A DNA stretch of 64,000 nt from Ruegeria marina (GTDB lineage Bacteria; Pseudomonadota; Alphaproteobacteria; Rhodobacterales; Rhodobacteraceae): NCBI RefSeq assembly GCF_900101475.1, contig NZ_FMZV01000010.1, forward strand, positions 62,001 to 126,000, given 5' to 3'. Within the stretch, counting starts at the first letter, position 1; every line of letters starts with the position of its first letter. The notes under the pieces are model-generated. The model searched no databases. It was not told the DNA's origin and saw only the letters and a program-made list of their open reading frames with translations. Positions 1 through 64,000 of this stretch are shown one piece after another. The position numbers and the translations under genes are program-made.

Positions 1-410
1 AGATGCGGGTGTCCGAGATCTTTGGCGTCGATATCCACCCGGCGGCCCGGATCGGCAAGGGCATCATGATCGACCACGCCCATTCCATCGTGATCGGCGA
101 AACGGCCGTGGTGGGCGACAACGTGTCGATGTTGCACTCGGTGACGCTGGGCGGGACCGGCAAGGAGGAAGAGGACCGGCATCCCAAGATCGGCGATGGC
201 GTGTTGATCGGGGCAGGCGCCAAGGTGCTGGGCAATATCAAGGTCGGCCATTGCAGCCGCATCGCGGCGGGTTCGGTCGTGCTGGCCGAGGTGCCCCCCT
301 GCACCACGGTGGCCGGTATCCCGGCCAAGATCGTGGGCGAGGCGGGCTGCGCCCAGCCTTCGGTCAACATGGACCAGATGTTCGGCCCGCGCCAGCCCGC
401 CACCGAGTGA
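1..410 (+). CDS. cysE: Serine O-acetyltransferase, C-terminal part (cut by window edge)
   Basis: CysE acetylates L-serine with acetyl-CoA, the committed step of cysteine synthesis in the cytoplasm. Only the last ~135 residues are present. The frame is open to the window edge, so the N-terminal helical domain and true start lie upstream. Visible are the hexapeptide turns of the left-handed beta-helix (ARIGKG, AVVGDN, VLIGAG, KVLGNI), the conserved VDIHPAARIGKG and DHAHSIVIGETAVV segments that carry the active-site Asp/His region, the TLGGTGK loop and DRHPKIGDG. After IPAKIVG there is a ~25-residue tail, the position of the flexible end that binds CysK in the family. It converges on the PDH operon across a perfect hairpin. 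Identity is secure. Confidence 0.95.
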   Translation, partial: MRVSEIFGVDIHPAARIGKGIMIDHAHSIVIGETAVVGDNVSMLHSVTLGGTGKEEEDRHPKIGDGVLIGAGAKVLGNIKVGHCSRIAAGSVVLAEVPPCTTVAGIPAKIVGEAGCAQPSVNMDQMFGPRQPATE

Positions 411-426
411 TCCGGTTTCAGGAAAG

Positions 427-460
427 ATAAGGCCCGCCGGAGCGATCCGGCGGGCCTTAT
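427..460. terminator. Hairpin terminator between convergent cysE and pdhC
   Basis: A perfect 14-bp inverted repeat (ATAAGGCCCGCCGG / CCGGCGGGCCTTAT) with a 6-nt loop lies between the cysE stop and the pdhC stop. The A/T ends of the stem give short A and T runs on both sides, so it can serve both strands. No long U-tract is present. Confidence 0.8.
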
Positions 461-478
461 CGTGATCTGTCCCGAAGG

Positions 479-1804
479 TCAGGCCAGCATGACCATCGGA
501 TTTTCCAGGTTGTCGACGATTGCCTGCAACAGTTGCGCGCCGAGCGCCCCGTCGATCACCCGGTGATCCACCGACATGGTCACCGACATGACGGTGGCCA
601 CGGTCAATTCGCCATCGGCGCCGACCACGGGCTTCTTGACTCCGCTGCCGACCGCCAGGATGCCCGCGTGCGGCGGGTTCACGATGGCGTCGAAATTGTC
701 GATCCCGTACATGCCGAGGTTCGAGATGGCGAAGGTGCCGCCCTGGTATTCATGCGGTGCCAGCTTGCGGTCGCGGGCGCGGGCGGCGAGATCCTTCATC
801 TCGGTCGAGAGCGCCGAGAGCGACTTCATGTCGGCATCCTTGAGCACCGGGGTGAAGAGGCCGCCTTCGATGGCGACCGCCACGGCCACGTCCGAGGGTT
901 TGAGTTGCAGCACCCGGTCGCCGGCCCAGACCGCGTTGCAGGCCGGCACCTGCTGAAGCGCGTTGGCGACCGCCTTGATGATGAAGTCGTTGACGCTCAG
1001 TTTGACGCCGCGCCCTTCGAGCTGCTTGTTCAGCTGCGCGCGGAACTTCATCAGCGCATCCAGCTTGATGTCGCGGCGCAGGTAGAAATGCGGAATGGTC
1101 TGCTTGGCCTCGGACAGGCGCGCGGCAATGGTCTTGCGCATGCCGTCGAGTTTGACTTCTTCGTAGGCGCGGCCTTCGTACATGCGGGCGACCATGTCGG
1201 CGCTGGGGCCGCTGGGGGCCGCAGCCGGGGCGGCAGGCGCCGCGGCAGGGGTTGCTGCGGGTGCCGCAGCCTGCGCAGGCGCCGCAGCAGGCGCGGTTGC
1301 CCCGATCACATCCGCCTTGACGATGCGTCCATGCGGGCCGGAGCCCGCGATCTGTGTCAGGTCTAACCCCTTGTCGGCGGCAATCCGGCGTGCCAGCGGC
1401 GAGGCGAAGACGCGGCCGCCATCGGCGGCCTTCGGCGCGGCCGGGACCGGGGCCGGTGCGGGGGTGGCTGCGGGCGCCTCGGACGCTGCAGGGGCGGCCT
1501 CGTTGCCCGCGGCGGCGGCCGGGGCCGCCTTCGGTGCGCTGGGGATGTCGCCCGCGCTTTCACCCTCTTCCAGCAGAACCGCGATGGGGGTGTTTACCTT
1601 GACCCCTTCGGTGCCCTCGGGCACCAGGATTTTGCCGACCACGCCTTCGTCGACGGCTTCGAACTCCATCGTCGCCTTGTCGGTTTCGATTTCGGCCAGC
1701 AGGTCGCCCGAGGAGACGGTGTCGCCTTCCTTGACCAGCCATTTCGCCAGAGTGCCTTCCTCCATGGTCGGAGAGAGGGCGGGCATCAGGATTTCGGTGG
1801 GCAT
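479..1804 (-). CDS. pdhC: Dihydrolipoamide acetyltransferase (E2) of pyruvate dehydrogenase
   Basis: E2 core of the PDH complex: it takes the acetyl group from E1 on a swinging lipoyl arm and passes it to CoA. The 441 residues hold one lipoyl domain (1-78, lipoyl lysine K43 in ETDKATMEF), an Ala/Pro-rich linker, a peripheral subunit-binding domain (about 131-167, [11 protein letters not shown]...GRIVKADV), a second Ala/Pro linker and the catalytic domain (about 213-441) ending with the active-site DHRVIDG motif (H414, D418). The ATG is preceded by GTAAGGAG and lies 12 bp after the pdhB stop, so it is the last gene of pdhA-pdhB-pdhC. Its lipoyl domain is almost the same as that of the neighbouring E1-beta. 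Confidence 0.97.
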
Positions 1805-1816
1805 GTCTGTCGCTCC

Positions 1817-3199
1817 TTACCGATAGGTCACTTGTTTGACGGCCGCGACCACCTCGTCGGTGGTGACCAGCGCCAGTTTTTCCAGGTTCGCCGCATAGGG
1901 CATCGGAACGTCCTTGCCCGTGCAGGTGATGACCGGCGCATCGAGATAGTCGAACGCCTGTTGCATCACCTCGGAGGCGATGTAGCTGCCGACGGATCCC
2001 TGTGGCCAGCCTTCCTCGACGGTGACGAGGCGGTTTGTCTTCATCACCGAATTTATCACGGTCGGCAGGTCCATCGGACGCAGACTGCGCAGGTCGATCA
2101 CCTCGGCGCTGATGCCGTCAGCGGCGAGGCGGTCGGCGGCCTCGAGCGCGTATTGCATGCCGATGCCGAAGCTGACGATGGTCACGTCGGTGCCCTCGCG
2201 CCAGATTCGGGCTTTGCCGAAGGGAACCACCAGGTCATCGATCTGCGGCACCTCGGAGCTGCGGCCATAGAGGATCTCGTTTTCCAGGAAGATCACCGGG
2301 TTCGGATCGCGGATCGCCGCTTTCATCAGGCCTTTGTAGTCGGCGGCCGAATAGGGCATCGCCACTTTCAGGCCGGGGATCTGCATGTACCAGGCGGCAT
2401 AGTCCTGGCTGTGCTGGGCGGCCACGCGGGCGGCGGCGCCATTGGGTCCGCGGAAGACGATGGGGCAACCCATCTGCCCGCCCGACATGTAGAGCGTCTT
2501 GGCGGCAGAGTTGATGATCTGGTCGATCGCCTGCATGGCGAAGTTGAAGGTCATGAACTCTACAATCGGTTTCAGCCCGCCAAAGGCCGAGCCGACCGCA
2601 ATGCCGGCAAACCCGTGTTCGGTGATCGGCGTGTCGATCACGCGCTTGGAGCCGAACTCGTCGAGCAGACCCTGAGAGACCTTGTAGGCGCCCTGGTACT
2701 CGGCGACTTCCTCGCCCATCAGGTAGACGCTTTCGTCGGCGCGCATCTCTTCGGCCATCGCGTCGCGCAGCGCCTCGCGTACGGTCTGCGTCTTCATCGG
2801 TGCATCCGCCGGCCAGTCGGGCGACAGGTCCACCTTGGGCGCGGCCGGTGCCGGTGCCGGTGCCGGGGCTGCGGGCGCCTCGGAGCCCCCTGCAGGGGCC
2901 GCCTCGTTGCCCGCGGCAGCCGCGGGTGCGGCCGCCGGCGTGGCGTCGACGCTTTCGCCTTCTTCGACCAGGATGGCGATCGGGGTGTTGACCTTTACGC
3001 CTTCGGTGCCCTCGGCGATCAGGATCTTTCCGACGATACCTTCGTCGACCGCCTCGAACTCCATCGTGGCCTTGTCGGTCTCGATCTCGGCCAGGATATC
3101 GCCAGAGGATACGGTGTCGCCTTCCTTGACCAGCCATTTGGCCAGGGTGCCTTCCTCCATGGTGGGGGACAGGGCGGGCATCAGAATTTCGGTTGCCAT
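1817..3199 (-). CDS. pdhB: Pyruvate dehydrogenase E1 beta subunit with N-terminal lipoyl domain
   Basis: Beta half of the thiamine-diphosphate E1 that decarboxylates pyruvate. At 460 residues it is ~130 longer than an ordinary E1-beta because residues 1-80 form a complete lipoyl domain (K43 in ETDKATMEF), followed by an Ala/Pro linker (about 85-130). The transketolase-like beta module starts near [14 protein letters not shown] (about 138) and shows [15 protein letters not shown], the [14 protein letters not shown] segment and the C-terminal [16 protein letters not shown]1-beta with its own lipoyl domain is the alphaproteobacterial arrangement. The spacing to pdhA (14 bp) and pdhC (12 bp) supports one transcript. 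Confidence 0.97.
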
Positions 3200-3213
3200 G
3201 TCGTGATGTCCTC

Positions 3214-4206
3214 TCAGGCGTAGATATCGGTCCAGAGCTCGTCTACGGACGGCTCGGGGCTTTCTTTCGAGAATTCGGCGGCCTGGTTGACGATCTCCTT
3301 GATTTCCTTGTCGATCGCCTTCAGGTCATCCTCGGTGGCGTGTTTGCCGCTCAGCAGCATCTCGCGCACCATCTCGATCGGGTCGCTTTGCTCGCGCACC
3401 TTCTGCACCTCTTCGCGGGTCCGGTACTTGGCCGGGTCCGACATCGAGTGGCCGCGATAGCGATAGGTCTTGACCTCAAGGATATAGGGCCCCTTGCCGG
3501 AGCGGCAGTGTGCAACGGCCTTCTCTCCGGCCTCCTTGACCGAGAGCACGTTCATCCCGTCGACCGTCTCGCCTGGAATGCCGAAGGCTTCGCCTCGCGT
3601 GTAGATATCGGGCGAGGAGGTGGAGCGTTTCTGCGCGGTACCCATGGCATACTGGTTGTTCTCGATCACGAAGATCACAGGCAATTGCCAGATTGCGGCC
3701 ATGTTGAAGGTCTCGTAGACTTGGCCCTGGTTGGCGGCCCCATCGCCAAAATAGGCGAATGTCACGCGACCATTGCCTTGGTACTTGTCGGCAAAGGCGA
3801 GGCCTGCGCCCAGCGGCACCTGAGCGCCCACGATGCCGTGACCGCCGTAGAAATGCTTCTCTTTCGAGAACATGTGCATTGACCCGCCCTTGCCCTTGCT
3901 GAGGCCGCCGATCCGGCCGGTCAGTTCGGCCATCACGCCGCCCGGGTCCATGCCGCAAGCCAGCATGTGGCCGTGATCGCGGTAGGAGGTGATCCGCTTG
4001 TCGCCTTCCTCGGCGGCGGCCTCAAGTCCGACGACAACGGCCTCCTGTCCGATGTAGAGGTGGCAGAAACCGCCGATCAGACCCATCCCATAGAGCTGAC
4101 CGGCCTTTTCCTCGAATCGGCGGATCAGCAGCATCTCGCGGTAGTAGTGTTTCAGCTCTTCAGCGGAAACATTTGATTTTCTTGGCGTCTTCTTGGTGGT
4201 CGTCAC
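3214..4206 (-). CDS. pdhA: Pyruvate dehydrogenase E1 alpha subunit
   Basis: Alpha half of E1, binding thiamine diphosphate and Mg2+ for oxidative decarboxylation of pyruvate. The 330 residues carry the ThDP motif GDGAANQG...IENN (residues 154-184), the HGHMLACG loop and the [15 protein letters not shown] loop that in mitochondrial enzymes holds regulatory serines. It is first of the pdhABC operon. The start used is GTG at 4206, preceded by an AGGGGGG stretch; no ATG near the expected N-terminus fits better. A conspicuous palindrome lies 24 bp upstream (4231-4248) and recurs before lpd, so joint control of the complex is likely. Confidence 0.97.
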
Positions 4207-4230
4207 TGCGGTTCCCCCCTTTCGGCAAGA

Positions 4231-4248
4231 TAGTTTAGCATTAAACTA
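4231..4248 (-). promoter_or_regulatory. Palindromic operator candidate upstream of pdhA
   Basis: On the pdhA strand this reads TAGTTTAATGCTAAACTA: two perfect 7-bp arms around a 4-bp spacer, ending 24 bp before the pdhA start. The same 18-mer with one base changed in the spacer lies before lpd (19266-19283). The position in the leader or promoter fits a repressor site. The cognate regulator is not identifiable from the window. Confidence 0.7.
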
Positions 4249-4317
4249 TTAAATAGAGCATTTGCGCGCCTATGGCGAGAGGTAATATGACGCGGCGTAA
4301 ATCGGCAGACAGATGCA

Positions 4318-4340
4318 CAAAATCTTCGCCGAAGATTTTG
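4318..4340. repeat. AT-rich palindrome (TTCG/CGAA core) between ftsB and pdhA
   Basis: CAAAATCTTC-gcc-GAAGATTTTG, a perfect 10-bp inverted repeat with a 3-nt centre, just past the 3' end of ftsB and ~110 bp upstream of pdhA. It could terminate ftsB transcription. Two other palindromes with the same core layout occur at 8677-8699 and 27348-27370. Confidence 0.6.
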
Positions 4341-4373
4341 TTGCAGGATTTTCGGGAAATCCCACGCCCGGTA

Positions 4374-4673
4374 TCAGCGGATCACGATCTCGTCGGCCCG
4401 GAGAAGACCCAGGACCGAACGGGCCTGTTCATCCAGAAGGTCCAGGTCAAGATAATCGTCGGAGAGCCTGCGTGTCAGATTTTCCATCTGGTCGATCTGG
4501 CCTTCGAGTTCTGCAAGCCTGCGCGACAGCATGTCCCGTTCTGCCGCGATTTCCACCCTGCGAAAAAGACCGTAATCTCCCTGGACGGCGGCAAAGGTAA
4601 AATAGGTGCCCAAAGCGAATGACACCGCGAAAAAGATCAGCGCGCCGAAACTCGGTCTTGTCGAAGTGGACAC
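4374..4673 (-). CDS. FtsB/DivIC-type septum formation initiator
   Basis: Small bitopic division protein that in other bacteria forms the FtsQ-FtsB-FtsL complex and triggers septal peptidoglycan synthesis. The 99 residues show a short cytoplasmic N-terminus, one membrane span (about 10-30, ALIFFAVSFALGTYFTF) and a periplasmic coiled coil (about 35-72 with regular Leu/Met spacing: RRLAELEGQIDQMENLTRRL), then a short acidic end. Length and architecture match the DivIC/FtsB family (PF04977). In many alphaproteobacteria this gene sits immediately before pdhA, as here. The assignment rests on architecture and context, because sequence identity in the family is low. Confidence 0.85.
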   Translation of the reverse strand: MSTSTRPSFGALIFFAVSFALGTYFTFAAVQGDYGLFRRVEIAAERDMLSRRLAELEGQIDQMENLTRRLSDDYLDLDLLDEQARSVLGLLRADEIVIR

Positions 4674-4792
4674 TCGGATACCTGCCGCTCAACTGCCTTT
4701 AAAGCGCCTCTTCCGGGCACCTGGCTGCACTATGCCATAAGCGCTTTGTCATGTGAATCCCTCTTTTTCCGGTGGTCGTCAGCTGTCCGGTC

Positions 4793-5725
4793 TCACGTGA
4801 CAGGAAGGAGCACATTGGACATTTCCTCGCGAATGACCTGTCTCATTAGATCGGTGAACCTGTCGATCGCGGGTGGTTTGCCACTTGCGGCCCGCCAGGC
4901 CAACCCGACGGTCCGGTGCATTGCCGGGCGCAGCGGACGTGTCGTCACGTCGGCCTGGCGGGCACGGACTTCGGAGGCCACATAGAGAGCAGGCAGCAGT
5001 GTGATACCCATTCCCAGAGACACCATCTGGCGCAAGGCGTCCAGACTGGTGCCCTCGAACTCCGTGCTGAGATGGGCACCCGCGTTCTGGCACAGGACTT
5101 GAATCTGCCGATGGAGGGCATAGGCGGGGCTGAGGCTCAACATGGTTTCACCGGCAAGATCGAATTGCCGGACCTGGCCGGCGGCAGCCAGGCGATGATC
5201 CGGATCGACGGCCAGTTCCAGGGGTTCGCGGAAGAGGGCTGCCACCTTGATGTCGTCGCGCCCAACCGGCAACTGGGTCAATATCATGTCATAGCGACCT
5301 GCAACCAGATCCTCGGTCAGTTCCTGTGGCGCCCCGTCCCGGATCGCCAGTTTCAACTTTGGAAATTGCCTGTGCAGTTGCCGCAGGACGCGCGGCAGCA
5401 GATAGGGACCTATGGTCGGTGTCGACCCAAGCCGCAGGGTACCGCTCATGTTGTCCCGCATCGGGCTGGTATAAAGGGTCAGCGCGTCGACCTCGCGCAG
5501 GATTCGCGCGACCAGTTCCGAAACGTCGCGGCCTTCAGGCGTCAGGATCAGGCCGCTGCGGCGGCGCTCGATCAGCCGCGCACCGATCGCCTTTTCCAGC
5601 GCGGCGATCTGGAGGCTGAGCGAGGGCTGGCTGATCCCCAGGCTGCGCGCGGCCCGCCGATATTGGCCAGCGGCCACCAGGGTCGAGAAATAGGTGAGTT
5701 GGCGCAGGGTGATATCCGGGGGCAT
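4793..5725 (-). CDS. OxyR-like LysR regulator lacking the peroxidatic cysteine
   Basis: LysR-type regulator of 310 residues: winged HTH at about 5-62 (QYRRAARSLGISQPSLSLQI) and a periplasmic-binding-like effector domain. Alignment by eye with E. coli OxyR is strong (GPYLLP at 106-111; TSLDALRQMVSLGMGITLLP against TSLETLRNMVAAGSGITLLP). At the redox centre the peroxide-reactive Cys199 of OxyR corresponds to Ala203, while the Cys208 counterpart is kept (Cys212, same 9-residue spacing). It is therefore probably not a classic peroxide switch. The ATG has GAGGA just upstream. An ATAG-N7-CTAT site (5741-5755) lies 15 bp before the start, suggesting autoregulation. It diverges from a DUF465 gene. 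Confidence 0.88.
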   Translation of the reverse strand: MPPDITLRQLTYFSTLVAAGQYRRAARSLGISQPSLSLQIAALEKAIGARLIERRRSGLILTPEGRDVSELVARILREVDALTLYTSPMRDNMSGTLRLGSTPTIGPYLLPRVLRQLHRQFPKLKLAIRDGAPQELTEDLVAGRYDMILTQLPVGRDDIKVAALFREPLELAVDPDHRLAAAGQVRQFDLAGETMLSLSPAYALHRQIQVLCQNAGAHLSTEFEGTSLDALRQMVSLGMGITLLPALYVASEVRARQADVTTRPLRPAMHRTVGLAWRAASGKPPAIDRFTDLMRQVIREEMSNVLLPVT

Positions 5726-5740
5726 GGGGTCCTCGATAAA

Positions 5741-5755
5741 ATAGGTAAAACCTAT
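5741..5755. promoter_or_regulatory. ATAG-N7-CTAT palindrome (OxyR-type half operator)
   Basis: ATAGGTAAAACCTAT is a perfect 6-3-6 palindrome and also matches the ATAG-N7-CTAT unit of the OxyR consensus. It lies between the divergent OxyR-like gene and the DUF465 gene. A second full unit at the usual N7 spacing is not present; only a weak TATG follows. Confidence 0.65.
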
Positions 5756-5856
5756 CCTAATCTATGGTCACATTGGCTTCTTTCCATGTGACCGGATCCC
5801 ATCTTGGTTTCATGCCGCGAAGATGTCGCGGCAAACACGCCAAACGGAGGAGACCA

Positions 5857-6108
5857 ATGATGACTGCAAAAGACCGGGTCCGCGCCTTCTCGCTGAAACT
5901 GAGAATGGCGGTACTGAAGGACCGCAGGGAGGAGTTGAAACAGCGCATCCTGCAAGAGTTGAAGCGTCCCGCGCCATGTGCCCAGACACTGCGAATGCTC
6001 AAGCGACGCAAACTTTCGCTGAAAGATGAACTGGCCCGCCACGAAGGGCTGCTGCGGACGCTCGACGCCATGCAGTCGCAGCCGGATAGGGACATGGGGA
6101 GGGCATGA
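5857..6108 (+). CDS. Small DUF465 (YdcH-like) helical protein
   Basis: An 83-residue basic protein of unknown function. It shows the DUF465/YdcH hallmark: a helical hairpin with a central Pro and the sequence LKRRKLSLKDEL near residues 49-60. The start is ATG 5857 (an ATG-ATG pair) because GGAGGAG lies 5 nt upstream; the frame stays open further upstream without a ribosome-binding site. Its stop overlaps the ATG of the next small gene (TGATG), so the two are probably translated together. It diverges from the OxyR-like regulator, which makes it a candidate target of that regulator. Confidence 0.75.
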   Translation: MMTAKDRVRAFSLKLRMAVLKDRREELKQRILQELKRPAPCAQTLRMLKRRKLSLKDELARHEGLLRTLDAMQSQPDRDMGRA

Positions 6109-6254
6109 TGTTCCGTCTGGTCTTCATGACGACCGGGCTGCGCTGGCTGCACAGCCTGGACCTGAACGACATGCGCAACGCCATCGCACCCGAGGATGAC
6201 GACGGGCCGGATGGCGGCAACCTTGGCCCCGCATGGGATCGCGCGCGCCGGTAG
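6108..6254 (+). CDS. Tiny coupled ORF, 48 residues, unknown function
   Basis: I do not recognise this protein. It starts at the ATG overlapping the stop of the DUF465 gene (TGATG), the usual layout for translational reinitiation. It encodes a short amphipathic start (MFRLVFMTTGLRWLHSL), an acidic middle (APEDDDGPDGG) and a basic end. It has no signal peptide and no clear membrane span. Codon use is GC-rich like the neighbours. It ends 26 bp before the convergent pgk stop. Coupling and position are the only evidence that it is real. Confidence 0.45.
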   Translation: MFRLVFMTTGLRWLHSLDLNDMRNAIAPEDDDGPDGGNLGPAWDRARR

Positions 6255-6280
6255 CGGCGCGCGGAAAACCGACGAGCCGG

Positions 6281-7477
6281 TCAGCCGTCCTGCATCAGGG
6301 CGGCAACACCCGGAAGGGTCTTGCCTTCCATCCACTCAAGGAATGCGCCGCCGGCGGTCGAGATATAGGTGAAATCGCCTGCCGCGCCACTTGCATTCAG
6401 CGCGGCCACCGTGTCACCGCCGCCTGCAACTGAAACCAGTTTGCCGGCGCGCGTCAGGGCCGCCGCCTTCAGGGCGGCGGCGTTGGTCGCTGCATCGAAG
6501 GGTTCAAGTTCAAAGGCGCCCAGCGGCCCGTTCCAGATCACCGTGCGGCTTTTCTCGAAAATGGCCTTGATGGTGGTGATGCTCTCGGGGCCGGCATCCA
6601 GAATCATCCCTTCGTCGGGGCAGCGGTCTGCCGGCAGCACCTGATGCGCAGCGTGGCTCTCGAATTTCTCCGCGACCACCACATCGGTCGGCAGCACGAT
6701 CGTGCACCCTGCGGCCTCGGCCTTGGCCATGATCTCGACGGCGGTGTCCTTCATGATCCGTTCTGCCAGCGACTTGCCCACGGGCATGCCCTTGGCCGCC
6801 AGAAAGGTATTGGCCATGCCGCCACCGATCACCAGGTAATCGACCTTTTCGATGAGGTTGCCCAGCAGTTCCAGCTTGGTCGACACCTTGGCGCCGCCGA
6901 CAACGGCCGTCACCGGGCGCTCGGGCTTGCCAAGGGCCTTTTCCAGCGCCTCCAGTTCAGCCTGCATGAGCCGCCCCGCGCAGGATGGCAGCAGGCGGGC
7001 GATTGCCTCGGTCGAGCTGTGGGCGCGGTGGGCGGCGGAAAACGCATCGTTGCAATAGACCTGGCCCAGCCGCGCCATGCCCGCGGCCAGCGTCGGGTCG
7101 TTCTTGGTCTCCGTGGCGTGGAAACGGGTGTTCTCCAAGAGCAGAACCTCGCCCGGTTGCAGGGACTCGGCGGCTTCCTCGGCGGCGGGGCCGACACAGT
7201 CGTCGGCAAAAAGAACCCTGGTCCCAAAGGCGCGTTCAAGCGTCGGCACCAGCTGGTTCAGCGACAGGTTCTTGCGCCGTTCGCCGCCGGGGCGCCCGAA
7301 ATGCGCCAGCAGGATCGGGCGGCCACCTGCTGCGATGATGTCGCGGATGGTGGGCATCAGGCGACGGATACGTGTGGAGTCGGTCACGACGCCATCGACG
7401 ATCGGCACGTTTATATCAACACGTACCAGCACGCGCTTGCCGTTCAGATCCATGTCGTCGAGTGTTTTCCAGCCCAT
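6281..7477 (-). CDS. pgk: Phosphoglycerate kinase
   Basis: Glycolytic and gluconeogenic enzyme interconverting 1,3-bisphosphoglycerate and 3-phosphoglycerate with ATP formation; cytoplasmic. The 398 residues include the N-terminal substrate motif [11 protein letters not shown] (near 17-27), the HFGRPGG loop, the basic patch, the KVSTKLELL segment and the nucleotide-binding GGGDTVAAL near the C-terminus. The ATG at 7477 is preferred because it gives the family start [11 protein letters not shown] and has GGGAG 10 nt upstream; a TTG 9 nt earlier is possible. Unlike the classic gap-pgk operon, gap is 30 kb away in this window. Confidence 0.97.
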
Positions 7478-7607
7478 CGCCCGCAATCTCCCTGATCAAA
7501 TGCTTGCGCGTTTCTCTACCCGAAAGCGCGCGCCCGTCAATGGCGTGCCTTGTCGATTGCGCCCGTGATGGTTAGGTTCCGGGCAATCAACGCGACAGGA
7601 GGGCCCG

Positions 7608-8114
7608 ATGGCCGAAATCAAGGATCCCGAAAACACCATCATCATCGAGCTCAAGGACGGCAATGTCGTCATCGAGCTTCTGCCCGACGTGGCGCCCAAG
7701 CATTCCGAGCGGATGAAGGAACTGGCCCGTGCCGGAGAATATGACAATGTCTGCTTTCATCGGGTGATCGACGGGTTCATGGCGCAGACCGGCGACGTGG
7801 CCAATGGCGATATGGAAGACGGGTTCAACATCCGCATGGCGGGTACCGGCGGTTCGTCGCTGCCGAACCTGCCGGCGGAATTCTCCAAGCTGCCGCACGA
7901 CCGGGGCACTCTGGGCGCCGCGCGCTCGGCCAACCCGAATTCGGCCAACAGCCAGTTCTTCATCAACTTCAAGGACAACCATTTCCTGAACGGCCAGTAC
8001 ACCGTTTATGGCCGGGTCATCTCGGGTATGGAACATGTCGATGCGATCACCCGCGGCGAGCCGCCGGCGAATCCGGACCGTATGATCAGTGTCAAGGTGG
8101 CGGCAGATGTATAA
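7608..8114 (+). CDS. ppiB: Cytoplasmic cyclophilin-type peptidyl-prolyl isomerase
   Basis: Catalyses cis-trans isomerisation of prolyl bonds. The 168 residues form a single cyclophilin domain with no signal peptide, so it is expected to act in the cytoplasm. Motifs include FHRVIDGFMAQTGD with the catalytic Arg, GTLGAARSANPNSANSQFFI, and the NHFLNGQYTVYGRV region, where cyclophilin A has a Trp; here the residues around it are Phe-Leu. An AGGAGGG ribosome-binding site precedes the ATG. Its last 8 bases overlap the start of a second cyclophilin gene that does carry a signal peptide. The two proteins are clearly homologous, pointing to a tandem duplication. Confidence 0.93.
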   Translation: MAEIKDPENTIIIELKDGNVVIELLPDVAPKHSERMKELARAGEYDNVCFHRVIDGFMAQTGDVANGDMEDGFNIRMAGTGGSSLPNLPAEFSKLPHDRGTLGAARSANPNSANSQFFINFKDNHFLNGQYTVYGRVISGMEHVDAITRGEPPANPDRMISVKVAADV

Positions 8115-8652
8115 GCTCGCAGCCCTTCTGGCGCTGATGGCCGTGCCGGCCGGTGCGACCGGCCTCAGGATCGAGGTCGCGGGCGAGGCCAACGGCACGA
8201 TCACGATAGACCTGTTCGAGGATGTCGCGCCCAAACACGTGGAACAGATCACTGCGCTTGCCGCCGAGGGCAAATATGACGGCGTGGTGTTTCACCGGGT
8301 GATCGACGGGTTCATGGCACAGACCGGTGACGTTCAGTACGGGCTTCTGGGTGGTGACATGCGGCTGGCGGGACGCGGCGGGTCAGACCGCCCCGATCTG
8401 CCGGCCGAATTCTCGTCCATCTCCTATGAACGCGGTGTCGTCGGCATGGCGCGCGCGCAGGATCCCAACAGTGCCAACTCGCAGTTCTTCATCATGTTCG
8501 CGCCAGGCCCTTTCCTCGATGGACAATACACCGTCGTGGGCAAGGTAACCGATGGCATGGACGTGGTCGACGCGATCAAGCGCGGCACCGGTCCGAACGG
8601 GTCGGTGATCGGTCAGCCCGACATGATGAAGAAGGTTTCCGTAACCGAGTGA
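8107..8652 (+). CDS. Periplasmic cyclophilin-type peptidyl-prolyl isomerase
   Basis: Second cyclophilin of a tandem pair, 181 residues. It begins with a Sec signal peptide (MYKLAALLALMAVPAGATG, cleavage near 18-19), so the enzyme should fold envelope proteins in the periplasm, like E. coli PpiA. The domain shows FHRVIDGFMAQTGD, VGMARAQDPNSANSQFF and the GPFLDGQYTVVGKV end. The ATG at 8107 overlaps the previous stop by 8 bp (ATGTATAA), which implies coupled translation. It is followed by an AT palindrome and a strong terminator. Confidence 0.92.
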   Translation: MYKLAALLALMAVPAGATGLRIEVAGEANGTITIDLFEDVAPKHVEQITALAAEGKYDGVVFHRVIDGFMAQTGDVQYGLLGGDMRLAGRGGSDRPDLPAEFSSISYERGVVGMARAQDPNSANSQFFIMFAPGPFLDGQYTVVGKVTDGMDVVDAIKRGTGPNGSVIGQPDMMKKVSVTE

Positions 8653-8676
8653 GAGCGCCGGTTGGTCCGTGAGGAC

Positions 8677-8699
8677 AAGATTTTTCGACGAAAAATCTT
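8677..8699. repeat. AT-rich palindrome with TTCGACGAA core
   Basis: AAGATTTTTCG-a-CGAAAAATCTT, perfect 11-bp arms around a single central base, 24 bp after the second cyclophilin stop and 31 bp before a separate G+C-rich terminator. It belongs with the palindromes at 4318-4340 and 27348-27370. Confidence 0.65.
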
Positions 8700-8730
8700 C
8701 CGTCGCCTTCGACCAGACGCAACACGAGAA

Positions 8731-8760
8731 ACGCCGCGAGAAACTTCTCGCGGCGTTTTT
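8731..8760 (+). terminator. Rho-independent terminator after the cyclophilin pair
   Basis: ACGCCGCGAGAA / TTCTCGCGGCGT, a 12-bp perfect stem with a minimal loop followed by TTTTT. It lies between the cyclophilin operon and the convergent bactofilin gene. Confidence 0.9.
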
Positions 8761-8794
8761 CCAATTTTGTCGGAGCAGTTCTCCGTATTCGGAT

Positions 8795-9310
8795 TCAGGC
8801 GCTTTCGGGTTTGGCCGCCGGGGCCGCCGCTGCCGGGTTGGCGGCGGGTTTGGCCGCGCGACCGGGGTTCAGCGGATCGTCCTGGCGCTGCACCGAGCCT
8901 TCGAAATGAGCACCGCTTTCGATCGCGATGGTCTTGTGGATGATGTCGCCCTCGACCCGCGCGGTCGAGGTCAGGCGGACCTTGAGACCACGCACGCGGC
9001 CGACGATGCGGCCATTGATCACCACGTCGTCGGCAGTGACTTCTCCCTTGATGGTCGCGGTTTCACCGATGGTCAGCAGATGGGCGCGGATGTCGCCTTC
9101 GACCGAACCTTCGACCTGGATGTCGCCGGTGGTCTTGATGTTGCCGGTGATGTGCAGATCCGAGGACAGCACCGATGCCGGCGGTTTCGGCTTTGGAGCT
9201 GCCGCCTTGTAATCGCTCGGAGCGGGCGCAGCGGGGGCCGTGGGTGCGGCGGGTTTTGCCGCCTCGGGTGCCTTGGGGGCGGGCTCGTTGATTTTGCTCT
9301 TAGAAAACAT
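8795..9310 (-). CDS. Bactofilin (polymer-forming cytoskeletal protein)
   Basis: Bactofilins polymerise without nucleotides into membrane-associated filaments that position cell-wall enzymes. The 171 residues have the typical layout: a disordered Ala/Pro/Lys-rich N-terminus (about 1-45), a beta-helical DUF583 core (about 48-142: SDLHITGNIKTTGDIQVEGS, then repeated G-D-I and V-x-G turns such as INGRIVGRVRG and ARVEGDIIH) and an Ala-rich tail. The start overlaps the end of the upstream M23 peptidase by 11 bp, so the pair is translationally coupled. This matches known bactofilin/M23 shape modules (CcmA with Csd peptidases; BacA with LmdC). Confidence 0.93.
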   Translation of the reverse strand: MFSKSKINEPAPKAPEAAKPAAPTAPAAPAPSDYKAAAPKPKPPASVLSSDLHITGNIKTTGDIQVEGSVEGDIRAHLLTIGETATIKGEVTADDVVINGRIVGRVRGLKVRLTSTARVEGDIIHKTIAIESGAHFEGSVQRQDDPLNPGRAAKPAANPAAAAPAAKPESA

Positions 9311-10628
9311 TGCGTGCAGCCTTGATGTAAGTCATGGGGTTAACGGGTCGTCCGTTGACATGCACCTCGTAATGGAGGTGGGTACCGGTGGACCGTCCGG
9401 TGCTACCCATATCAGCAATATGATCCCCGCGCGAGACCCTTTGACCGACCTTCACGCGGATCTGCGAATTATGGGCGTAAAGCGTTTCGATGCCGAAGTC
9501 GTGCCTGATCCTCACGAGGCGGCCGAACCCCGATTCCCAGCCCGCATGAGTCACCACGCCATCAGCCGTGGCGTAGATGTCGGTGCCGTGCTTGCCCGCG
9601 AAATCCGATCCGTTGTGCATCCTCCGGCCGCCGGTCTTGGGGTCGCGCCGGTAGCCGAAACCGCTTGTGAACCGGACCGCGGCGCGCACCGGGTTGGCAA
9701 ATGGCGCCCGTTCCGCGGCAATGCGATACAGGTTCAGCTGATCCATCTGCTGCAACAGGTTGTTGGCCCGGATCTCGTCGGCGGATGGTTCTTCACCTCG
9801 GGTGGAAAAGGATAAAGGGGTGAGCGGCCCGCCCTGGCCGCTGTATCCACGCCGTACCTGTTCCAGAATGCTGTCGGTGGGCATGCCAGCAGCGCGGAAC
9901 ATCTTGTCCAGCGGCTCGACCGAGACGGTCATCGCCTCTTCCAGCTGGCGGAAGATCTGGTCGTTGCGCTCCTGCATCAGCTTGATTTCCAGCTCCAGAT
10001 CGGAGCGCGCCTGCAGCGCCGATTGTGCGTCCGAACGGATCTGGTCGCGCTGCTGTGCAGTACGTTCCAGCGCCTCGGCCATGAATGTCATCTGCGCCGG
10101 CATCTCGGTCGCGGCCAGCTGGATGGCCCCGTTTTCGCCGGTCTCTTCCTTCAGGGCGGCCAGCGCCTCACGCGCGATCTCGCGCTGTTTCATCGTGGCG
10201 CGCAGGGTGGTCTGGATCACTTCGATCCCGGTTTCCAGCTCACGCCGACGGGTCTCGGATTCCAGCAGTTCCGATTGCATCACCGAGATCTGCGCCAGCG
10301 CCGCATTGAACCGGCGCTGTGCTGCCACCGCTTCTTCCGCGCGGGCATCGCGCTCGGCCGAGATCGCGTTCAACCGGTCCTGATAGGTGGCCTGGTCTCG
10401 CTTGGCCTGTTCCCGGAAATTGCCCGACCCGATGCTGTCCATCAACAAGATCGCGGTGGCCACGATGGTCCAGGCCACGAAAAGCGTCGCCCCCGCGAAG
10501 GCGACGATCTGTGTTTCCGACCTGAGCCGGATGAATCGCGTGTCGCTGTCGGATTTCAGAAAGACCCGGCGTTCGGGAAACCGTTGCTCCAGAAACGCGT
10601 GTATCTTGATCGCCAGACGTGTCCGCAC
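9300..10628 (-). CDS. Membrane-anchored M23 family peptidoglycan endopeptidase
   Basis: Zinc metallo-endopeptidase of the LytM/M23 type, predicted to cut peptide cross-links in the periplasm. From GTG 10628 it has 442 residues: a short basic cytoplasmic start, one membrane span (about 43-68, AFAGATLFVAWTIVATAILL), a long coiled coil (about 75-250) and a C-terminal M23 domain with the zinc motifs NGSDFAG (His just before, plus Asp) and HLHYEV. All metal ligands are present, so it should be active. The frame stays open to 10754, but the added residues look non-coding and the family start VRTRLAIKI fits the GTG. Coupled to the bactofilin downstream. Confidence 0.9.
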   Translation of the reverse strand: MRTRLAIKIHAFLEQRFPERRVFLKSDSDTRFIRLRSETQIVAFAGATLFVAWTIVATAILLMDSIGSGNFREQAKRDQATYQDRLNAISAERDARAEEAVAAQRRFNAALAQISVMQSELLESETRRRELETGIEVIQTTLRATMKQREIAREALAALKEETGENGAIQLAATEMPAQMTFMAEALERTAQQRDQIRSDAQSALQARSDLELEIKLMQERNDQIFRQLEEAMTVSVEPLDKMFRAAGMPTDSILEQVRRGYSGQGGPLTPLSFSTRGEEPSADEIRANNLLQQMDQLNLYRIAAERAPFANPVRAAVRFTSGFGYRRDPKTGGRRMHNGSDFAGKHGTDIYATADGVVTHAGWESGFGRLVRIRHDFGIETLYAHNSQIRVKVGQRVSRGDHIADMGSTGRSTGTHLHYEVHVNGRPVNPMTYIKAARNVF

Positions 10629-10799
10629 CCGCCCATCCCTTGCTAGTCCCCTCGAAGGCCCATCCGGCTGAGTGGCGCCGGGCCTTGGCCCGAGTGAATA
10701 AGCGCTTGTACCCGATCGGGCAAGTTTGTTTACCGATTGTGCGACAACACCCAAGGCATGCTTGATTTTTTGGCAAAAATCCGCCGACCGGATCAGATT

Positions 10800-11642
10800 T
10801 CACCCTCGGACTACACGGTCGCGCGCCTCGGTTTCTTCGGCGAGCGGCCAGTAGAAATCCGGCGGCAGGCCCGCTTCGGCGCGTTTCTCTTCGTTGAAAG
10901 GGGGCTTCAGCGCGCCATGGAAGTAGCGTCGGACCAAGGCATGGAACACGTCCTTGGGGTCGGCGTTCTCGCGGCCGCACAGGAAATGGAACCATTTCGA
11001 CCCATAGGCCACATGGCCCACTTCCTCTGTATAGATCACCTCCAGCGCGGCGACTGCCTGAGCCAGTCCCGCCTTTCGGAATATCTCGATCATGCCCGGC
11101 GTCACGTCCAGCCCGCGGGCTTCCAGTACCATCGGCACCACCGCCAGCCGGCCCATCAGGTCCTCGGCCGTGTCCTCGGCTGCGCGCCACATGCCGGCAT
11201 GGGCGGGAAGCGCGCCGTAATGGCTGCCGATGCTTTCAAGAACATCGCATACCATGTTGAAATGCCTGGATTCCTCGTCGGCACACTTGACCCAGTCGTC
11301 ATAGAATCCGATCGGCATAGGAACATGCCCGAACCGCGCCACGATATCCCAGTGCAGATCGACCGCGTTCAGTTCGATATGCGCCACAGCGTGCAACAGG
11401 GCGATCCGCCCTGCCTCCGAACCTGGACGCCGCCGCGGCACGTCGCGCGGGTTCAGGAGTTCGGGTCTTGCAGGGCGGGCCGGATGCAACGGAGGGCTGG
11501 CGGCGCCCACCTTTATTGGCGCCGCCTCGCCCCGGCGCGCCGCGAACCATGCCTCCGCATGGCGGCGCGACAGCGCGGTCTTGGCGCGCCCGTCGGCGGT
11601 GGAGAGTACCTCCACCGCCATTTCAGTCAGCGTCAGGCTCAC
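10800..11642 (-). CDS. DUF455 ferritin-like protein
   Basis: A 280-residue member of the DUF455 family (PF04305), helical proteins of the ferritin-like superfamily with no established reaction. Metal-ligand-type residues are spaced along helices: HAVAHIELNAVDLHWD (about 84-98), CADEESRHFNM and EVIYTEEVGHVAYG, i.e. repeated E...ExxH elements as in diiron carboxylate proteins. The ATG overlaps the stop of the bcp gene by 4 bp (ATGA), so it forms a two-gene unit with the peroxiredoxin. A role in oxidative or tRNA-modifying chemistry is conceivable but cannot be shown from the sequence. Confidence 0.85.
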   Translation of the reverse strand: MSLTLTEMAVEVLSTADGRAKTALSRRHAEAWFAARRGEAAPIKVGAASPPLHPARPARPELLNPRDVPRRRPGSEAGRIALLHAVAHIELNAVDLHWDIVARFGHVPMPIGFYDDWVKCADEESRHFNMVCDVLESIGSHYGALPAHAGMWRAAEDTAEDLMGRLAVVPMVLEARGLDVTPGMIEIFRKAGLAQAVAALEVIYTEEVGHVAYGSKWFHFLCGRENADPKDVFHALVRRYFHGALKPPFNEEKRAEAGLPPDFYWPLAEETEARDRVVRG

Positions 11643-12100
11643 AGCGCCCGCACCGCGTCCAGCACCTCGGCCACGTGGCCATCGACCTTGACCTTGCGCC
11701 AGACCCTTGCGATCCGGCCCTCGGCGTCGATCAGGAAGGTCGACCTCTCGATTCCCATGGATTTTTTTCCATACATGTTCTTTTCCACCCAGACCCCGTA
11801 GCGTTCGCAGGTATCGCTGTCGGCATCCGACAGCATCGTCGTTGTCAACCCGTGCTTGGAAACGAACTTGTCATGCTTGGCCACCGTGTCCTTGGAAATC
11901 CCAAGAACCGTTGCGCCTGCATCGGCAAAGGCTTGCAGATGCTCGGAAAAGCCGATGGATTCCTTGGTGCAACCCGGAGTATCGTCACGGGGATAGAAGA
12001 AAACAACTACAGCGCCGCCGCGCAGGTCGGACAGGTTGACCTCGCCGCCGCCGTCCCGGGGCAGCGTGAAATCGGGGGCGATATCGGAAATGTCGGGCAT
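11639..12100 (-). CDS. bcp: Thiol peroxidase of the Bcp/PrxQ family
   Basis: Thioredoxin-dependent peroxiredoxin that reduces hydrogen and organic peroxides in the cytoplasm. The 153 residues include the active site FFYPRDDTPGCTKE with peroxidatic Cys44 and Thr41. The resolving cysteine that E. coli Bcp has five residues later is absent (Ile49). A second cysteine sits at Cys98 (DSDTCERYG), a position more like PrxQ variants whose resolving Cys is on a later helix. It is followed by the DUF455 gene with a 4-bp overlap and diverges from the AsmA-like giant gene. Confidence 0.94.
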   Translation of the reverse strand: MPDISDIAPDFTLPRDGGGEVNLSDLRGGAVVVFFYPRDDTPGCTKESIGFSEHLQAFADAGATVLGISKDTVAKHDKFVSKHGLTTTMLSDADSDTCERYGVWVEKNMYGKKSMGIERSTFLIDAEGRIARVWRKVKVDGHVAEVLDAVRAL

Positions 12101-12162
12101 CGGAAAACTCCGCCAAGGGTTTCATGGATAAGTTGCGTGCATAATAGGTCGCGGCAGGAAAG

Positions 12163-15100
12163 TTGAAAGAGACCGAGCCAAAAACAGGCCGGGATGCGCC
12201 GGAAAAATCGCGCCGCAGCAGGCGGCGGGTTACGCTTGTCTGGGCTATGCGCGGGGCAATTCTTCTGGTTTTTCTGGCCGCGTTTTCGGCGCTTATGGTC
12301 GTGGGACACAGGTTGCAGGCACCACCCTGGTTGCAGGCGCGGGTCGAATCCCGCCTGAACACCGTGCTCGGCGACAAGCGCGTCAGCTTTGGCGACGTGT
12401 CACTCGTCATCAACAAGGGCTGGCGACCCCGCCTGCGCCTGCGCGATGTCGAACTTTCCGATGCCGAGGGCCGCGTGATCGCCCGGCTCAGTGATGCCGA
12501 AGCCAGCCTCGCCATGCGGCCGCTTCTGCGCGGCCAGATACAACCCAAGCGGATCTCGCTCAGTGGCGCTCATGCCAATTTGCGGCGTGATGCCGAGGGC
12601 GCCTTCACCCTGTCTCTCGGCGATGGCAGGGCGGCGGTGGAACAGGCTCCGACCCTTGTTCGGATGCTCGAGACGTTCGACGGCGTATTCCTGAACCCGG
12701 CGCTTCAGGCGCTCACCTCGATCGAGGTGACGTCGCTTGGGCTGGAATACGAGGATATGCGCCAGGGCCGGGCCTGGACATTGGATGGCGGCCAGGTGCT
12801 GCTGACCCGAAACAGCGACGCAATACGCATGGCGACCGAATTCTCGGTTCTCAGCGGTCGCGATTATGCCAGCCGGTTCGAGGCCAACTACAGCTCCACC
12901 CTTGGTCAGCCCACCGCGAGCTTCGGAATTTCCGTGACGGATGTCGCCGCCATCGATATCGCGGCGCAGTCTCCGGCGCTGGCCTGGTTTCAGGTGCTCG
13001 ACGCACCGATCTCGGGCGCAGTGCGCGGCGGCATTGGCGAGGATGGCGCACTCTTGCCGATCTCGGCGACCTTGCATATCGGCGCTGGCGTCGTTCAGCC
13101 CAACCCCAACACGCGCCCGATCCCCTTTACCGGGGCGCGGACCTATTTCACCTATTTGCCGGCAGAACGGAAACTGAGCTTTGCCGAAGTCTCGGTCGAC
13201 AGTGCCTGGGGGGCCGCCGACGCCGAGGGCGATGCCTATCTTGATGGTCTCGACGAAGGGCGGCTCGACCGGTTGGTTGCGCAGTTTCGCCTGTCGGGCC
13301 TGCGGGTAAACCCGGCAAATGTCTTCGACGATCCGCTGGAACTGGAACGGGCCGAGATCGATTTCCAGATGCGGCTCGATCCGTTTCATGTGCAGGTCGG
13401 GCGGATGAACGTGATTGACGACGATCGCACCCTGCTGGTGCGCAGCGACCTGATGGCTGATCCCGAGGGCTGGCAGCTTGCGCTCGATGCCCAGCTTGAC
13501 GCGATCACGCCTGCGCAGGTGCTGGGCTACTGGCCGGAAAAGGTAGCCCCCAAACCACGCGAATGGGTGGTGGAGAATCTGCGCAAGGCGCAACTGAGCG
13601 ATCTCGACCTTGCGCTCAGGCTCAGGCCAGGCGTGCCTCCTGACCTCTATGCAGATTTCGACTTTGCCGATGCCGAGATCCGCTTTGCCAGGACATTGCC
13701 GCCTCTGGTCAACGCGCGTGGACAGGCCAGCCTTCTGGGGCGCCGGTTCGCGGTGACGGCGGACGCAGGTCAGATTCGGCCCGAGGCGGGTGGCCCGATC
13801 GACGCGAGCGGTACGTCCTTCATCATTCCCGATATCGGCATCCGAAAATCCGCGCCGGGAATTGCCAGGATCACTGCAAACGGTTCGGTTACTGCCGCAT
13901 TGTCGCTGCTGAACCGTCCACCTCTAAGCATCATGGACAAGGCGGGTCTTCCGGTGAACATTGCCCAGGGACGGGCAGCCTTGGCCGGTACGCTGGCGCT
14001 GCCCTTGCGCGATCAGGTCAAGCTGAGCGATATGGAATTCCATTTCAGCGGAGCCATCGACGATGTGCGCAGCGCAGACCTGGTGCCGGGCACCGAGGTT
14101 TCGGCGAAACGCCTCGAGGTGACCGGCAACCAGGCCCAGGTATCGATTCGGGGCGATGGGCTCTTTGGCTCGGTGCCTGCCCGGGTGCAGTGGCGGCAAC
14201 CGCTCGCCGAGGGCGCTGCGGCACGCAGCGAACTTGCGGGAACCATCGAACTCTCTCCGGTCCTCCTGCGCGAACAGCGGCTTGGTTTGCCCGAGGGTAT
14301 GGTAACAGGCAGCGGCCAGGCGCGGTTCAGCCTCGGCATCGGTGGCGGCCAACCGATGCGGCTCGAAGCGGACACGAACCTCGCCGGGGTTCGTCTGGAG
14401 CTTCCCGAGTTGGGCTGGATCAAGCCCGAGGCAACAACCGGGCGTCTGGTCCTGGGGGCGACGCTGGGCGCGGGTGGCAGCGTGGACAAGCTCGAGATCG
14501 ATGCCGCCAGCCTGCGCGCGACGGGCACCATCGATTTCCGGGACGATCGCAGTTTCGACAAGGCCCGGTTCAGCACCTTCGAACTGGGCGACTGGTTGGC
14601 GGTGCCTGTGGAACTGACCGGACGCGAGGGCCGGGTTCCCGATATCACGGTGCTTGGCGGACGTATGGACTTGCGCACTGCCACTTTCGGCGCCTCGGTC
14701 GGAGGCAGTGGGGGAGGGGGCGGCCCTGCGCTCAGCGTGACACTTGACCGGCTCCAGATCAGCGACACGCTGGCGCTGACCGGCATGCGCGGCGCCTTCT
14801 CCACCGCTGGCGGTCTGGCGGGCAGTTTCACAGGCAGGCTGAACGGGGCTGCGGAGCTCGAAGGCCAGATGATCCCCCGCAGCGGCCGCAGCGGCATGGT
14901 TCTGCGGTCTGCTGATGCGGGTGCGGTTTTTCGTGCCGCCGGCATCATCACGCAAGCGCATGGTGGCAGCTTCCAGTTGTCGCTCGACCCGGTGGGCGAG
15001 GCGGGAAACTATGATGGCCTGCTCCGCGTGCGTAGCACCCGCATCAAGGATGCGCCCGCCATGGCCGCATTGCTGAACGCCATGAGCCTTGTGGGGCTGC

Positions 15101-15531
15101 TGGACGAAATGTCGGGGCAGGGCATCCTGTTCGGAGAGATCGACGGGCGGATGCGGCTCGGTCCCACGACACTTACCGTGCTCGAAGGCAGCGCCGTCGG
15201 CCCGTCGATCGGCCTGTCCATGAACGGGGTCGTCGATACCGAACGGCGCATGCTGGACTTGCGCGGCGTGATCTCTCCGATCTACCTGGTCAACGGGATC
15301 GGCAGCGTGTTGACCCGCAAGGGCGAAGGGCTATTCGGTTTCAACTATACCCTGACCGGGCCGCTGGACAAACCGCAGGTCTTCGTGAACCCGCTTTCGG
15401 GTCTCGCGCCGGGGTTCCTGCGCGACGTGATCCGCGCTCCGGCCCCGCAGGTCCCGCTGGCTCCGGGTGAAACGCCGCCGCCAGACGCAGAGACGGAACC
15501 GCGCCCACCTTCGGATGGAGGCGACCGTTGA
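12163..15531 (+). CDS. Large AsmA/YhdP-like envelope protein
   Basis: An 1122-residue protein of the YhdP/AsmA-like (DUF3971 and AsmA_2) superfamily, whose characterised members bridge inner and outer membranes and help transport phospholipids. It starts with a very basic cytoplasmic stretch (KSRRSRRRV), one membrane span (about 30-48, GAILLVFLAAFSALMVVG) and then a long beta-rich periplasmic region. The C-terminal AsmA_2-like part holds LNAMSLVGLLDEMSGQGI, the VGPSIGLSMNGVVD segment and the family end GLFGFNYTLTGPLDKPQVFV, then a Pro-rich tail. The start is TTG at 12163 with AGGAAAG close upstream; the basic segment before the span supports it over the internal Met28. It diverges from bcp. 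Confidence 0.88.
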   Translation: MKETEPKTGRDAPEKSRRSRRRVTLVWAMRGAILLVFLAAFSALMVVGHRLQAPPWLQARVESRLNTVLGDKRVSFGDVSLVINKGWRPRLRLRDVELSDAEGRVIARLSDAEASLAMRPLLRGQIQPKRISLSGAHANLRRDAEGAFTLSLGDGRAAVEQAPTLVRMLETFDGVFLNPALQALTSIEVTSLGLEYEDMRQGRAWTLDGGQVLLTRNSDAIRMATEFSVLSGRDYASRFEANYSSTLGQPTASFGISVTDVAAIDIAAQSPALAWFQVLDAPISGAVRGGIGEDGALLPISATLHIGAGVVQPNPNTRPIPFTGARTYFTYLPAERKLSFAEVSVDSAWGAADAEGDAYLDGLDEGRLDRLVAQFRLSGLRVNPANVFDDPLELERAEIDFQMRLDPFHVQVGRMNVIDDDRTLLVRSDLMADPEGWQLALDAQLDAITPAQVLGYWPEKVAPKPREWVVENLRKAQLSDLDLALRLRPGVPPDLYADFDFADAEIRFARTLPPLVNARGQASLLGRRFAVTADAGQIRPEAGGPIDASGTSFIIPDIGIRKSAPGIARITANGSVTAALSLLNRPPLSIMDKAGLPVNIAQGRAALAGTLALPLRDQVKLSDMEFHFSGAIDDVRSADLVPGTEVSAKRLEVTGNQAQVSIRGDGLFGSVPARVQWRQPLAEGAAARSELAGTIELSPVLLREQRLGLPEGMVTGSGQARFSLGIGGGQPMRLEADTNLAGVRLELPELGWIKPEATTGRLVLGATLGAGGSVDKLEIDAASLRATGTIDFRDDRSFDKARFSTFELGDWLAVPVELTGREGRVPDITVLGGRMDLRTATFGASVGGSGGGGGPALSVTLDRLQISDTLALTGMRGAFSTAGGLAGSFTGRLNGAAELEGQMIPRSGRSGMVLRSADAGAVFRAAGIITQAHGGSFQLSLDPVGEAGNYDGLLRVRSTRIKDAPAMAALLNAMSLVGLLDEMSGQGILFGEIDGRMRLGPTTLTVLEGSAVGPSIGLSMNGVVDTERRMLDLRGVISPIYLVNGIGSVLTRKGEGLFGFNYTLTGPLDKPQVFVNPLSGLAPGFLRDVIRAPAPQVPLAPGETPPPDAETEPRPPSDGGDR

Positions 15532-15580
15532 TCACTTTGCCTGTGGTCAAACCATCCGGCGCCCTCTATAGGCGCGGGCC

Positions 15581-16630
15581 ATGAAACTGAGCGATTTCGA
15601 TTTCGACCTGCCCGAGGGGCTGATCGCAACCCGGCCGGCGCGGCCGCGTTCCTCGGCGCGCCTGCTGGTAGCCCAGGGCGACACGATCACCGATTCCATC
15701 GTATCGGACCTGACTGAATGGCTCCGCCCCGGGGATCGTCTGGTTCTGAATGACACCAGGGTGATTCCCGCCCGCCTCAGCGGCAGCCGGATCCGGCAGA
15801 GCGCTCAGGGCGAGGTCTCGGCCCGAATCGAGGTGACGCTTCTCGAGCCGCAGCCGGACGGAACCTGGGCCGCGCTGGTCAAACCGCTGCGCAAACTGCT
15901 TGAAGGCGAGACAATCACCTTTTCCGCCGATCTTTCGGCTATTGTCGACCGTATTGCCGAAGGTCAGGCATATCTGGGGTTCAATCTCGCGGGCGAGGAT
16001 TTCGATGCCGCCCTGGCCGAGGCGGGCGCCATGCCCCTGCCGCCTTATATCGCGGCCAAGCGCGCAGCCGACGCACAGGACAAGACCGACTATCAGACAG
16101 TCTGGGCCCGCCATTCCGGGGCCGTTGCCGCCCCCACCGCGTCGCTGCATTTCGACGAACCGTTGCTGGCGGCGCTGGCTGCCCATGGCGTGAGCTTCAG
16201 CCATGTCACTCTGCACGTGGGCGCGGGCACGTTCCTGCCTGTCAAGGTCGAGGACGTGACAACCCACAGGATGCATGCCGAATGGGGCCGTGTCAGCCCC
16301 GAGGCCGCGGCCGAGATCGCCGCCACCAAGGCCGCCGGCGGACGGGTGATCCCGGTAGGCACCACCGCGCTGCGCCTGATCGAAAGCGCCGCGCGCGGCG
16401 GCGCCATTGCCCCCTGGGAGGGCGACACCGACATCTTCATCTACCCCGGTTTCCACTTCCGGGTCGCCGATGGGCTGATGACCAATTTCCACCTGCCGAA
16501 ATCGACCCTGATGATGCTGGTCTCGGCGTTGATGGGGCAGGAGCGCATCCGGCGCATCTATGCCCATGCTGTCGACAGCGGTTACCGGTTCTTTTCTTAT
16601 GGCGATGCCTCGCTGCTTTTTCCCGGCTAG
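15581..16630 (+). CDS. queA: S-adenosylmethionine:tRNA ribosyltransferase-isomerase
   Basis: QueA transfers the ribosyl part of SAM to preQ1 in the wobble base of tRNAs with GUN anticodons, giving epoxyqueuosine. The 349 residues match the family length and motifs: [20 protein letters not shown] at the start, [16 protein letters not shown], the LHFDE...[14 protein letters not shown] active region, and [16 protein letters not shown] near the end. It begins 50 bp after the AsmA-like gene in the same direction; MFS follows 104 bp later. Confidence 0.97.
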
Positions 16631-16734
16631 ACGGTAACGGTTGCGTCCCCGCCGCTTTTGGCGTGGACACGCCCGGTGCGGTCAGGCCATCTTTGGACAA
16701 GAGGTCCGCCCATCGCCATCGAAGGTGACGACTA

Positions 16735-17997
16735 ATGCTTCAGGTTCTTTCCAGCGCATGGGCGCTGCTACTGGGTATCGGCCTTCTGATGGTCGGCAAC
16801 GGGCTGCAAGGCACGTTGCTGGGCGTGCGCGGCGAGATCGAAGGGTTTACGACCTTCGAGATGTCGCTGGTGATGTCCGCCTATTTTGTCGGCTTTCTCG
16901 GCGGTTCGCGCATGGCGCCCGAGATGATCCGGCGGGTGGGGCATGTGCGCGTCTTTGCGGCACTGGCCTCGTTCATCTCGGCAGTGATGATCATGTATCC
17001 CGTTCTGCCTGATACCTATGCCTGGATGCTGGGGCGCGTCATCATTGGATTCTGCTTCTCGGGTGTCTACGTGACGGCGGAAAGCTGGCTCAACAATGCC
17101 GCCGACAACTCGAACCGGGGCAAGGCGCTGTCATTGTACATGATCGTCCAGGTGACCGGCATCATCGTGGCGCAGGGCCTGATCCAGGTAGGTGACCCGG
17201 GCGGCTACGAGGCTTTCATCATCGCATCGATCCTGGTGTCGGTCTCTTTCGGGCCGATCCTGCTGTCGATCTCGCCGACCCCGGCCTTCGACAGTACCAA
17301 GCCGATGAGCCTGAAGGCGCTGATGAAGACGTCGCCGCTGGGCTGTGTCGGCATGCTGCTGCTGGGGGGCGTGTTCTCGGCCCAGTTCGGGATGAGCGCC
17401 GTCTATGCCGCCAATGTCGGCCTGACGCTGACCCAGTTGTCGATCTTCATCGCGACCTTCTATGTCGGCGCCCTGTTCCTGCAATACCCGCTGGGCTGGC
17501 TGTCCGACCGTATGGACCGGCGGGTGCTGATCCTGTTCGTGGCGCTTCTGGGCGGCGGCGGGGCGATGCTGGGCGTCCTCATGGGCCAGCGGTTCGAACT
17601 GCTGCTGCTGGCGGCGCTGATCATCGGCGGGCTTTCCAACCCGCTCTATTCGCTGCTCATTGCCTATACCAACGACTATCTCGACTATGACGACATGCCG
17701 GCGGCCTCGGGCGGGCTGGTGTTCATCAACGGGCTCGGCGCCATTGCGGGGCCGGTCACGACCGGCTGGCTGATGTCGGACGGCGTTTTCGGCCCGCCGG
17801 GATTCTTCGTGTTCATCGCCGCGCTGATGTTCGCCACTGCAGCCTATGCCGCCTACCGCGCGACCCAGCGCGCTTCGACCCCGATCGAGGAAACCGGTAG
17901 CGTCGCCTACATGTATCCGACCGCTTCGCCGGTTGCCGTCGAGCTTGCACAAGAAGCCGCGCACGAGGCCAGCCAGACGGCGCCAGAGTCGCAATAA
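16735..17997 (+). CDS. MFS transporter (YcaD-like)
   Basis: A 420-residue inner-membrane protein with about twelve hydrophobic segments, typical of the major facilitator superfamily. The intracellular loop after TM2 (FLGGSRMAPEMIRRVGHVR) and the TM4-TM5 motif YVTAESWLNNAADNSNRGKA are characteristic of the YcaD subgroup. The central loop (about 185-205) and a TM8-9 loop GWLSDRMDRR fit the usual G-x-x-x-D-R-x-x-R pattern. The C-terminus is a ~40-residue hydrophilic Ala/Glu-rich tail. The substrate cannot be told from the sequence. It stands alone between queA and a DUF924 gene. Confidence 0.88.
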   Translation: MLQVLSSAWALLLGIGLLMVGNGLQGTLLGVRGEIEGFTTFEMSLVMSAYFVGFLGGSRMAPEMIRRVGHVRVFAALASFISAVMIMYPVLPDTYAWMLGRVIIGFCFSGVYVTAESWLNNAADNSNRGKALSLYMIVQVTGIIVAQGLIQVGDPGGYEAFIIASILVSVSFGPILLSISPTPAFDSTKPMSLKALMKTSPLGCVGMLLLGGVFSAQFGMSAVYAANVGLTLTQLSIFIATFYVGALFLQYPLGWLSDRMDRRVLILFVALLGGGGAMLGVLMGQRFELLLLAALIIGGLSNPLYSLLIAYTNDYLDYDDMPAASGGLVFINGLGAIAGPVTTGWLMSDGVFGPPGFFVFIAALMFATAAYAAYRATQRASTPIEETGSVAYMYPTASPVAVELAQEAAHEASQTAPESQ

Positions 17998-18115
17998 TCG
18001 GCATTTTTCGCTTGTTCCATGTCGGTATGTTGCAAATTTTTACTGTGAAAAAATTGTAAAATATCGTTTAATACCCAAGTGTCTGGGGAAAAAACAGGAG
18101 CGTGGAGAAAGACCG

Positions 18116-18697
18116 ATGGTCGGCCCCGAAGACATTCTGAATTTCTGGCTGGACGAGGTTGGTCCGGACGGGTGGTACATCGAGGACGAGGAAATAGACG
18201 CCCGCATCAGGGCAAAGTTCCTGCCGACATGGGAGGCAGCGTCAGAGGGCCGGTTCTCGCTCTGGTTGACCTATCCCAGCGGTGTTCTGGCGTATATCAT
18301 CCTCACCGATCAATTCCCCCGCAACATGTTCCGTGGCTCGGGCCGGGCCTTTGCCACCGACCGCGCGGCGCTGATGGCCGCCAAATGTGCGGTCGACAAG
18401 GGCTGGGACATGAAGATCGACGAGCCTGCGCGGCAGTTCTTCTACCTGCCGTTGATGCATTCCGAAAATCTTTGCGACCAGGAGCGCTGCGTGCGCCTGA
18501 TGTGCGAACGCATGCCGGCTTCGGGAGCATCCAACCTGCTGCACGCCCGTGCCCATCGCGAGGTGATCCGCCAGTTCGGCCGCTTCCCCTATCGCAATCA
18601 CGCCCTGAAACGGCACAGTACCGAGCAGGAAAACGCCTATGTCGATGGCGGTGGCTATGGTTCGACCGTGCGCCGGTTGCAGGCTGCTGCCGGCTAG
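18116..18697 (+). CDS. DUF924 family protein
   Basis: A 193-residue soluble protein of DUF924 (PF06041), an all-helical family of unknown function related in fold to tetratricopeptide proteins. The family signature is clear: ILNFWLDEVGP near the start, the DQFPRNMFRGSGRAFATD segment (about 62-79), FFYLPLMHSENLCDQE, and the end RFPYRNHALKRHSTEQE. The ATG has GGAGAAAG upstream. The 118 bp before it are distinctly AT-rich and probably hold the promoter. The stop is 7 bp from the stop of the convergent gene. Confidence 0.9.
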   Translation: MVGPEDILNFWLDEVGPDGWYIEDEEIDARIRAKFLPTWEAASEGRFSLWLTYPSGVLAYIILTDQFPRNMFRGSGRAFATDRAALMAAKCAVDKGWDMKIDEPARQFFYLPLMHSENLCDQERCVRLMCERMPASGASNLLHARAHREVIRQFGRFPYRNHALKRHSTEQENAYVDGGGYGSTVRRLQAAAG

Positions 18698-18704
18698 GCC
18701 ACAC

Positions 18705-19112
18705 CTAGTTGATGGGTTCGCAGCCCCTGACCGCCGACAGGCTGCGGGCAAACTTGTCCGCGGCCGTTTCGATCGCCGTGTCGATCAGCCGGTCGGGCAG
18801 GGTGGCCAGCTCGTCCATCCGCGCATGCATGTCGTCCAACCGGGCGCCCATCGCATCCAGTCGCGCCTCGACCCGTGTCATCGGCACCCCCTGCGCCCCG
18901 ATCGCGGCAATGTCGGCGCGCAACCCGGATATCTCGGCCCTCAACCCGGCGACCTCGTCGCGCACCGGGGCGAAGATCCGGATGCTCTCGGTCAGGCGGT
19001 CGGTGATGTCATCGACGGTGGACATCAATTGCCAGGCCAGGAACAGACACAGCGCCACCAGGATCAGCGTCGCGTTGATCAATGCAAGAACCAAGTCTTT
19101 CAGTGTCTTCAT
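18705..19112 (-). CDS. Small single-span membrane protein with coiled coil, unknown function
   Basis: I do not recognise a family. The 135 residues show a short basic N-terminus, one membrane span (about 8-30, LVLALINATLILVALCLFLAW) and a long soluble part with heptad-like repeats (about 33-110: EVAGLRAEISGLRADIAAIG, then RLDAMGARLDDMHARMDEL). The repeating LRAEI/LRADI and ARLDxM units indicate a coiled coil, presumably periplasmic, ending in one cysteine (GCEPIN). It converges on the DUF924 gene and diverges from lpd, sharing the 200-bp region that holds the lpd operator. Confidence 0.7.
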   Translation of the reverse strand: MKTLKDLVLALINATLILVALCLFLAWQLMSTVDDITDRLTESIRIFAPVRDEVAGLRAEISGLRADIAAIGAQGVPMTRVEARLDAMGARLDDMHARMDELATLPDRLIDTAIETAADKFARSLSAVRGCEPIN

Positions 19113-19265
19113 CGTTGAAACCTCGGCTTGGGAATGGAACCAGTTTCCTCCTATCCAGTTCTAGCGAAACCGGGGCCAAGCGTATAGGCTTGACCATGAC
19201 GGGTTCACTGGGTGCCCCTGCGTCAAATATGTCGCGGAACGCTGTTGTTGAAGTCGTTTAAAGAT

Positions 19266-19283
19266 TAGTTTAATGGTAAACTA
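19266..19283 (+). promoter_or_regulatory. Palindromic operator candidate upstream of lpd, twin of the pdhA site
   Basis: TAGTTTAATGGTAAACTA: the same 7-bp arms and 4-bp spacing as at pdhA, with one base different in the spacer and the same orientation relative to the gene. It lies 32 bp before the lpd ATG. A possible promoter, TTGAAG (19248-19253), 17 bp, TAATGG (19271-19276), would place the operator across the -10 element. Confidence 0.7.
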
Positions 19284-19315
19284 GTTTTTGAAGCAGGTCT
19301 GGCCGAGGGAAGAAC

Positions 19316-20710
19316 ATGGCTGCACAATCCTATGACGTGATCGTAATCGGTGCCGGACCGGGGGGCTATGTCGCCGCTATCCGCGCGGCGCAACTGGGGC
19401 TCAAGGCCTGTGTGGTCGAGCGCGAGCATCTGGGCGGCATCTGCCTGAACTGGGGCTGCATCCCGACCAAGGCGCTGCTGCGCTCCTCCGAGGTGTTCCA
19501 CCTGATGGAGCGCGCCAAGGAATTCGGGCTGAAGGCCGACAACATCGGCTATGATCTCGACGCTGTGGTCAAACGCTCGCGCGGGGTGGCCAAGCAGCTG
19601 TCCTCGGGCATCGGCCACCTGATGAAGAAGAACAAGATCGACGTGGTGATGGGCGCGGCGACGATCCCGGCCAAGGGCAAGGTCTCGGTCAAGACCGACA
19701 AGGGCACGCAGGATCTGACCGCCAAGAACATCGTTCTGGCCACCGGCGCCCGCGCCCGTGAATTGCCGGGGCTCGAGGCCGATGGCGATCTGGTCTGGAC
19801 CTACAAGCACGCGCTGCAACCGGTGCGGATGCCCAAGAAATTGCTCGTCATCGGCTCGGGCGCCATCGGCATTGAATTCGCCAGCTTCTACAACACGCTG
19901 GGTTCCGATACGACCGTGGTCGAGGTGATGGACCGTGTTCTGCCGGTGGAAGACGCGGAAATCAGCGCCTTTGCCAAGAAGAGCTTTGTCAAGCAAGGCA
20001 TGAAGATCATGGAGAAATCCATGGTCAAGCAGCTGGATCGAGGCAAGGGCAAGGTGACCGCTCATATCGAGACCGGCGGCAAGGTCGAGAAGATGGAATT
20101 CGACACGGTGATCAGCGCTGTGGGCATTGTCGGCAACGTGGAGAACCTCGGGCTCGAGGCGCTGGGGGTCAAGATCGACCGCACCCATGTGGTGACCGAC
20201 GCCTATTGCCGGACCGGGGTCGAGGGGCTTTATGCCATTGGCGACATCGCCGGCGCGCCCTGGCTGGCGCACAAGGCCAGCCACGAGGGCGTCATGGTGG
20301 CCGAGCTGATCGCGGGCAAACACGCCCACCCGGTCAAACCCGAAAGCATCGCGGGCTGCACCTATTGCCACCCGCAGGTGGCATCGGTCGGCTATACCGA
20401 GGCCAAGGCCAAGGAACTGGGCTACGACATCAAGGTCGGACGCTTCCCCTTCATCGGCAATGGCAAGGCGATCGCGCTCGGCGAGGCCGAAGGCATGGTC
20501 AAGACCATTTTCGACGCCAAGACCGGCGAGCTCTTGGGCGCACATATGGTCGGCGCCGAGGTGACCGAGATGATCCAGGGCTATGTGGTGGGCCGCCAGC
20601 TGGAGACCACCGAAGAGGACCTGATGCATACCGTCTTCCCGCATCCGACCCTGAGCGAGATGATGCACGAAAGTGTGCTCGACGCTTATGGGCGCGTTAT
20701 TCACATGTGA
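19316..20710 (+). CDS. lpd: Dihydrolipoyl dehydrogenase (E3)
   Basis: FAD flavoprotein that reoxidises dihydrolipoamide with NAD+ in 2-oxoacid dehydrogenase complexes. The 464 residues have the FAD-binding GAGPGGYVAAIRAAQ (12-26), the redox-active disulfide GGICLNWGCIPTKALL (Cys43, Cys48), the NAD-binding IGSGAIGIEFASFY, the second FAD motif YAIGDIAG and the C-terminal HPHPTLSEMMHE with the catalytic His-Glu pair. It is unlinked to the pdhABC operon but shares its palindromic operator, so I infer that this is the E3 of the pyruvate complex rather than of another dehydrogenase. It ends before a strong terminator. Confidence 0.96.
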   Translation: MAAQSYDVIVIGAGPGGYVAAIRAAQLGLKACVVEREHLGGICLNWGCIPTKALLRSSEVFHLMERAKEFGLKADNIGYDLDAVVKRSRGVAKQLSSGIGHLMKKNKIDVVMGAATIPAKGKVSVKTDKGTQDLTAKNIVLATGARARELPGLEADGDLVWTYKHALQPVRMPKKLLVIGSGAIGIEFASFYNTLGSDTTVVEVMDRVLPVEDAEISAFAKKSFVKQGMKIMEKSMVKQLDRGKGKVTAHIETGGKVEKMEFDTVISAVGIVGNVENLGLEALGVKIDRTHVVTDAYCRTGVEGLYAIGDIAGAPWLAHKASHEGVMVAELIAGKHAHPVKPESIAGCTYCHPQVASVGYTEAKAKELGYDIKVGRFPFIGNGKAIALGEAEGMVKTIFDAKTGELLGAHMVGAEVTEMIQGYVVGRQLETTEEDLMHTVFPHPTLSEMMHESVLDAYGRVIHM

Positions 20711-20735
20711 TAACAGGTGCTTGCAAAGCAAGGCT

Positions 20736-20770
20736 AACCCCTGCGCGGATGATCCGGGCGGGGTTTTTTT
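20736..20770 (+). terminator. Rho-independent terminator after lpd
   Basis: AACCCCTGCGCGGA / TCCGGGCGGGGTT with one bulge and one mismatch, followed by a run of seven T, 26 bp after the lpd stop. Confidence 0.9.
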
Positions 20771-20952
20771 GTTCTGCCAGGCCCTTACCACAGATCGGGC
20801 ACAGCTTTGCCGGAGAGGTCCGGATCCTTGTAGCCTTCGGTCCGAAGCGAATAGCCGTTTCTTCGTGCCGTTTGCGGGCAAAGATTGGCTAATCCCGACT
20901 GGACGCATCGGCCACAGGCTGCTTACCTGTCTTCTGCAAAGGGGAGGTGCTG

Positions 20953-21513
20953 GTGACGAGTCTGAATCGGATCGTGATGGCGCGATCCAGCCGCAGGATG
21001 ATCAAAGATCTCGGCCCTGACCGGCTGGACGCGGCCGAGGTTTCGGGCAAATGGGGCCAGCAATTCACCTTTCGCAGCTATCGCCGGTTTGTCTATCCCG
21101 AGTATGACATCTGCGCCGGGCCATACCGCGACGAGGCCGGAGAGCTCTTGTCCTTCGACCTGATCATGGCCAACCAGGTCTGGGAACATCTCGACCGTCC
21201 CTACGAGGCGACGCTCAATGTGCTGGAAATGCTGCGGCCCGGCGGCCATTTCTGGCTCGCCGTTCCGTTCTTCATCCCGTTTCACGCCGCACCCATGGAC
21301 AATTCGCGCTGGTCGGCGCGCGGGCTCAGGAACTTTCTGATCGAATGCGGGTTTGACGAGGATGAAATCTGGGCCGAGCAATGGGGCAACCGTCACGCCG
21401 CGTTGCGCAATCTCGAAACGCCCTGGCCGCCGGAATATCACCCCGAGAGCGATCCCCTGGACAACGACCCGGATTTTCCGATCTGCGCCTGGGCGCTGGC
21501 GCGCAAGACCTGA
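20953..21513 (+). CDS. Class I SAM-dependent methyltransferase-like protein
   Basis: A 186-residue Rossmann methyltransferase-like protein. Post-motif features are good: FDLIMANQVWEHLDRPYEAT (motif IV region), then NVLEMLRPGGHFWLAVP (motifs V-VI) and a closing strand at the C-terminus. The SAM-binding glycine loop (usually EIGPG or similar) is altered to AEVSGKWGQQF, and the N-terminus is short, so activity is uncertain. The substrate is unknown. GTG 20953 is preferred because GGGGAGG ends 5 nt upstream; another GTG lies at 20947. It is isolated downstream of the lpd terminator and converges on a rhodanese gene. Confidence 0.7.
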   Translation: MTSLNRIVMARSSRRMIKDLGPDRLDAAEVSGKWGQQFTFRSYRRFVYPEYDICAGPYRDEAGELLSFDLIMANQVWEHLDRPYEATLNVLEMLRPGGHFWLAVPFFIPFHAAPMDNSRWSARGLRNFLIECGFDEDEIWAEQWGNRHAALRNLETPWPPEYHPESDPLDNDPDFPICAWALARKT

Positions 21514-21519
21514 CAGGGA

Positions 21520-21879
21520 TCAGATGCGCTCCACCGCGCCGCCCGCCTGAACCCAGTGGCCCAGCCCGCCGATATTGTGCACCGGGTCAAACCCGAGGCC
21601 GCGCAGGATGGATTCGGCATGCGCAGACCGACCGCCCGACGCGCAATAGACCGCGATCGGTCCAGCATCGGCCAGCAACGGGTGAAAATCCGGGTGCCGC
21701 CGGTCGGCCATATCGCGCAGACGCATGAGCGGGATATGCAGCGCGCCCCTGGCCTTTCCGGTGGACTGCACCTCGCCATGCTCACGCACGTCGATGAGCA
21801 GAAGTCCGCCGTCAGCCGCCTGTTGCACGGCATCGGCCACGGAAAGTCCAACGGGAGAGGGTTTCTTGAAAAAGAACAT
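21520..21879 (-). CDS. Single-domain rhodanese-like protein
   Basis: Rhodanese-fold sulfurtransferase, 119 residues from ATG 21879 (GGCAGG 5 nt upstream). A longer form from ATG 21942 would add 21 residues but has no ribosome-binding site and would run towards the uvrA promoter. Family features: LLIDVREHGEVQSTGKARGA (motif near the start), ALHIPLMRL, and the active loop VYCASGGRS with the persulfide-forming Cys, followed by LRGLGFDPVHNIGGLGHW. The loop length fits the sulfur-transfer type rather than the Cdc25 type. The physiological acceptor is unknown. Confidence 0.85.
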   Translation of the reverse strand: MFFFKKPSPVGLSVADAVQQAADGGLLLIDVREHGEVQSTGKARGALHIPLMRLRDMADRRHPDFHPLLADAGPIAVYCASGGRSAHAESILRGLGFDPVHNIGGLGHWVQAGGAVERI

Positions 21880-21981
21880 GTCGCCTGCCTGAGGATATGG
21901 GCGTTTCGGCCCGGAAGTGATGACCTCGAATTTAACATTCATAAATATGAATTCAACAGGTAAATGCTGTGCGGATGATTT

Positions 21982-21996
21982 GTTCCCCTTACGTTC
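21982..21996 (+). promoter_or_regulatory. LexA (SOS) box upstream of uvrA
   Basis: GTTC-CCCTTAC-GTTC, an exact match to the alphaproteobacterial LexA direct repeat GTTC-N7-GTTC, 66 bp before the uvrA ATG. It indicates SOS control of uvrA. Confidence 0.85.
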
Positions 21997-22062
21997 CGTT
22001 AATTGGGTTGGAGACTCGCGACAGATCGCCTATCTGTTGCGCATAGGATCCGAGGGCAGTTC

Positions 22063-24921
<2,859 letters not shown>

Positions 24922-25037
24922 AGGGGCCGAAAGACGGTCCTGTAAAGGCACAGTGTTATCCCCGCCTGCAAGGGCGGGACATCGCGCGCAGGCCGTGGCA
25001 GACTGGGGGCAGACATGTCCGAACCAAGGAGGCGACC

Positions 25038-25622
25038 ATGCGCAAGTTGCAGACCCAAGGGGTTCATCACATAACGCTCACCGGAGCCGACCGGCAATCC
25101 ACCATCGATTTCTGGGAAGGCGTGCTGGGCATGCCTTTCGTCTTCGACCAGCCCAATCTCGACAACCCCGACGAGGGGCATGTCTATTTCGATCCGGGTG
25201 ACGGGCGGCTGATCACCGTCTTCACCAATGAAACCCGCAGGGGCACGCCGGAGCGCACGCCCACCGACCCGGGCTGCGTACACCACATCGCCTTCAATGT
25301 CTCTCAGGCGACGTTCTGGCAGGCGGTGGAGCGGCTGGACGAACGCGGCATAAAGCATTCCGGTCCCCGCGACCGGGGTTTCATGGACTCGATCTATTTC
25401 ACCGATCCGCTGGGCCTGCTGATCGAACTGGCCAGCTACCGGTTCGAGCCGCCGGCGGGCTGCACCCATGCAGATGTGCTGATCCGCGCCCACCGCATCC
25501 GGGTGGCGCGCGGCGATTACAACATCGACCGCATCCACCTCGCCGATGCGATCGAGGAGCTCGTGTCCATGCGGCAGGAAAGCCTGTCCAGAGACCGCGC
25601 GCCCAAAGATCCCTGGGGCTGA
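25038..25622 (+). CDS. VOC (glyoxalase/ring-cleaving dioxygenase fold) protein
   Basis: Vicinal-oxygen-chelate superfamily protein, 194 residues, with two beta-alpha-beta-beta-beta modules. Likely metal ligands are His in GVHHITL (about residue 9), His in CVHHIAF and Glu in GLLIELASY, the standard 2-His-1-Glu arrangement, so a metal-dependent isomerase, lyase or dioxygenase is expected. The substrate is not evident. A C-terminal helical extension (about 145-194) follows the second module. A strong AAGGAGG precedes the ATG. It stands alone between uvrA and a convergent small secreted protein gene. Confidence 0.82.
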   Translation: MRKLQTQGVHHITLTGADRQSTIDFWEGVLGMPFVFDQPNLDNPDEGHVYFDPGDGRLITVFTNETRRGTPERTPTDPGCVHHIAFNVSQATFWQAVERLDERGIKHSGPRDRGFMDSIYFTDPLGLLIELASYRFEPPAGCTHADVLIRAHRIRVARGDYNIDRIHLADAIEELVSMRQESLSRDRAPKDPWG

Positions 25623-25624
25623 TC

Positions 25625-26005
25625 TCAGTTCAGGATATCGATCACTGCGCCGATCAGGTTCAGCACCTTGTGGGTGTCGCGATCGACCTGATAGACATAG
25701 TCGCCCGCCCGTACGTAATAGCCATACCGTGACAGGCCATAGCGATAGGGATCGTCGATGCGGATATAGTCGCGCACGATGTAGTCGCCGATGCCATAGC
25801 GCGCCTTCGCCTGTCCGGGCGGCACGCAGGGAACGGCTTTCTTGGCCAGGCCAGGCGGGCAGTGTACCGAATTCGTTGGGTTGGCCGGACGGGTGATCTT
25901 GTTCCCGCCCTTCTGGGCGCCTTTGCCATTATCATTCCCGGCCAGCGCCGGTGCAGCGGACAGGGCCAGGCTCAGCACCAGTGTTATCGGGATCATCCGA
26001 GTCAT
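25625..26005 (-). CDS. Small secreted RcnB-like protein
   Basis: A 126-residue exported protein. It has a Sec signal peptide (about 1-22, MTRMIPITLVLSLALSAAPALA), a Gly/Asn/Lys-rich linker, a short CPPGLAKK...CVPPGQAK segment with two cysteines, and a C-terminal region ending GDYVYQVDRDTHKVLNLIG, which resembles the RcnB family (PF11776; the characterised member modulates nickel/cobalt efflux). The resemblance is only to the fold signature, so a metal role is a guess. The start is ATG 26005, giving a clean signal peptide; the frame continues upstream into mmsB sequence but that part is not coding. Confidence 0.75.
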   Translation of the reverse strand: MTRMIPITLVLSLALSAAPALAGNDNGKGAQKGGNKITRPANPTNSVHCPPGLAKKAVPCVPPGQAKARYGIGDYIVRDYIRIDDPYRYGLSRYGYYVRAGDYVYQVDRDTHKVLNLIGAVIDILN

Positions 26006-26125
26006 GCTGTCATTTTCCTCTCGCCTCCGGCAACCTGCCGGAGATGTGCCATATATGAGGTCAAGTCGTGGGATCTGCAAACCGGTACGCGAAAACCCGC
26101 CGGTCGGGGCACCAGCGAGCCTGGC

Positions 26126-26190
26126 TTCTTTCTGGTCGAAAATACTCCGGGGGTGAGGCCCGCATGGGCCGAGGGGGCAGGGCCCCCTTA
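26126..26190. repeat. REP-like intergenic element, copy 1
   Basis: Contains AAATACTCCGGGGGTG followed by a GGGGGCAGGGCCCCC hairpin, immediately past the 3' end of mmsB. A diverged copy with the same order of parts is at 29380-29443. I recall similar sequences as common extragenic elements in Rhodobacteraceae; that is memory, not a search. Confidence 0.6.
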
Positions 26191-27060
26191 CCCCCGACCG
26201 CGTTTTTCGAACCGCGGCAGCATGGCGCTGAAATCCATACCCTTGCCGTCCTCGCTCTCGACGAACTGCGCATAAAGCGCCTCGGCAAGTTGCCCCATCG
26301 GCGTGTCGGCATCGGCGCTGGCCGCCGCCTGCTGGCTCAGGCGCAGGTCCTTCAGCATCAATTCGGCCGCAAAACCCGGGCGATAGCCGTTGTCGGCCGG
26401 TGATTGCGGCCCAACACCGGGGGCCGGGCAATAGGCATTCATGCTCCAGCTGTAGCCCGACGAGGTTGAAACCACGTCGAACATCTTCTGCCGGTCCAGC
26501 CCCAGCTTGTCGGCCAGCGCAAAGGCTTCGCAGGTGGCGATCATGGTCACGCCCAGGATCATGTTGTTGCAGATCTTGGCCGCCTGTCCGGCGCCCGCCG
26601 CCCCGCAATGCACCGCCTTCTGCCCCATGATGTCAAAGAGCGGTTTCGCCTTGTCAAAAGCCGCGTCCGAGCCGCCCGCCATGAAGGTCAGCGTGCCCGC
26701 GGCCGCCCCGCCGATGCCGCCCGAGACCGGGGCATCGACGGCCAAAAGCCCTGCTTCTTCAGCCTGTTCGGCCACGGCTTTCGCGCTTTCCACGTCGACC
26801 GTGGAACAATCGACAAACGCGGCGCCCAGCGTCATCGCCGGGATCACCTCGGCGGCGACGGCCCGCAGTATCTGGCCGTTGGGCAGCATGGTGATCACCA
26901 CATCGGCGCCCCGGACGGCCTCGGCGGCGCTGCCCGCCATGGTCGCTCCCTCGACCGTCACCGCTGCCATGTCGAAGCCGGTCACGTCATGCCCGGCCTT
27001 GACCAGGTTGGCGGCCATCGGCGCGCCCATGTTGCCCAGCCCAATGAACCCGATCTTCAT
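26188..27060 (-). CDS. mmsB: 3-hydroxyisobutyrate dehydrogenase
   Basis: NAD-dependent enzyme oxidising 3-hydroxyisobutyrate to methylmalonate semialdehyde in valine breakdown. The 290 residues begin with the Rossmann motif GLGNMGAPMAANL (7-19), continue with the substrate-binding FVDCSTVDVESAKAV and DAPVSGGIGGAAAGTL, and hold the catalytic Lys in GAGQAAKICNNMI. It follows the 3-hydroxyisobutyryl-CoA hydrolase gene with a 4-bp overlap and is third in a unit with the acyl-CoA dehydrogenase, giving three successive valine steps. A REP-like element lies at its 3' end. Confidence 0.95.
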   Translation of the reverse strand: MKIGFIGLGNMGAPMAANLVKAGHDVTGFDMAAVTVEGATMAGSAAEAVRGADVVITMLPNGQILRAVAAEVIPAMTLGAAFVDCSTVDVESAKAVAEQAEEAGLLAVDAPVSGGIGGAAAGTLTFMAGGSDAAFDKAKPLFDIMGQKAVHCGAAGAGQAAKICNNMILGVTMIATCEAFALADKLGLDRQKMFDVVSTSSGYSWSMNAYCPAPGVGPQSPADNGYRPGFAAELMLKDLRLSQQAAASADADTPMGQLAEALYAQFVESEDGKGMDFSAMLPRFEKRGRG

Positions 27061-28103
27061 GTGTTCTCCTCCTCGAATGTCAGCGCCTTCGCGCCCAGGG
27101 GTTGCAGCATGGCCGATACCGCGACCGCCGGTACGTTCATGTCGGAAAATTGCCAGCGCGGATTTCGGTCCTTGTCGATGATCTGGGCCCGAATTCCTTC
27201 CAGGAAATCGCCCTTCTCCATGGACCGGTAGGTATAGCGGTACTCCAGTTCCAGCGCCTTCCGGATGTTCAGCGACGGCCCACGCAGCCGGTGCAGCATC
27301 TCGACCGTGCAGGCCATCGAAAGCGGCGAATTGCGCCCGAGGCTCGCGAGAATTTTCGTCGAAAATTCTCCGCCGGCGCTCCGCAGCGCGGTCAGGATGT
27401 CCCCGAGCGTTTCGCCGCCGAAATGCGCATCGATTTCGGTCTGCAATCGGCGCAACTCACCTTCGGGCGGTGTTTGGGCATGGGTCTTGAGCATCTCCGG
27501 ATCACCCGAAGCCTCCAGCATCTCGATCAGCCCCGGCCAGTCCGCTTGTGGAATGTAGAGGTCGGCAAACCCGGCATGGATCGCGTCATCCGGCCCCATT
27601 CGCCCGGCGGTGCAGCCCAGGTATTCCCCCAGCCGCCCCGGCGCCAGCGCCAGCATCAGCGTGCCGCCCACATCCGGCACCAGTCCGATCCCGCATTCCG
27701 GCATCGCGATCTTGCTGCTTTCGCCCACCACCCGGTGTGAGCCGTGACAGCCGATCCCGACACCACCGCCCATGGTGAACCCCTGCAGAAAACTCACCAC
27801 CGGCTTGGGATATTCGAAGATCATCGCGTTCATGCGATATTCGTCGCGCCAGAAGGTGCGGCCATAGCTGTAATCACCCCTGGTGCCCGTGTCATACAGC
27901 TCGGCGATGTCACCACCGGCGCAGAACGCCTTGTCGCCCTCGGCGTCAAAAATCACCAGCGCGACCTCATCATCCTCGCGCCAGTTCCTGAGCGCAGCGT
28001 CGATCGCCATGCACATGTCATAGCTCATGGCGTTCAGCGCCTGCGGACGGGTCAGCGTGATCCGCCCCGCGCGTCCCGTGACCCGGATGTCGATATCTGC
28101 CAT
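27057..28103 (-). CDS. 3-hydroxyisobutyryl-CoA hydrolase (crotonase family)
   Basis: Crotonase-fold thioesterase of 348 residues, longer than plain enoyl-CoA hydratases, as expected for the HIBCH type. Features: FCAGGDIAELYDTG (oxyanion-hole region), PVVSFLQGFTMGGGVGIG, MPECGIGLVPDVGGT with the catalytic Glu/Asp, and the HIBCH-type C-terminal extension (LEYRYTYRSMEKGDFLEGIR). In valine catabolism it releases free 3-hydroxyisobutyrate for MmsB, the next gene. ATG 28103 lies 7 bp after the acyl-CoA dehydrogenase stop with GAGGG upstream. A perfect AT palindrome (27348-27370) sits inside the coding region. Confidence 0.92.
   Translation of the reverse strand: MADIDIRVTGRAGRITLTRPQALNAMSYDMCMAIDAALRNWREDDEVALVIFDAEGDKAFCAGGDIAELYDTGTRGDYSYGRTFWRDEYRMNAMIFEYPKPVVSFLQGFTMGGGVGIGCHGSHRVVGESSKIAMPECGIGLVPDVGGTLMLALAPGRLGEYLGCTAGRMGPDDAIHAGFADLYIPQADWPGLIEMLEASGDPEMLKTHAQTPPEGELRRLQTEIDAHFGGETLGDILTALRSAGGEFSTKILASLGRNSPLSMACTVEMLHRLRGPSLNIRKALELEYRYTYRSMEKGDFLEGIRAQIIDKDRNPRWQFSDMNVPAVAVSAMLQPLGAKALTFEEENT
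27348..27370. repeat. AT palindrome with TTCGTCGAA core inside the hydrolase gene
   Basis: GAGAATTTTCG-t-CGAAAATTCTC, perfect 11-bp arms around one base, coding for part of GEFSTKILAS in the hydrolase. Same design as 8677-8699. Confidence 0.65.
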
Positions 28104-28110
28104 CAGACCC

Positions 28111-29253
28111 TCAGCGGTTGGCCAGCATGTGGCGGGCGACGATGACCCGCATGATCTCGTTGGTGCCTTCGAGGATCTGGTGCACGCGCAGGTCGCGCAC
28201 CAGCTTCTCGATTCCGTAATCGGCAAGATAGCCATATCCGCCGTGCAATTGCAGGCATTGATCGACCACGTTCGATCCGGTCTCGGTCACGAATTTCTTG
28301 GCCATGGCGCAGAACTTGGTCGCGTCGGGTGCCTTCTGGTCCAGCTTCCACGCCGCCTGCCGCAAGAATGTTCGCGCGGCCTGCAATTCGATCTCCATAT
28401 CCGCCAGCCGGAACTGCAGCGCCTGGAACTGGTCGATGGACTGGCCGAAGGCCTTGCGCTCGGACATGTATTGCAGCGTCATGTTCAGCGCCGTCTGTGC
28501 CGCGCCCAGGCTGCACGAAGCGATGTTCAACCGCCCGCCGTCCAGCCCCATCATCGCGTATTTGAACCCGTCTCCCTCGACGCCCACGAGGTTCGCCGCC
28601 GGCACCTTGCAATCGTCGAACTGTACCTGGGCGGTGGGCTGGCTCTTCCATCCCATCTTCTGCTCCAGCGCACCAAAGCTAAGCCCCGGCGTGCCGTCTT
28701 CCACATAGACGGTCGAGATACCCTTGGGTCCATCCTCTCCCGTGCGCACCATGCAGACATAGGCATCGGAATAGCCGCCACCCGAAATGAACGCCTTGGT
28801 GCCGTTCAGCGTGTAACCCTCGTTGGTCTTTTCCGCTCGTGTCTTCAACGCAGCCGCATCCGAGCCCGAGCCCGGTTCGGTCAGGCAATAGCTGAGCACT
28901 GTGTTGAGCGACAGCACATCCGGCATCACCCGCGCCTTCAACTCGTCGCTGGCGAACATGTCAAGCATCTTGGCGCACATGTTGTGGATCGACAGAAAGG
29001 CCGCGACCGAGGGGCAGGCCATGCTGAGCGCCTCGAAGACCAGCGTCGCATCCAGCCGGCTCAGGCCCGCGCCGCCCGCATCCTCGGAGACATAGAGCCC
29101 GCCAAAGCCCAGCTCACCCACCTGCGGCCACAGGTCCTTGGGAATGGTGCCTTCGGCCTCCCATTTGCGGGCGAATGGCGCGATATTGTCCTGGCCAAAG
29201 GCATGGGCCATGTCGAATATGGCGGTCTGTTCCTCGGTCAGCGCAAAATCCAT
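28111..29253 (-). CDS. Acyl-CoA dehydrogenase, probably isobutyryl-CoA dehydrogenase
   Basis: FAD-dependent acyl-CoA dehydrogenase of 380 residues. Motifs: MDFALTEEQTAIFDMA at the start, YCLTEPGSGSDAAALKT (FAD/substrate loop), KAFISGGGYSDAYV, and the C-terminal QLHGGYGYLADYGIEKLVRD with LEGTNEIMR. The genomic order dehydrogenase, 3-hydroxyisobutyryl-CoA hydrolase, mmsB points to isobutyryl-CoA as substrate; this is an inference from context. A crotonase for the methacrylyl-CoA hydration step is not in this unit. It is the first gene of the unit, with GGAGGAG before the ATG and a small palindrome at 29284-29297. Confidence 0.93.
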   Translation of the reverse strand: MDFALTEEQTAIFDMAHAFGQDNIAPFARKWEAEGTIPKDLWPQVGELGFGGLYVSEDAGGAGLSRLDATLVFEALSMACPSVAAFLSIHNMCAKMLDMFASDELKARVMPDVLSLNTVLSYCLTEPGSGSDAAALKTRAEKTNEGYTLNGTKAFISGGGYSDAYVCMVRTGEDGPKGISTVYVEDGTPGLSFGALEQKMGWKSQPTAQVQFDDCKVPAANLVGVEGDGFKYAMMGLDGGRLNIASCSLGAAQTALNMTLQYMSERKAFGQSIDQFQALQFRLADMEIELQAARTFLRQAAWKLDQKAPDATKFCAMAKKFVTETGSNVVDQCLQLHGGYGYLADYGIEKLVRDLRVHQILEGTNEIMRVIVARHMLANR

Positions 29254-29283
29254 GACGACTCCTCCATCGACAGGCAGTGGAAA

Positions 29284-29297
29284 TGAACAGTTGTTTA
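29284..29297. promoter_or_regulatory. Imperfect palindrome before the valine-catabolism unit
   Basis: TGAACAGTTGTTTA: arms TGAACA and TGTTTA match at 5 of 6 positions around GT. It lies 31 bp upstream of the acyl-CoA dehydrogenase start in an AT-rich patch, a plausible place for a regulator site. Confidence 0.35.
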
Positions 29298-29379
29298 TTT
29301 TTACTTGTGGCCCGGCGTCCGATCAAGAGTCAAAGCCGCAAATGCCCCTTGCAGAAATGCAAAGCTCCTTCCACCTGTC

Positions 29380-29443
29380 TTCATCTTTTCCCAAATGCTC
29401 CGGGGTGACTTGGCCGCGGGTCAAGACGGGCAGTGCCCCTGTC
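29380..29443. repeat. REP-like intergenic element, copy 2
   Basis: Contains CCCAAATGCTCCGGGGTGAC and then GGGCAGTGCCC, the same layout as the element at 26126-26190, immediately past the 3' end of the YbdK-like gene. Both copies lie downstream of leftward genes. Confidence 0.6.
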
Positions 29444-30559
29444 CTACAGATCGGCATGGAACTCCTCGATCAGATGGCGCACCACCGCCTGGCCCGCATC
29501 CTCGCCGCGGGCCAGCGCCTCGGCATGAACCCGGCGCTGTCTGGTGGCCGAGTTGCCGTGCTCGGCGATCTGACGCAACCGGGCGATCTCGGGTAGTGTC
29601 CCAAGCGCTTCGGCGTCCTCGGACAGCAATCCCATCAACTCCCCCATCAACTCGCTCATCGGCTTGATCGAGCGGTCGCCAAAGTCGATCAGCCCCTCGC
29701 CCACGCCGTAGCGTTGCGCGCGCCAGCGGTTCTCGCCGATCAGGAACCGGTCGTAATGCCGCCAGCGCAGGTTGCGCGCCTTGAGCCGGCACAGCATCCG
29801 CACCAGCGCCTGGTTCATCGCCGCCAGCGACAGGGCGTGCTCCAGCCGCGGCTGCACGTCCATGATGCGGGTTTCCAGCGTCGGGAAGCGGTGCGAGGGG
29901 CGCAGATCCCACCAGATCTTGGTGGTGTCCTCGATCACCCCGAGTTCGACCAGAATGCCGGTGGTGCGTTCATATTCCGCCCAGCTTGCGAAAATGGGTG
30001 GCAGGCCGGTGCGAGGCAGGTTGTCGAAGATTGTCAGCCGATACGAGGACAGCCCGGTATCCTCGCCATTCCAGAAGGGCGAGGAGGCCGACAGCGCCAG
30101 CTGATGTGGCAGGAAATAGCTCAACTGGGGCATCAGGTCGGCCCGCAGGGAAGGGTCCTCGATTCCGATATGCACATGCATTCCGCAGATCAGCATCCGC
30201 CGGGCCACTCCGCCCAGGGCATGTTGAAGCGCGTCATATCGCTCCTTGCGGGTGTGCTGCTGATCCTTCCAGTTTGCGAACGGATGACAGGAGACCGCAA
30301 TCGGCACGAGATTGTGCTCGGCGGCGCGCTTGGAAACGCAGGCGCGCAGCCGCTTCAGGTCTTCGCGCGCCCCGGCGATGGTGCTGTGCGGGCGTGTGCC
30401 GACCTCGATCTGGCATTGCAGGAATTCCGGACTGACCTGTCCTTCGAAATCCGCCTGGCAGGCCTCCATGAGGGCGGTCGGCGCTTCGGCCAGTTGCAGG
30501 CTGTCGCGATCGACGAGCAGATATTCCTCTTCGATCCCGAGCGTGAATTCCGTCTGCAT
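29444..30559 (-). CDS. YbdK-type carboxylate-amine ligase (GCS2 family)
   Basis: ATP-dependent carboxylate-amine ligase of the glutamate-cysteine ligase type 2 family (YbdK group), 371 residues. Start motif [13 protein letters not shown] (residues 5-17) carries the metal-binding glutamates; [31 protein letters not shown] and [19 protein letters not shown] form the active site. E. coli YbdK has weak glutamate-cysteine ligase activity, and the true substrates are unknown. No partner gene of glutathione synthesis is adjacent, so a glutathione role is not supported by context. It diverges from a methyltransferase gene. Confidence 0.92.
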
Positions 30560-30692
30560 GCGTCCTCCGCTTGTCTGGTTTGGCCAGTGAACAGGCTTCC
30601 GGTCGCTGGCTCAAGTACGAATGGCATTGGAACGGCTGCTTGGGCCAGATATGCAACGGGGCGGAGCAGGTGGCGGATGACAGGAGACGGCG

Positions 30693-31538
30693 GTGAAAAA
30701 GCGGAAATTCCCCAGGGCAAATGCGTTGCTGTCCCGTTGGGGTATGGCGCTGGTCGATGCGCGCGATGGGATCGCGGAGCAGCAGCGGCTGCGCGATTTC
30801 GAAACGCGCGGAGGCCTGGATGACATCGCCTATGCGCTCAGCCCCGGAATGGAGGGCTTCGACATTTCGGAACTGGCCCAGGAATACACCACCCATGCCG
30901 GGGCGCTCGCGGTCCTGCACGATCCGGCGCGGAACCGGACCGGGTATCGCGGCAACAACGGATACTACGACACACCCGATGCCGAGGCGCTCTATCTCAT
31001 GGTCCGCCGGTATCGACCCGCGCGGGTTATCGAAGTCGGATGCGGCAACTCAACAAGGATTACTCGCCAGGCGGTATTTGACGGTAAGCTGGACACGACC
31101 ATCACGGCGATCGACCCCTGGCCGCGCGCAGATATTGCTCATGTGGTCGACCGGTTCGAACAGAAACGGTTGGAAGAGGTCGACCCGGTTCTGTTCGCCG
31201 AACTGGGCGCAGGCGACATCCTGTTCATCGATTCAAGCCACCAGGTGCGGATGAGCAACGACGTGGCGCATCTGTTCTGCCGGATCATCCCGGCGTTGGC
31301 TCCGGGTGTGGTGATCCATGTGCACGATGTGTTCCTGCCCTATGAGTACCCCAAACGGTTCTTCTATGACTGCCCGTCCTGGGCGGAGCAATATGTCCTG
31401 CATGCGCTGATCCAGACCGGGGGTTACGAAATCTTGTGGCCTGGCTACTATCTGCAGAGGGCACGGCCCGATGTGGTCGAGGCGCTGCCGTTCCTGGGAC
31501 AGGGGCGGGCGCAATCCTTCTGGATCCGAAAGCGCTGA
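30693..31538 (+). CDS. Class I SAM-dependent methyltransferase (Methyltransf_24 type)
   Basis: A 281-residue protein with a central Rossmann methyltransferase domain: motif I VIEVGCGNSTRIT (about 108-120), the acidic residue in TAIDPWPRAD, ELGAGDILFIDSSHQVRMSN (about 170-190) and VVIHVHDVFLP. The FIDSSH and HVHDVF pairs are typical of the Methyltransf_24 group. The N-terminal ~90 residues are family-specific. The start is GTG with CAGGAG 7 nt upstream. The target is unknown; neighbours are a YbdK ligase and envelope proteins, which gives no clear pathway. Confidence 0.8.
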   Translation: MKKRKFPRANALLSRWGMALVDARDGIAEQQRLRDFETRGGLDDIAYALSPGMEGFDISELAQEYTTHAGALAVLHDPARNRTGYRGNNGYYDTPDAEALYLMVRRYRPARVIEVGCGNSTRITRQAVFDGKLDTTITAIDPWPRADIAHVVDRFEQKRLEEVDPVLFAELGAGDILFIDSSHQVRMSNDVAHLFCRIIPALAPGVVIHVHDVFLPYEYPKRFFYDCPSWAEQYVLHALIQTGGYEILWPGYYLQRARPDVVEALPFLGQGRAQSFWIRKR

Positions 31539-31652
31539 TCAATTGCCATTGTTTCGGTTCTGGCCTCAGTGCTGCCAAATTTTGTCAATAGCCTGTGTGT
31601 GTGGAAACAGAAGCCCGACCAAGAGTTCTGAGTAAAGGCAGGAAGAAGCGAA

Positions 31653-32123
31653 ATGAAACTTGCAAGAGTATTGGCCATGACAAGCGTGGCTCTGGGTGTT
31701 GCCCTCGGCCATGCCGAGGCCGGGCCGGATCAGGTTTCGGTCCTGCTTGGCTCTCATCACATCGGAGCCACTCGGTCCTTCGAGGAATTCAACCCGGGGC
31801 TGTTCCTGACCTGGACCGAAGCTGCGGTCAGTCACCGGGTGGACCTGAGCGTGGGCGCTTTTCGCAACAGCTATGGTGACGCCTCTCTGGCTCTCAGCGG
31901 CGCGTATCCACTTTACCGGACAGAGACCTGGGGTTTCGATCTGTTTGCCGGCCTTGCCTGGTACCCTGGCAACGGCGATCAGTTCAGCCACGCCATCGAT
32001 GACATGGTGCCGCTTGCCGGCGCGCAGATGCGGTATCGCAACCTGTTCATGCAGGCCTTGCCGGCGGGCGGCAACTCGGTCGATGCCACCCTGACCTTTG
32101 GTCTGACCTTTCAACTGGATTAG
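31653..32123 (+). CDS. Exported beta-barrel candidate resembling PagP
   Basis: A 156-residue exported protein: a signal peptide (about 1-23, VLAMTSVALGVALGHAEA) followed by alternating polar/hydrophobic strands rich in aromatic residues, ending in LTFGLTFQLD, as in outer-membrane barrels. By eye it resembles E. coli PagP, the lipid A palmitoyltransferase: AFRNSYGDASLALSGAY against AFKDSWNKWEPIAGYGW, and VPLAGAQMRY with a similar closing strand. A histidine-rich spot LGSHHIGA near the mature N-terminus could correspond to the catalytic His. Similarity is weak, so it may be a non-enzymatic relative. Its stop overlaps that of the convergent L,D-transpeptidase gene. Confidence 0.6.
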   Translation: MKLARVLAMTSVALGVALGHAEAGPDQVSVLLGSHHIGATRSFEEFNPGLFLTWTEAAVSHRVDLSVGAFRNSYGDASLALSGAYPLYRTETWGFDLFAGLAWYPGNGDQFSHAIDDMVPLAGAQMRYRNLFMQALPAGGNSVDATLTFGLTFQLD

Positions 32124-32719
32124 AGCAGCCGGACCTTGGTTCCGATCTGCACCAGCGGATAAAGCTCTTCCACGTGCTGGTTGTAGAGCCCGATGCAGCC
32201 GGACGAGCTTTGCCGTCCGATCTTGCGGGTGTCGTGGGTTCCATGCACCAGGTACGCGGGCCAGGACAGGTACATTGCACGGGTTCCGAGCGGGTTGCCC
32301 GGCACGCCGCCTTCAATTCTGTCGGGCAGCGTGGGGTCGCGCTCGCGCATCGAGGCCGTGGGGGTCCAGCTTGGGTTCTCGGTCTTGCGCACGACCTCGG
32401 TATAACCCCGGCGTGTCAGTTCCTCGGTCATCGGAACCGAGGACGGGTACAGCTTGTAGGTACCGTCGGCCGCCCAATAGTGGACAGCCCGGCTGGAGAT
32501 ATCGGCCAGCAGGCAGCCGACCCCGATGCTGTCGAAGTGATCCTGCCAGTTCTGTTGCATGAAGGCGGATATATTTCGACGCACCGCGACCTGATCGCGG
32601 ATCACCTCTTCGTTGGTCGGAAAGGCATCCGTGGACTGTGCGCGGGCGATGGCCGGCGCAGCCAGAGTGGCAGCGAAGCCAAACAGGGTCGCGCGGCGGG
32701 TCAGGCGGGGCTGGGGCAT
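32120..32719 (-). CDS. L,D-transpeptidase (YkuD family), Tat-type signal
   Basis: Exported YkuD-domain enzyme, 199 residues, expected to act on peptidoglycan stem peptides or attach proteins to the wall. The N-terminus LTRRATLFGFAATLAAPA has a twin-arginine motif and hydrophobic core. The catalytic block is intact near the C-terminus: HGTHDTRKIGRQSSSGCIGL followed by YNQHVEELYPLV, giving the active Cys with His and Arg partners. GTRAMYLSWPAYLVHGT is the conserved strand before it. The stop overlaps that of the opposing barrel gene by 4 bp. Confidence 0.93.
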   Translation of the reverse strand: MPQPRLTRRATLFGFAATLAAPAIARAQSTDAFPTNEEVIRDQVAVRRNISAFMQQNWQDHFDSIGVGCLLADISSRAVHYWAADGTYKLYPSSVPMTEELTRRGYTEVVRKTENPSWTPTASMRERDPTLPDRIEGGVPGNPLGTRAMYLSWPAYLVHGTHDTRKIGRQSSSGCIGLYNQHVEELYPLVQIGTKVRLL

Positions 32720-32848
32720 AGGGTCTCCTGCTCGTGCGTGATGCGTTTTTGCGCAACATAGAGCTCTGGCACGCGCCTTTCCAGTAGGGTTATCTGAACA
32801 TTTCGTGACGCCTGGCGCCCGTTCGGCAAAGAGCTGCCGAAAACGAAG

Positions 32849-32872
32849 CGCCCCGGCAGAGCCGGGGCGTTT
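32849..32872 (-). terminator. Hairpin terminator after mmsA
   Basis: CGCCCCGGC-aga-GCCGGGGCG, a 9-bp perfect stem between the mmsA stop and the start of the L,D-transpeptidase gene; on the mmsA strand it is followed by CTTCGTTTTC. Confidence 0.75.
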
Positions 32873-32883
32873 CCTTTGTGCTG

Positions 32884-34383
32884 TTATTCCATCACCGGGA
32901 TGGAGAATTCTCCGCCTTCCTTGATGCCCGAGGGCCAGCGGGCCGTCACCGTCTTGGTCCGGGTGTAGAACTTGAACGCGTCCGGGCCGTGCTGGTTCAG
33001 GTCGCCAAAGGCGGATTTCTTCCAGCCACCAAAGGTGTGATAGGCCAGCGGAACCGGGATCGGCACGTTGATGCCCACCATGCCGATGTTGATCCGGTTG
33101 GCGAAGTCGCGGGCGGTGTCGCCGTCACGGGTAAAGATCGCGGTGCCGTTGCCGTATTCGTGGCTCATCGCCAGATCCAGCGCTTCTTCATAGCTCTGGG
33201 CACGCACTGTGCTCAGGACCGGGCCGAAGATCTCTTTCTTGTAGATGTCCATGTCCGGGGTGACATTGTCAAAGAGATGCGGGCCGACAAAGAAGCCGTC
33301 CTCGTAGCCCTGCAGACTGAAGTCGCGGCCGTCGACCACCAGCTTGGCGCCCTGTTCCACCCCCGAATTGACGAGGCGCAGAATGTTTTCCTTGGCGGCG
33401 GCGGTCACGACCGGGCCGTAGTCCACATCCTTGCCGGCGGTATAGGGACCGACTTTCAGTTTCTCGATGCGGGGCACCAGTTTCTCGATCAGGCGGTCGG
33501 CGGTTTCATCGCCCACCGGCACAGCGACCGAGATCGCCATGCAGCGTTCACCCGCAGCACCGTAGCCCGCGCCCACCAGCGCGTCGGCTGCCTGGTCCAT
33601 GTCGGCGTCCGGCATCACGATCATGTGGTTCTTGGCGCCGCCGAAACACTGCACGCGCTTGCCGTTGGAACAGCCGCGGCCATAGATGTATTCGGCGATC
33701 GGGGTAGAACCCACGAACCCGATCGACTGGATCACCGGATGGTCGAGGATGGCGTCCACCGCTTCCTTGTCGCCGTTGACGACCTGCAGGATACCCTTGG
33801 GCAGGCCGGCCTCTTCCATCAGTTCGGCCAGCATCAGCGGCACGGACGGATCCCGCTCGGAGGGTTTCAGGATGAAGGCGTTGCCGCAGGCGATGGCGGG
33901 CGCGAACATCCACATCGGGATCATCGCCGGGAAGTTGAAGGGGGTAATGCCGGCGGTGACGCCCAGGGCCTGGCGCATCGAATACATGTCGATACCGGGG
34001 CCTGCGCTGTCGGTGAATTCGCCCTTCAGCATCTGCGGCGCGGCAATGCAGTATTCCACGACCTCAAGGCCGCGCTGCACGTCACCGGCGGCATCGGGGA
34101 GGGTCTTGCCGTGCTCGCGGCTCAGCGCCTCGGCCAGCTTGTCCATGTCGCGGTTTAGAAGGTCCACGAACTTCATCATCACCCGCGCGCGGCGCTGCGG
34201 GTTAACGGCGGCCCAGGCGGGTTGCGCGGCTGCCGCGACTTCGACCGCGTGGGCCAGTTCGGCGGCCGAGGCCAGCGGCACGCGGGCCTGTACTTCACCG
34301 GTGGCGGGGTTGAAGACGTCGGCAAAACGGCCCGAGGTGCCTTTGACATGGGCGCCGCCGATATAGTGGGTCAGTTCCTGCAT
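32884..34383 (-). CDS. mmsA: CoA-acylating methylmalonate-semialdehyde dehydrogenase
   Basis: Converts methylmalonate semialdehyde to propionyl-CoA (and malonate semialdehyde to acetyl-CoA) in valine, myo-inositol and beta-alanine breakdown. The 499 residues belong to the aldehyde dehydrogenase superfamily: GITPFNFPAMIPMWM (about 145-159), FVGSTPIAEYIY, FGGAKNHMIVMPDADMDQAA, and catalytic Cys281 in GAAGERCMAISVA. The Cys context is specific to MMSDH. GGAGGAG precedes the ATG. It is the step after mmsB but lies 5 kb upstream of the main valine unit, with a LysR gene diverging from it. Confidence 0.97.
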   Translation of the reverse strand: MQELTHYIGGAHVKGTSGRFADVFNPATGEVQARVPLASAAELAHAVEVAAAAQPAWAAVNPQRRARVMMKFVDLLNRDMDKLAEALSREHGKTLPDAAGDVQRGLEVVEYCIAAPQMLKGEFTDSAGPGIDMYSMRQALGVTAGITPFNFPAMIPMWMFAPAIACGNAFILKPSERDPSVPLMLAELMEEAGLPKGILQVVNGDKEAVDAILDHPVIQSIGFVGSTPIAEYIYGRGCSNGKRVQCFGGAKNHMIVMPDADMDQAADALVGAGYGAAGERCMAISVAVPVGDETADRLIEKLVPRIEKLKVGPYTAGKDVDYGPVVTAAAKENILRLVNSGVEQGAKLVVDGRDFSLQGYEDGFFVGPHLFDNVTPDMDIYKKEIFGPVLSTVRAQSYEEALDLAMSHEYGNGTAIFTRDGDTARDFANRINIGMVGINVPIPVPLAYHTFGGWKKSAFGDLNQHGPDAFKFYTRTKTVTARWPSGIKEGGEFSIPVME

Positions 34384-34488
34384 GGATACTCCTCCAAATT
34401 TTCTGCGGGCACTTTAGGCTTGCAGAAATCCCGAGAAAAGAGGCAAGATTTCAAAAGCGTTTTGCAAGAATGCAGGATTGGGGGAGGT

Positions 34489-35391
34489 ATGGAGCCGCAT
34501 TGGGATGATATGAAGGTATTTCTGGCAGTTGCGCGCGAGGAAAGTCTTTCCGGTGCGGGGCGATTGCTGAAGCTCGACCCGGCCACTGTCGGTCGGCGTA
34601 TCGCCCGGTTGGAAGCGGCCTATGACACGCCGCTTTTTGCAAAATCGCCCCAGGGTTACACAATGACCGCGGCGGGCGAGCGTCTGCTGGCCCATGGCGA
34701 ACAGGCCGAAGCGGCAATGCGCAGCGCCTCAGAGGCATTGGCCGGCACCACAGAGGGGTTGACCGGCCAGATTCGCATCGGAGCGCCGGACGGCAGCGCC
34801 AACTATTTGCTGCCTCAGGTCTGCGAGCGGATCAGCGACGAGAACCCTGATCTGGACATCCAGATTCTGGCCTTGCCACGCATCATCAACCTTTCCCGTC
34901 GTGAAGCGGACATGGCGATCACTGTCAGTACTCCGACAGCCGGGCACCTGCTGGTTCAGAAAATCACCGATTACAAGCTGCATCTGGTCGCATCGCGCCG
35001 CTATCTACGGCGCAGCCCGCCGATCGAGAAAGTCGAGGATCTGAAGGGGCACAGGATGATCGGCTATATTCCCGACATGATCTTTGACCGCGAACTGGAT
35101 TACTTGAATGACATCGGTATCGAACGCGTTGCGCTTTCGTCGAATTCCGTGTCGGTTCAACTTCGGCAGGTCTCGCAGGGGTCCGGCGTTTGCGTGGCGC
35201 ATGACTTCACGTTGCCCTATCACGGCAATCTGAGGCAAATCCTCATGGATCGGATCAGCCTGACGCGTTCTTTCTATCTGGTACGCCATCAGGGCGATCA
35301 GCGCAGCGAACGTTTGAACCGTTTTGCCGAGGCCCTGTCGCGTGGTATCCGCGACGAGGTGGCACGGCTGGAGGGAAATAGTGCGACTTGA
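34489..35391 (+). CDS. LysR-type regulator divergent from mmsA
   Basis: LysR family regulator, 300 residues: HTH at about 5-62 (SLSGAGRLLKLDPATVGRRI) and a substrate-binding domain. The GRRIARLEAAYDTPLF wing and the NLSRREADMAITVS segment are of the group often next to aldehyde dehydrogenases. It diverges from mmsA across 105 bp containing CAAAAGCGTTTTG (34452-34464) and other dyads, so it is probably the mmsA regulator. The first ATG has GGGGAGG almost touching it (spacing 1), which is unusually tight; ATG 34510 is an alternative start. Confidence 0.85.
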   Translation: MEPHWDDMKVFLAVAREESLSGAGRLLKLDPATVGRRIARLEAAYDTPLFAKSPQGYTMTAAGERLLAHGEQAEAAMRSASEALAGTTEGLTGQIRIGAPDGSANYLLPQVCERISDENPDLDIQILALPRIINLSRREADMAITVSTPTAGHLLVQKITDYKLHLVASRRYLRRSPPIEKVEDLKGHRMIGYIPDMIFDRELDYLNDIGIERVALSSNSVSVQLRQVSQGSGVCVAHDFTLPYHGNLRQILMDRISLTRSFYLVRHQGDQRSERLNRFAEALSRGIRDEVARLEGNSAT

Positions 35392-35452
35392 CAGGGCGGT
35401 GCAATATCGTAACGCTTTGGAATAAGAGAGGTTTATTTCGGAGGAGTTGCAA

Positions 35453-35887
35453 ATGCTTGTTCAGGCCATTCTGAAGTCCAAGGCCAGCAACGAAGTGGTC
35501 ACCGTCCCGGCGTCGGCAACCGTGTCGGAAGCGGCCGCAATTCTTGCGGAAAAGCGCATCGGAACGGTTGTGGTATCCGATGACGGAAAAACGGCTCTCG
35601 GGATATTTTCGGAACGCGATATCGTTCGGGAACTGGCAGCCAGCGGAAGCGGCTGCCTGACACAGAACGTCAGTGCCTACATGACTGTGAACGTGGTGAC
35701 CTGCACTGTCGACGTAACGGCGCAGAGCGTGCTTGCCCAGATGACCGAAGGCCGGTTCCGCCATATGCCGGTCGTCGAGGGTGACAAGCTCATCGGGATC
35801 GTCACCCTTGGCGACGTGGTCAAGGCCCAGCTTTCCGAACTTGCAATGGAAAAAGATGCCCTTGAAGGCATGATCATGGGTCATTGA
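35453..35887 (+). CDS. Tandem CBS-domain protein
   Basis: A 144-residue protein made only of two CBS domains, small modules that bind adenine nucleotides and signal energy state. CBS1 spans about 8-65 (VPASATVSEAAAILAEKRIG, IFSERDIVREL) and CBS2 about 75-138 (VDVTAQSVLAQMTEGRFRHM, GIVTLGDVVKAQLSEL). The GxxSERDIVR and GDVV ends are the usual nucleotide-contact points. No catalytic domain is attached, so it is a stand-alone regulator with an unknown partner. GGAGGAG precedes the ATG; coaD follows after 93 bp. Confidence 0.9.
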   Translation: MLVQAILKSKASNEVVTVPASATVSEAAAILAEKRIGTVVVSDDGKTALGIFSERDIVRELAASGSGCLTQNVSAYMTVNVVTCTVDVTAQSVLAQMTEGRFRHMPVVEGDKLIGIVTLGDVVKAQLSELAMEKDALEGMIMGH

Positions 35888-35980
35888 ACGGGTTTGGCTT
35901 TTCGCCGCGGGATGTGACTCTTGCACCTGCGGCGAAGATGTGTTTGCTTGCGCAGCAATATTGTTGCGCAGGAGGGCGCC

Positions 35981-36478
35981 ATGAGAGTTGCTTTGTATCC
36001 GGGGACCTTTGATCCAATCACCCTGGGGCACGTCGACATTATTCGCCGTGCCGCGGCGCTGGTGGATAAACTCGTGATCGGGGTTGCGATCAACCGGGAC
36101 AAGGGGCCCTTGTTCACGCTTGAAGAGCGCGTGGCGATGATCGAGGCGGAATGCGCCAAGCTCAGCGCCGAGACCGGAACCGAGATCGTCGCGCATCCGT
36201 TCGAAAACCTTCTGATCGATTGCGCAAGGGATGTTGGCGCACAGATCATCGTTCGAGGGCTGCGGGCGGTCGCCGATTTCGAGTACGAATTCCAGATGGT
36301 CGGCATGAACCGCGTCCTGGACGACAAGATCGAAACCGTGTTCCTGATGGCAGACGCCCGGAGACAGGCCATCGCATCGAAGCTGGTCAAGGAAATCGCC
36401 CGCCTGGGCGGCGATGTATCGAAGTTCGTGACGCCTCTGGTCAATGATGCGCTCAAGGAGCGTTTGTCCGGCACGTAG
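35981..36478 (+). CDS. coaD: Phosphopantetheine adenylyltransferase
   Basis: Transfers AMP from ATP to 4'-phosphopantetheine, the fourth step of coenzyme A synthesis. The 165 residues match the family length. Motifs: YPGTFDPITLGHVDII (nucleotidyltransferase T/HxGH variant, residues 6-21), GVAINRDKGPLFTLEER, and QIIVRGLRAVADFEYEFQM with the Arg-Gly-Leu-Arg signature. ATG 35981 has GGAGGG 4 nt upstream; the upstream extension of the frame is not coding. Confidence 0.97.
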   Translation: MRVALYPGTFDPITLGHVDIIRRAAALVDKLVIGVAINRDKGPLFTLEERVAMIEAECAKLSAETGTEIVAHPFENLLIDCARDVGAQIIVRGLRAVADFEYEFQMVGMNRVLDDKIETVFLMADARRQAIASKLVKEIARLGGDVSKFVTPLVNDALKERLSGT

Positions 36479-36500
36479 CAGGGGACTTACGGCCCGCTGA

Positions 36501-36644
36501 TCACCGCCAGAAGGCCATCCATTCGAGAAGTTCGAACATCTTCTTGCCAAGGAAAAGCATGTGCTCGGTGCCGAACATCGCAAAGTCCAGCATCATCCCG
36601 CCGAGGAGAAAGACGCCGAGCCAGAGGGCGATCTGATTTGTCAT
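36501..36644 (-). CDS. Very small membrane protein next to gap
   Basis: A 47-residue protein with one strong hydrophobic span (about 5-23, IALWLGVFLLGGMMLDFAMF) and a basic amphipathic end (FLGKKMFELLEWMAFWR). I do not recognise a named family. ATG 36644 starts the hydrophobic segment in the way expected for a small integral membrane protein; a longer frame to 36704 would cross the gap terminator, so it is rejected. It is read leftward after gap with the hairpin at 36668-36692 between them. Real but of unknown function. Confidence 0.6.
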   Translation of the reverse strand: MTNQIALWLGVFLLGGMMLDFAMFGTEHMLFLGKKMFELLEWMAFWR

Positions 36645-36667
36645 TGAGGGTCGGCTCCGACGAAAAC

Positions 36668-36692
36668 GCCCGCTCAGATAACCTGAGCGGGC
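36668..36692 (-). terminator. Hairpin terminator after gap
   Basis: GCCCGCTCAG-ataac-CTGAGCGGGC, perfect 10-bp stem; on the gap strand it is followed by GTTTTC. It separates gap from the 47-residue membrane protein. Confidence 0.8.
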
Positions 36693-36719
36693 AAGCATTC
36701 TCAAGGGGTTCGGCGTAAA

Positions 36720-37721
36720 TCAGCCGAGCCGGCCCATGGCGACGGCAACATCGGCCATGCGGACCGAGAAACCCCACTCGTTGTCGTACCAGGCCAGAAC
36801 ACGAACCATCCGGCCTTCGACGACGCGGGTTTGGTCGGGGGCGAAGATCGAGCTTTCGGGAGTGTGGTTGAAGTCGGTCGACACCAGCGGCGCGGGTTCA
36901 TAGCCCAGCACCCCTTTCATCGGGCCGGTGGCGGCAGCCTGAACGGCGGCGTTCACCTCGTCCGCAGTCACGTTGCGGCCGGCGCGGAAGGTCAGGTCGA
37001 CGGCCGAGACATTGGGTGTAGGCACCCGGATGGCCGATCCGTCAAGGCGACCCTTGAGGTTCGGCAGAACCTCACCCAGTGCCTTGGCCGCGCCGGTCGA
37101 GGTCGGGATCATCGACATCGCGGCAGCACGGGCACGGTACAGATCCTTGTGGCGGCGGTCCAGCGTCGGCTGGTCGCCCGTATAGGCGTGGATCGTGGTC
37201 ATGATGCCATGCTCGATCCCAAATGCTTCGTCCAGCACCTTGGCCAGCGGCGCCAGGCAGTTTGTGGTGCAGGAGCCGTTCGAGATCATGGTGTCGGCGG
37301 CGGTCAGCTGGTCGTGGTTGACGCCATAGACGATGGTCTTGTCCACGTTCTTGCCGGGGGCGGACAGCAGCACCTTTTTGGCACCGCGCTCCAGATGCAC
37401 CTTGGCCTTCTCACCGTCGTTGAACTTGCCGGTGCATTCCAGAACCACGTCGCATCCCGACCAGTCCAGTTCGTTCAGGTCGTAGGTCGAATACATCTGC
37501 ATGTCGCCCCGGCCCAGGTTCATGGTGCCGTCACCGATGCTGACCTCGCCCGGAAAGCGGCCATGCACGCTGTCGTACTTGATCAAATGGGCGGCGGTTT
37601 CCAGCGGACCGGTGGCGTTGACCTTGATCACCTCGATATCGTCGCGGCCCGAGGCTGCGATATGCGACAGGGTGCAACGACCGATGCGGCCAAATCCGTT
37701 GATGCCAACCTTGATGGTCAT
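36720..37721 (-). CDS. gap: Glyceraldehyde-3-phosphate dehydrogenase, GapB-like
   Basis: Interconverts glyceraldehyde-3-phosphate and 1,3-bisphosphoglycerate. The 333 residues hold GINGFGRIGR (6-15), the catalytic SNGSCTTNCLAP (Cys151) with His178, and WYDNEWGFS. The NAD-selecting aspartate at the end of the second strand (usually VNDxx) is replaced by Ala36 (KVNATGPLET). The same change occurs in B. subtilis GapB, which prefers NADP and works in gluconeogenesis, so a gluconeogenic or NADP role is inferred. ATG 37721 gives the family start MTIKVGINGFG with GGAG upstream. Twin LacI-like sites lie at 37810-37840. Confidence 0.93.
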   Translation of the reverse strand: MTIKVGINGFGRIGRCTLSHIAASGRDDIEVIKVNATGPLETAAHLIKYDSVHGRFPGEVSIGDGTMNLGRGDMQMYSTYDLNELDWSGCDVVLECTGKFNDGEKAKVHLERGAKKVLLSAPGKNVDKTIVYGVNHDQLTAADTMISNGSCTTNCLAPLAKVLDEAFGIEHGIMTTIHAYTGDQPTLDRRHKDLYRARAAAMSMIPTSTGAAKALGEVLPNLKGRLDGSAIRVPTPNVSAVDLTFRAGRNVTADEVNAAVQAAATGPMKGVLGYEPAPLVSTDFNHTPESSIFAPDQTRVVEGRMVRVLAWYDNEWGFSVRMADVAVAMGRLG

Positions 37722-37809
37722 TTTCCGACTCCGAACGACGTGAATTTGCCACGCCATATAGACGGACCATACGCCCGCAAAAAGAGCAAAAGCGTTTTAT
37801 TTTGAATGT

Positions 37810-37840
37810 GTTAGCGCAAACTGTGTCCGGTTGCGCTAAC
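37810..37840. promoter_or_regulatory. Two inverted LacI-type operator candidates upstream of gap
   Basis: GTTAGCGCAAAC (37810-37821) and, inverted, GGTTGCGCTAAC (37829-37840): each is a near-palindrome centred on GCGC and they match each other at 11 of 12 bases. The GCGC centre is typical of LacI-family sites such as those of sugar-metabolism regulators. Located about 90 bp before gap and 65 bp before the divergent DUF808 gene. Confidence 0.55.
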
Positions 37841-37904
37841 GCTTGCGCGCCTGTTCCGATCGGTTAGGGTGTTGTGGACGAACATTTCTCGAAGGGTTTG
37901 CCGA

Positions 37905-38879
37905 ATGAGCGGATTGTTGGCGCTACTGGACGATGTGGCGGGAATTGCCAAGGTGGCGGCGGCCTCGGTCGACGATGTGGCCTCGCAGGCAGCCAAGGCA
38001 GGGGCCAAGGCGGCGGGCGCGGTGATCGATGACGCGGCGGTGACGCCGAAATATGTTCATGGGTTTGCCCCCGCGCGCGAGTTGCCGATCATCTGGAAGA
38101 TCGCCCGCGGTTCCATCCGCAACAAGATGTTGATCCTGCTTCCCGCTGCGCTGATCCTTGCGAATTTTGCGCCTTGGCTGATCGCGCCGCTCTTGATGCT
38201 GGGCGGGGCTTACCTGTGCTTTGAAGGCGCTGAGAAGGTGTATCACGCGCTTGTACCTCACGACACCAGCCATGTGTTCAAGGAAGACGAACCCGGCGAC
38301 CCGCTGCATCTGGAGGAGGAAAAGGCCGCCGGCGCCATCAAGACCGATTTCATCCTGTCGGCCGAGATCATGACCATTATCCTCGCCGCAATCCCGGAAA
38401 GCGATTTCTGGATGGAGGCGGCGACGCTGGCGATGGCCGGAATAGGGATAACGGTGGCGGTTTACGGCTCCGTGGCACTGATCGTAAAGGCCGACGACTT
38501 CGGCCTGTTTATTGCCGAAAGAGGGCGCCTTGGCCTAACGCGCGCCCTGGGTCGGGGTCTCGTGCGCGGGATGCCGGGTTTCATGCATCTGCTGACGGTG
38601 GTCGGCACGGCGGCGATGCTCTGGGTCGGCGGCTCGATCGTCATCCACGGGATGGAGGAACTGGGGTTCGGCTGGCTGGGCCATCACATCCACGACTGGG
38701 CCTATGCCCTGGGCCATGCCGTGCCCCAAGGCTGGACCGCCGCCGTGGAATGGCTGTCCAAGGCGGCATTGGACGGGGTGTTCGGACTGGCGCTGGGTTT
38801 CCTGCTGATCCCGCTTGCGACACGGGTGATGGCCCCGGTCCTTTCAGTTTTCACCAAGAGCCGCGGCCAGAGAAATTGA
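37905..38879 (+). CDS. DUF808 (YedI-like) inner-membrane protein
   Basis: A 324-residue membrane protein of the DUF808/YedI family, function unknown. The signature N-terminus MSGLLALLDDVAGIAKVAAA (1-20) is followed by VTPKYVHGFAPARELPIIWKIARGS and about seven hydrophobic segments (e.g. LILLPAALILANFAPWLIAP, LMLGGAYLCFEGAEKV). The conserved EKAAGAIKTDFILSAEIM stretch with acidic residues in the middle may line a transport path. ATG 37905 follows GAAGGG and gives the family start. It diverges from gap and may share its regulatory region. Confidence 0.9.
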   Translation: MSGLLALLDDVAGIAKVAAASVDDVASQAAKAGAKAAGAVIDDAAVTPKYVHGFAPARELPIIWKIARGSIRNKMLILLPAALILANFAPWLIAPLLMLGGAYLCFEGAEKVYHALVPHDTSHVFKEDEPGDPLHLEEEKAAGAIKTDFILSAEIMTIILAAIPESDFWMEAATLAMAGIGITVAVYGSVALIVKADDFGLFIAERGRLGLTRALGRGLVRGMPGFMHLLTVVGTAAMLWVGGSIVIHGMEELGFGWLGHHIHDWAYALGHAVPQGWTAAVEWLSKAALDGVFGLALGFLLIPLATRVMAPVLSVFTKSRGQRN

Positions 38880-38922
38880 GAGAGGTCTCCGCAAGGCAAC
38901 TTGGTGGGACTTCGCCAACGGT

Positions 38923-39411
38923 CTAGTCGTCGACTTCGTTGGCCGGTTCAGCATTCAGCAGGCCATAGTTCTGCGCGCCGATCTCGTCATGCAGGCCAAT
39001 CTGGGTTTCCAGAAAGTCGATATGACCCTGCTCGTCGCTGATCAGTTCCTCGAACAACTGCATGGACGCATAGTCACCTACTTCGGCACAGTACTTGCGG
39101 GCTTCGGAATAAAGCGCGACCGCTTCCATTTCCGCTGCCAGATCGCAAGTCAGGGACTCGCGTACGTTTTGACCGATACGCAGCGGATCGAGCGTCTGCA
39201 GGTTCGGGTGCCCTTCGAGAAAGATGATCCGATCAATCAACTTGTCCGCATGTTCCATCTCTTCGATGGATTCCTCGCGCATCTTCTTGGCAAGTCTGCC
39301 GTAACCCCAGTCCTTTTGAAGGCGATAGTGCAGCCAGAACTGGCTTACCGCTGTCAGTTCCACCCGAAGCGCCTTGTTCAGATATTCGATAACCTTCTTG
39401 TCGCCTTTCAT
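38923..39411 (-). CDS. bfr: Bacterioferritin
   Basis: Haem-containing iron-storage protein that forms 24-subunit shells, oxidising Fe(II) and storing it as mineral. The 162 residues keep all diiron ligands: Glu18, Glu51, His54, Glu94, Glu127 and His130, and the haem-ligating Met52 (EEMEHAD). The N-terminus [15 protein letters not shown] is canonical. ATG 39411 has AAGGAAA upstream. The preceding bfd frame runs over this start, so the two genes overlap in different frames. Regulation by iron is likely, but no convincing Fur or Irr box is visible. Confidence 0.97.
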
Positions 39412-39655
39412 CGCCGGGTTTCCTTTCGATTTGCTGCTGTCTGAGCCCTCGCAGGTTAGCGGGTACCTCAAGGTTGCCGTTATTGCGCATGGTGGCAATG
39501 AAAAGTTTCATGCAGCCGCCGCAATTTGGGGCTTTGCCCAAGGCATGGTAAACCTTGCCAGGTGTGATGATGGTGCCTGGATCCGCGGCGCGCATCCAGT
39601 CAATCGCGGCGTGGATATCGCGCTCGGTTATGACTTCGCAGCTACAGATGATCAT
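39233..39655 (-). CDS. bfd: Bacterioferritin-associated ferredoxin with unusually long 3' frame
   Basis: Small [2Fe-2S] protein that docks on bacterioferritin and passes electrons to release stored iron. The ligands are Cys4, Cys6, Cys45 and Cys48 ([10 protein letters not shown]...[11 protein letters not shown]), and [13 protein letters not shown] is the conserved centre. The recognisable domain ends near residue 75, but the frame has no stop there. It passes the bfr ATG out of phase and continues to 39233, giving 140 residues and a 179-bp overlap. The tail (from about QQQIERKPG) is basic and looks like shadow sequence. A shift of one base would end it at the TGA in the bfr ATGA. Confidence 0.8.
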
Positions 39656-39738
39656 GGGGGTCCTCCAGACGATCCCTTTAATTACTGACAAAAACACTAA
39701 GAAAGTCAATCCCGATAATCTTTGTCGGGAAATGGCGC

Positions 39739-39767
39739 AAAAAAACCCGCCAGCAAGTGGCGGGTTT
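39739..39767 (-). terminator. Rho-independent terminator after tkt
   Basis: AAACCCGCCA-gcaag-TGGCGGGTTT, perfect 10-bp stem; seven consecutive A on the plus strand give a U-run on the tkt transcript. It lies 28 bp past the tkt stop. Confidence 0.92.
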
Positions 39768-39794
39768 CAAGCATTGTTTGGTCAAATTGGCTGT

Positions 39795-41819
39795 TTATGA
39801 GCCCAAAAGCTCTTTCACCTTGGCCACGGTGGCGGCGGCGGTGATGCCGAACTTCTCGTAAAGCTCCTCGGCCGGGGCCGATGCGCCGAAGCGGGTCATG
39901 CCGATGAAGCCCGCCTTGGCTTCGCGACCGCGCTCGCCCAGCAGCCAGCGGTCCCAGCCGCCGTCGCGAACCGCGGCCTCGATACCCACACGCACCGGGC
40001 CTGCGGGCAGGACCTTGCGGCGGTAGGATTCGTCCTGTTCGGCGAACAGTTCCATGCAGGGCATGGAGACCACTCGGGTGCCGATGCCCTCGGCTTCAAG
40101 CTGGGCGCGGGCCTCGAGGGCGATTTCAACCTCGGAGCCGGTCGCGATCAGGATGACCTGACGTTTTCCAGTGGCCTCGGCCAGAACATAGGCGCCTTGC
40201 GCGGTCAGGTTCCTGGCCTTGTTTTCCACCCGGACGGTCGGCAGGTTCTGGCGCGTCAGCGACAGGACCGAGGGGCTTTGGGTGAAGGTCAGCGCCAGTT
40301 CCCAGGCCTCGGCTGTTTCGACCGTGTCGGCGGGGCGGAACACATAGGTGTTCGGTGTTGCCCGGCTGATCGCCAGATGTTCGACCGGCTGGTGGGTCGG
40401 GCCGTCCTCGCCCAGGCCGATCGAGTCATGCGTCATCACAAAGACCGACGGGATCTGCATCAGCGCGGCCAGGCGCATCGAGGGGCGGGCATAATCGGTG
40501 AAGCACATGAAAGTGCCGCCATAGGGGCGGATGCCGCCGTGCAGCGCCATGCCGTTCATCGCTGCGGCCATGCCGTGTTCGCGGATGCCGTAATGGATGT
40601 AGCGGCCCTTGCGGTTCTCCGGCAGGAAGATGCCCAGATCGTCGGTCTTGGTGTTGTTCGATCCGGTCAGGTCAGCCGATCCGCCCACGGTTTCGGTCAT
40701 GATCGGGTTGACGATCTTCAGCACTTCTTCCGAGCTCTTGCGCGTGGCCCATTTGGGCTGTTGTTCCGAGATCTGCTTCTTGAACGCGCGCAGGGCGCCG
40801 GCCAGTTTCCCGGGCACCTCGAAGGCATAGGCACGGTTGAACTCGGCCTGTTTACGCTCGGAAAGCTGCGCGAACCGCCCTTCCCAGGCCAAACGGTCGG
40901 CGGCACCCCGGCTGCCGATGGCCTCCCAGGCGGATTTCACTTCCGCTGGCACCTCGAACGGTCCATGGGCCCAGCCATAGGCCGCTTTTGCGGCCAGAAG
41001 CTGGCCCTGATCGGTCAGCGCGCCATGGCCCTTGGAGGTGTCCTGCGCCGCATGTCCCAGGGCGATATGGGTCTTGCAGGCGATCATCGTGGGTTTGTTC
41101 GATCCCTTGGCCTGCACCAGCGCGGCGTCGATGGCGGCCGGATCATGGCCGTCGATCTCGATCACATGCCAGCCCGAGGCCGCAAAACGGCGCACCTGGT
41201 CGGTCCGGTCGGCAATATCCACGGTGCCGTCGATCGTGATGTTGTTGTTGTCCCAAAGGACGATCAGCTTGCTCAGTTCCAGCCGCCCGGCCAGACCGAT
41301 GGCCTCCTGGCTTACACCTTCCATCAGGCAGCCGTCGCCGGCGATGACATAGGTGTAATGGTCCACGACCTTCTTGCCATATTGGGCGCGCTGGATTTCT
41401 TCGGCGATGGCGAAACCCACGGCATTGGCGATGCCCTGACCCAGCGGGCCGGTGGTGGTCTCGATCCCCTTGGCCAGGAAATTTTCCGGGTGACCGGCGG
41501 TCTTGGCGCCCATCTGGCGGAAGTTCCGGATCTCGTCCAGCGTGATCTCGGGGTTGCCGGTGAGATAGAGCAGGGAGTAGAGCAGCATCGAGCCATGACC
41601 CGCCGACAGGATGAACCGGTCGCGGTCGGGCCAGGTGGGGTTTGCAGCGTCGAATTTCAGGTGCTTTTCAAACAACACTGTGGCCACGTCGGCCATGCCC
41701 ATGGGCATGCCGGAATGGCCGGAATTGGCGGTAGCAACGGCATCCAGCGTCAGGGCGCGGATGGCGGTGGCCTTGGTCCAGTGGTCGGGGTTCGCAGTGC
41801 GCAGCGCAGTCAGGTCCAC
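39795..41819 (-). CDS. tkt: Transketolase
   Basis: Thiamine-diphosphate enzyme moving two-carbon units in the pentose phosphate pathway. From GTG 41819 it has 674 residues, the usual length, starting [20 protein letters not shown]. Motifs: [28 protein letters not shown], the ThDP site [13 protein letters not shown]...[28 protein letters not shown] and [15 protein letters not shown] longer start (GTG 41870) would add 17 unusual residues. AAGGA lies 10 nt upstream of the chosen GTG. Gap and pgk elsewhere in the window belong to the same central carbon network but are not linked. Confidence 0.96.
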
Positions 41820-42072
41820 GAGGCTTTGTCCTTTGGGTTTCGGGCGGATTGCGCGCTCAATACCACTCACCCCCCAAAGTTCAAGCAGAACGGGCAGAAA
41901 CGCGCGCAGGCTGGATCAGAAGAGGCGTCCAAGTTGTTGAAAGCAATGATGGGGGGTATTTTCGGTATCATTTGGTTAGACTACAGCTATGCATCCCGGC
42001 ACCCGATTCGGTTCGGACCGATCGGCTTTGCCGGGCAGATAACAACAAACGCGTCACACGAAGGTGAGAGGC

Positions 42073-42921
42073 ATGAGCCAGATCGAGGAATTGCAGGGCC
42101 GGATTTCGGCCGCGATGGAGCGGATCAGCGCCGGGGTCGAGGCCCTCGCCCTGCCGCGGCCTGCGGAACCGAGCGGAGAAGCGGAAACTGCGGACGCGGA
42201 TTTGGTTGCCGCTCTTGAAGACGAGCGGATGGCGAATGCTCAGCTGGAAGAACGGCTGCGGTCGCTCAAGGCCAAGCATGCGGCCGAGATTGCGGCCTTG
42301 CAGGCTGCGGGTGCAGATGACCAGAACGAGGACGAGCTTGAGCGGTTGCGAGAGGAACTGGCGGAAGCAAGGGCCAGCCTGGCGAATGCCGAGTCCGAAG
42401 CCGCGGCCACAGATATGTCCGAAGAAGTGGAGGCGCTGCGAACCGAGGTCGCATTGCTCAAGGCGCAACTCGACGCGGTCGAGGATCCAGAGCCGCTGAA
42501 GAAGGAACTCGAGGCGCTGCGGATGCAGGCGGACAATTCCGAACTGGTGGACGGGCTGCGCGCCGAAATCGCGACGCTCAAGGCCGAACTGAGCAACACT
42601 GAACGCCTGTCCGAATTGCAGGCCGAGCTAGAGATGCTGCGTGCTGAACGGGTAAGCCATGGCGATGCAATGTCGCGGCTGGACGGCGATCTTCAGCGCC
42701 TGCGAAAGGCGAATGACCAGTTGCGTTCGGTGGTGTCAGACCTGCGGACGGCAAACGAGGCGGGCGTCGGCGAGCCGCACCTGATCAACAGCGCCATGCT
42801 GGCGGAACTGGAGGCGCTGCGTGCCCAGCGGGCGACCGATGCGGCCGAGGTGCACGCGGTCCTGAGCAAGCTGGGGCCGCTTTTGTCCGCTGCGAACCTG
42901 GCAGAAGGAGAGGATGAGTGA
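42073..42921 (+). CDS. Coiled-coil protein coupled to zapA (ZauP-like candidate)
   Basis: A 282-residue, very acidic and almost entirely helical protein with long heptad patterns (about 45-235: EERLRSLKAKHAAEIAALQA, ELERLREELAEARASLANAE, SELQAELEMLRAERV). It has no membrane span. Its stop overlaps the zapA ATG (TGATG). In Caulobacter a coiled-coil partner gene called zauP is operonic with zapA and helps focus the Z-ring; the position, overlap and architecture here match, so I propose it as the ZauP counterpart. Coiled coils align poorly, so this is context-based. It diverges from tkt. Confidence 0.72.
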   Translation: MSQIEELQGRISAAMERISAGVEALALPRPAEPSGEAETADADLVAALEDERMANAQLEERLRSLKAKHAAEIAALQAAGADDQNEDELERLREELAEARASLANAESEAAATDMSEEVEALRTEVALLKAQLDAVEDPEPLKKELEALRMQADNSELVDGLRAEIATLKAELSNTERLSELQAELEMLRAERVSHGDAMSRLDGDLQRLRKANDQLRSVVSDLRTANEAGVGEPHLINSAMLAELEALRAQRATDAAEVHAVLSKLGPLLSAANLAEGEDE

Positions 42922-43322
42922 TGCCGGAGGTGACCATTCACATAGGAGGCCGCGGGTTCGAAGTCTCCTGTCAGGAAGGCGAAGAAAGCTATCTGCAAGC
43001 CGCCGCGAAAATGCTGGACGACGAGGCGCAGGTCCTGTCCGATCAGATCGGCCGCATGCCTGAGGCGCGGATGCTGCTGATGGCTGGTCTGATGCTGGCA
43101 GACAAGACCGCGGCTGTGGAAGACAAGATCAAGGCGATGGAAAGCCAACTCGCCGAACGCGATGCGGAAATCGCCCGGCTGCGCAGCGCCCCGGCGCCCG
43201 AGCCCGAGCGGATCGAAGTGGCGGTCATCCCGCCCTCGGTTACCGATACACTTGCCGAATTGGCTGCCCGTGCCGAGGCGCTGGCAGCCCAGGTCGAGGA
43301 AAAGGCAGCCGGATCAGAATGA
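42921..43322 (+). CDS. zapA: Cell division protein ZapA
   Basis: Small FtsZ-binding protein that bundles Z-ring filaments. The 133 residues start with the family pattern PEVTIHIGGRGFEVSCQEGEE (about 2-22), continue with ARMLLMAGLMLADKTAAVED and end in a coiled coil (VTDTLAELAARAEALAAQVEE). Start ATG 42921 overlaps the stop of the coiled-coil gene, and AGGAGAGG lies just upstream; a GTG one codon earlier is possible. Length is slightly above the E. coli protein because of a Pro-rich linker (SAPAPEPER) before the coiled coil. Confidence 0.9.
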   Translation: MPEVTIHIGGRGFEVSCQEGEESYLQAAAKMLDDEAQVLSDQIGRMPEARMLLMAGLMLADKTAAVEDKIKAMESQLAERDAEIARLRSAPAPEPERIEVAVIPPSVTDTLAELAARAEALAAQVEEKAAGSE

Positions 43323-43357
43323 ACCCGGCCATGCAAGATGATGAAAACCATCATGAA

Positions 43358-43379
43358 AAAGCGCCCGGACGGGCGCTTT
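43358..43379. terminator. Bidirectional hairpin between zapA and grxD
   Basis: AAAGCGCCCG-ga-CGGGCGCTTT, perfect 10-bp stem between convergent genes; AAAAA precedes it on the plus strand, giving a U-run for the grxD transcript. Two smaller dyads follow (43383-43404 and 43411-43426). Confidence 0.85.
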
Positions 43380-43452
43380 GCGCAGGATTGAAATCGAAAT
43401 CCTGAAAGCAAGGTCTTGAGAGACCTGCTGGTCGCCGGTCTCCCGCGTACAC

Positions 43453-43815
43453 TCAGGCGTTGGCGGCGCGAATTTTTTCGGCCGCATCCTTGTCATAGGC
43501 GACACCGTTTTCGTCGAACAACGTGTCCAGCTCGCCCGAGAGGGTCATTTCGGTGATGATGTCGCAGCCGCCGACGAACTCGCCCTTGACGTAGAGCTGG
43601 GGAATGGTGGGCCAGTCGGAATAGTCCTTGATGCCCTGGCGGATTTCTTCGTCGGCGAGAACGTTTACGTCCTTGTAGGCGACGCCCATGTAGTTCAGCA
43701 CACCAGCGACACGGCTGGAAAACCCGCATTGCGGCATTTCCTTGGTCCCTTTCATGTAGAGCACCACGTCGTTGGCTTTGACGGTTTCGTAGATACGGTT
43801 TTTTGCGTCGGTCAT
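43453..43815 (-). CDS. grxD: Monothiol glutaredoxin (Grx4 type)
   Basis: Monothiol glutaredoxin of the CGFS class, which carries [2Fe-2S] clusters with glutathione and passes them to targets. The 120 residues match Grx4: [16 protein letters not shown] with active Cys30, then [39 protein letters not shown]. The bolA gene lies 87 bp upstream in the same direction; Grx4 and BolA proteins form a known complex, so they probably act together in Fe-S traffic. Confidence 0.96.
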
Positions 43816-43902
43816 TGTCTGGTTTCCTCTTTCGCCTGCAGCTTTCCGCCAGCAGTTTGAAGATCGCTATTGTCGAGAGACCAGGCCGGAGAGCCCCGGT
43901 CC

Positions 43903-44139
43903 TTACTCGGGTGCCTTGGTCGTCAGTGCCAGCGCATGCAGCTTGCCGCTGTCGATCTCGGATCTTACGGCTGCATTCACGGCGCGTTGTTGCTGCACGC
44001 GGCTCTTGCCTTTGAAACTCGGGTCGATGACCTCGGCCGCCCAATGATTGCCATCGCCCGCCAGGTCGGTGATTGTGATCTTTGCCTGCGGAAAACTGGC
44101 GCGGATCAGCGCTTCGATTTCATGGGCTTCCATGGCCAT
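43903..44139 (-). CDS. BolA-family protein
   Basis: A 78-residue BolA/IbaG-like protein, partner of monothiol glutaredoxins in iron-sulfur handling. The family core is visible: IEALIRASFPQAKITITDLA (about 9-28), then VIDPSFKGKSRVQQQRAVNA with the invariant basic segment, ending GKLHALALTTKAPE. The likely cluster ligand His (LHAL) is present. ATG 44139 has GGAG 8 nt upstream; ATG 44133 is an alternative. It sits between purL and grxD, all leftward. Confidence 0.92.
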   Translation of the reverse strand: MAMEAHEIEALIRASFPQAKITITDLAGDGNHWAAEVIDPSFKGKSRVQQQRAVNAAVRSEIDSGKLHALALTTKAPE

Positions 44140-44265
44140 TTGACTTTCTCCAGCTGTCTTGCTTCCAGATGTAGAGCGATGCGTCCCCGCGCGCAAGAGA
44201 CCGGCATCGAACAGGCGAACGACGTGCCGCCGGGGCGAGCCGTTTGCACTGCATCCGGTTGTGGC

Positions 44266-46425
44266 TCAGGCGATAGCTGCCGCGAAACTGCCGCGGTACA
44301 GGGCGGCAAGCTCTGCCAGCGGGGCTTCGGACGCGCCAAGGCGGACCCTGTCGCCGCCAAAACGGCCGACTGCGGAGACTTGCACGCCCGCGGCTGCGGC
44401 CGCGGTCATCAGGGCTTCGGCCTGATCGAAGTTGCAGGCGACCAGATAGCGGGCCTGGTCCTCGCCGAACAGGGCCGCTGTAGCAGCGTCGTCGATCTGC
44501 ACGCCAACACCCGCGCTTTCGGCCAGTTCGAAGGCCGCCAGCGCCAGACCGCCATCGCCCAGATCGGTGCAGGCCTTGATCAGGGACCGGTTCGCGCGGA
44601 TGAACTCGCCATTGCGGCGCTCGGCCTCAAGGTCGACATGCGGCGCGTCGCCATCCTCGCGGTTGAACACTTCGGCCAGCAGGGCGGACTGGCCCAGGTG
44701 GCCCCTGGTTTCACCGACTACCAAGGCAACATGCCCTTCGCGGACGTCCTTGCCGATGATCTCGTCGGTCGAGGCCAGCAAACCGACGGCTCCGATCGTG
44801 GGGGTGGGCAGGATCGCCTTGCCGTCGGTCTCGTTGTAGAGAGAGACGTTGCCTGACACGATGGGCATGTCGAGCGCCGAACAGGCCGCGCCGATGCCTT
44901 TGATCGCACCGACGAACTGGCCCATGATCTCGGGTTTTTCAGGGTTGCCGAAATTCAGGTTGTCGGTGGTGGCAAGCGGTTTGGCCCCCACGGCGGTCAG
45001 GTTGCGATAGGCTTCGGCCACGGCCTGCTTGCCGCCTTCTTCAGGGTTGGCACGCACGTAGCGAGGGGTCACGTCGCTGGTGAAGGCCAGCGCCTTGTCG
45101 GTGCCATGCACCCGCACGATGCCCGCGCCCAGACCGGGTGTGCGGGCACTGTCGGCCATCACCATGGTGTCATACTGTTCATAGACCCACTGCTTGCCGC
45201 CATAGTTGGGCGAGCCGATCAGGGCGCGCAGCCCGTCGATCGGGTCGATCTGCGGCACCTCGCCCAGGGGGGCTGCGGCCGGGGTTGCCACCCAGGGGCG
45301 GTCATATTCGGGGGCGCGGCCCGAGAGCGGCGACAGCGGCAGGTCGGCGCGCACCTCGCCCTTGTGCATGATGATGAAGCGGTCTTCGGTGATGGTCTCG
45401 CCGACGATGGCGAAATCGAGGTCCCACTTGTCGAACACCGCCTTGGCCTCGGCCTCTTTCTCGGGCTTCAGCACCATGAGCATCCGTTCCTGGCTTTCGC
45501 TCAGCATCATCTCGTAGGCGGTCATGTTCTCTTCACGCTGCGGGACAGCGTCGAGGTTCAGCCGGATGCCCAGGCCGCCCTTGTCGCCCATTTCGACGGC
45601 AGAGCAGGTGAGGCCAGCGGCCCCCATGTCCTGGATCGAGATCACCGCGCCGGTCTGCATCAGTTCGAGACAGGCTTCCATCAGGCGTTTTTCGGTGAAC
45701 GGGTCGCCCACCTGCACGGTGGGGCGCTTTTCCTCGATTGTGTCGTCGAATTCAGCGCTTGCCATGGTGGCGCCGCCAACGCCGTCGCGCCCGGTCTTGG
45801 CGCCAAGATAGACCACCGGCATGCCGATGCCCGAAGCGGCGGAGTAGAAGATCTTGTCGCTGTCGGCGAGGCCGGCGGCGAAGGCGTTCACAAGGCAGTT
45901 GCCGTTATAGGCCGGATGGAACCGCACCTCGCCGCCCACGCAAGGTACGCCGAAACAGTTGCCGTAGCCGCCGATACCTTCGACCACGCCATTGACCAGG
46001 CGCCGGGTCTTGGGGTGGCCGGGTTCGCCGAAGCTGAGCGCGTTCATCGATGCAATGGGTCGCGCACCCATGGTGAAGACATCGCGCAGAATGCCGCCCA
46101 CGCCGGTAGCCGCGCCCTGATAGGGCTCGATATACGAGGGGTGGTTGTGGCTTTCCATCTTGAAGACCACGGCCTGGCCATCGCCGATGTCGACAACACC
46201 CGCGTTCTCGCCTGGGCCACAGATCACCTGCGGGCCGCTGGTGGGCAGGGTCCGGAGCCATTTCTTGGAGCTTTTGTAGGAACAATGCTCGTTCCACATG
46301 GCCGAGAAAATGCCAAGCTCGGTGAAGGTCGGCTCGCGCCCGATGATCTCGAGGATCATGTCGTATTCGTCGGGCTTCAACCCGTGCGCGGCGATCAGGT
46401 CCTGAGTGATTGCGGGCTCTTGCAT
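44266..46425 (-). CDS. purL: Phosphoribosylformylglycinamidine synthase II
   Basis: ATP-dependent amidotransferase subunit that makes FGAM in purine synthesis together with PurQ and PurS. The 719 residues are the short PurL of the three-subunit system. Motifs: [17 protein letters not shown], the invariant [33 protein letters not shown], and the second half [31 protein letters not shown] 46425 is preferred; the frame also has a TTG at 46443. No purQ or purS is in the window. Confidence 0.97.
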
Positions 46426-46556
46426 CTGATGTGGTGTCCCCAAGCTGGCCGAGATTGCGGGCCTTTTAGGGCAAGCCAGCGTCGGGGGAAAGAGGCAAGA
46501 GGGCGCAGATCGAGGCCAGTCAGGCGGGTTTTCCCCGAGCGGGGAGAAAAAAGAAT

Positions 46557-46582
46557 GCCCCCGCCAGTGTAATGGCGGGGGC
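46557..46582 (-). terminator. Rho-independent terminator after the MscS channel gene
   Basis: GCCCCCGCCA-gtgtaa-TGGCGGGGGC, a perfect 10-bp stem with AAAAAAG next to it on the plus strand, so a U-rich stretch on the minus transcript, 33 bp past the channel stop. Confidence 0.9.
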
Positions 46583-46614
46583 CTCGATGTTTCGAGCGGA
46601 ACGCGCAGCCAGCC

Positions 46615-48876
46615 CTAATCGCCACCATTCTGGTGGGACTGTTCGTTTGCTGCCTGCGCCGCAGCCGCAGCTACTGCCGATTTCTGATCGGGGGTCAGGT
46701 GGTCGGCCTCGTCCAGTCCGGGGATCGCAACGCGCACTTCGCGGCGGGCGAATTCGATACCGTTCGCCTTGAACTCGTTTTTCACCTTGTTAAAGATTTC
46801 CTTGCGTAGGGTGAACTGCTTGCCGGGCTTGGCCATGAACTTGCCGCGGATGATCATGCCGACATCATCGAAGTCGAACACGCCCTGCGACTTGAACGGT
46901 TGCAGGAACCCCTCCTTGTGCACGGGGTCCTCCATCATCTCGGTGCCGATCTTCTTGAAGATCTTCTTGACCTTGTTGGGGTCGGTGTCGAAGGGCACGG
47001 TGAACTTGAGCTTCATGATCACCCAGTCGCGGCTGTAGTTGGTCAGCTTCGCGATCTCGCCATAGGGAATCGTGTGCACCGGTCCGCGATGATGGCGCAG
47101 TTGCATCGACCGGATCGAGATTTTCTCGACGGTTCCGGTCGTTCCTCCCACATCGACATATTCACCCACGCGGAAGGCATCGTCGATCAGAAAGAATATT
47201 CCACCGACGATGTCGGCAACCAGTTTTTGCGCGCCAAAGCCGATGGCCAGGCCGAGGATACCGGCACCGGCAAGCAAGGGCGTGATGTCCAGCCCGAGAG
47301 CCCCGAGAGCAAGCAGGCCAAAGATCACCGCAATGGCGACCTGGGCCGTGACACGAAGCAGCGGCAGAACGGTCACCAGACGGGAGCCACCGGCGCCACC
47401 ACCTTCGCCCGCTTCCTCGTCCGGGCTTTGCGCTATTGCCGTCTGTTCCTTGGCCAGTCGTCGATTGATCCAGAGCGATACGGCTTCGTTCAGGATGTAG
47501 CCGATGGCGATGATGATCAGGAACTCGATGACAGCCCCGCCTGCATCGAGCCCTGCGCCTGCGACTGCACGCAGATCGATATCCCATGCGTTGGCGATCA
47601 TCAGGATAACGAAAACGCCGGCAATCACGCGACCGATGCGGATGAAACTGCGTTTGGTGGACTTGTAGGCGCGCTCGGCGACCGGGCCGTCCCCGATCAT
47701 TGGCGGTTGCAGATGGCGAACCAGCCCGCGGATCAGCGTGTCGATGGCGGGGGCCATGAGAAGCCAGAACATGGTGATGTAATGGGCGCCGGCGACGATG
47801 CGCGCAAGGGCCTCGCGATCGTCGATCGCCGAATAGTATTCGACAATCAGCCATACGGCAGCGGATACACCAATGGCGAAATAGGGGTAGTATTCCGCAA
47901 CCTTCTCGTCGAACCTGGTCCGGTCCGGATCCGTGCCGAGCATCATGTCGGACAAGCCGGCGCGCGCCGTCCACGCGATGATCGCGATATAGGCGTGAAT
48001 CGAGAGGTTGAGCCAGAATCCCAGCCGCATCTCACCCATTGCGATCCCGTTGAGTCCGTTGAAGGTAACGATGAACAGGGTGAAACCGATCAGCAGGAAC
48101 AGTCCGATCTGGTTGCGGTGCAGGTATTTCGCCCAGTGATCGTCGATGTTCACCAGTCTCATTTCCGGACGTTCCGGCGCGAGGATGAAGCGTGAGAGCG
48201 CCGCGCCGAGGCGCGGAACCCAGATCATGTAGAGTACGAAAGGGGCGGCGAACGCGATATCTTCGGGCGAAAGCAACCTGCGTCCGACAAAGACCAGAAC
48301 ATAGTAGAAGACAACCAGTCCGAGAATTTCGCGGCAGAACCGGCGGAACAGAAAGCCGACCGCACCGCGCAGATCGTCAGCTGACCCGCTGGGCACCTTT
48401 CTCAGCCATGAGCGCGTAAGGTAGGTCGCGGCCTTCTCCGCCGCGTAGCCGATTGCCAGTGCAAGAAAGGTAAAGCCAAAAAGGGAGGCCAGACCCGACG
48501 TTCCGAATGTCGTCGTGAAGTTGTGCAGGGCCTCGGCCTGTTTTCCGACCAGTTGCGGAACCTTGCTGAGCACGTCGAGCCAGCTTGCAATCATCGCGTT
48601 TGCGGTTTCGGTGATTTCGGCGATAAGCCCTTTTTGCGGTGCCGGGGAGTCTCCTGCGCGAGCCTCGGCGACAGCGTCCAATCTCTCGAGCAAAAGCGCG
48701 CGGACCTGGTCGTCCGAGAGACGGGCAACAAGATCGTCGACCTGCTCGGGCGTCAAGTCATCGGGAATGACGGGCACTGCGGTCGCCGCTCCGGTTTCTG
48801 TCGCTTGGGCGGCGGCCGGTTCGGCAATCGTGACAAAGCCGATCAGGGCAGCAAGGGCGAATACCCATCGTAGCAT
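46615..48876 (-). CDS. Large MscS-family mechanosensitive channel
   Basis: Inner-membrane channel of the MscS superfamily with an enlarged N-terminal region, 753 residues. It has a signal peptide (about 1-23, ending PAAAQA), a periplasmic helical domain (about 30-110), many hydrophobic segments (about 120-530) and the MscS pore and beta domain near the C-terminus: GLALGALGLDITPLLAGAGI, GLAIGFGAQKLVADIVGGIF (pore helix), DDAFRVGEYVDVGGTTGTVE and the later HTIPYGEIAKLTNYSRDWV. A Gln/Ala-rich tail ends it. Such long forms release osmolytes on hypo-osmotic shock; the function of the extra spans is unknown. Monocistronic by its flanks. Confidence 0.92.
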   Translation of the reverse strand: MLRWVFALAALIGFVTIAEPAAAQATETGAATAVPVIPDDLTPEQVDDLVARLSDDQVRALLLERLDAVAEARAGDSPAPQKGLIAEITETANAMIASWLDVLSKVPQLVGKQAEALHNFTTTFGTSGLASLFGFTFLALAIGYAAEKAATYLTRSWLRKVPSGSADDLRGAVGFLFRRFCREILGLVVFYYVLVFVGRRLLSPEDIAFAAPFVLYMIWVPRLGAALSRFILAPERPEMRLVNIDDHWAKYLHRNQIGLFLLIGFTLFIVTFNGLNGIAMGEMRLGFWLNLSIHAYIAIIAWTARAGLSDMMLGTDPDRTRFDEKVAEYYPYFAIGVSAAVWLIVEYYSAIDDREALARIVAGAHYITMFWLLMAPAIDTLIRGLVRHLQPPMIGDGPVAERAYKSTKRSFIRIGRVIAGVFVILMIANAWDIDLRAVAGAGLDAGGAVIEFLIIIAIGYILNEAVSLWINRRLAKEQTAIAQSPDEEAGEGGGAGGSRLVTVLPLLRVTAQVAIAVIFGLLALGALGLDITPLLAGAGILGLAIGFGAQKLVADIVGGIFFLIDDAFRVGEYVDVGGTTGTVEKISIRSMQLRHHRGPVHTIPYGEIAKLTNYSRDWVIMKLKFTVPFDTDPNKVKKIFKKIGTEMMEDPVHKEGFLQPFKSQGVFDFDDVGMIIRGKFMAKPGKQFTLRKEIFNKVKNEFKANGIEFARREVRVAIPGLDEADHLTPDQKSAVAAAAAQAANEQSHQNGGD

Positions 48877-49192
48877 TTGATGTCCCTCTAAAAGAATGGA
48901 TTTTTTTGCAATCTAGCCGAGATGCGAGGCGATTCAAATCCGTTTGCAGGGTGTCCAAAGGGACAGCTGGCCCTGAAATGACTCTCGGATAAGACACAGG
49001 TTTTTGCGCCGCCGGCCACCTGGCGAAAAAAAAGGCCGAGCGCTAAGCTCGGCCGTAGTCCAACAGGGAGGTTGAAGGTGACGAGCGTGTAAGCATCATC
49101 GCCTTCAGTTGCTCATTTAGGCGGCACGCCGTGCATCTTCAAGCTTTTTCATGCTGCATGCGCAGCATTTCCGCCATGCGCGGAGTGCATAC
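48877..49192. other. Intergenic region, 316 bp, between MscS channel and LysR genes
   Basis: Both flanking genes are read leftward. The region holds a T-rich patch before the channel gene (48894-48912) that may be part of its promoter. A hairpin, GGCCGAGC-gctaa-GCTCGGCC (49034-49054), has eight A on its left, i.e. a U-run for leftward transcripts, and terminates the LysR unit. Between the hairpin and the LysR stop there is ~140 bp containing only very short frames; I see no convincing gene. Confidence 0.6.
49034..49054 (-). terminator. Rho-independent terminator downstream of LysR gene
   Basis: GGCCGAGC-gctaa-GCTCGGCC, an 8-bp perfect stem, with a run of A immediately left of it on the plus strand (U-run on the minus transcript). 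It lies ~140 bp after the LysR stop. Confidence 0.85.
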
Positions 49193-50098
49193 CTAAAGTC
49201 TGCCCATCTCTTTCAACTGTTTGCGATGGGCAATGATCTCGTCCTGGACGAAATCCCGAAACGCGGCAACACGTTGGGAATGGCGCAATTCTTCGGGATA
49301 GGCGAGGTAAACTGGTACCTCCGAGGACTTGATATCGGGCAGGACGTGGACGAGATCCGGGAAATCCTGTGTCACGTAGTCGGGCAGCACACCGATCCCC
49401 AGATTGTTCAGTACGCCCTGGAGGATCCCGAAATAGTTGTTGACGGTCAACAGCGAGGCCGGATTGTAGGCGAGCAGATGCTGGGCGAGGACTGCGCTGG
49501 CTCCGACCTGAGCGGCCGAGGTATTCTGGCAGATCAGTCTGTGGTCGCTGATGTCGGTAATATCTGTGGGCGTCCCAGCGCTATCGAGATAGGCGCGCGT
49601 CGCGTATAGCTTCATCTCGACCGTCATCAGGCGCTTGCGTATCAGATCGGCCTGACTGGGTTCTTTCATCCGAATTGCCACGTCGGCTTCGCGCATGGGA
49701 AGGTCGAGGACGCGCTCCTCGAGCATGAGGTCAACCTTGAGATCGGGATATTTCTGATAAAGCGCGGTGAGGCGCGGCGCAAGCCAGAGTGTGCCGAAGC
49801 CAAAGGTCGTGGTGACTCGTAATTCGCCGAACACCTCTTCTGCGCTGTCGCGAATGCGGGCCGCGGCCGCATCCAGACGCTTTGCCATGGATTTGGTGGC
49901 GTCGAACAGCAGTTCGCCCTGTTCGGTGAGAATCAGTCCTCGGGCGTGCCGGTGGAAGAGGGTGGCATTGAGTGCTTCTTCGAGTGCGCGGATCTGCCGA
50001 CTGACCGCGGATTGCGACAAGTTCAGCTTGTCTCCTGCATGCGTCAGGCTGCCGGCGTCAGCCACCGCGTGAAATATCCGAAGCTTGTCCCAGTCCAT
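49193..50098 (-). CDS. LysR-type regulator divergent from indolepyruvate oxidoreductase
   Basis: LysR family regulator, 301 residues, HTH about 3-60 (SLTHAGDKLNLSQSAVSRQI) and effector domain with FGTLWLAPRLTALYQKYPDL and READVAIRMKEPSQADLIRK. ATG 50098 has AGGAAAG 8 nt upstream; the frame also opens at a TTG 21 bp earlier without a ribosome-binding site. It diverges from the fused indolepyruvate oxidoreductase gene across ~170 bp that contain the inverted repeat AGGTCA-N7-TGACCT, so it is the likely regulator of that gene. The ligand is unknown. Confidence 0.88.
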   Translation of the reverse strand: MDWDKLRIFHAVADAGSLTHAGDKLNLSQSAVSRQIRALEEALNATLFHRHARGLILTEQGELLFDATKSMAKRLDAAAARIRDSAEEVFGELRVTTTFGFGTLWLAPRLTALYQKYPDLKVDLMLEERVLDLPMREADVAIRMKEPSQADLIRKRLMTVEMKLYATRAYLDSAGTPTDITDISDHRLICQNTSAAQVGASAVLAQHLLAYNPASLLTVNNYFGILQGVLNNLGIGVLPDYVTQDFPDLVHVLPDIKSSEVPVYLAYPEELRHSQRVAAFRDFVQDEIIAHRKQLKEMGRL

Positions 50099-50201
50099 GT
50101 CTGCAACTTTCCTAATCAACCTGACCGACTATATGTAACACATGACATTTTCACAAATATCTGCCTGCCCCTTTTTTGATGGCGCAAATTTTCAGCTATA
50201 C

Positions 50202-50220
50202 AGGTCAACATTTATGACCT
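50202..50220. promoter_or_regulatory. Inverted repeat between LysR and indolepyruvate oxidoreductase genes
   Basis: AGGTCA-acattta-TGACCT, perfect 6-bp arms with 7-bp spacing, 46 bp upstream of the oxidoreductase ATG and 104 bp from the LysR start. Size and place fit a LysR-type operator. Confidence 0.5.
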
Positions 50221-50265
50221 AAAATCTTTTGCATAGCTGTCACACGGGCGCAGGGGAGACGTAAA

Positions 50266-53200
50266 ATGAGCCAGCCAAAAGTTTCTCTAAATGACAAATA
50301 CGATCTGGAGAAGAAGTCGGTCCTGTTGAACGGAACACAGGCGCTGGTGCGCCTGATGCTGATGCAAAAGGCCCGCGACAAGGCTGACGGTCTCAACACG
50401 GCGGGACTGGTGACCGGGTACCGGGGCTCGCCGCTGGGCGCAGTCGATGTGCAGATGAGCCGCGCCAGGAAGCAACTGGATGCGTCGGATGTGACCTTTC
50501 AATTCGGTTTGAACGAGGATCTGGCCGCCACCGCACTCTGGGGCAGCCAGCAGGCCGGGCTTCGTGGCGATGGCAAGTTCGACGGTGTTTTCGGCCTGTG
50601 GTACGGCAAGGGGCCGGGCGTAGACCGTTCGGGCGACGTGATGCGCCATGCCAACATGGCCGGCACCGCGAAACACGGCGGTGTGTTGATGGCGATGGGC
50701 GACGACCACACCGGCGAAAGCTCGACTGTCTTGCACCAGTCCGAATGGGCGTTGGTCGATGCCTATATGCCGGTGGTCAGCCCGGCGGGCGTACAGGAAA
50801 TTCTGGACTATGGCGCCTATGGTTTCGCGCTCAGCCGCTTTTCCGGGCTTTGGGTCGGCCTGAAGACCATGAAGGATACCATCGAGGTCACCTCGGTCGT
50901 GGATGGGGATCCATTTCGGATGAAACTGGTCGAGCCAAAGTTCGACATGCCCGAAGGGGGGCTGAACATCCGCCTGGGCGACACGCCGCATCTGCAAGAG
51001 GCGCGGATCATCGATTACAAACGCTTTGCCGCCGAGGCGTTCAGCCGCGCCAACCGGATGGACAAACGGGTCTGGGGCAAGCCGGGCGCCAAGATCGGCA
51101 TCGTCGCGGCGGGCAAGAACTGGCTCGACCTTGTGCATGCGATGTCGCTTCTGAACATCGACGAGGCCGAGGCCGAGCGTCTGGGCATCACCACCTACAA
51201 GGTCGGCCAGACCTTTCCGCTGGACATGCAGAGCTTTCACGACTGGGCCGAAGACCTCGATCTGATCGTGATCGTGGAGGAAAAACGCAAACTGATCGAG
51301 GTGCAGGTCAAGGAGGCGATCTTTGACGACCGGCAGGGCCGCCGCGTCTATGGCTGGTACAAGGGGGGCGCCGGCGCAATGCATCGCGAGGAGCTGTTCC
51401 CGACTCGCGGCGCGCTGGACCCGATCCTGATCGCCGAGAAACTGGGCGGTATCCTGATCGAGGAAGGCCGGGAAACCGATGGTATCCGCGCGGGCCTCAG
51501 CGCGTTGGCGGATGCCCGGCGCAACGACAACGCACAGGAAATTGCCTCGCGCCTGCCGTATTTCTGTTCGGGCTGTCCGCATAACAGTTCGACCAAGGTT
51601 CCCGACGGCAGCCGCGCCTATGCCGGGATCGGCTGTCACTACATGGTGCAGTGGATGGACCGGAACACCCAGGGCTTTACCCATATGGGTGGCGAAGGCG
51701 CCAACTGGATCGGTGAGGCGCCGTTTTCCAACACCAAGCACGTGTTCCAGAATCTGGGCGACGGCACCTACAACCATTCAGGTGTGCAGGCGATCCGCGC
51801 TGCTTTGGCGGCAGGCACCAACATCACCTTCAAGATCCTCTACAACGACGCGGTGGCGATGACCGGCGGCCAAGAGAACGAGGGCGATCTGACCGCCCCC
51901 CGCATCGTGGCCGAGGTGAAGGCGATGGGCGTCAAGGAAATTGCCGTCGTCTATGACGCCAAGGAGGATGTGGACAAATCGCAATTCCCCGCCGGGGTGC
52001 CGTTTTACGAGCGCGCCGAACTGATGCAGGTGCAGAAGCGGTTCCGCGAGATCCCCGGCGTCAGCGCCATCGTCTACATCCAGACCTGCGCCGCCGAGAA
52101 GCGCCGCCGCCGAAAGCGTGGCACCTTTCCCGATCCCGACAAGCGGGTTTTGATCAATGCCGACATCTGCGAAGGCTGCGGCGATTGCGGAGTGCAGTCG
52201 AACTGTGTCTCGATCGTTCCGAAAGAGACCGAACTTGGCCGCAAACGCGCGATCGACCAGTCCTCGTGCAACAAGGACTTCTCTTGCGTCAACGGGTTCT
52301 GCCCGTCCTTCGTGACCGTTCAGGGCGCGAAGATCCGCAAGGAGGCCACAACCGAGATCGACCTGCCACACCTTCCGATGCCGGTTCTGCCGCAGATCGA
52401 CGGGACGCATAACGTGGTGATCACGGGCGTCGGCGGTACTGGCGTCGTCACCATCGGCGCCGTGCTTGCTCAGGCCGCGCAACTGGATGGCAAGGGGGCC
52501 GGCATGATGGAGATGGCGGGTCTGGCGCAGAAGGGTGGCGCCGTGCATATCCATTGCCGCATCGCAAACCGTCCCGACGACATCAGCGCCATCCGGGTGG
52601 CAACCGGTGAGGCACATGCGCTGATCGGCGGCGACCTCGTGGTCAGCGCCGGGGCCAAGACGCTGGGCCTGACCCGCACCGGGACCACTGGTGCCGTGGT
52701 CAACAGCCACGAGATCATCACGGGCGATTTCACCCGCAATACCGATTTCACCATCCCCGCCGACCGGCTGAGTCTGGCGCTTGAGGCGCGGTTGAAGGAG
52801 CAGCTCGACCTGTTCGATGCTTCGGAGCTGGCGCGCGCGGTGATGGGCGATTCGATCTATTCGAACATGATGGTCTTTGGCGGTGCCTGGCAGCGCGGCC
52901 TGCTGCCCGTGAGCCACGAGGCGATCATGCAGGCGATCGAGATGAATGGAGCGGCGGTCGAACGCAACAAGCGTGCCTTCGACATCGGACGCTGGGCCGT
53001 GCTGCACCCGACCGAAGCGGCAGGCTTGCTGAAGCCCAACGTGGTGGACCTGCCGAAGTCGCTGGAGGACAGGATCACCTACCGGGCGGAACATCTTGCC
53101 GCCTACCAGGGCGCGCGCCTTGCCAGACGCTATCGCAAACTTGTCGACGGTATCGCCGATCACGGCCTGCGCGCGGCAGTCGCCGAAGGCTATCACAAGC

Positions 53201-53682
53201 TTTTGTCCTACAAGGATGAATACGAGGTTGCGCGCCTGTTGCTGACAAGCCGGGACAAGGCCGCTGCCGAGTTTGACGGCGATCTGAAGCTGACGCTCCA
53301 TCTTGCCCCGCCGATCCTTGGCGGCAAGACCACCGATGGCCGACCGAAAAAGCGTGAGTTCAGCGAGCGCTGGATGGCTATGTTCAAGTTGCTCGCCCGG
53401 ATGAAGCGCTTGCGTGGTACCCCGCTGGACGTTTTCGGGTACACTTCCGAACGCCGTATGGAACGCGCGCTGATCCGACAGTACGAAGAGGACATGAAAG
53501 AGGTTCTGCCCCGCCTGTCCGACGCGAACCGGGACGCCATCATCGCACTGGCGCGTCTGCCTCTCGATATACGCGGTTTCGGCCCGGTCAAGCTTGCCAA
53601 CGAGGCCAAGGCCGCAAAGCGGCGCGAAGAGCTGTTGGCGGTTGTTCGCCAGAACGGCACGGAAAGGGCGGCGGCGGAATAA
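50266..53682 (+). CDS. Indolepyruvate ferredoxin oxidoreductase, fused alpha-beta subunits
   Basis: Thiamine-diphosphate enzyme that oxidatively decarboxylates aryl-2-oxoacids (indolepyruvate, phenylpyruvate) to acyl-CoA with ferredoxin as acceptor, in aromatic amino acid breakdown. The 1138 residues fuse both subunits: IorA-like part (1 to about 700) with GYRGSPLGAVD, GHYM-type GIGCHYMVQWMD, ThDP site NDAVAMTGGQENEG and cysteine clusters (CSGCPHN; CEGCGDCGVQSNC; CNKDFSCVNGFC) for Fe-S centres; IorB-like part from about 715 (VVITGVGGTGVVTIGAVLAQ, EMAGLAQKGGAVHIHCRIAN). This long form is common in aerobic proteobacteria. GGGGAGA precedes the ATG. Confidence 0.94.
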   Translation: MSQPKVSLNDKYDLEKKSVLLNGTQALVRLMLMQKARDKADGLNTAGLVTGYRGSPLGAVDVQMSRARKQLDASDVTFQFGLNEDLAATALWGSQQAGLRGDGKFDGVFGLWYGKGPGVDRSGDVMRHANMAGTAKHGGVLMAMGDDHTGESSTVLHQSEWALVDAYMPVVSPAGVQEILDYGAYGFALSRFSGLWVGLKTMKDTIEVTSVVDGDPFRMKLVEPKFDMPEGGLNIRLGDTPHLQEARIIDYKRFAAEAFSRANRMDKRVWGKPGAKIGIVAAGKNWLDLVHAMSLLNIDEAEAERLGITTYKVGQTFPLDMQSFHDWAEDLDLIVIVEEKRKLIEVQVKEAIFDDRQGRRVYGWYKGGAGAMHREELFPTRGALDPILIAEKLGGILIEEGRETDGIRAGLSALADARRNDNAQEIASRLPYFCSGCPHNSSTKVPDGSRAYAGIGCHYMVQWMDRNTQGFTHMGGEGANWIGEAPFSNTKHVFQNLGDGTYNHSGVQAIRAALAAGTNITFKILYNDAVAMTGGQENEGDLTAPRIVAEVKAMGVKEIAVVYDAKEDVDKSQFPAGVPFYERAELMQVQKRFREIPGVSAIVYIQTCAAEKRRRRKRGTFPDPDKRVLINADICEGCGDCGVQSNCVSIVPKETELGRKRAIDQSSCNKDFSCVNGFCPSFVTVQGAKIRKEATTEIDLPHLPMPVLPQIDGTHNVVITGVGGTGVVTIGAVLAQAAQLDGKGAGMMEMAGLAQKGGAVHIHCRIANRPDDISAIRVATGEAHALIGGDLVVSAGAKTLGLTRTGTTGAVVNSHEIITGDFTRNTDFTIPADRLSLALEARLKEQLDLFDASELARAVMGDSIYSNMMVFGGAWQRGLLPVSHEAIMQAIEMNGAAVERNKRAFDIGRWAVLHPTEAAGLLKPNVVDLPKSLEDRITYRAEHLAAYQGARLARRYRKLVDGIADHGLRAAVAEGYHKLLSYKDEYEVARLLLTSRDKAAAEFDGDLKLTLHLAPPILGGKTTDGRPKKREFSERWMAMFKLLARMKRLRGTPLDVFGYTSERRMERALIRQYEEDMKEVLPRLSDANRDAIIALARLPLDIRGFGPVKLANEAKAAKRREELLAVVRQNGTERAAAE

Positions 53683-53761
53683 ACTGTCACAGCCCTGTCG
53701 TGGAACCTATGCAAAATGCCTGACTGCCCCTATTTAGGGGCCAGTTTTGCCGGAGTTATGC

Positions 53762-54640
53762 ATGACCGCGCGCCGCCATATTGCCCGCGATATATCCTAT
53801 TCCCATTCAGCCGCCACCAAAGGGGGCAGGGCCGTCATCAGGTTGATGGAAAATACAACCGGCCGTATCGGCCTTATCCGCCGCGCGGAAGGCTATGAAC
53901 GCGAAGTCGCCGAGGGCCGTGATTTCTGGTCGGTGATGGTCGACCGCTACGGGCTGACGCTCGACGTTGCGGGCGGTTCATTGTCGAACATCCCCAGTGA
54001 GGGGCCGTTGATTCTGATCGCGAACCATCCCTACGGAATTCTCGACGGGCTGATGATGGGCCATATCCTGTCTGTCACGCGGGGCGATTTCCGCATCCTT
54101 GCCCATCGCGTTTTCCGCAAGGCCGAGGACATCAACCGAATCATCCTGCCGATCTCGTTCGACGAGACGAAGGAGGCCATGCAACTGAACCTCGACACCC
54201 GCAAGCAGGCGCTTGGATATCTCGGACAGGGCGGGGCCATCGGCATCTTTCCCGGCGGTACGGTCTCGACGGCGGTCCGACCGTTTTCCCACCCGATGGA
54301 CCCGGGCTGGCGCGGCTTCACGGCGCGCATGGTCGGCAAGTCGAACGCCACGGTCGTGCCGGTCTTCTTCGACGGGCATACCAGCCGCCTGTTCCAGATC
54401 GCCAGCCATCTGCACTCGACGCTCCGCATGGGGCTCTTGATCAAGGAATTCCGCAAACGGGTCGATACGCCAGTTCGAGTGGTCATCGGAGAGCCCATCG
54501 GGCGCGACATTCTCGATCCACTGGCCCGCGACACGCGCAAGATGATGGATTTTCTGCGCAAGGCAACATATGAGCTGTCTCCGACGCCGTTGAAATCCTA
54601 TGATTACGGCTATGAATTCGAGGAACGGCATCGCGCCTGA
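53762..54640 (+). CDS. Lysophospholipid acyltransferase-like protein (PlsC superfamily)
   Basis: Glycerophospholipid acyltransferase-type protein, 292 residues, no clear membrane span. Block I is [10 protein letters not shown], in which His and Asp are five residues apart as in hemolysin-like members, rather than the classic HX4D. Block III is [11 protein letters not shown], and [17 protein letters not shown] follows, both typical of the family. ATG 53762 has GGAG nearby; a TTG 15 bp earlier is possible. It is 8 bp upstream of murI, so both are probably on one transcript. The acyl acceptor is unknown. Confidence 0.85.
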
Positions 54641-54648
54641 AGGGAAAG

Positions 54649-55458
54649 ATGGCAGTAGGTATATTCGACTCGGGCCTGGGTGGCCTGACGGTCCTTGACG
54701 CGGCGCAGAAGCGACTGCCGGACGTGGATTTCCTCTATTATGCGGACAGTGCCCATGCACCTTACGGGGTGCGGACGCCCGAAGATATCTACCAACTGAC
54801 CCGCAAGGCCGTGCACGATCTCTGGAACCGGGGCTGTGATCTGGTGATCCTCGCCTGCAACACCGCCAGCGCTGCGGCGCTGCGCCGGATGCAGGAAGAA
54901 GGCGTTCCGCCGGGCAAGCGCGTGCTGGGCGTTTTCGTTCCCCTGATCGAGGCACTGACCGAACGCCAGTGGGGTGACAACAGCCCCCCGCGCGAGGTCA
55001 GCGTTCAGAACGTGGCGCTGTTCGCCACGCCGGCCACCGTTGCCAGCCGGGCGTTTCAGCGCGAACTCGCGTTTCGCGCTATCGGTGTGGATATCGAGGC
55101 ACAGGCCTGCGGCGGTGTGGTCGATGCCATTGAAGAGGGCGACCTGATCCTGGCCGAGGCACTGGTGCGCAGTCACGTGGACGCGCTCAAACGCAAGATG
55201 CCCTATCCACAGGCCGCCATTCTGGGATGTACCCATTACCCGTTGATGGAAAAGGCGTTTCAGGATGCGCTGGGGGCCGAAGTAAAAGTTTTCAGCCAGG
55301 GCAACCTGGTCGCGGAAAGTCTGGCCGATTACCTGCAACGGCACCCCAATATGCTGGGAACCGGTGCAGGTGGCTACCTGACCACGGGCAAGCCCGCGAC
55401 CGTAAGTGACCGGGCAACGCAGTTCCTGCGGCGAAAGATCGAGTTTCGGGCTGCCTGA
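54649..55458 (+). CDS. murI: Glutamate racemase
   Basis: Makes D-glutamate for peptidoglycan by cofactor-independent racemisation with two cysteines. The 269 residues hold [13 protein letters not shown] (4-16), [11 protein letters not shown], catalytic Cys70 in LACNTASA and Cys194 in LGCTHYPLM. It follows the acyltransferase gene with an 8-bp gap (AGGGAAAG as ribosome-binding site). Length is normal. Confidence 0.96.
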
Positions 55459-55633
55459 CTTCGGTCAAGGTTATCGCTTTGCGAATGGTTTATTCCGGCA
55501 CCAAAGCAGCCGGTTCAGTTGCCGACCTGACAAAAGGTAGCAACGGCTATACCTTGCAGTGTGTCAACTGGATGTTAGGTGACGGTAAATCACAGGGTCA
55601 CGCATTGGCCCGATGGAAATTGGTGAGGACGCA

Positions 55634-56077
55634 ATGAAATCGCTCAAGAAACAACGCCGAATTCAGGTGATCGTCATGGCCGCCGTGGCGCTGGTACTGG
55701 CGACAGGATTGATCGGTTATGCGATGCGCGACGGTATCAACTTTTTCCGCGCGCCGAGCCAGGTGATCGCCGAACCGCCTTCGGAAACCGAGGTGTTTCG
55801 CCTGGGCGGACTGGTCGAGGCAGGCTCGCTTGTACGCGGTCAGGGTGAATCCGTGCGCTTTTCGGTGACCGACGGTGGCGAAAGCGTACCGGTTGTGTTC
55901 ACGGGTGTTCTGCCGGATCTCTTTGGCGAGAACCAGGGTATGATCGGCACCGGGAGATACGTGAACGGCGTGTTCGAGGCCTCTGAAATACTTGCAAAAC
56001 ATGATGAGACCTACATGCCGAAAGAGGTCATGGACGCGCTCAAGGAACAAGGCGTCTACAAGGCGCCCGAAAGCTGA
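55634..56077 (+). CDS. ccmE: Cytochrome c maturation haem chaperone CcmE
   Basis: Membrane-anchored periplasmic haem chaperone that binds haem covalently and hands it to the CcmF/CcmH ligation complex. The 147 residues: basic start, membrane span (about 10-30), OB-fold domain with FRLGGLVEAGSL, VFTGVLPDLFGENQGMIGTG, and the haem-binding HDETY motif (His123, Tyr127). ATG 55634 lies after TGAGGA. It ends in its own terminator (56105-56131), and the next genes are a phage-type lysis pair before ccmF. Confidence 0.97.
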   Translation: MKSLKKQRRIQVIVMAAVALVLATGLIGYAMRDGINFFRAPSQVIAEPPSETEVFRLGGLVEAGSLVRGQGESVRFSVTDGGESVPVVFTGVLPDLFGENQGMIGTGRYVNGVFEASEILAKHDETYMPKEVMDALKEQGVYKAPES

Positions 56078-56104
56078 CGACAAAAAGGCGTGTTGAGTTT
56101 TCCT

Positions 56105-56131
56105 GGGCGTTGCGCAAGCAGCGCCCTTTTT
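56105..56131 (+). terminator. Rho-independent terminator after ccmE
   Basis: GGGCGTTGC-gcaa-GCAGCGCCC with one T-G wobble, followed by TTTTT. It separates ccmE from the lysis gene pair. Confidence 0.9.
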
Positions 56132-56192
56132 GCTCGGCGGGTCTTAAGACCTTTGCCGGAGCCTCGGTCCGCATTTAGCGGAGGATTTCCAG

Positions 56193-56804
56193 ATGCAGAC
56201 GGTAAGGCAGATCGCCGAGGACATCGTGGCGCGCGAGGGCGGTTTCGTAGACGACCCGGATGATCCGGGCGGGGCAACGAATCATGGGGTGACCATTCAC
56301 ACGATGCGGCGTCTGGGCCTGGACCTGACCGGCGACGGCGTGATCGGCGTCGCCGATGTGCGGGCGCTCAGCCGGGCGCAGGCCATCGAGATTTTCCTGG
56401 CTCATTATTACGAACGCCCGCGCATCGGCGAAATGCCCGCGGCATTGCGGCCGTCGCTCTTTGACATGTACGTGAACGCGGGCGCGCAGGCGGTGGTGAT
56501 CCTGCAACGCCTGCTGCGCGACATGGGATACGAGGTCACGGTGGATGGCGCCATCGGGTCGCAGACTCTGCGCGCGGCGCGTGCGGCTGCGGAGCCTGAT
56601 GAGACGGCCTTGCGCGATTCTTACGGAGTGGCGCGCCGGAACTATTATTTTCGTCTCGCAGATCGGCGCAGCGCCAGCCGCAAATATGCGCGCACCCGGA
56701 GCGGCGGCAAGGGAGGCTGGATCAAGAGGGCCGAAGAGTTCATGTCGCCGCAGTTCCGGTTAAGCGAGGCCGAGTTCCAGAGGAGGGTGGCGGCATGGGT
56801 CTGA
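56193..56804 (+). CDS. GH108-type peptidoglycan hydrolase (endolysin of gene-transfer-agent type)
   Basis: Phage-type muramidase of 203 residues. The N-terminal part has the glycosyl hydrolase 108 signature IVAREGGFVDDPDDPGGATN with catalytic Glu15, then HGVTIHTM; the C-terminal half carries a peptidoglycan-binding segment (about 85-175, LRPSLFDMYVNAGAQAVVIL, DGAIGSQTLRAARA). It has no signal peptide, so release into the periplasm would need the holin that follows with a 10-bp overlap. In Rhodobacter capsulatus an equivalent endolysin and holin pair outside the main GTA cluster lyses cells to release the gene transfer agent. GGAGGA precedes the ATG. No other phage gene is present. Confidence 0.88.
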   Translation: MQTVRQIAEDIVAREGGFVDDPDDPGGATNHGVTIHTMRRLGLDLTGDGVIGVADVRALSRAQAIEIFLAHYYERPRIGEMPAALRPSLFDMYVNAGAQAVVILQRLLRDMGYEVTVDGAIGSQTLRAARAAAEPDETALRDSYGVARRNYYFRLADRRSASRKYARTRSGGKGGWIKRAEEFMSPQFRLSEAEFQRRVAAWV

Positions 56805-57373
56805 TCGGAGGCATCATCGAACTCTTTTTCGGCGGCGGCAGAAATGTCCTCCGCGAAACGGCTGCGGTCTTCAGGGAAAACGCCGACTCTGCCGCGCAGC
56901 GCGATGCGGATGCCCGTGCGCAGGCAATGGTCCAGTTCGGGGCCGAATTCGCGGTGCAGCGGCAAGGTCGGTTCGACCGGTTCATAGATGGATTGAACCG
57001 CCTGCCACGCCCGGCGCTGGCGCTGGGGACGCTGGGTCTGTTCGTGTCTGCCATGGTGGACCCGATCTGGTTCGCCGCCCGGATGCAGGGTATCGCGCTG
57101 GTGCCCGAACCGCTCTGGTGGCTGCTGGGGGTTATCGTGTCCTTCTACTTCGGCGCGCGGCATCAGATGAAATCGCAGGAGTTTCAGCGCAGTCTGGCGG
57201 AAACGGCCGCGCGCACGCCCCAGGTCGTGGCCAATATCGCCGCCATTCGCGAGTTTCGGCATGACACGCCGGGTGCCGCCGACCCCGGCCCGGATGTTCG
57301 CCTTGCGGCCGAGACGGCCCACCCCGAGGATAATGCGGCTCTGGAACACTGGCGCGGTCTGCGCCAGACCTGA
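56795..57373 (+). CDS. Holin of the gene-transfer-agent 3TM family
   Basis: A 192-residue membrane protein matching the GTA_holin_3TM type (PF11351). An amphipathic glycine-rich N-terminus (MGLIGGIIELFFGGGRNVLR), an acidic/Ala helix, then two clear membrane spans (about 73-95 ALALGTLGLFVSAMVDPIW; about 104-122 VPEPLWWLLGVIVSFYFGA) and a soluble C-terminal tail that is Ala/Glu rich. It overlaps the endolysin by 10 bp and ends 75 bp before ccmF, in the same direction. It is expected to form the membrane lesion that lets the endolysin reach the wall. Confidence 0.85.
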   Translation: MGLIGGIIELFFGGGRNVLRETAAVFRENADSAAQRDADARAQAMVQFGAEFAVQRQGRFDRFIDGLNRLPRPALALGTLGLFVSAMVDPIWFAARMQGIALVPEPLWWLLGVIVSFYFGARHQMKSQEFQRSLAETAARTPQVVANIAAIREFRHDTPGAADPGPDVRLAAETAHPEDNAALEHWRGLRQT

Positions 57374-57448
57374 CGGCGCGACACTTTGTGCCGCCGATCC
57401 AGGCGAAAGGGATTGGCGGCCGGCCGGTCCGGGGGCTATATCTCGGGC

Positions 57449-59413
57449 ATGGTTACGGAACTCGGACATTTCGCCCTAATTCTCGCCTTCATGGTGGCCA
57501 TCGTGCAGATGGTGGTGCCCATGGTTGGCGCCCAGAAACGCTGGACATCGTGGATGGCGGTCGCCGAACCGGCGGCCGGAATACAGTTTCTGCTCACGGC
57601 CTTTGCCTTTGCAGCACTGGTCTGGGCCTTCGTGACCTCGGATTTTTCGCTGCGCTTGGTGACGCTGAACAGCCATTCTGCCAAGCCGATGCTGTACAAG
57701 ATCAGCGGCACCTGGGGCAATCACGAGGGCTCGATGCTGCTCTGGGTTCTGATCGTGACCCTGTTCGGCGCGATGGCGGCGTGGTTCGGCGGCGGTCTTC
57801 CGCCCGCTCTCAAGGCACGCGTACTGGCGGTGCAATCCGCAATTGCCGTGGCGTTCTTTGCCTTCATCCTGTTCACGTCGAACCCGTTCCTGCGCCTGGC
57901 GGTGCCGCCCTTTGACGGGCAGGACCTGAACCCGTTGTTGCAGGATCCCGGCCTCGCCTTCCACCCGCCATTTCTCTACCTCGGCTACGTTGGCCTCAGC
58001 ATGGCGTTTTCCTTTGCCGTCGCCGCCCTGATCGAGGGCAGGGTTGATGCCGCCTGGGGCCGCTGGGTGCGGCCCTGGACGCTGGCGGCCTGGATATTCC
58101 TGACCATCGGCATCGCGCTGGGATCGTGGTGGGCCTATTACGAACTCGGCTGGGGTGGGTTCTGGTTCTGGGATCCGGTTGAGAATGCAAGCTTCATGCC
58201 CTGGCTTCTCGCGGCTGCGCTTCTGCATTCGGCCATCGTGGTGGAAAAGCGGGAGGCTCTGAAAAGCTGGACCATCCTGCTCGCGATCCTGGCGTTCGGT
58301 TTCTCGCTGATCGGCACGTTCATCGTGCGATCCGGTCTGTTGACCAGCGTCCACGCCTTTGCCAATGACCCCGAACGCGGCGTCTTCATCCTGATCATTC
58401 TGGGCGTTTTTACCGGCGGCGCGCTGACGCTTTTTGCCGCCCGCGCACAGGAGATGGAGGCCAAGGGCGTCTTTTCGGTGGTCAGCCGCGAAAGCGCGCT
58501 TGTGCTCAACAACATCCTGCTGGCGGTGGGGTGTTTCGTGGTGTTCTTCGGAACGCTCTGGCCGATCATGGCCGAGATGTTCTTTGACCGCAAACTTTCG
58601 GTCGGCGCGCCCTTTTTCAACGCCGCTTTCACGCCCTTCATGGTGGCCCTTGGCCTGGCGCTGCCGCTTGGGGCGATCCTGCCGTGGAAGCGGGGCAGGC
58701 TGGGGCGTGCGGTCTATGCCTTGCGTTATGCCTTCTTTCTGGCTCTTGCCCTGGCCATACTGGTCTGGGCCTTGCAGAGCGGACGCAGCGCAATGGGGCC
58801 GGTCGGGCTGTTCCTTGGCGCCTGGATCACCTTTGGTGCCATAGTCGATCTCTGGAGCCGCACAGGGCGGGCCGGCAATTTTGGCCGTATATTGCGGTTG
58901 CCCCGCGCAGACTGGGGCAAGGCGGTGGCCCATACAGGGCTCGGCGTGACCATGTTCGCCATTGCCGGGCTTATGGCCTGGGAGGTCGAGGATATTCGTG
59001 TCGCCCGGCTTGGCGAACCTTTCGAGGTGGGGGGCTTTACCCTGACGCTGGAAAAGGTCGAACGGGTTCAGGGTCCGAACTACTTTTCGACAATGGGGAG
59101 CGTCATTCTGGAAAAGGGTGACCGTCAGGTGGCGGTGCTGAACCCTGAAAAACGCGAATATCCGGTGTCGCGGATGCCGACGACCGAAGCTGCCATCGAC
59201 TACAGGTTCCTGCGCGATGTCTATGTGGTGATCGGCGACCGCCAGGATGATGGCGGCTGGACCGTCCGGACCTATATCAAGCCCTTTGCCAACTGGATCT
59301 GGGCCGGCTCTCTGCTGATGGCGCTTGGCGGCCTGCTCAGCCTCAGTGACCGTCGATTCCGCGTGGCCGCGGGGGCCCGCCAGGCGCCGGCGGGCGGGGT
59401 GCCGGCGGAATGA
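57449..59413 (+). CDS. ccmF: Cytochrome c haem lyase subunit CcmF
   Basis: Multi-span inner-membrane protein that attaches haem to apocytochrome c with CcmH. The 654 residues show about 14-15 spans, the tryptophan-rich periplasmic WWD motif (WGGFWFWDPVENASFMPW), HPPFLYLGYVGLSMAF with a haem-ligand His, and the C-terminal periplasmic domain (RMPTTEAAIDYRFLRDVYV). ATG 57449 gives the usual start MVTELGHFALIL; an upstream start would add a stretch unrelated to the family. The preceding lysis pair is only 75 bp away, so some ccmF transcripts may start or pass through there. ccmH overlaps its stop by 4 bp. Confidence 0.97.
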   Translation: MVTELGHFALILAFMVAIVQMVVPMVGAQKRWTSWMAVAEPAAGIQFLLTAFAFAALVWAFVTSDFSLRLVTLNSHSAKPMLYKISGTWGNHEGSMLLWVLIVTLFGAMAAWFGGGLPPALKARVLAVQSAIAVAFFAFILFTSNPFLRLAVPPFDGQDLNPLLQDPGLAFHPPFLYLGYVGLSMAFSFAVAALIEGRVDAAWGRWVRPWTLAAWIFLTIGIALGSWWAYYELGWGGFWFWDPVENASFMPWLLAAALLHSAIVVEKREALKSWTILLAILAFGFSLIGTFIVRSGLLTSVHAFANDPERGVFILIILGVFTGGALTLFAARAQEMEAKGVFSVVSRESALVLNNILLAVGCFVVFFGTLWPIMAEMFFDRKLSVGAPFFNAAFTPFMVALGLALPLGAILPWKRGRLGRAVYALRYAFFLALALAILVWALQSGRSAMGPVGLFLGAWITFGAIVDLWSRTGRAGNFGRILRLPRADWGKAVAHTGLGVTMFAIAGLMAWEVEDIRVARLGEPFEVGGFTLTLEKVERVQGPNYFSTMGSVILEKGDRQVAVLNPEKREYPVSRMPTTEAAIDYRFLRDVYVVIGDRQDDGGWTVRTYIKPFANWIWAGSLLMALGGLLSLSDRRFRVAAGARQAPAGGVPAE

Positions 59414-59868
59414 AGCGGCTGATCCTGATCCTGATTGTGTCGTTGTTGGCGACGCCGCTCTGGGCGGTGCAACCCGACGAGGTGCTGGCGGACCCAGTGC
59501 TGGAGCAAAGGGCCCGCGATCTGAGCAAGGGGCTGCGCTGCCTGGTTTGCCGCAACGAAAGCATCGACGAATCGAATGCGGAACTGGCCCGTGACCTGCG
59601 TCTTCTTCTGCGCGAACGCCTGGTGGCCGGGGACAGCGACACGCAAGCCATCGACTATATCGTTGACCGCTATGGCGAATATGTCCTGCTGAAACCGACG
59701 ACAACGGGGGCGAACTGGCTGTTGTGGCTTGCCGGGCCTCTCATGTTGCTGGTGGCGGCGGGAATGGGCTGGGCATTTGTTCGCGGCCGGTCGGTTGCGG
59801 CAGCCCCGGCTGAAGAGGTGCTGAGCGCCGAAGAGCAGGAACGCCTGCGCCGCATTCTCGAAGAGTGA
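59410..59868 (+). CDS. ccmH: Cytochrome c maturation thiol oxidoreductase CcmH
   Basis: Periplasmic, membrane-anchored thioredoxin-like reductant that keeps the CXXCH motif of apocytochromes reduced for haem attachment. The 152 residues have a signal peptide (1-19), the active GLRCLVCRNESIDES motif (Cys44, Cys47) and a C-terminal membrane span (about 100-120, NWLLWLAGPLMLLVAAGMGWA). The ATG overlaps the ccmF stop (ATGA). The ccmI-like C-terminal domain present in some fused forms is absent here. CcmA-D and CcmG genes are not in the window. Confidence 0.95.
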   Translation: MKRLILILIVSLLATPLWAVQPDEVLADPVLEQRARDLSKGLRCLVCRNESIDESNAELARDLRLLLRERLVAGDSDTQAIDYIVDRYGEYVLLKPTTTGANWLLWLAGPLMLLVAAGMGWAFVRGRSVAAAPAEEVLSAEEQERLRRILEE

Positions 59869-59944
59869 CGCGCGGTTCTTCTTTTACGGTCGCGCAACTT
59901 GCGTCAGTTTGCAGGCATAAAAGCTGCGACCGAGGGCCATTGGC

Positions 59945-60721
59945 ATGGAATACGATACGATCACCCTGGACATTACCGACGGCCTCGCGGTCCTGACCCT
60001 CAACCGGCCGGACAAGATGAATGCACTGACCGGACGGATGCGCGCCGAAATCACCTTTGCGATGGGTGCGGCGGCAAAAGAAGCGCGGGCCATCGTGCTG
60101 ACGGGGGCGGGGCGGGCGTTCTGCACCGGTCAGGATCTGGGCGATGCAGGCAGTTCGGGCCGGATTGATCTGGAGCGGACCCTGCGTGACGAATACAATC
60201 CCATGCTCGAGGCGATCTATGACTGCCCGGTGCCCACGATTGCGGCTGTGAACGGTCCTGCCGCGGGGGCGGGCGCAAATCTGGCGCTCTGCGCCGATGT
60301 GGTGATCGCGGCCGAAAGCGCCTATTTCCTTCAGGCTTTCGCCCGGATCGGCCTGATGCCCGATGCGGGTGGAACGTGGTTCATGCCGCGTCAGATGGGG
60401 TTGGCCAAGGCGATGGGGGCGGCGCTGTTCGCCGACAAGATCACCGCGCGCCAGGCCGAAAACTGGGGCATGATCTGGGAGGCCGTTCCCGACGACGCAT
60501 TCGACGCGCACTGGCGCAAGCGCGCGGCCTATCTGGCCGAGGGCCCCACTGCCGCATTCGCCAACATAAAGAAGGCGATCCGTGCCAGCTTTGACAATTC
60601 CCTTCCGGATCAGCTGGCTTCAGAGGCACATTTGCAGGGCGAATGCGGCCGCACGCGAGATTTCCAGGAGGGTGTCGTCGCCTTCATGGAAAAGCGCGCC
60701 GCAAATTTTGAAGGCCGGTGA
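59945..60721 (+). CDS. Enoyl-CoA hydratase/isomerase (PaaG-like)
   Basis: Crotonase-family protein of 258 residues. The fold motifs are LTLNRPDKMNAL (about 18-29), GRAFCTGQDLGDAG (oxyanion hole region), VPTIAAVNGPAAGAGANLAL and ARIGLMPDAGGTW. Asp in LMPDAGG takes the place of the second catalytic Glu of classic hydratases, as in PaaG-type isomerases (ring-opened phenylacetyl-CoA pathway), so isomerase activity is as likely as hydration. No other paa gene is adjacent. It starts 76 bp after ccmH. Confidence 0.85.
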   Translation: MEYDTITLDITDGLAVLTLNRPDKMNALTGRMRAEITFAMGAAAKEARAIVLTGAGRAFCTGQDLGDAGSSGRIDLERTLRDEYNPMLEAIYDCPVPTIAAVNGPAAGAGANLALCADVVIAAESAYFLQAFARIGLMPDAGGTWFMPRQMGLAKAMGAALFADKITARQAENWGMIWEAVPDDAFDAHWRKRAAYLAEGPTAAFANIKKAIRASFDNSLPDQLASEAHLQGECGRTRDFQEGVVAFMEKRAANFEGR

Positions 60722-60764
60722 CCACACATCGAATTGACAATACCCGGGTGTAAGGGCGCATCAT

Positions 60765-62324
60765 GTGGGAATGAGTGCCCCGACCAGAAACCCGGCCGCT
60801 GCCGTCCTGGAACATCTGACAGGGCGCAATCGGGGTCTGTATTCCTGGATCACCTCCGACACGGTAGACATCCTGCTGGATGATAACGGCATGCTGCGCG
60901 CGCTGGCGCCCGGCGACCTGCGGGTGTCCGGCCAGGCTGTCGCCCGGATCTTCCGGCAGGAGAACGGGTATCACCTGATCACCGCTCCGGCGGCGCGGGT
61001 CTGGGTGAACCGGCGGCCAGTCGAAGCCGCCGACTTGTCGTCGGGCGACGTGATAGAGTTCGAGCAACATGGACCCTTGTCGCGCCTGCGGATCTATGAC
61101 GCCAAGAACCATCCGCAGTCTGGCCTGTCCGAGGTGCTGGGCGACGCGCGCAGCTATCTGCGCACCAGCCGCCGCCCGCTGCTGGGCCGATTGTCCATGG
61201 CGTCACGGATGGTTCTGAGCCGTGTCTTTGCCAGACCCGCCATCCTGTTCCGGACCGCCGTCGCGCTTGCGATTCTGGTGCTGGCGATGGTAGCGGGCTG
61301 GCAGTATTTTTCCGACCGGGCCCTGCGGGCACAGATCGAAAGCGGACGTTTTCAGGTCGATGCGCTCGCCTCGGCGCTCGAACGGAGCCAGCGCGAAGCG
61401 ATCCGGCCCGGCGACCTGAGCGCGCTTCAGGACGAGATCGGGGTTCGACTGCGCCTGAACGCGGAACGGATCGACACGCTCGAGGATCAATCGACAGCAG
61501 GTACACGGGTAATTTCCCTGGCGACGGGATCGGTCGTGTTCTTGCAGGGCGGGTATGGTTTGCGGGTTCGGGAAACCGGGCAGATGCTGCGGCATGTCCT
61601 GGGGCGCAACGGTTCACGCCTGATACTTCCGAATGGTCAGCCCATGCTGTCGCCGGACGGGCAGGGCGCCGTGGCCGAGGCGCAGGTTACCGGCACGGGT
61701 TTTGTCTTGCGCGGAGCAGGGGCAATCGTCACGAACCGCCATGTTGCCGCACCTTGGGAACGCAATACGGCGCTTCAGTTCGGCGGTGACGTGCTGGAGC
61801 CGGTACTGACCCGGTTTATCGGCTACTTCCCTGGCCGGTCCGGGTCGGTCGATCTGTCCATCATAGCGCTCAGTGACACTGCCGATCTCGCGATCGTGGC
61901 GCCAGCCGATGTTTCCATTCTGCCCAAAGGGCTGGATCTTGCCGAAACCTTGCCCCTGCCCGGACAGGAGGTTCTCGTAATGGGCTATCCGACCGGCCTG
62001 ATGTCCATGCTGGCCCGCTCGGGCGAACAATTTGTCGAAGACTTGCGCCTGTCCGGACGCACCGATTTCTGGGAGGTGGCCGAGCAACTGGCCGGGGCCG
62101 GCCTGATGTGGCCTCTGTCAAGCCGGGGGATCGTTGGACAGATCACCCACGCCTCGGTGGTCTACGATGCCGAAACCACCTATGGCGGCAGCGGCGGTCC
62201 GGTCCTGAACCTTCAGGGGGAGGTCGTGGCGGTCAATACCGCGATCCTGCCGGAATTCGGAGGGTCGAACCTGGGTATTCCGGTGCAAGAGGTGCGGGCG
62301 CTGCTGTCAGCGCCCATCCAGTAA
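60765..62324 (+). CDS. Membrane-anchored trypsin-like serine protease with FHA-like N-terminus
   Basis: A 519-residue protein with three parts: a cytosolic beta-rich N-terminus (about 25-110) that looks like a divergent forkhead-associated fold (LRVSGQAVARIFRQENGYHL), one membrane span (about 161-180, LFRTAVALAILVLAMVAGW), a coiled coil (about 185-245), then a trypsin-like domain with an intact triad: His326 (IVTNRHVAAP), Asp374 (DTADLAIVAP) and Ser476 (TYGGSGGPVLN). The architecture recalls stress-signalling HtrA-like proteases, but the PDZ domain is missing. GTG 60765 has the better-spaced AAGGG; ATG 60771 is an alternative. Converges on bmt. Confidence 0.8.
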   Translation: MGMSAPTRNPAAAVLEHLTGRNRGLYSWITSDTVDILLDDNGMLRALAPGDLRVSGQAVARIFRQENGYHLITAPAARVWVNRRPVEAADLSSGDVIEFEQHGPLSRLRIYDAKNHPQSGLSEVLGDARSYLRTSRRPLLGRLSMASRMVLSRVFARPAILFRTAVALAILVLAMVAGWQYFSDRALRAQIESGRFQVDALASALERSQREAIRPGDLSALQDEIGVRLRLNAERIDTLEDQSTAGTRVISLATGSVVFLQGGYGLRVRETGQMLRHVLGRNGSRLILPNGQPMLSPDGQGAVAEAQVTGTGFVLRGAGAIVTNRHVAAPWERNTALQFGGDVLEPVLTRFIGYFPGRSGSVDLSIIALSDTADLAIVAPADVSILPKGLDLAETLPLPGQEVLVMGYPTGLMSMLARSGEQFVEDLRLSGRTDFWEVAEQLAGAGLMWPLSSRGIVGQITHASVVYDAETTYGGSGGPVLNLQGEVVAVNTAILPEFGGSNLGIPVQEVRALLSAPIQ

Positions 62325-62326
62325 TC

Positions 62327-63343
62327 TCAGGCGCGCCGACGGCGGCCACCACGGGCGCGGCGCTCGCCGCTCTCGTCTCCGGTTCCGTCTGATGCCGAAG
62401 TGAAGGGGCCAAGCGCCGCGACGATCTGGTCAAGCGTCGGCCGTGCGCCGCGCGGCGTGCTGTCCAGTGCCGCGCGCATCTTCACAAGATGTTCGGGCAT
62501 GGTTCCGCAGCAACCACCAATGATCTTGGCTCCGGCGTCGCGGGCCATGGTGGCGTAGACGGCCATCAGGTCAGGTGTGCCGTCATAGTGAATATGCCCG
62601 TCCACGTATTTCGGGATGCCGGCATTGCCCTTGGAGATGATCGGGCGCTCGGTGCCCTGGGCGACGAAACCCAGCACGGTGCGCAGGATATCCGATGCGC
62701 CGGTGCCGCAATTGGCGCCAAAGGCCAGCGGCGGGTTGGGCAGGCTTTCGACCAGTTGCACCATGTCGGCCGAGGTGACACCCATCATCGTGCGTCCGGC
62801 GGTGTCGAAGCTCATGGTGCCGCACCAGGGCATGTCGGCCAGCGCAAAGGCTTCGGCGGCGGCGCGGTATTCCTCGGGGGCGGAAATCGTTTCCAGCCAC
62901 AGGACATCGACCCCGCCTTCCTTCAACCCTTCGGCCTGTTCATGAAACATTTCGACCGCGGCAGCGTGGCTCAGGCTGCCGACAGGCTCCATGATCTCTC
63001 CGGTCGGTCCGACCGATCCGGCCACGATCACCTTGCGGCCTGCCTTGTCCGCGATCTCACGCCCGAGTTCGGCGCCGATCCGGTTCAACTCGCGCACGCG
63101 GCCTTGGGCATCGTGCAGCTTCAGGCGCGCGGCGGTGCCGCCGAACGTGTTGGTCAGGAAAAGGTCGCTGCCGGCATCGACCGAGCCTTTGTAGAGCGCA
63201 CGGATCTTGTCGGGCTCGTCCGCGTTCCACAGTTCAGGAGCGTCGCCGGATTGCAGGCCCATCTTGAAAAGATTGGTGCCGGTTGCGCCATCTGCCAGAA
63301 TGACATCGTGGCTGGCGAGCATTGCAACGAAAGCGTTTGTCAT
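62327..63343 (-). CDS. bmt: Betaine/homocysteine S-methyltransferase
   Basis: Zinc-dependent methyltransferase making methionine from homocysteine; in marine Rhodobacteraceae this type uses glycine betaine and is often annotated bmt. The 338 residues keep the TIM-barrel motifs LADGATGTNLFKMG (16-29), LFLTNTFGGT, and the zinc ligands FGANCGTGAS and IIGGCCGTMPEH (three cysteines). A basic tail ends it (RRARGGRRRRA). The 5' leader contains stem-loops (63344-63480) that may be regulatory. The methyl donor is inferred from the group, not visible in the sequence. Confidence 0.85.
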   Translation of the reverse strand: MTNAFVAMLASHDVILADGATGTNLFKMGLQSGDAPELWNADEPDKIRALYKGSVDAGSDLFLTNTFGGTAARLKLHDAQGRVRELNRIGAELGREIADKAGRKVIVAGSVGPTGEIMEPVGSLSHAAAVEMFHEQAEGLKEGGVDVLWLETISAPEEYRAAAEAFALADMPWCGTMSFDTAGRTMMGVTSADMVQLVESLPNPPLAFGANCGTGASDILRTVLGFVAQGTERPIISKGNAGIPKYVDGHIHYDGTPDLMAVYATMARDAGAKIIGGCCGTMPEHLVKMRAALDSTPRGARPTLDQIVAALGPFTSASDGTGDESGERRARGGRRRRA

Positions 63344-63480
63344 GTCTTGGGACTCCTGATGGGGCGGTGCCCGTGGGACCCGCTCGGATGGGCAGATGTC
63401 TCACGAAGCCGTGAGAGTGGCAAACCAAAACTTCTCATCATGTTCATGAGCCACATTCAGCGCAGGGCTGCGCGTTTTGC
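63344..63480 (-). promoter_or_regulatory. Structured 5' leader candidate of bmt
   Basis: On the bmt strand the leader has TCTCACG-gctt-CGTGAGA, a perfect 7-bp stem capped by a tetraloop (63401-63418), followed by TGCCC and GGGCA and a second G/C-rich dyad close to the start codon. Such a layout could be a riboswitch or attenuator. It does not match the SAM-II or SAM/SAH consensus that I know. Confidence 0.35.
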
Positions 63481-63494
63481 GATGCCCAAACAAA

Positions 63495-63525
63495 GAAGCC
63501 CGCGAATTCATGTTTCGCGGGCTTC
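63495..63525 (-). terminator. Rho-independent terminator after DUF1476 gene
   Basis: GAAGCCCGCGAA-ttcatgt-TTCGCGGGCTTC, perfect 12-bp stem; AAACAAA on its left gives TTTGTTT on the minus transcript. It lies 24 bp past the DUF1476 stop. Confidence 0.88.
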
Positions 63526-63548
63526 GAGCGGTCGTGGAGAAACGGAAT

Positions 63549-63869
63549 TCAGGCGCCTGCTTCGCTCATGATCTGGGCTTTTGCCTCGGGCAGAAGTTCG
63601 GCCATTTTCGTGCGGATCGCATCGGCATCGACGATGCCTTCCAGATCGGCGGCCAGCTTGCGGACGACGTCTTCGTGCCCGGCTTCCTCGAAATCGGCCA
63701 GAACCACGGTTTTCGCATATTCCGCGGCCTCGGCCTCGGATTTGCCCATCAGGCCGGCGGCCCAAAGCCCCAGCATCTTGTTGCAGCGGGCCTGCGCCTT
63801 GAATTGCATTTCCTCGTCATGGGCAAACTTGGCTTCGAAAGCGTGTTCGCGGTCGTCGAAGGTGGTCAT
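63549..63869 (-). CDS. ATPase inhibitor subunit zeta (DUF1476)
   Basis: Small alphaproteobacterial protein that inhibits F1-ATPase from hydrolysing ATP, first described in Paracoccus. The 106 residues match the family: MTTFDDREHAFEAKFAHDEE at the start (the inhibitory region), LGLWAAGLMGKSEAEAAEYA, VVLADFEEAGHEDVVRKLAA and an Ala/Glu-rich end. ATG 63869 gives this start and has GGAGGGG 10 nt upstream; an extended frame to 63887 is not needed. It is monocistronic, ending in a clear terminator. Confidence 0.94.
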   Translation of the reverse strand: MTTFDDREHAFEAKFAHDEEMQFKAQARCNKMLGLWAAGLMGKSEAEAAEYAKTVVLADFEEAGHEDVVRKLAADLEGIVDADAIRTKMAELLPEAKAQIMSEAGA

Positions 63870-64000
63870 GGGTTGCGTCCCCTCCATGAAGTGTCGTTCT
63901 TTCCTGATATGCCGCCCGACCGCCGGAACCGCAAGAGGCAGCGGTATGCTTGCGACACTGCGGCGCTTGCCTTATGAGGGCGCAATGAGGGGGGACTCAT
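63870..64000. other. Window end, no gene seen
   Basis: 131 bp upstream of the DUF1476 gene up to the window edge. Only very short frames; the region probably contains the promoter of DUF1476 and perhaps of a gene beyond the window. Confidence 0.5.

Follow-up and report, generated by a model that had tools for sequence, protein, structure and literature searches.

A palindrome at the pyruvate dehydrogenase and malic enzyme genes of Rhodobacteraceae and its probable MarR-family repressor

The described systems closest to the one analyzed here are PdhR of E. coli and the LacI-family central carbon regulator CceR, which we take to be RSP_1663 of R. sphaeroides. PdhR belongs to the GntR family and is described as a dedicated regulator of the pyruvate dehydrogenase (PDH) complex genes (PMC5343134). 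In R. sphaeroides, malic enzyme and PdhAB are predicted targets of RSP_1663, with a predicted motif, [AGT]GTT-N6-8-AAC[ACT], that falls into two clusters by spacer length, and experiments are called for in the same paper (PMC4344238); a link of malic enzyme and PdhAB genes to a GTT/AAC repeat is already in print there for one species. Small RNAs lower the PDH complex in R. sphaeroides and form a further layer of control (PMC7074977). In abundant marine bacteria, the choice among respiration, storage, and biosynthesis is made at the step from pyruvate to acetyl-CoA. Among the open-licence papers listed in literature searches, judged by titles and the beginnings of abstracts, none names a MarR-type regulator of PDH or malic enzyme in this group. 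Here, a palindrome is described before pdhABC, lpd, and maeB in a member of the Rhodobacteraceae, for which repression of all three by a MarR-family protein acting through that palindrome is, from the sequence comparisons below, the probable explanation.

The window is the whole stretch of Ruegeria marina DNA that was analyzed (64 kb), and it carries the palindrome twice. The (+) strand at 4231-4248 is TAGTTTAGCATTAAACTA, which on the minus strand, towards pdhA, reads TAGTTTAATGCTAAACTA; the copy at 19266-19283 reads TAGTTTAATGGTAAACTA towards lpd. The two are identical at 17/18 bases, as a sequence-only reading of this DNA had reported, and a search of the window for TAGTTTA-N4-TAAACTA with up to three mismatches finds these two matches only, against a shuffle mean of 0.03. 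To our knowledge, the palindrome is unlike the E. coli PdhR site. The identities of pdhA, pdhB, pdhC, and lpd come from NCBIfam equivalog models, all above cut-off, and the regulator gene nearest upstream of pdhA (window 4793-5725) is LysR/OxyR-like. The features of the window are as follows.

479..1804, minus strand: pdhC, dihydrolipoamide acetyltransferase (E2); TIGR01349, 527.2 bits
1817..3199, minus strand: pdhB, pyruvate dehydrogenase E1 beta; NF008854, 837 bits
3214..4206, minus strand: pdhA, pyruvate dehydrogenase E1 alpha; TIGR03182, 515.5 bits
4231..4248, minus strand: predicted operator before pdhA, TAGTTTAATGCTAAACTA in gene orientation; the GTG start is 24 bp further
4250..4255, minus strand: putative pdhA -10 element, TATTTA, abutting the operator upstream; TAnnAn columns kept across 39 pdhA leaders
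4273..4278, minus strand: putative pdhA -35 element, TCGCCA, 17 bp from the -10; TCGC in 22/39 leaders
19248..19253, plus strand: putative lpd -35 element, TTGAAG, 17 bp from TAATGG; TTG so spaced in 11/12 leaders
19266..19283, plus strand: predicted operator before lpd, TAGTTTAATGGTAAACTA
19271..19276, plus strand: putative lpd -10 element, TAATGG, within the operator, from the leader alignment
19316..20710, plus strand: lpd, dihydrolipoyl dehydrogenase (E3); TIGR01350, 568.5 bits

The 4.99-Mb genome contains exactly three perfect copies of TAGTTTA-N4-TAAACTA, before pdhA, lpd, and maeB, and the earlier claim that the site is confined to the genes of one enzyme complex fails on the third of these.

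Contig C29:176531-176548: third perfect site, 25 bp before the start of maeB

The maeB product is 757 aa long and is so named despite scoring 1016.6 bits against the NADP-dependent malic enzyme subfamily model, under its cut-off of 1178. The targets are the enzymes that take malate to pyruvate and pyruvate to acetyl-CoA. Beyond these perfect copies the genome has no site with one mismatch, a single site with two, and ten with three; since the reversed control pattern gives 43 matches at up to three mismatches, the imperfect sites as a group do not exceed chance. MarR genes adjoin 3 of the 11, and the two-mismatch site lies between a MarR gene and a match to salicylyl-CoA 5-hydroxylase (1013.8 bits, cut-off 1078). 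A relaxed core, GTTYAANNTTRAAC, has 22 matches in the genome at one mismatch, versus 11 for its control, and gives no new target, two of the further loci having been inspected. Divergently from maeB lies a gene for a protein with matches to cupin domains (L015:7343-8458, minus strand), an arrangement also seen in one relative (L024).

Perfect sites are present in 92 of 198 Rhodobacteraceae genomes (197 genera), and the reversed-pattern control in 3. Eighty sites were examined (3 from this genome, 30 plus 7 from fetched family loci, and 40 of 45 further family sites among the matches listed), of which 39 precede pdhA, 24 maeB, 12 lpd, and 1 aceE; 4 are located elsewhere, three of them on stretches of 34-37% GC. 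The aceE site (L059, genome G215) matters because AceE is an E1 of another type than PdhA; G215 also has a perfect site before pdhA (L054), and its aceE piece scores 782.5 bits versus a cut-off of 859.9 set for the full length. Outside the family the site is not enriched, being present in 7 of 381 genomes versus 15 with the control pattern, and none of these seven loci is at pdhA, lpd, maeB, or aceE. The palindrome is almost certainly a dedicated operator for the pyruvate/acetyl-CoA node. A factor dedicated to PDH, as the sequence-only reading had proposed, is thus borne out in its dedication, which is well supported by the 76 of 80 perfect family sites preceding pdhA, lpd, maeB, or aceE, and not in its restriction to PDH, since malic enzyme is included. 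The scan of the genome and its relatives revealed neither many copies at unrelated genes nor an absence of the palindrome before pdhA and lpd in close relatives.

Six of the seven loci outside the family have a GC content above 50%, and five of these six have a MarR gene near the site. Their neighborhoods include the following.

L047: MarR start at the site; hydroxylase gene resembling salicylyl-CoA 5-hydroxylase (by eye)
L049, L051, and L052: FMN oxidoreductase gene, then MarR; Acg family by model in L049 and by eye in L051 and L052
L050: same kind of hydroxylase as in L047; no MarR gene within the 3-kb locus
L058: SDR-like gene (by eye), then MarR

The MarR protein encoded beside the perfect site of L051 (genome G320) has one close relative in the R. 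marina genome (49% identity, E 1.9e-22; the next is at E 9.7e-5), and those of L049 and L052 also align with this candidate, with a common stretch VT[RK]GA[MI]TNTL. At E <= 0.01 the MarR proteins of L047 and L058 do not match the candidate. Several MarR types therefore share this operator class, and the operator by itself does not point to any one of them. One operator word is common to several MarR lineages at loci of unrelated functions in other alphaproteobacterial families.

Contig C30:134428-134904, minus strand, outside the window: candidate marR, last gene of a comF-grx-nit-marR cluster

In this genome grx is called by model, nit by a match below cut-off, and comF by eye, and ubiG lies past the cluster on the opposite strand. 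Across 80 named marR loci from Ruegeria, Roseovarius, Leisingera, and other Rhodobacteraceae, comF and grx matches are present in 80/80, nit in 79, and ubiG in 74. The candidate matches MarR domain models PF12802 (38.6 bits, cut-off 27) and PF01047 (26.3 bits, cut-off 24.6), with the MarR winged helix-turn-helix present. For an ortholog 90% identical to the candidate, the AF2 monomer model (pLDDT 90.6) shows the MarR fold, the winged helix lying between N- and C-terminal helices, and its best PDB matches are MarR-type proteins, MarR-DNA complexes included. Autoregulation as a route to the factor failed: none of the 80 named loci has a perfect site within about 6 kb of marR, which is therefore not autoregulated through the palindrome. 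The evidence nonetheless points, with considerable confidence on our part, to this MarR as the protein that would bind the palindrome. The sequence-only reading had put no name to the factor.

Site and candidate were compared across genomes with one other MarR as the control, and leaders were compared for pdhA and maeB. The candidate is found at E <= 1e-12 in 173 of 198 family genomes, and perfect sites are present in 90 of these 173 versus 2 of the 25 without it; G033 (74% complete) and G096 (77% complete) have sites and no MarR match. Among genomes at least 90% complete (n = 175), the site is present in 83/156 with the MarR and 0/19 without (Fisher p 1.8e-6, kinship ignored); among the 83, G172 matches the MarR more weakly (7e-38). 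The control MarR is present in 62/198 genomes and in only 39 of the 83 site-bearing complete genomes, yet reaches p 2e-4, and such p-values are inflated because the genomes share ancestry. More telling is that every complete site-bearing genome of the sample has the candidate MarR. Eight of the 19 MarR-less complete genomes (G017, G047, G054, G066, G071, G094, G102, and G127) have no PdhA match at E <= 1e-80. These eight may use an AceE-type complex, in which case loss of the regulator would be linked to replacement of its target.

Degenerate sites extend the association to genomes without a perfect copy. Leaders were sampled from 60 such genomes at least 90% complete, comprising all 19 that are MarR-less, 4 with a distant match, and 37 of 69 that are MarR-bearing. 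PdhA was found in 49 of the 60. Two of these were dropped, G085 for a gene at the end of its contig and G162 for offering only a 44% relative, which left 47 leaders to read; the PdhA of G170, which is in the set, is only 57% identical. At least 10 of 14 arm bases are matched before pdhA in 36/36 MarR-bearing, 2/9 MarR-less, and 0/2 distant-match genomes, compared with 29 of 940 trials with shuffled leaders; the MarR-less exceptions are G195 (12/14) and G167 (10/14). Before maeB, at least 11 of 14 are matched in 25/37 MarR-bearing genomes, leaving 12 without a maeB site, and in 0/17 MarR-less and 0/5 distant-match loci (shuffled leaders, 5/1180); in this set G194 is counted twice, G102 and G195 are left out, and G054 contributes a relative at 46% and a leader of 230 bases. 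Fisher p values for leader sites against MarR are 4e-8 (pdhA) and 6e-8 (maeB), both inflated by shared ancestry. The four MarR-less rows of a 51-row PdhA tree are scattered over four places. Explaining the label takes 4 changes; at least 2 are required by branches with good support, overall support being poor.

The anatomy of the sites suggests how a bound protein would act. In 61 degenerate sites TT (positions 4-5) and AA (14-15) are invariant and positions 3, 7, 12, and 16 are each altered in a single site; 74 of the 76 perfect sites have A as the first base of the spacer in gene orientation. Sites mostly end 15-33 bp before the start codon, and in the two pdhA cases with a negative distance the start codon had been placed by aligning the protein with that of the window. 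From the leader alignments we infer promoter positions at two of the targets. At lpd, TTG stands exactly 17 bp before TAAYR in 11/12 leaders and TAAYR is inside the site; at pdhA, TCGC stands 30 bp before the site in 22/39 leaders, and a TAnnAn element then lies directly before the site. No clear promoter pattern like these is seen in maeB leaders, and a generic promoter scan finds nothing at the operators and gives a single weak hit, some 200 bp upstream of the pdhA site. The TCGC element (window 4273-4279) was not seen as conserved at lpd or maeB; it is read as a -35 and could be the site of another regulator. Because the sites overlap the putative -10 and start region, a bound protein would block polymerase, and the palindrome-bound protein is likely a repressor; given binding, we have good confidence in repression rather than activation.

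Whether the protein is the MarR candidate has to be weighed against other binders. LacI operators have an AACGTT-like centre, and the N4 spacer here often gives one, as would suit sites belonging to CceR. That reading, which is unlikely, would follow the published prediction for RSP_1663 (PMC4344238), and the palindrome here is AGTT-N8-AACT; MaeB is also lower after cceR deletion in P. denitrificans, an effect that may be indirect (PMC11323563). Against it, MarR-less G127 and G085 keep N6-spaced sites at gap and pyk and have maeB leaders without an N8 site. When TGTTANCGNTAACA, presumably a fair consensus for CceR-type sites, is used as the exact N6 palindrome, the R. marina genome has seven matches at up to one mismatch, five of them (by eye) before gap, two zwf genes, pyk, and eno, and none at pdhA, lpd, or maeB; the other two (L196 and L197) are at other genes. 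This N6 pattern is not sharply above control within the genome (7 versus 6 at one mismatch, 2 versus 0 perfect); perfect matches occur in 24 of 61 genomes versus 8 with the control, and among 23 N6 loci retrieved from other genomes of the family, 9 have gap, pyk, or eno and none has PdhA, Lpd, or MaeB. CceR was set aside as the binder on two grounds, that N6 sites stand at other genes of the same genome and that N8 sites track the MarR. As an observation in its own right, the TGTTANCGNTAACA-like palindromes of the R. marina genome (L191-L195) would make up a CceR-type glycolysis regulon apart from the PDH sites.

Less probable again is that some other factor, a different MarR or a CRP/FNR-type protein with N4-spaced half-sites, binds the palindrome and merely shares the distribution of the candidate. 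Several MarR types have this operator class and 24 matches in the R. marina genome exceed the MarR Pfam cut-off, but only the candidate among them is close to the L051 MarR, and the single other MarR profiled is missing from 44 of the 83 site-bearing genomes. FnrL and RedB affect pdhA, pdhB, and lpdA1 in R. capsulatus, but these effects are called indirect in the same source (PMC9603517). Action of the palindrome as RNA, through a leader hairpin, is highly improbable: the three sites can form hairpins of 7-9 bp (-3.9 to -5.0 kcal/mol, z -2.5 to -4.1), but these are weak, the putative lpd -10 lies inside the site, and in the 61 degenerate sites GTT and AAC are almost fixed while arm complementarity breaks (non-complementary, counting G-T as such, at arm position 6 in 29 and position 2 in 33), with weak two-sided compensation that exceeds shuffles only at arm positions 2 (p 0.03) and 7 (p 0.02) and not at 6.

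With the MarR candidate as the preferred binder, the palindrome would be the operator of a repressor that presumably acts as a dimer. The bound dimer would cover the -10 element at lpd and the region just after the -10 at pdhA, blocking RNA polymerase at pdhABC, lpd, and maeB, such that the capacities for malate to pyruvate and for pyruvate to acetyl-CoA would be set together. Release of the MarR would presumably depend on a small-molecule ligand, perhaps pyruvate or a carboxylate related to it, that signals demand or the supply of substrate. If the assignment is true, it puts a gene name to a regulon of three promoters with a defined operator and provides a dedicated PDH switch from a regulator family other than that of PdhR; the attribution of these targets to RSP_1663 (CceR) in print would then need revision. 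For the Rhodobacteraceae as a whole, the comparisons suggest that the malate-pyruvate-acetyl-CoA step probably has a dedicated master repressor, MarR-type and inherited vertically, a functional counterpart of PdhR from another protein family, which would have been lost with its sites several times and have captured aceE in at least one genome.

Set beside known systems, the candidate is like E. coli PdhR in being, as proposed, a dedicated regulator of PDH complex genes (PMC5343134), but it differs in family, in having malic enzyme as a core target, and in that its gene is unlinked to the PDH operon; judged alone, it is not a GntR/FadR-type regulator beside the operon as PdhR is, since it matches MarR models and lies on another contig. 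The likeness to CceR (RSP_1663) is that malic enzyme and PdhAB are predicted to be under GTT/AAC inverted repeats in R. sphaeroides (PMC4344238) as they would be here; the difference is that the N6 sites of the R. marina genome precede gap, zwf, pyk, and eno, whereas the PDH and malic enzyme sites are N8-spaced and track the MarR. In structure, the candidate shares its fold and winged helix-turn-helix with ST1710, Rv0880, MarR, and FabT, and the PDB matches to its model, at 15-27% identity among the best 50, carry no evidence here through their ligands or regulons. The MarR loci of other alphaproteobacteria have the same perfect TAGTTTA-N4-TAAACTA beside or near the MarR gene; the sites there are local, whereas the MarR of the Rhodobacteraceae would act at a distance, on central metabolism.
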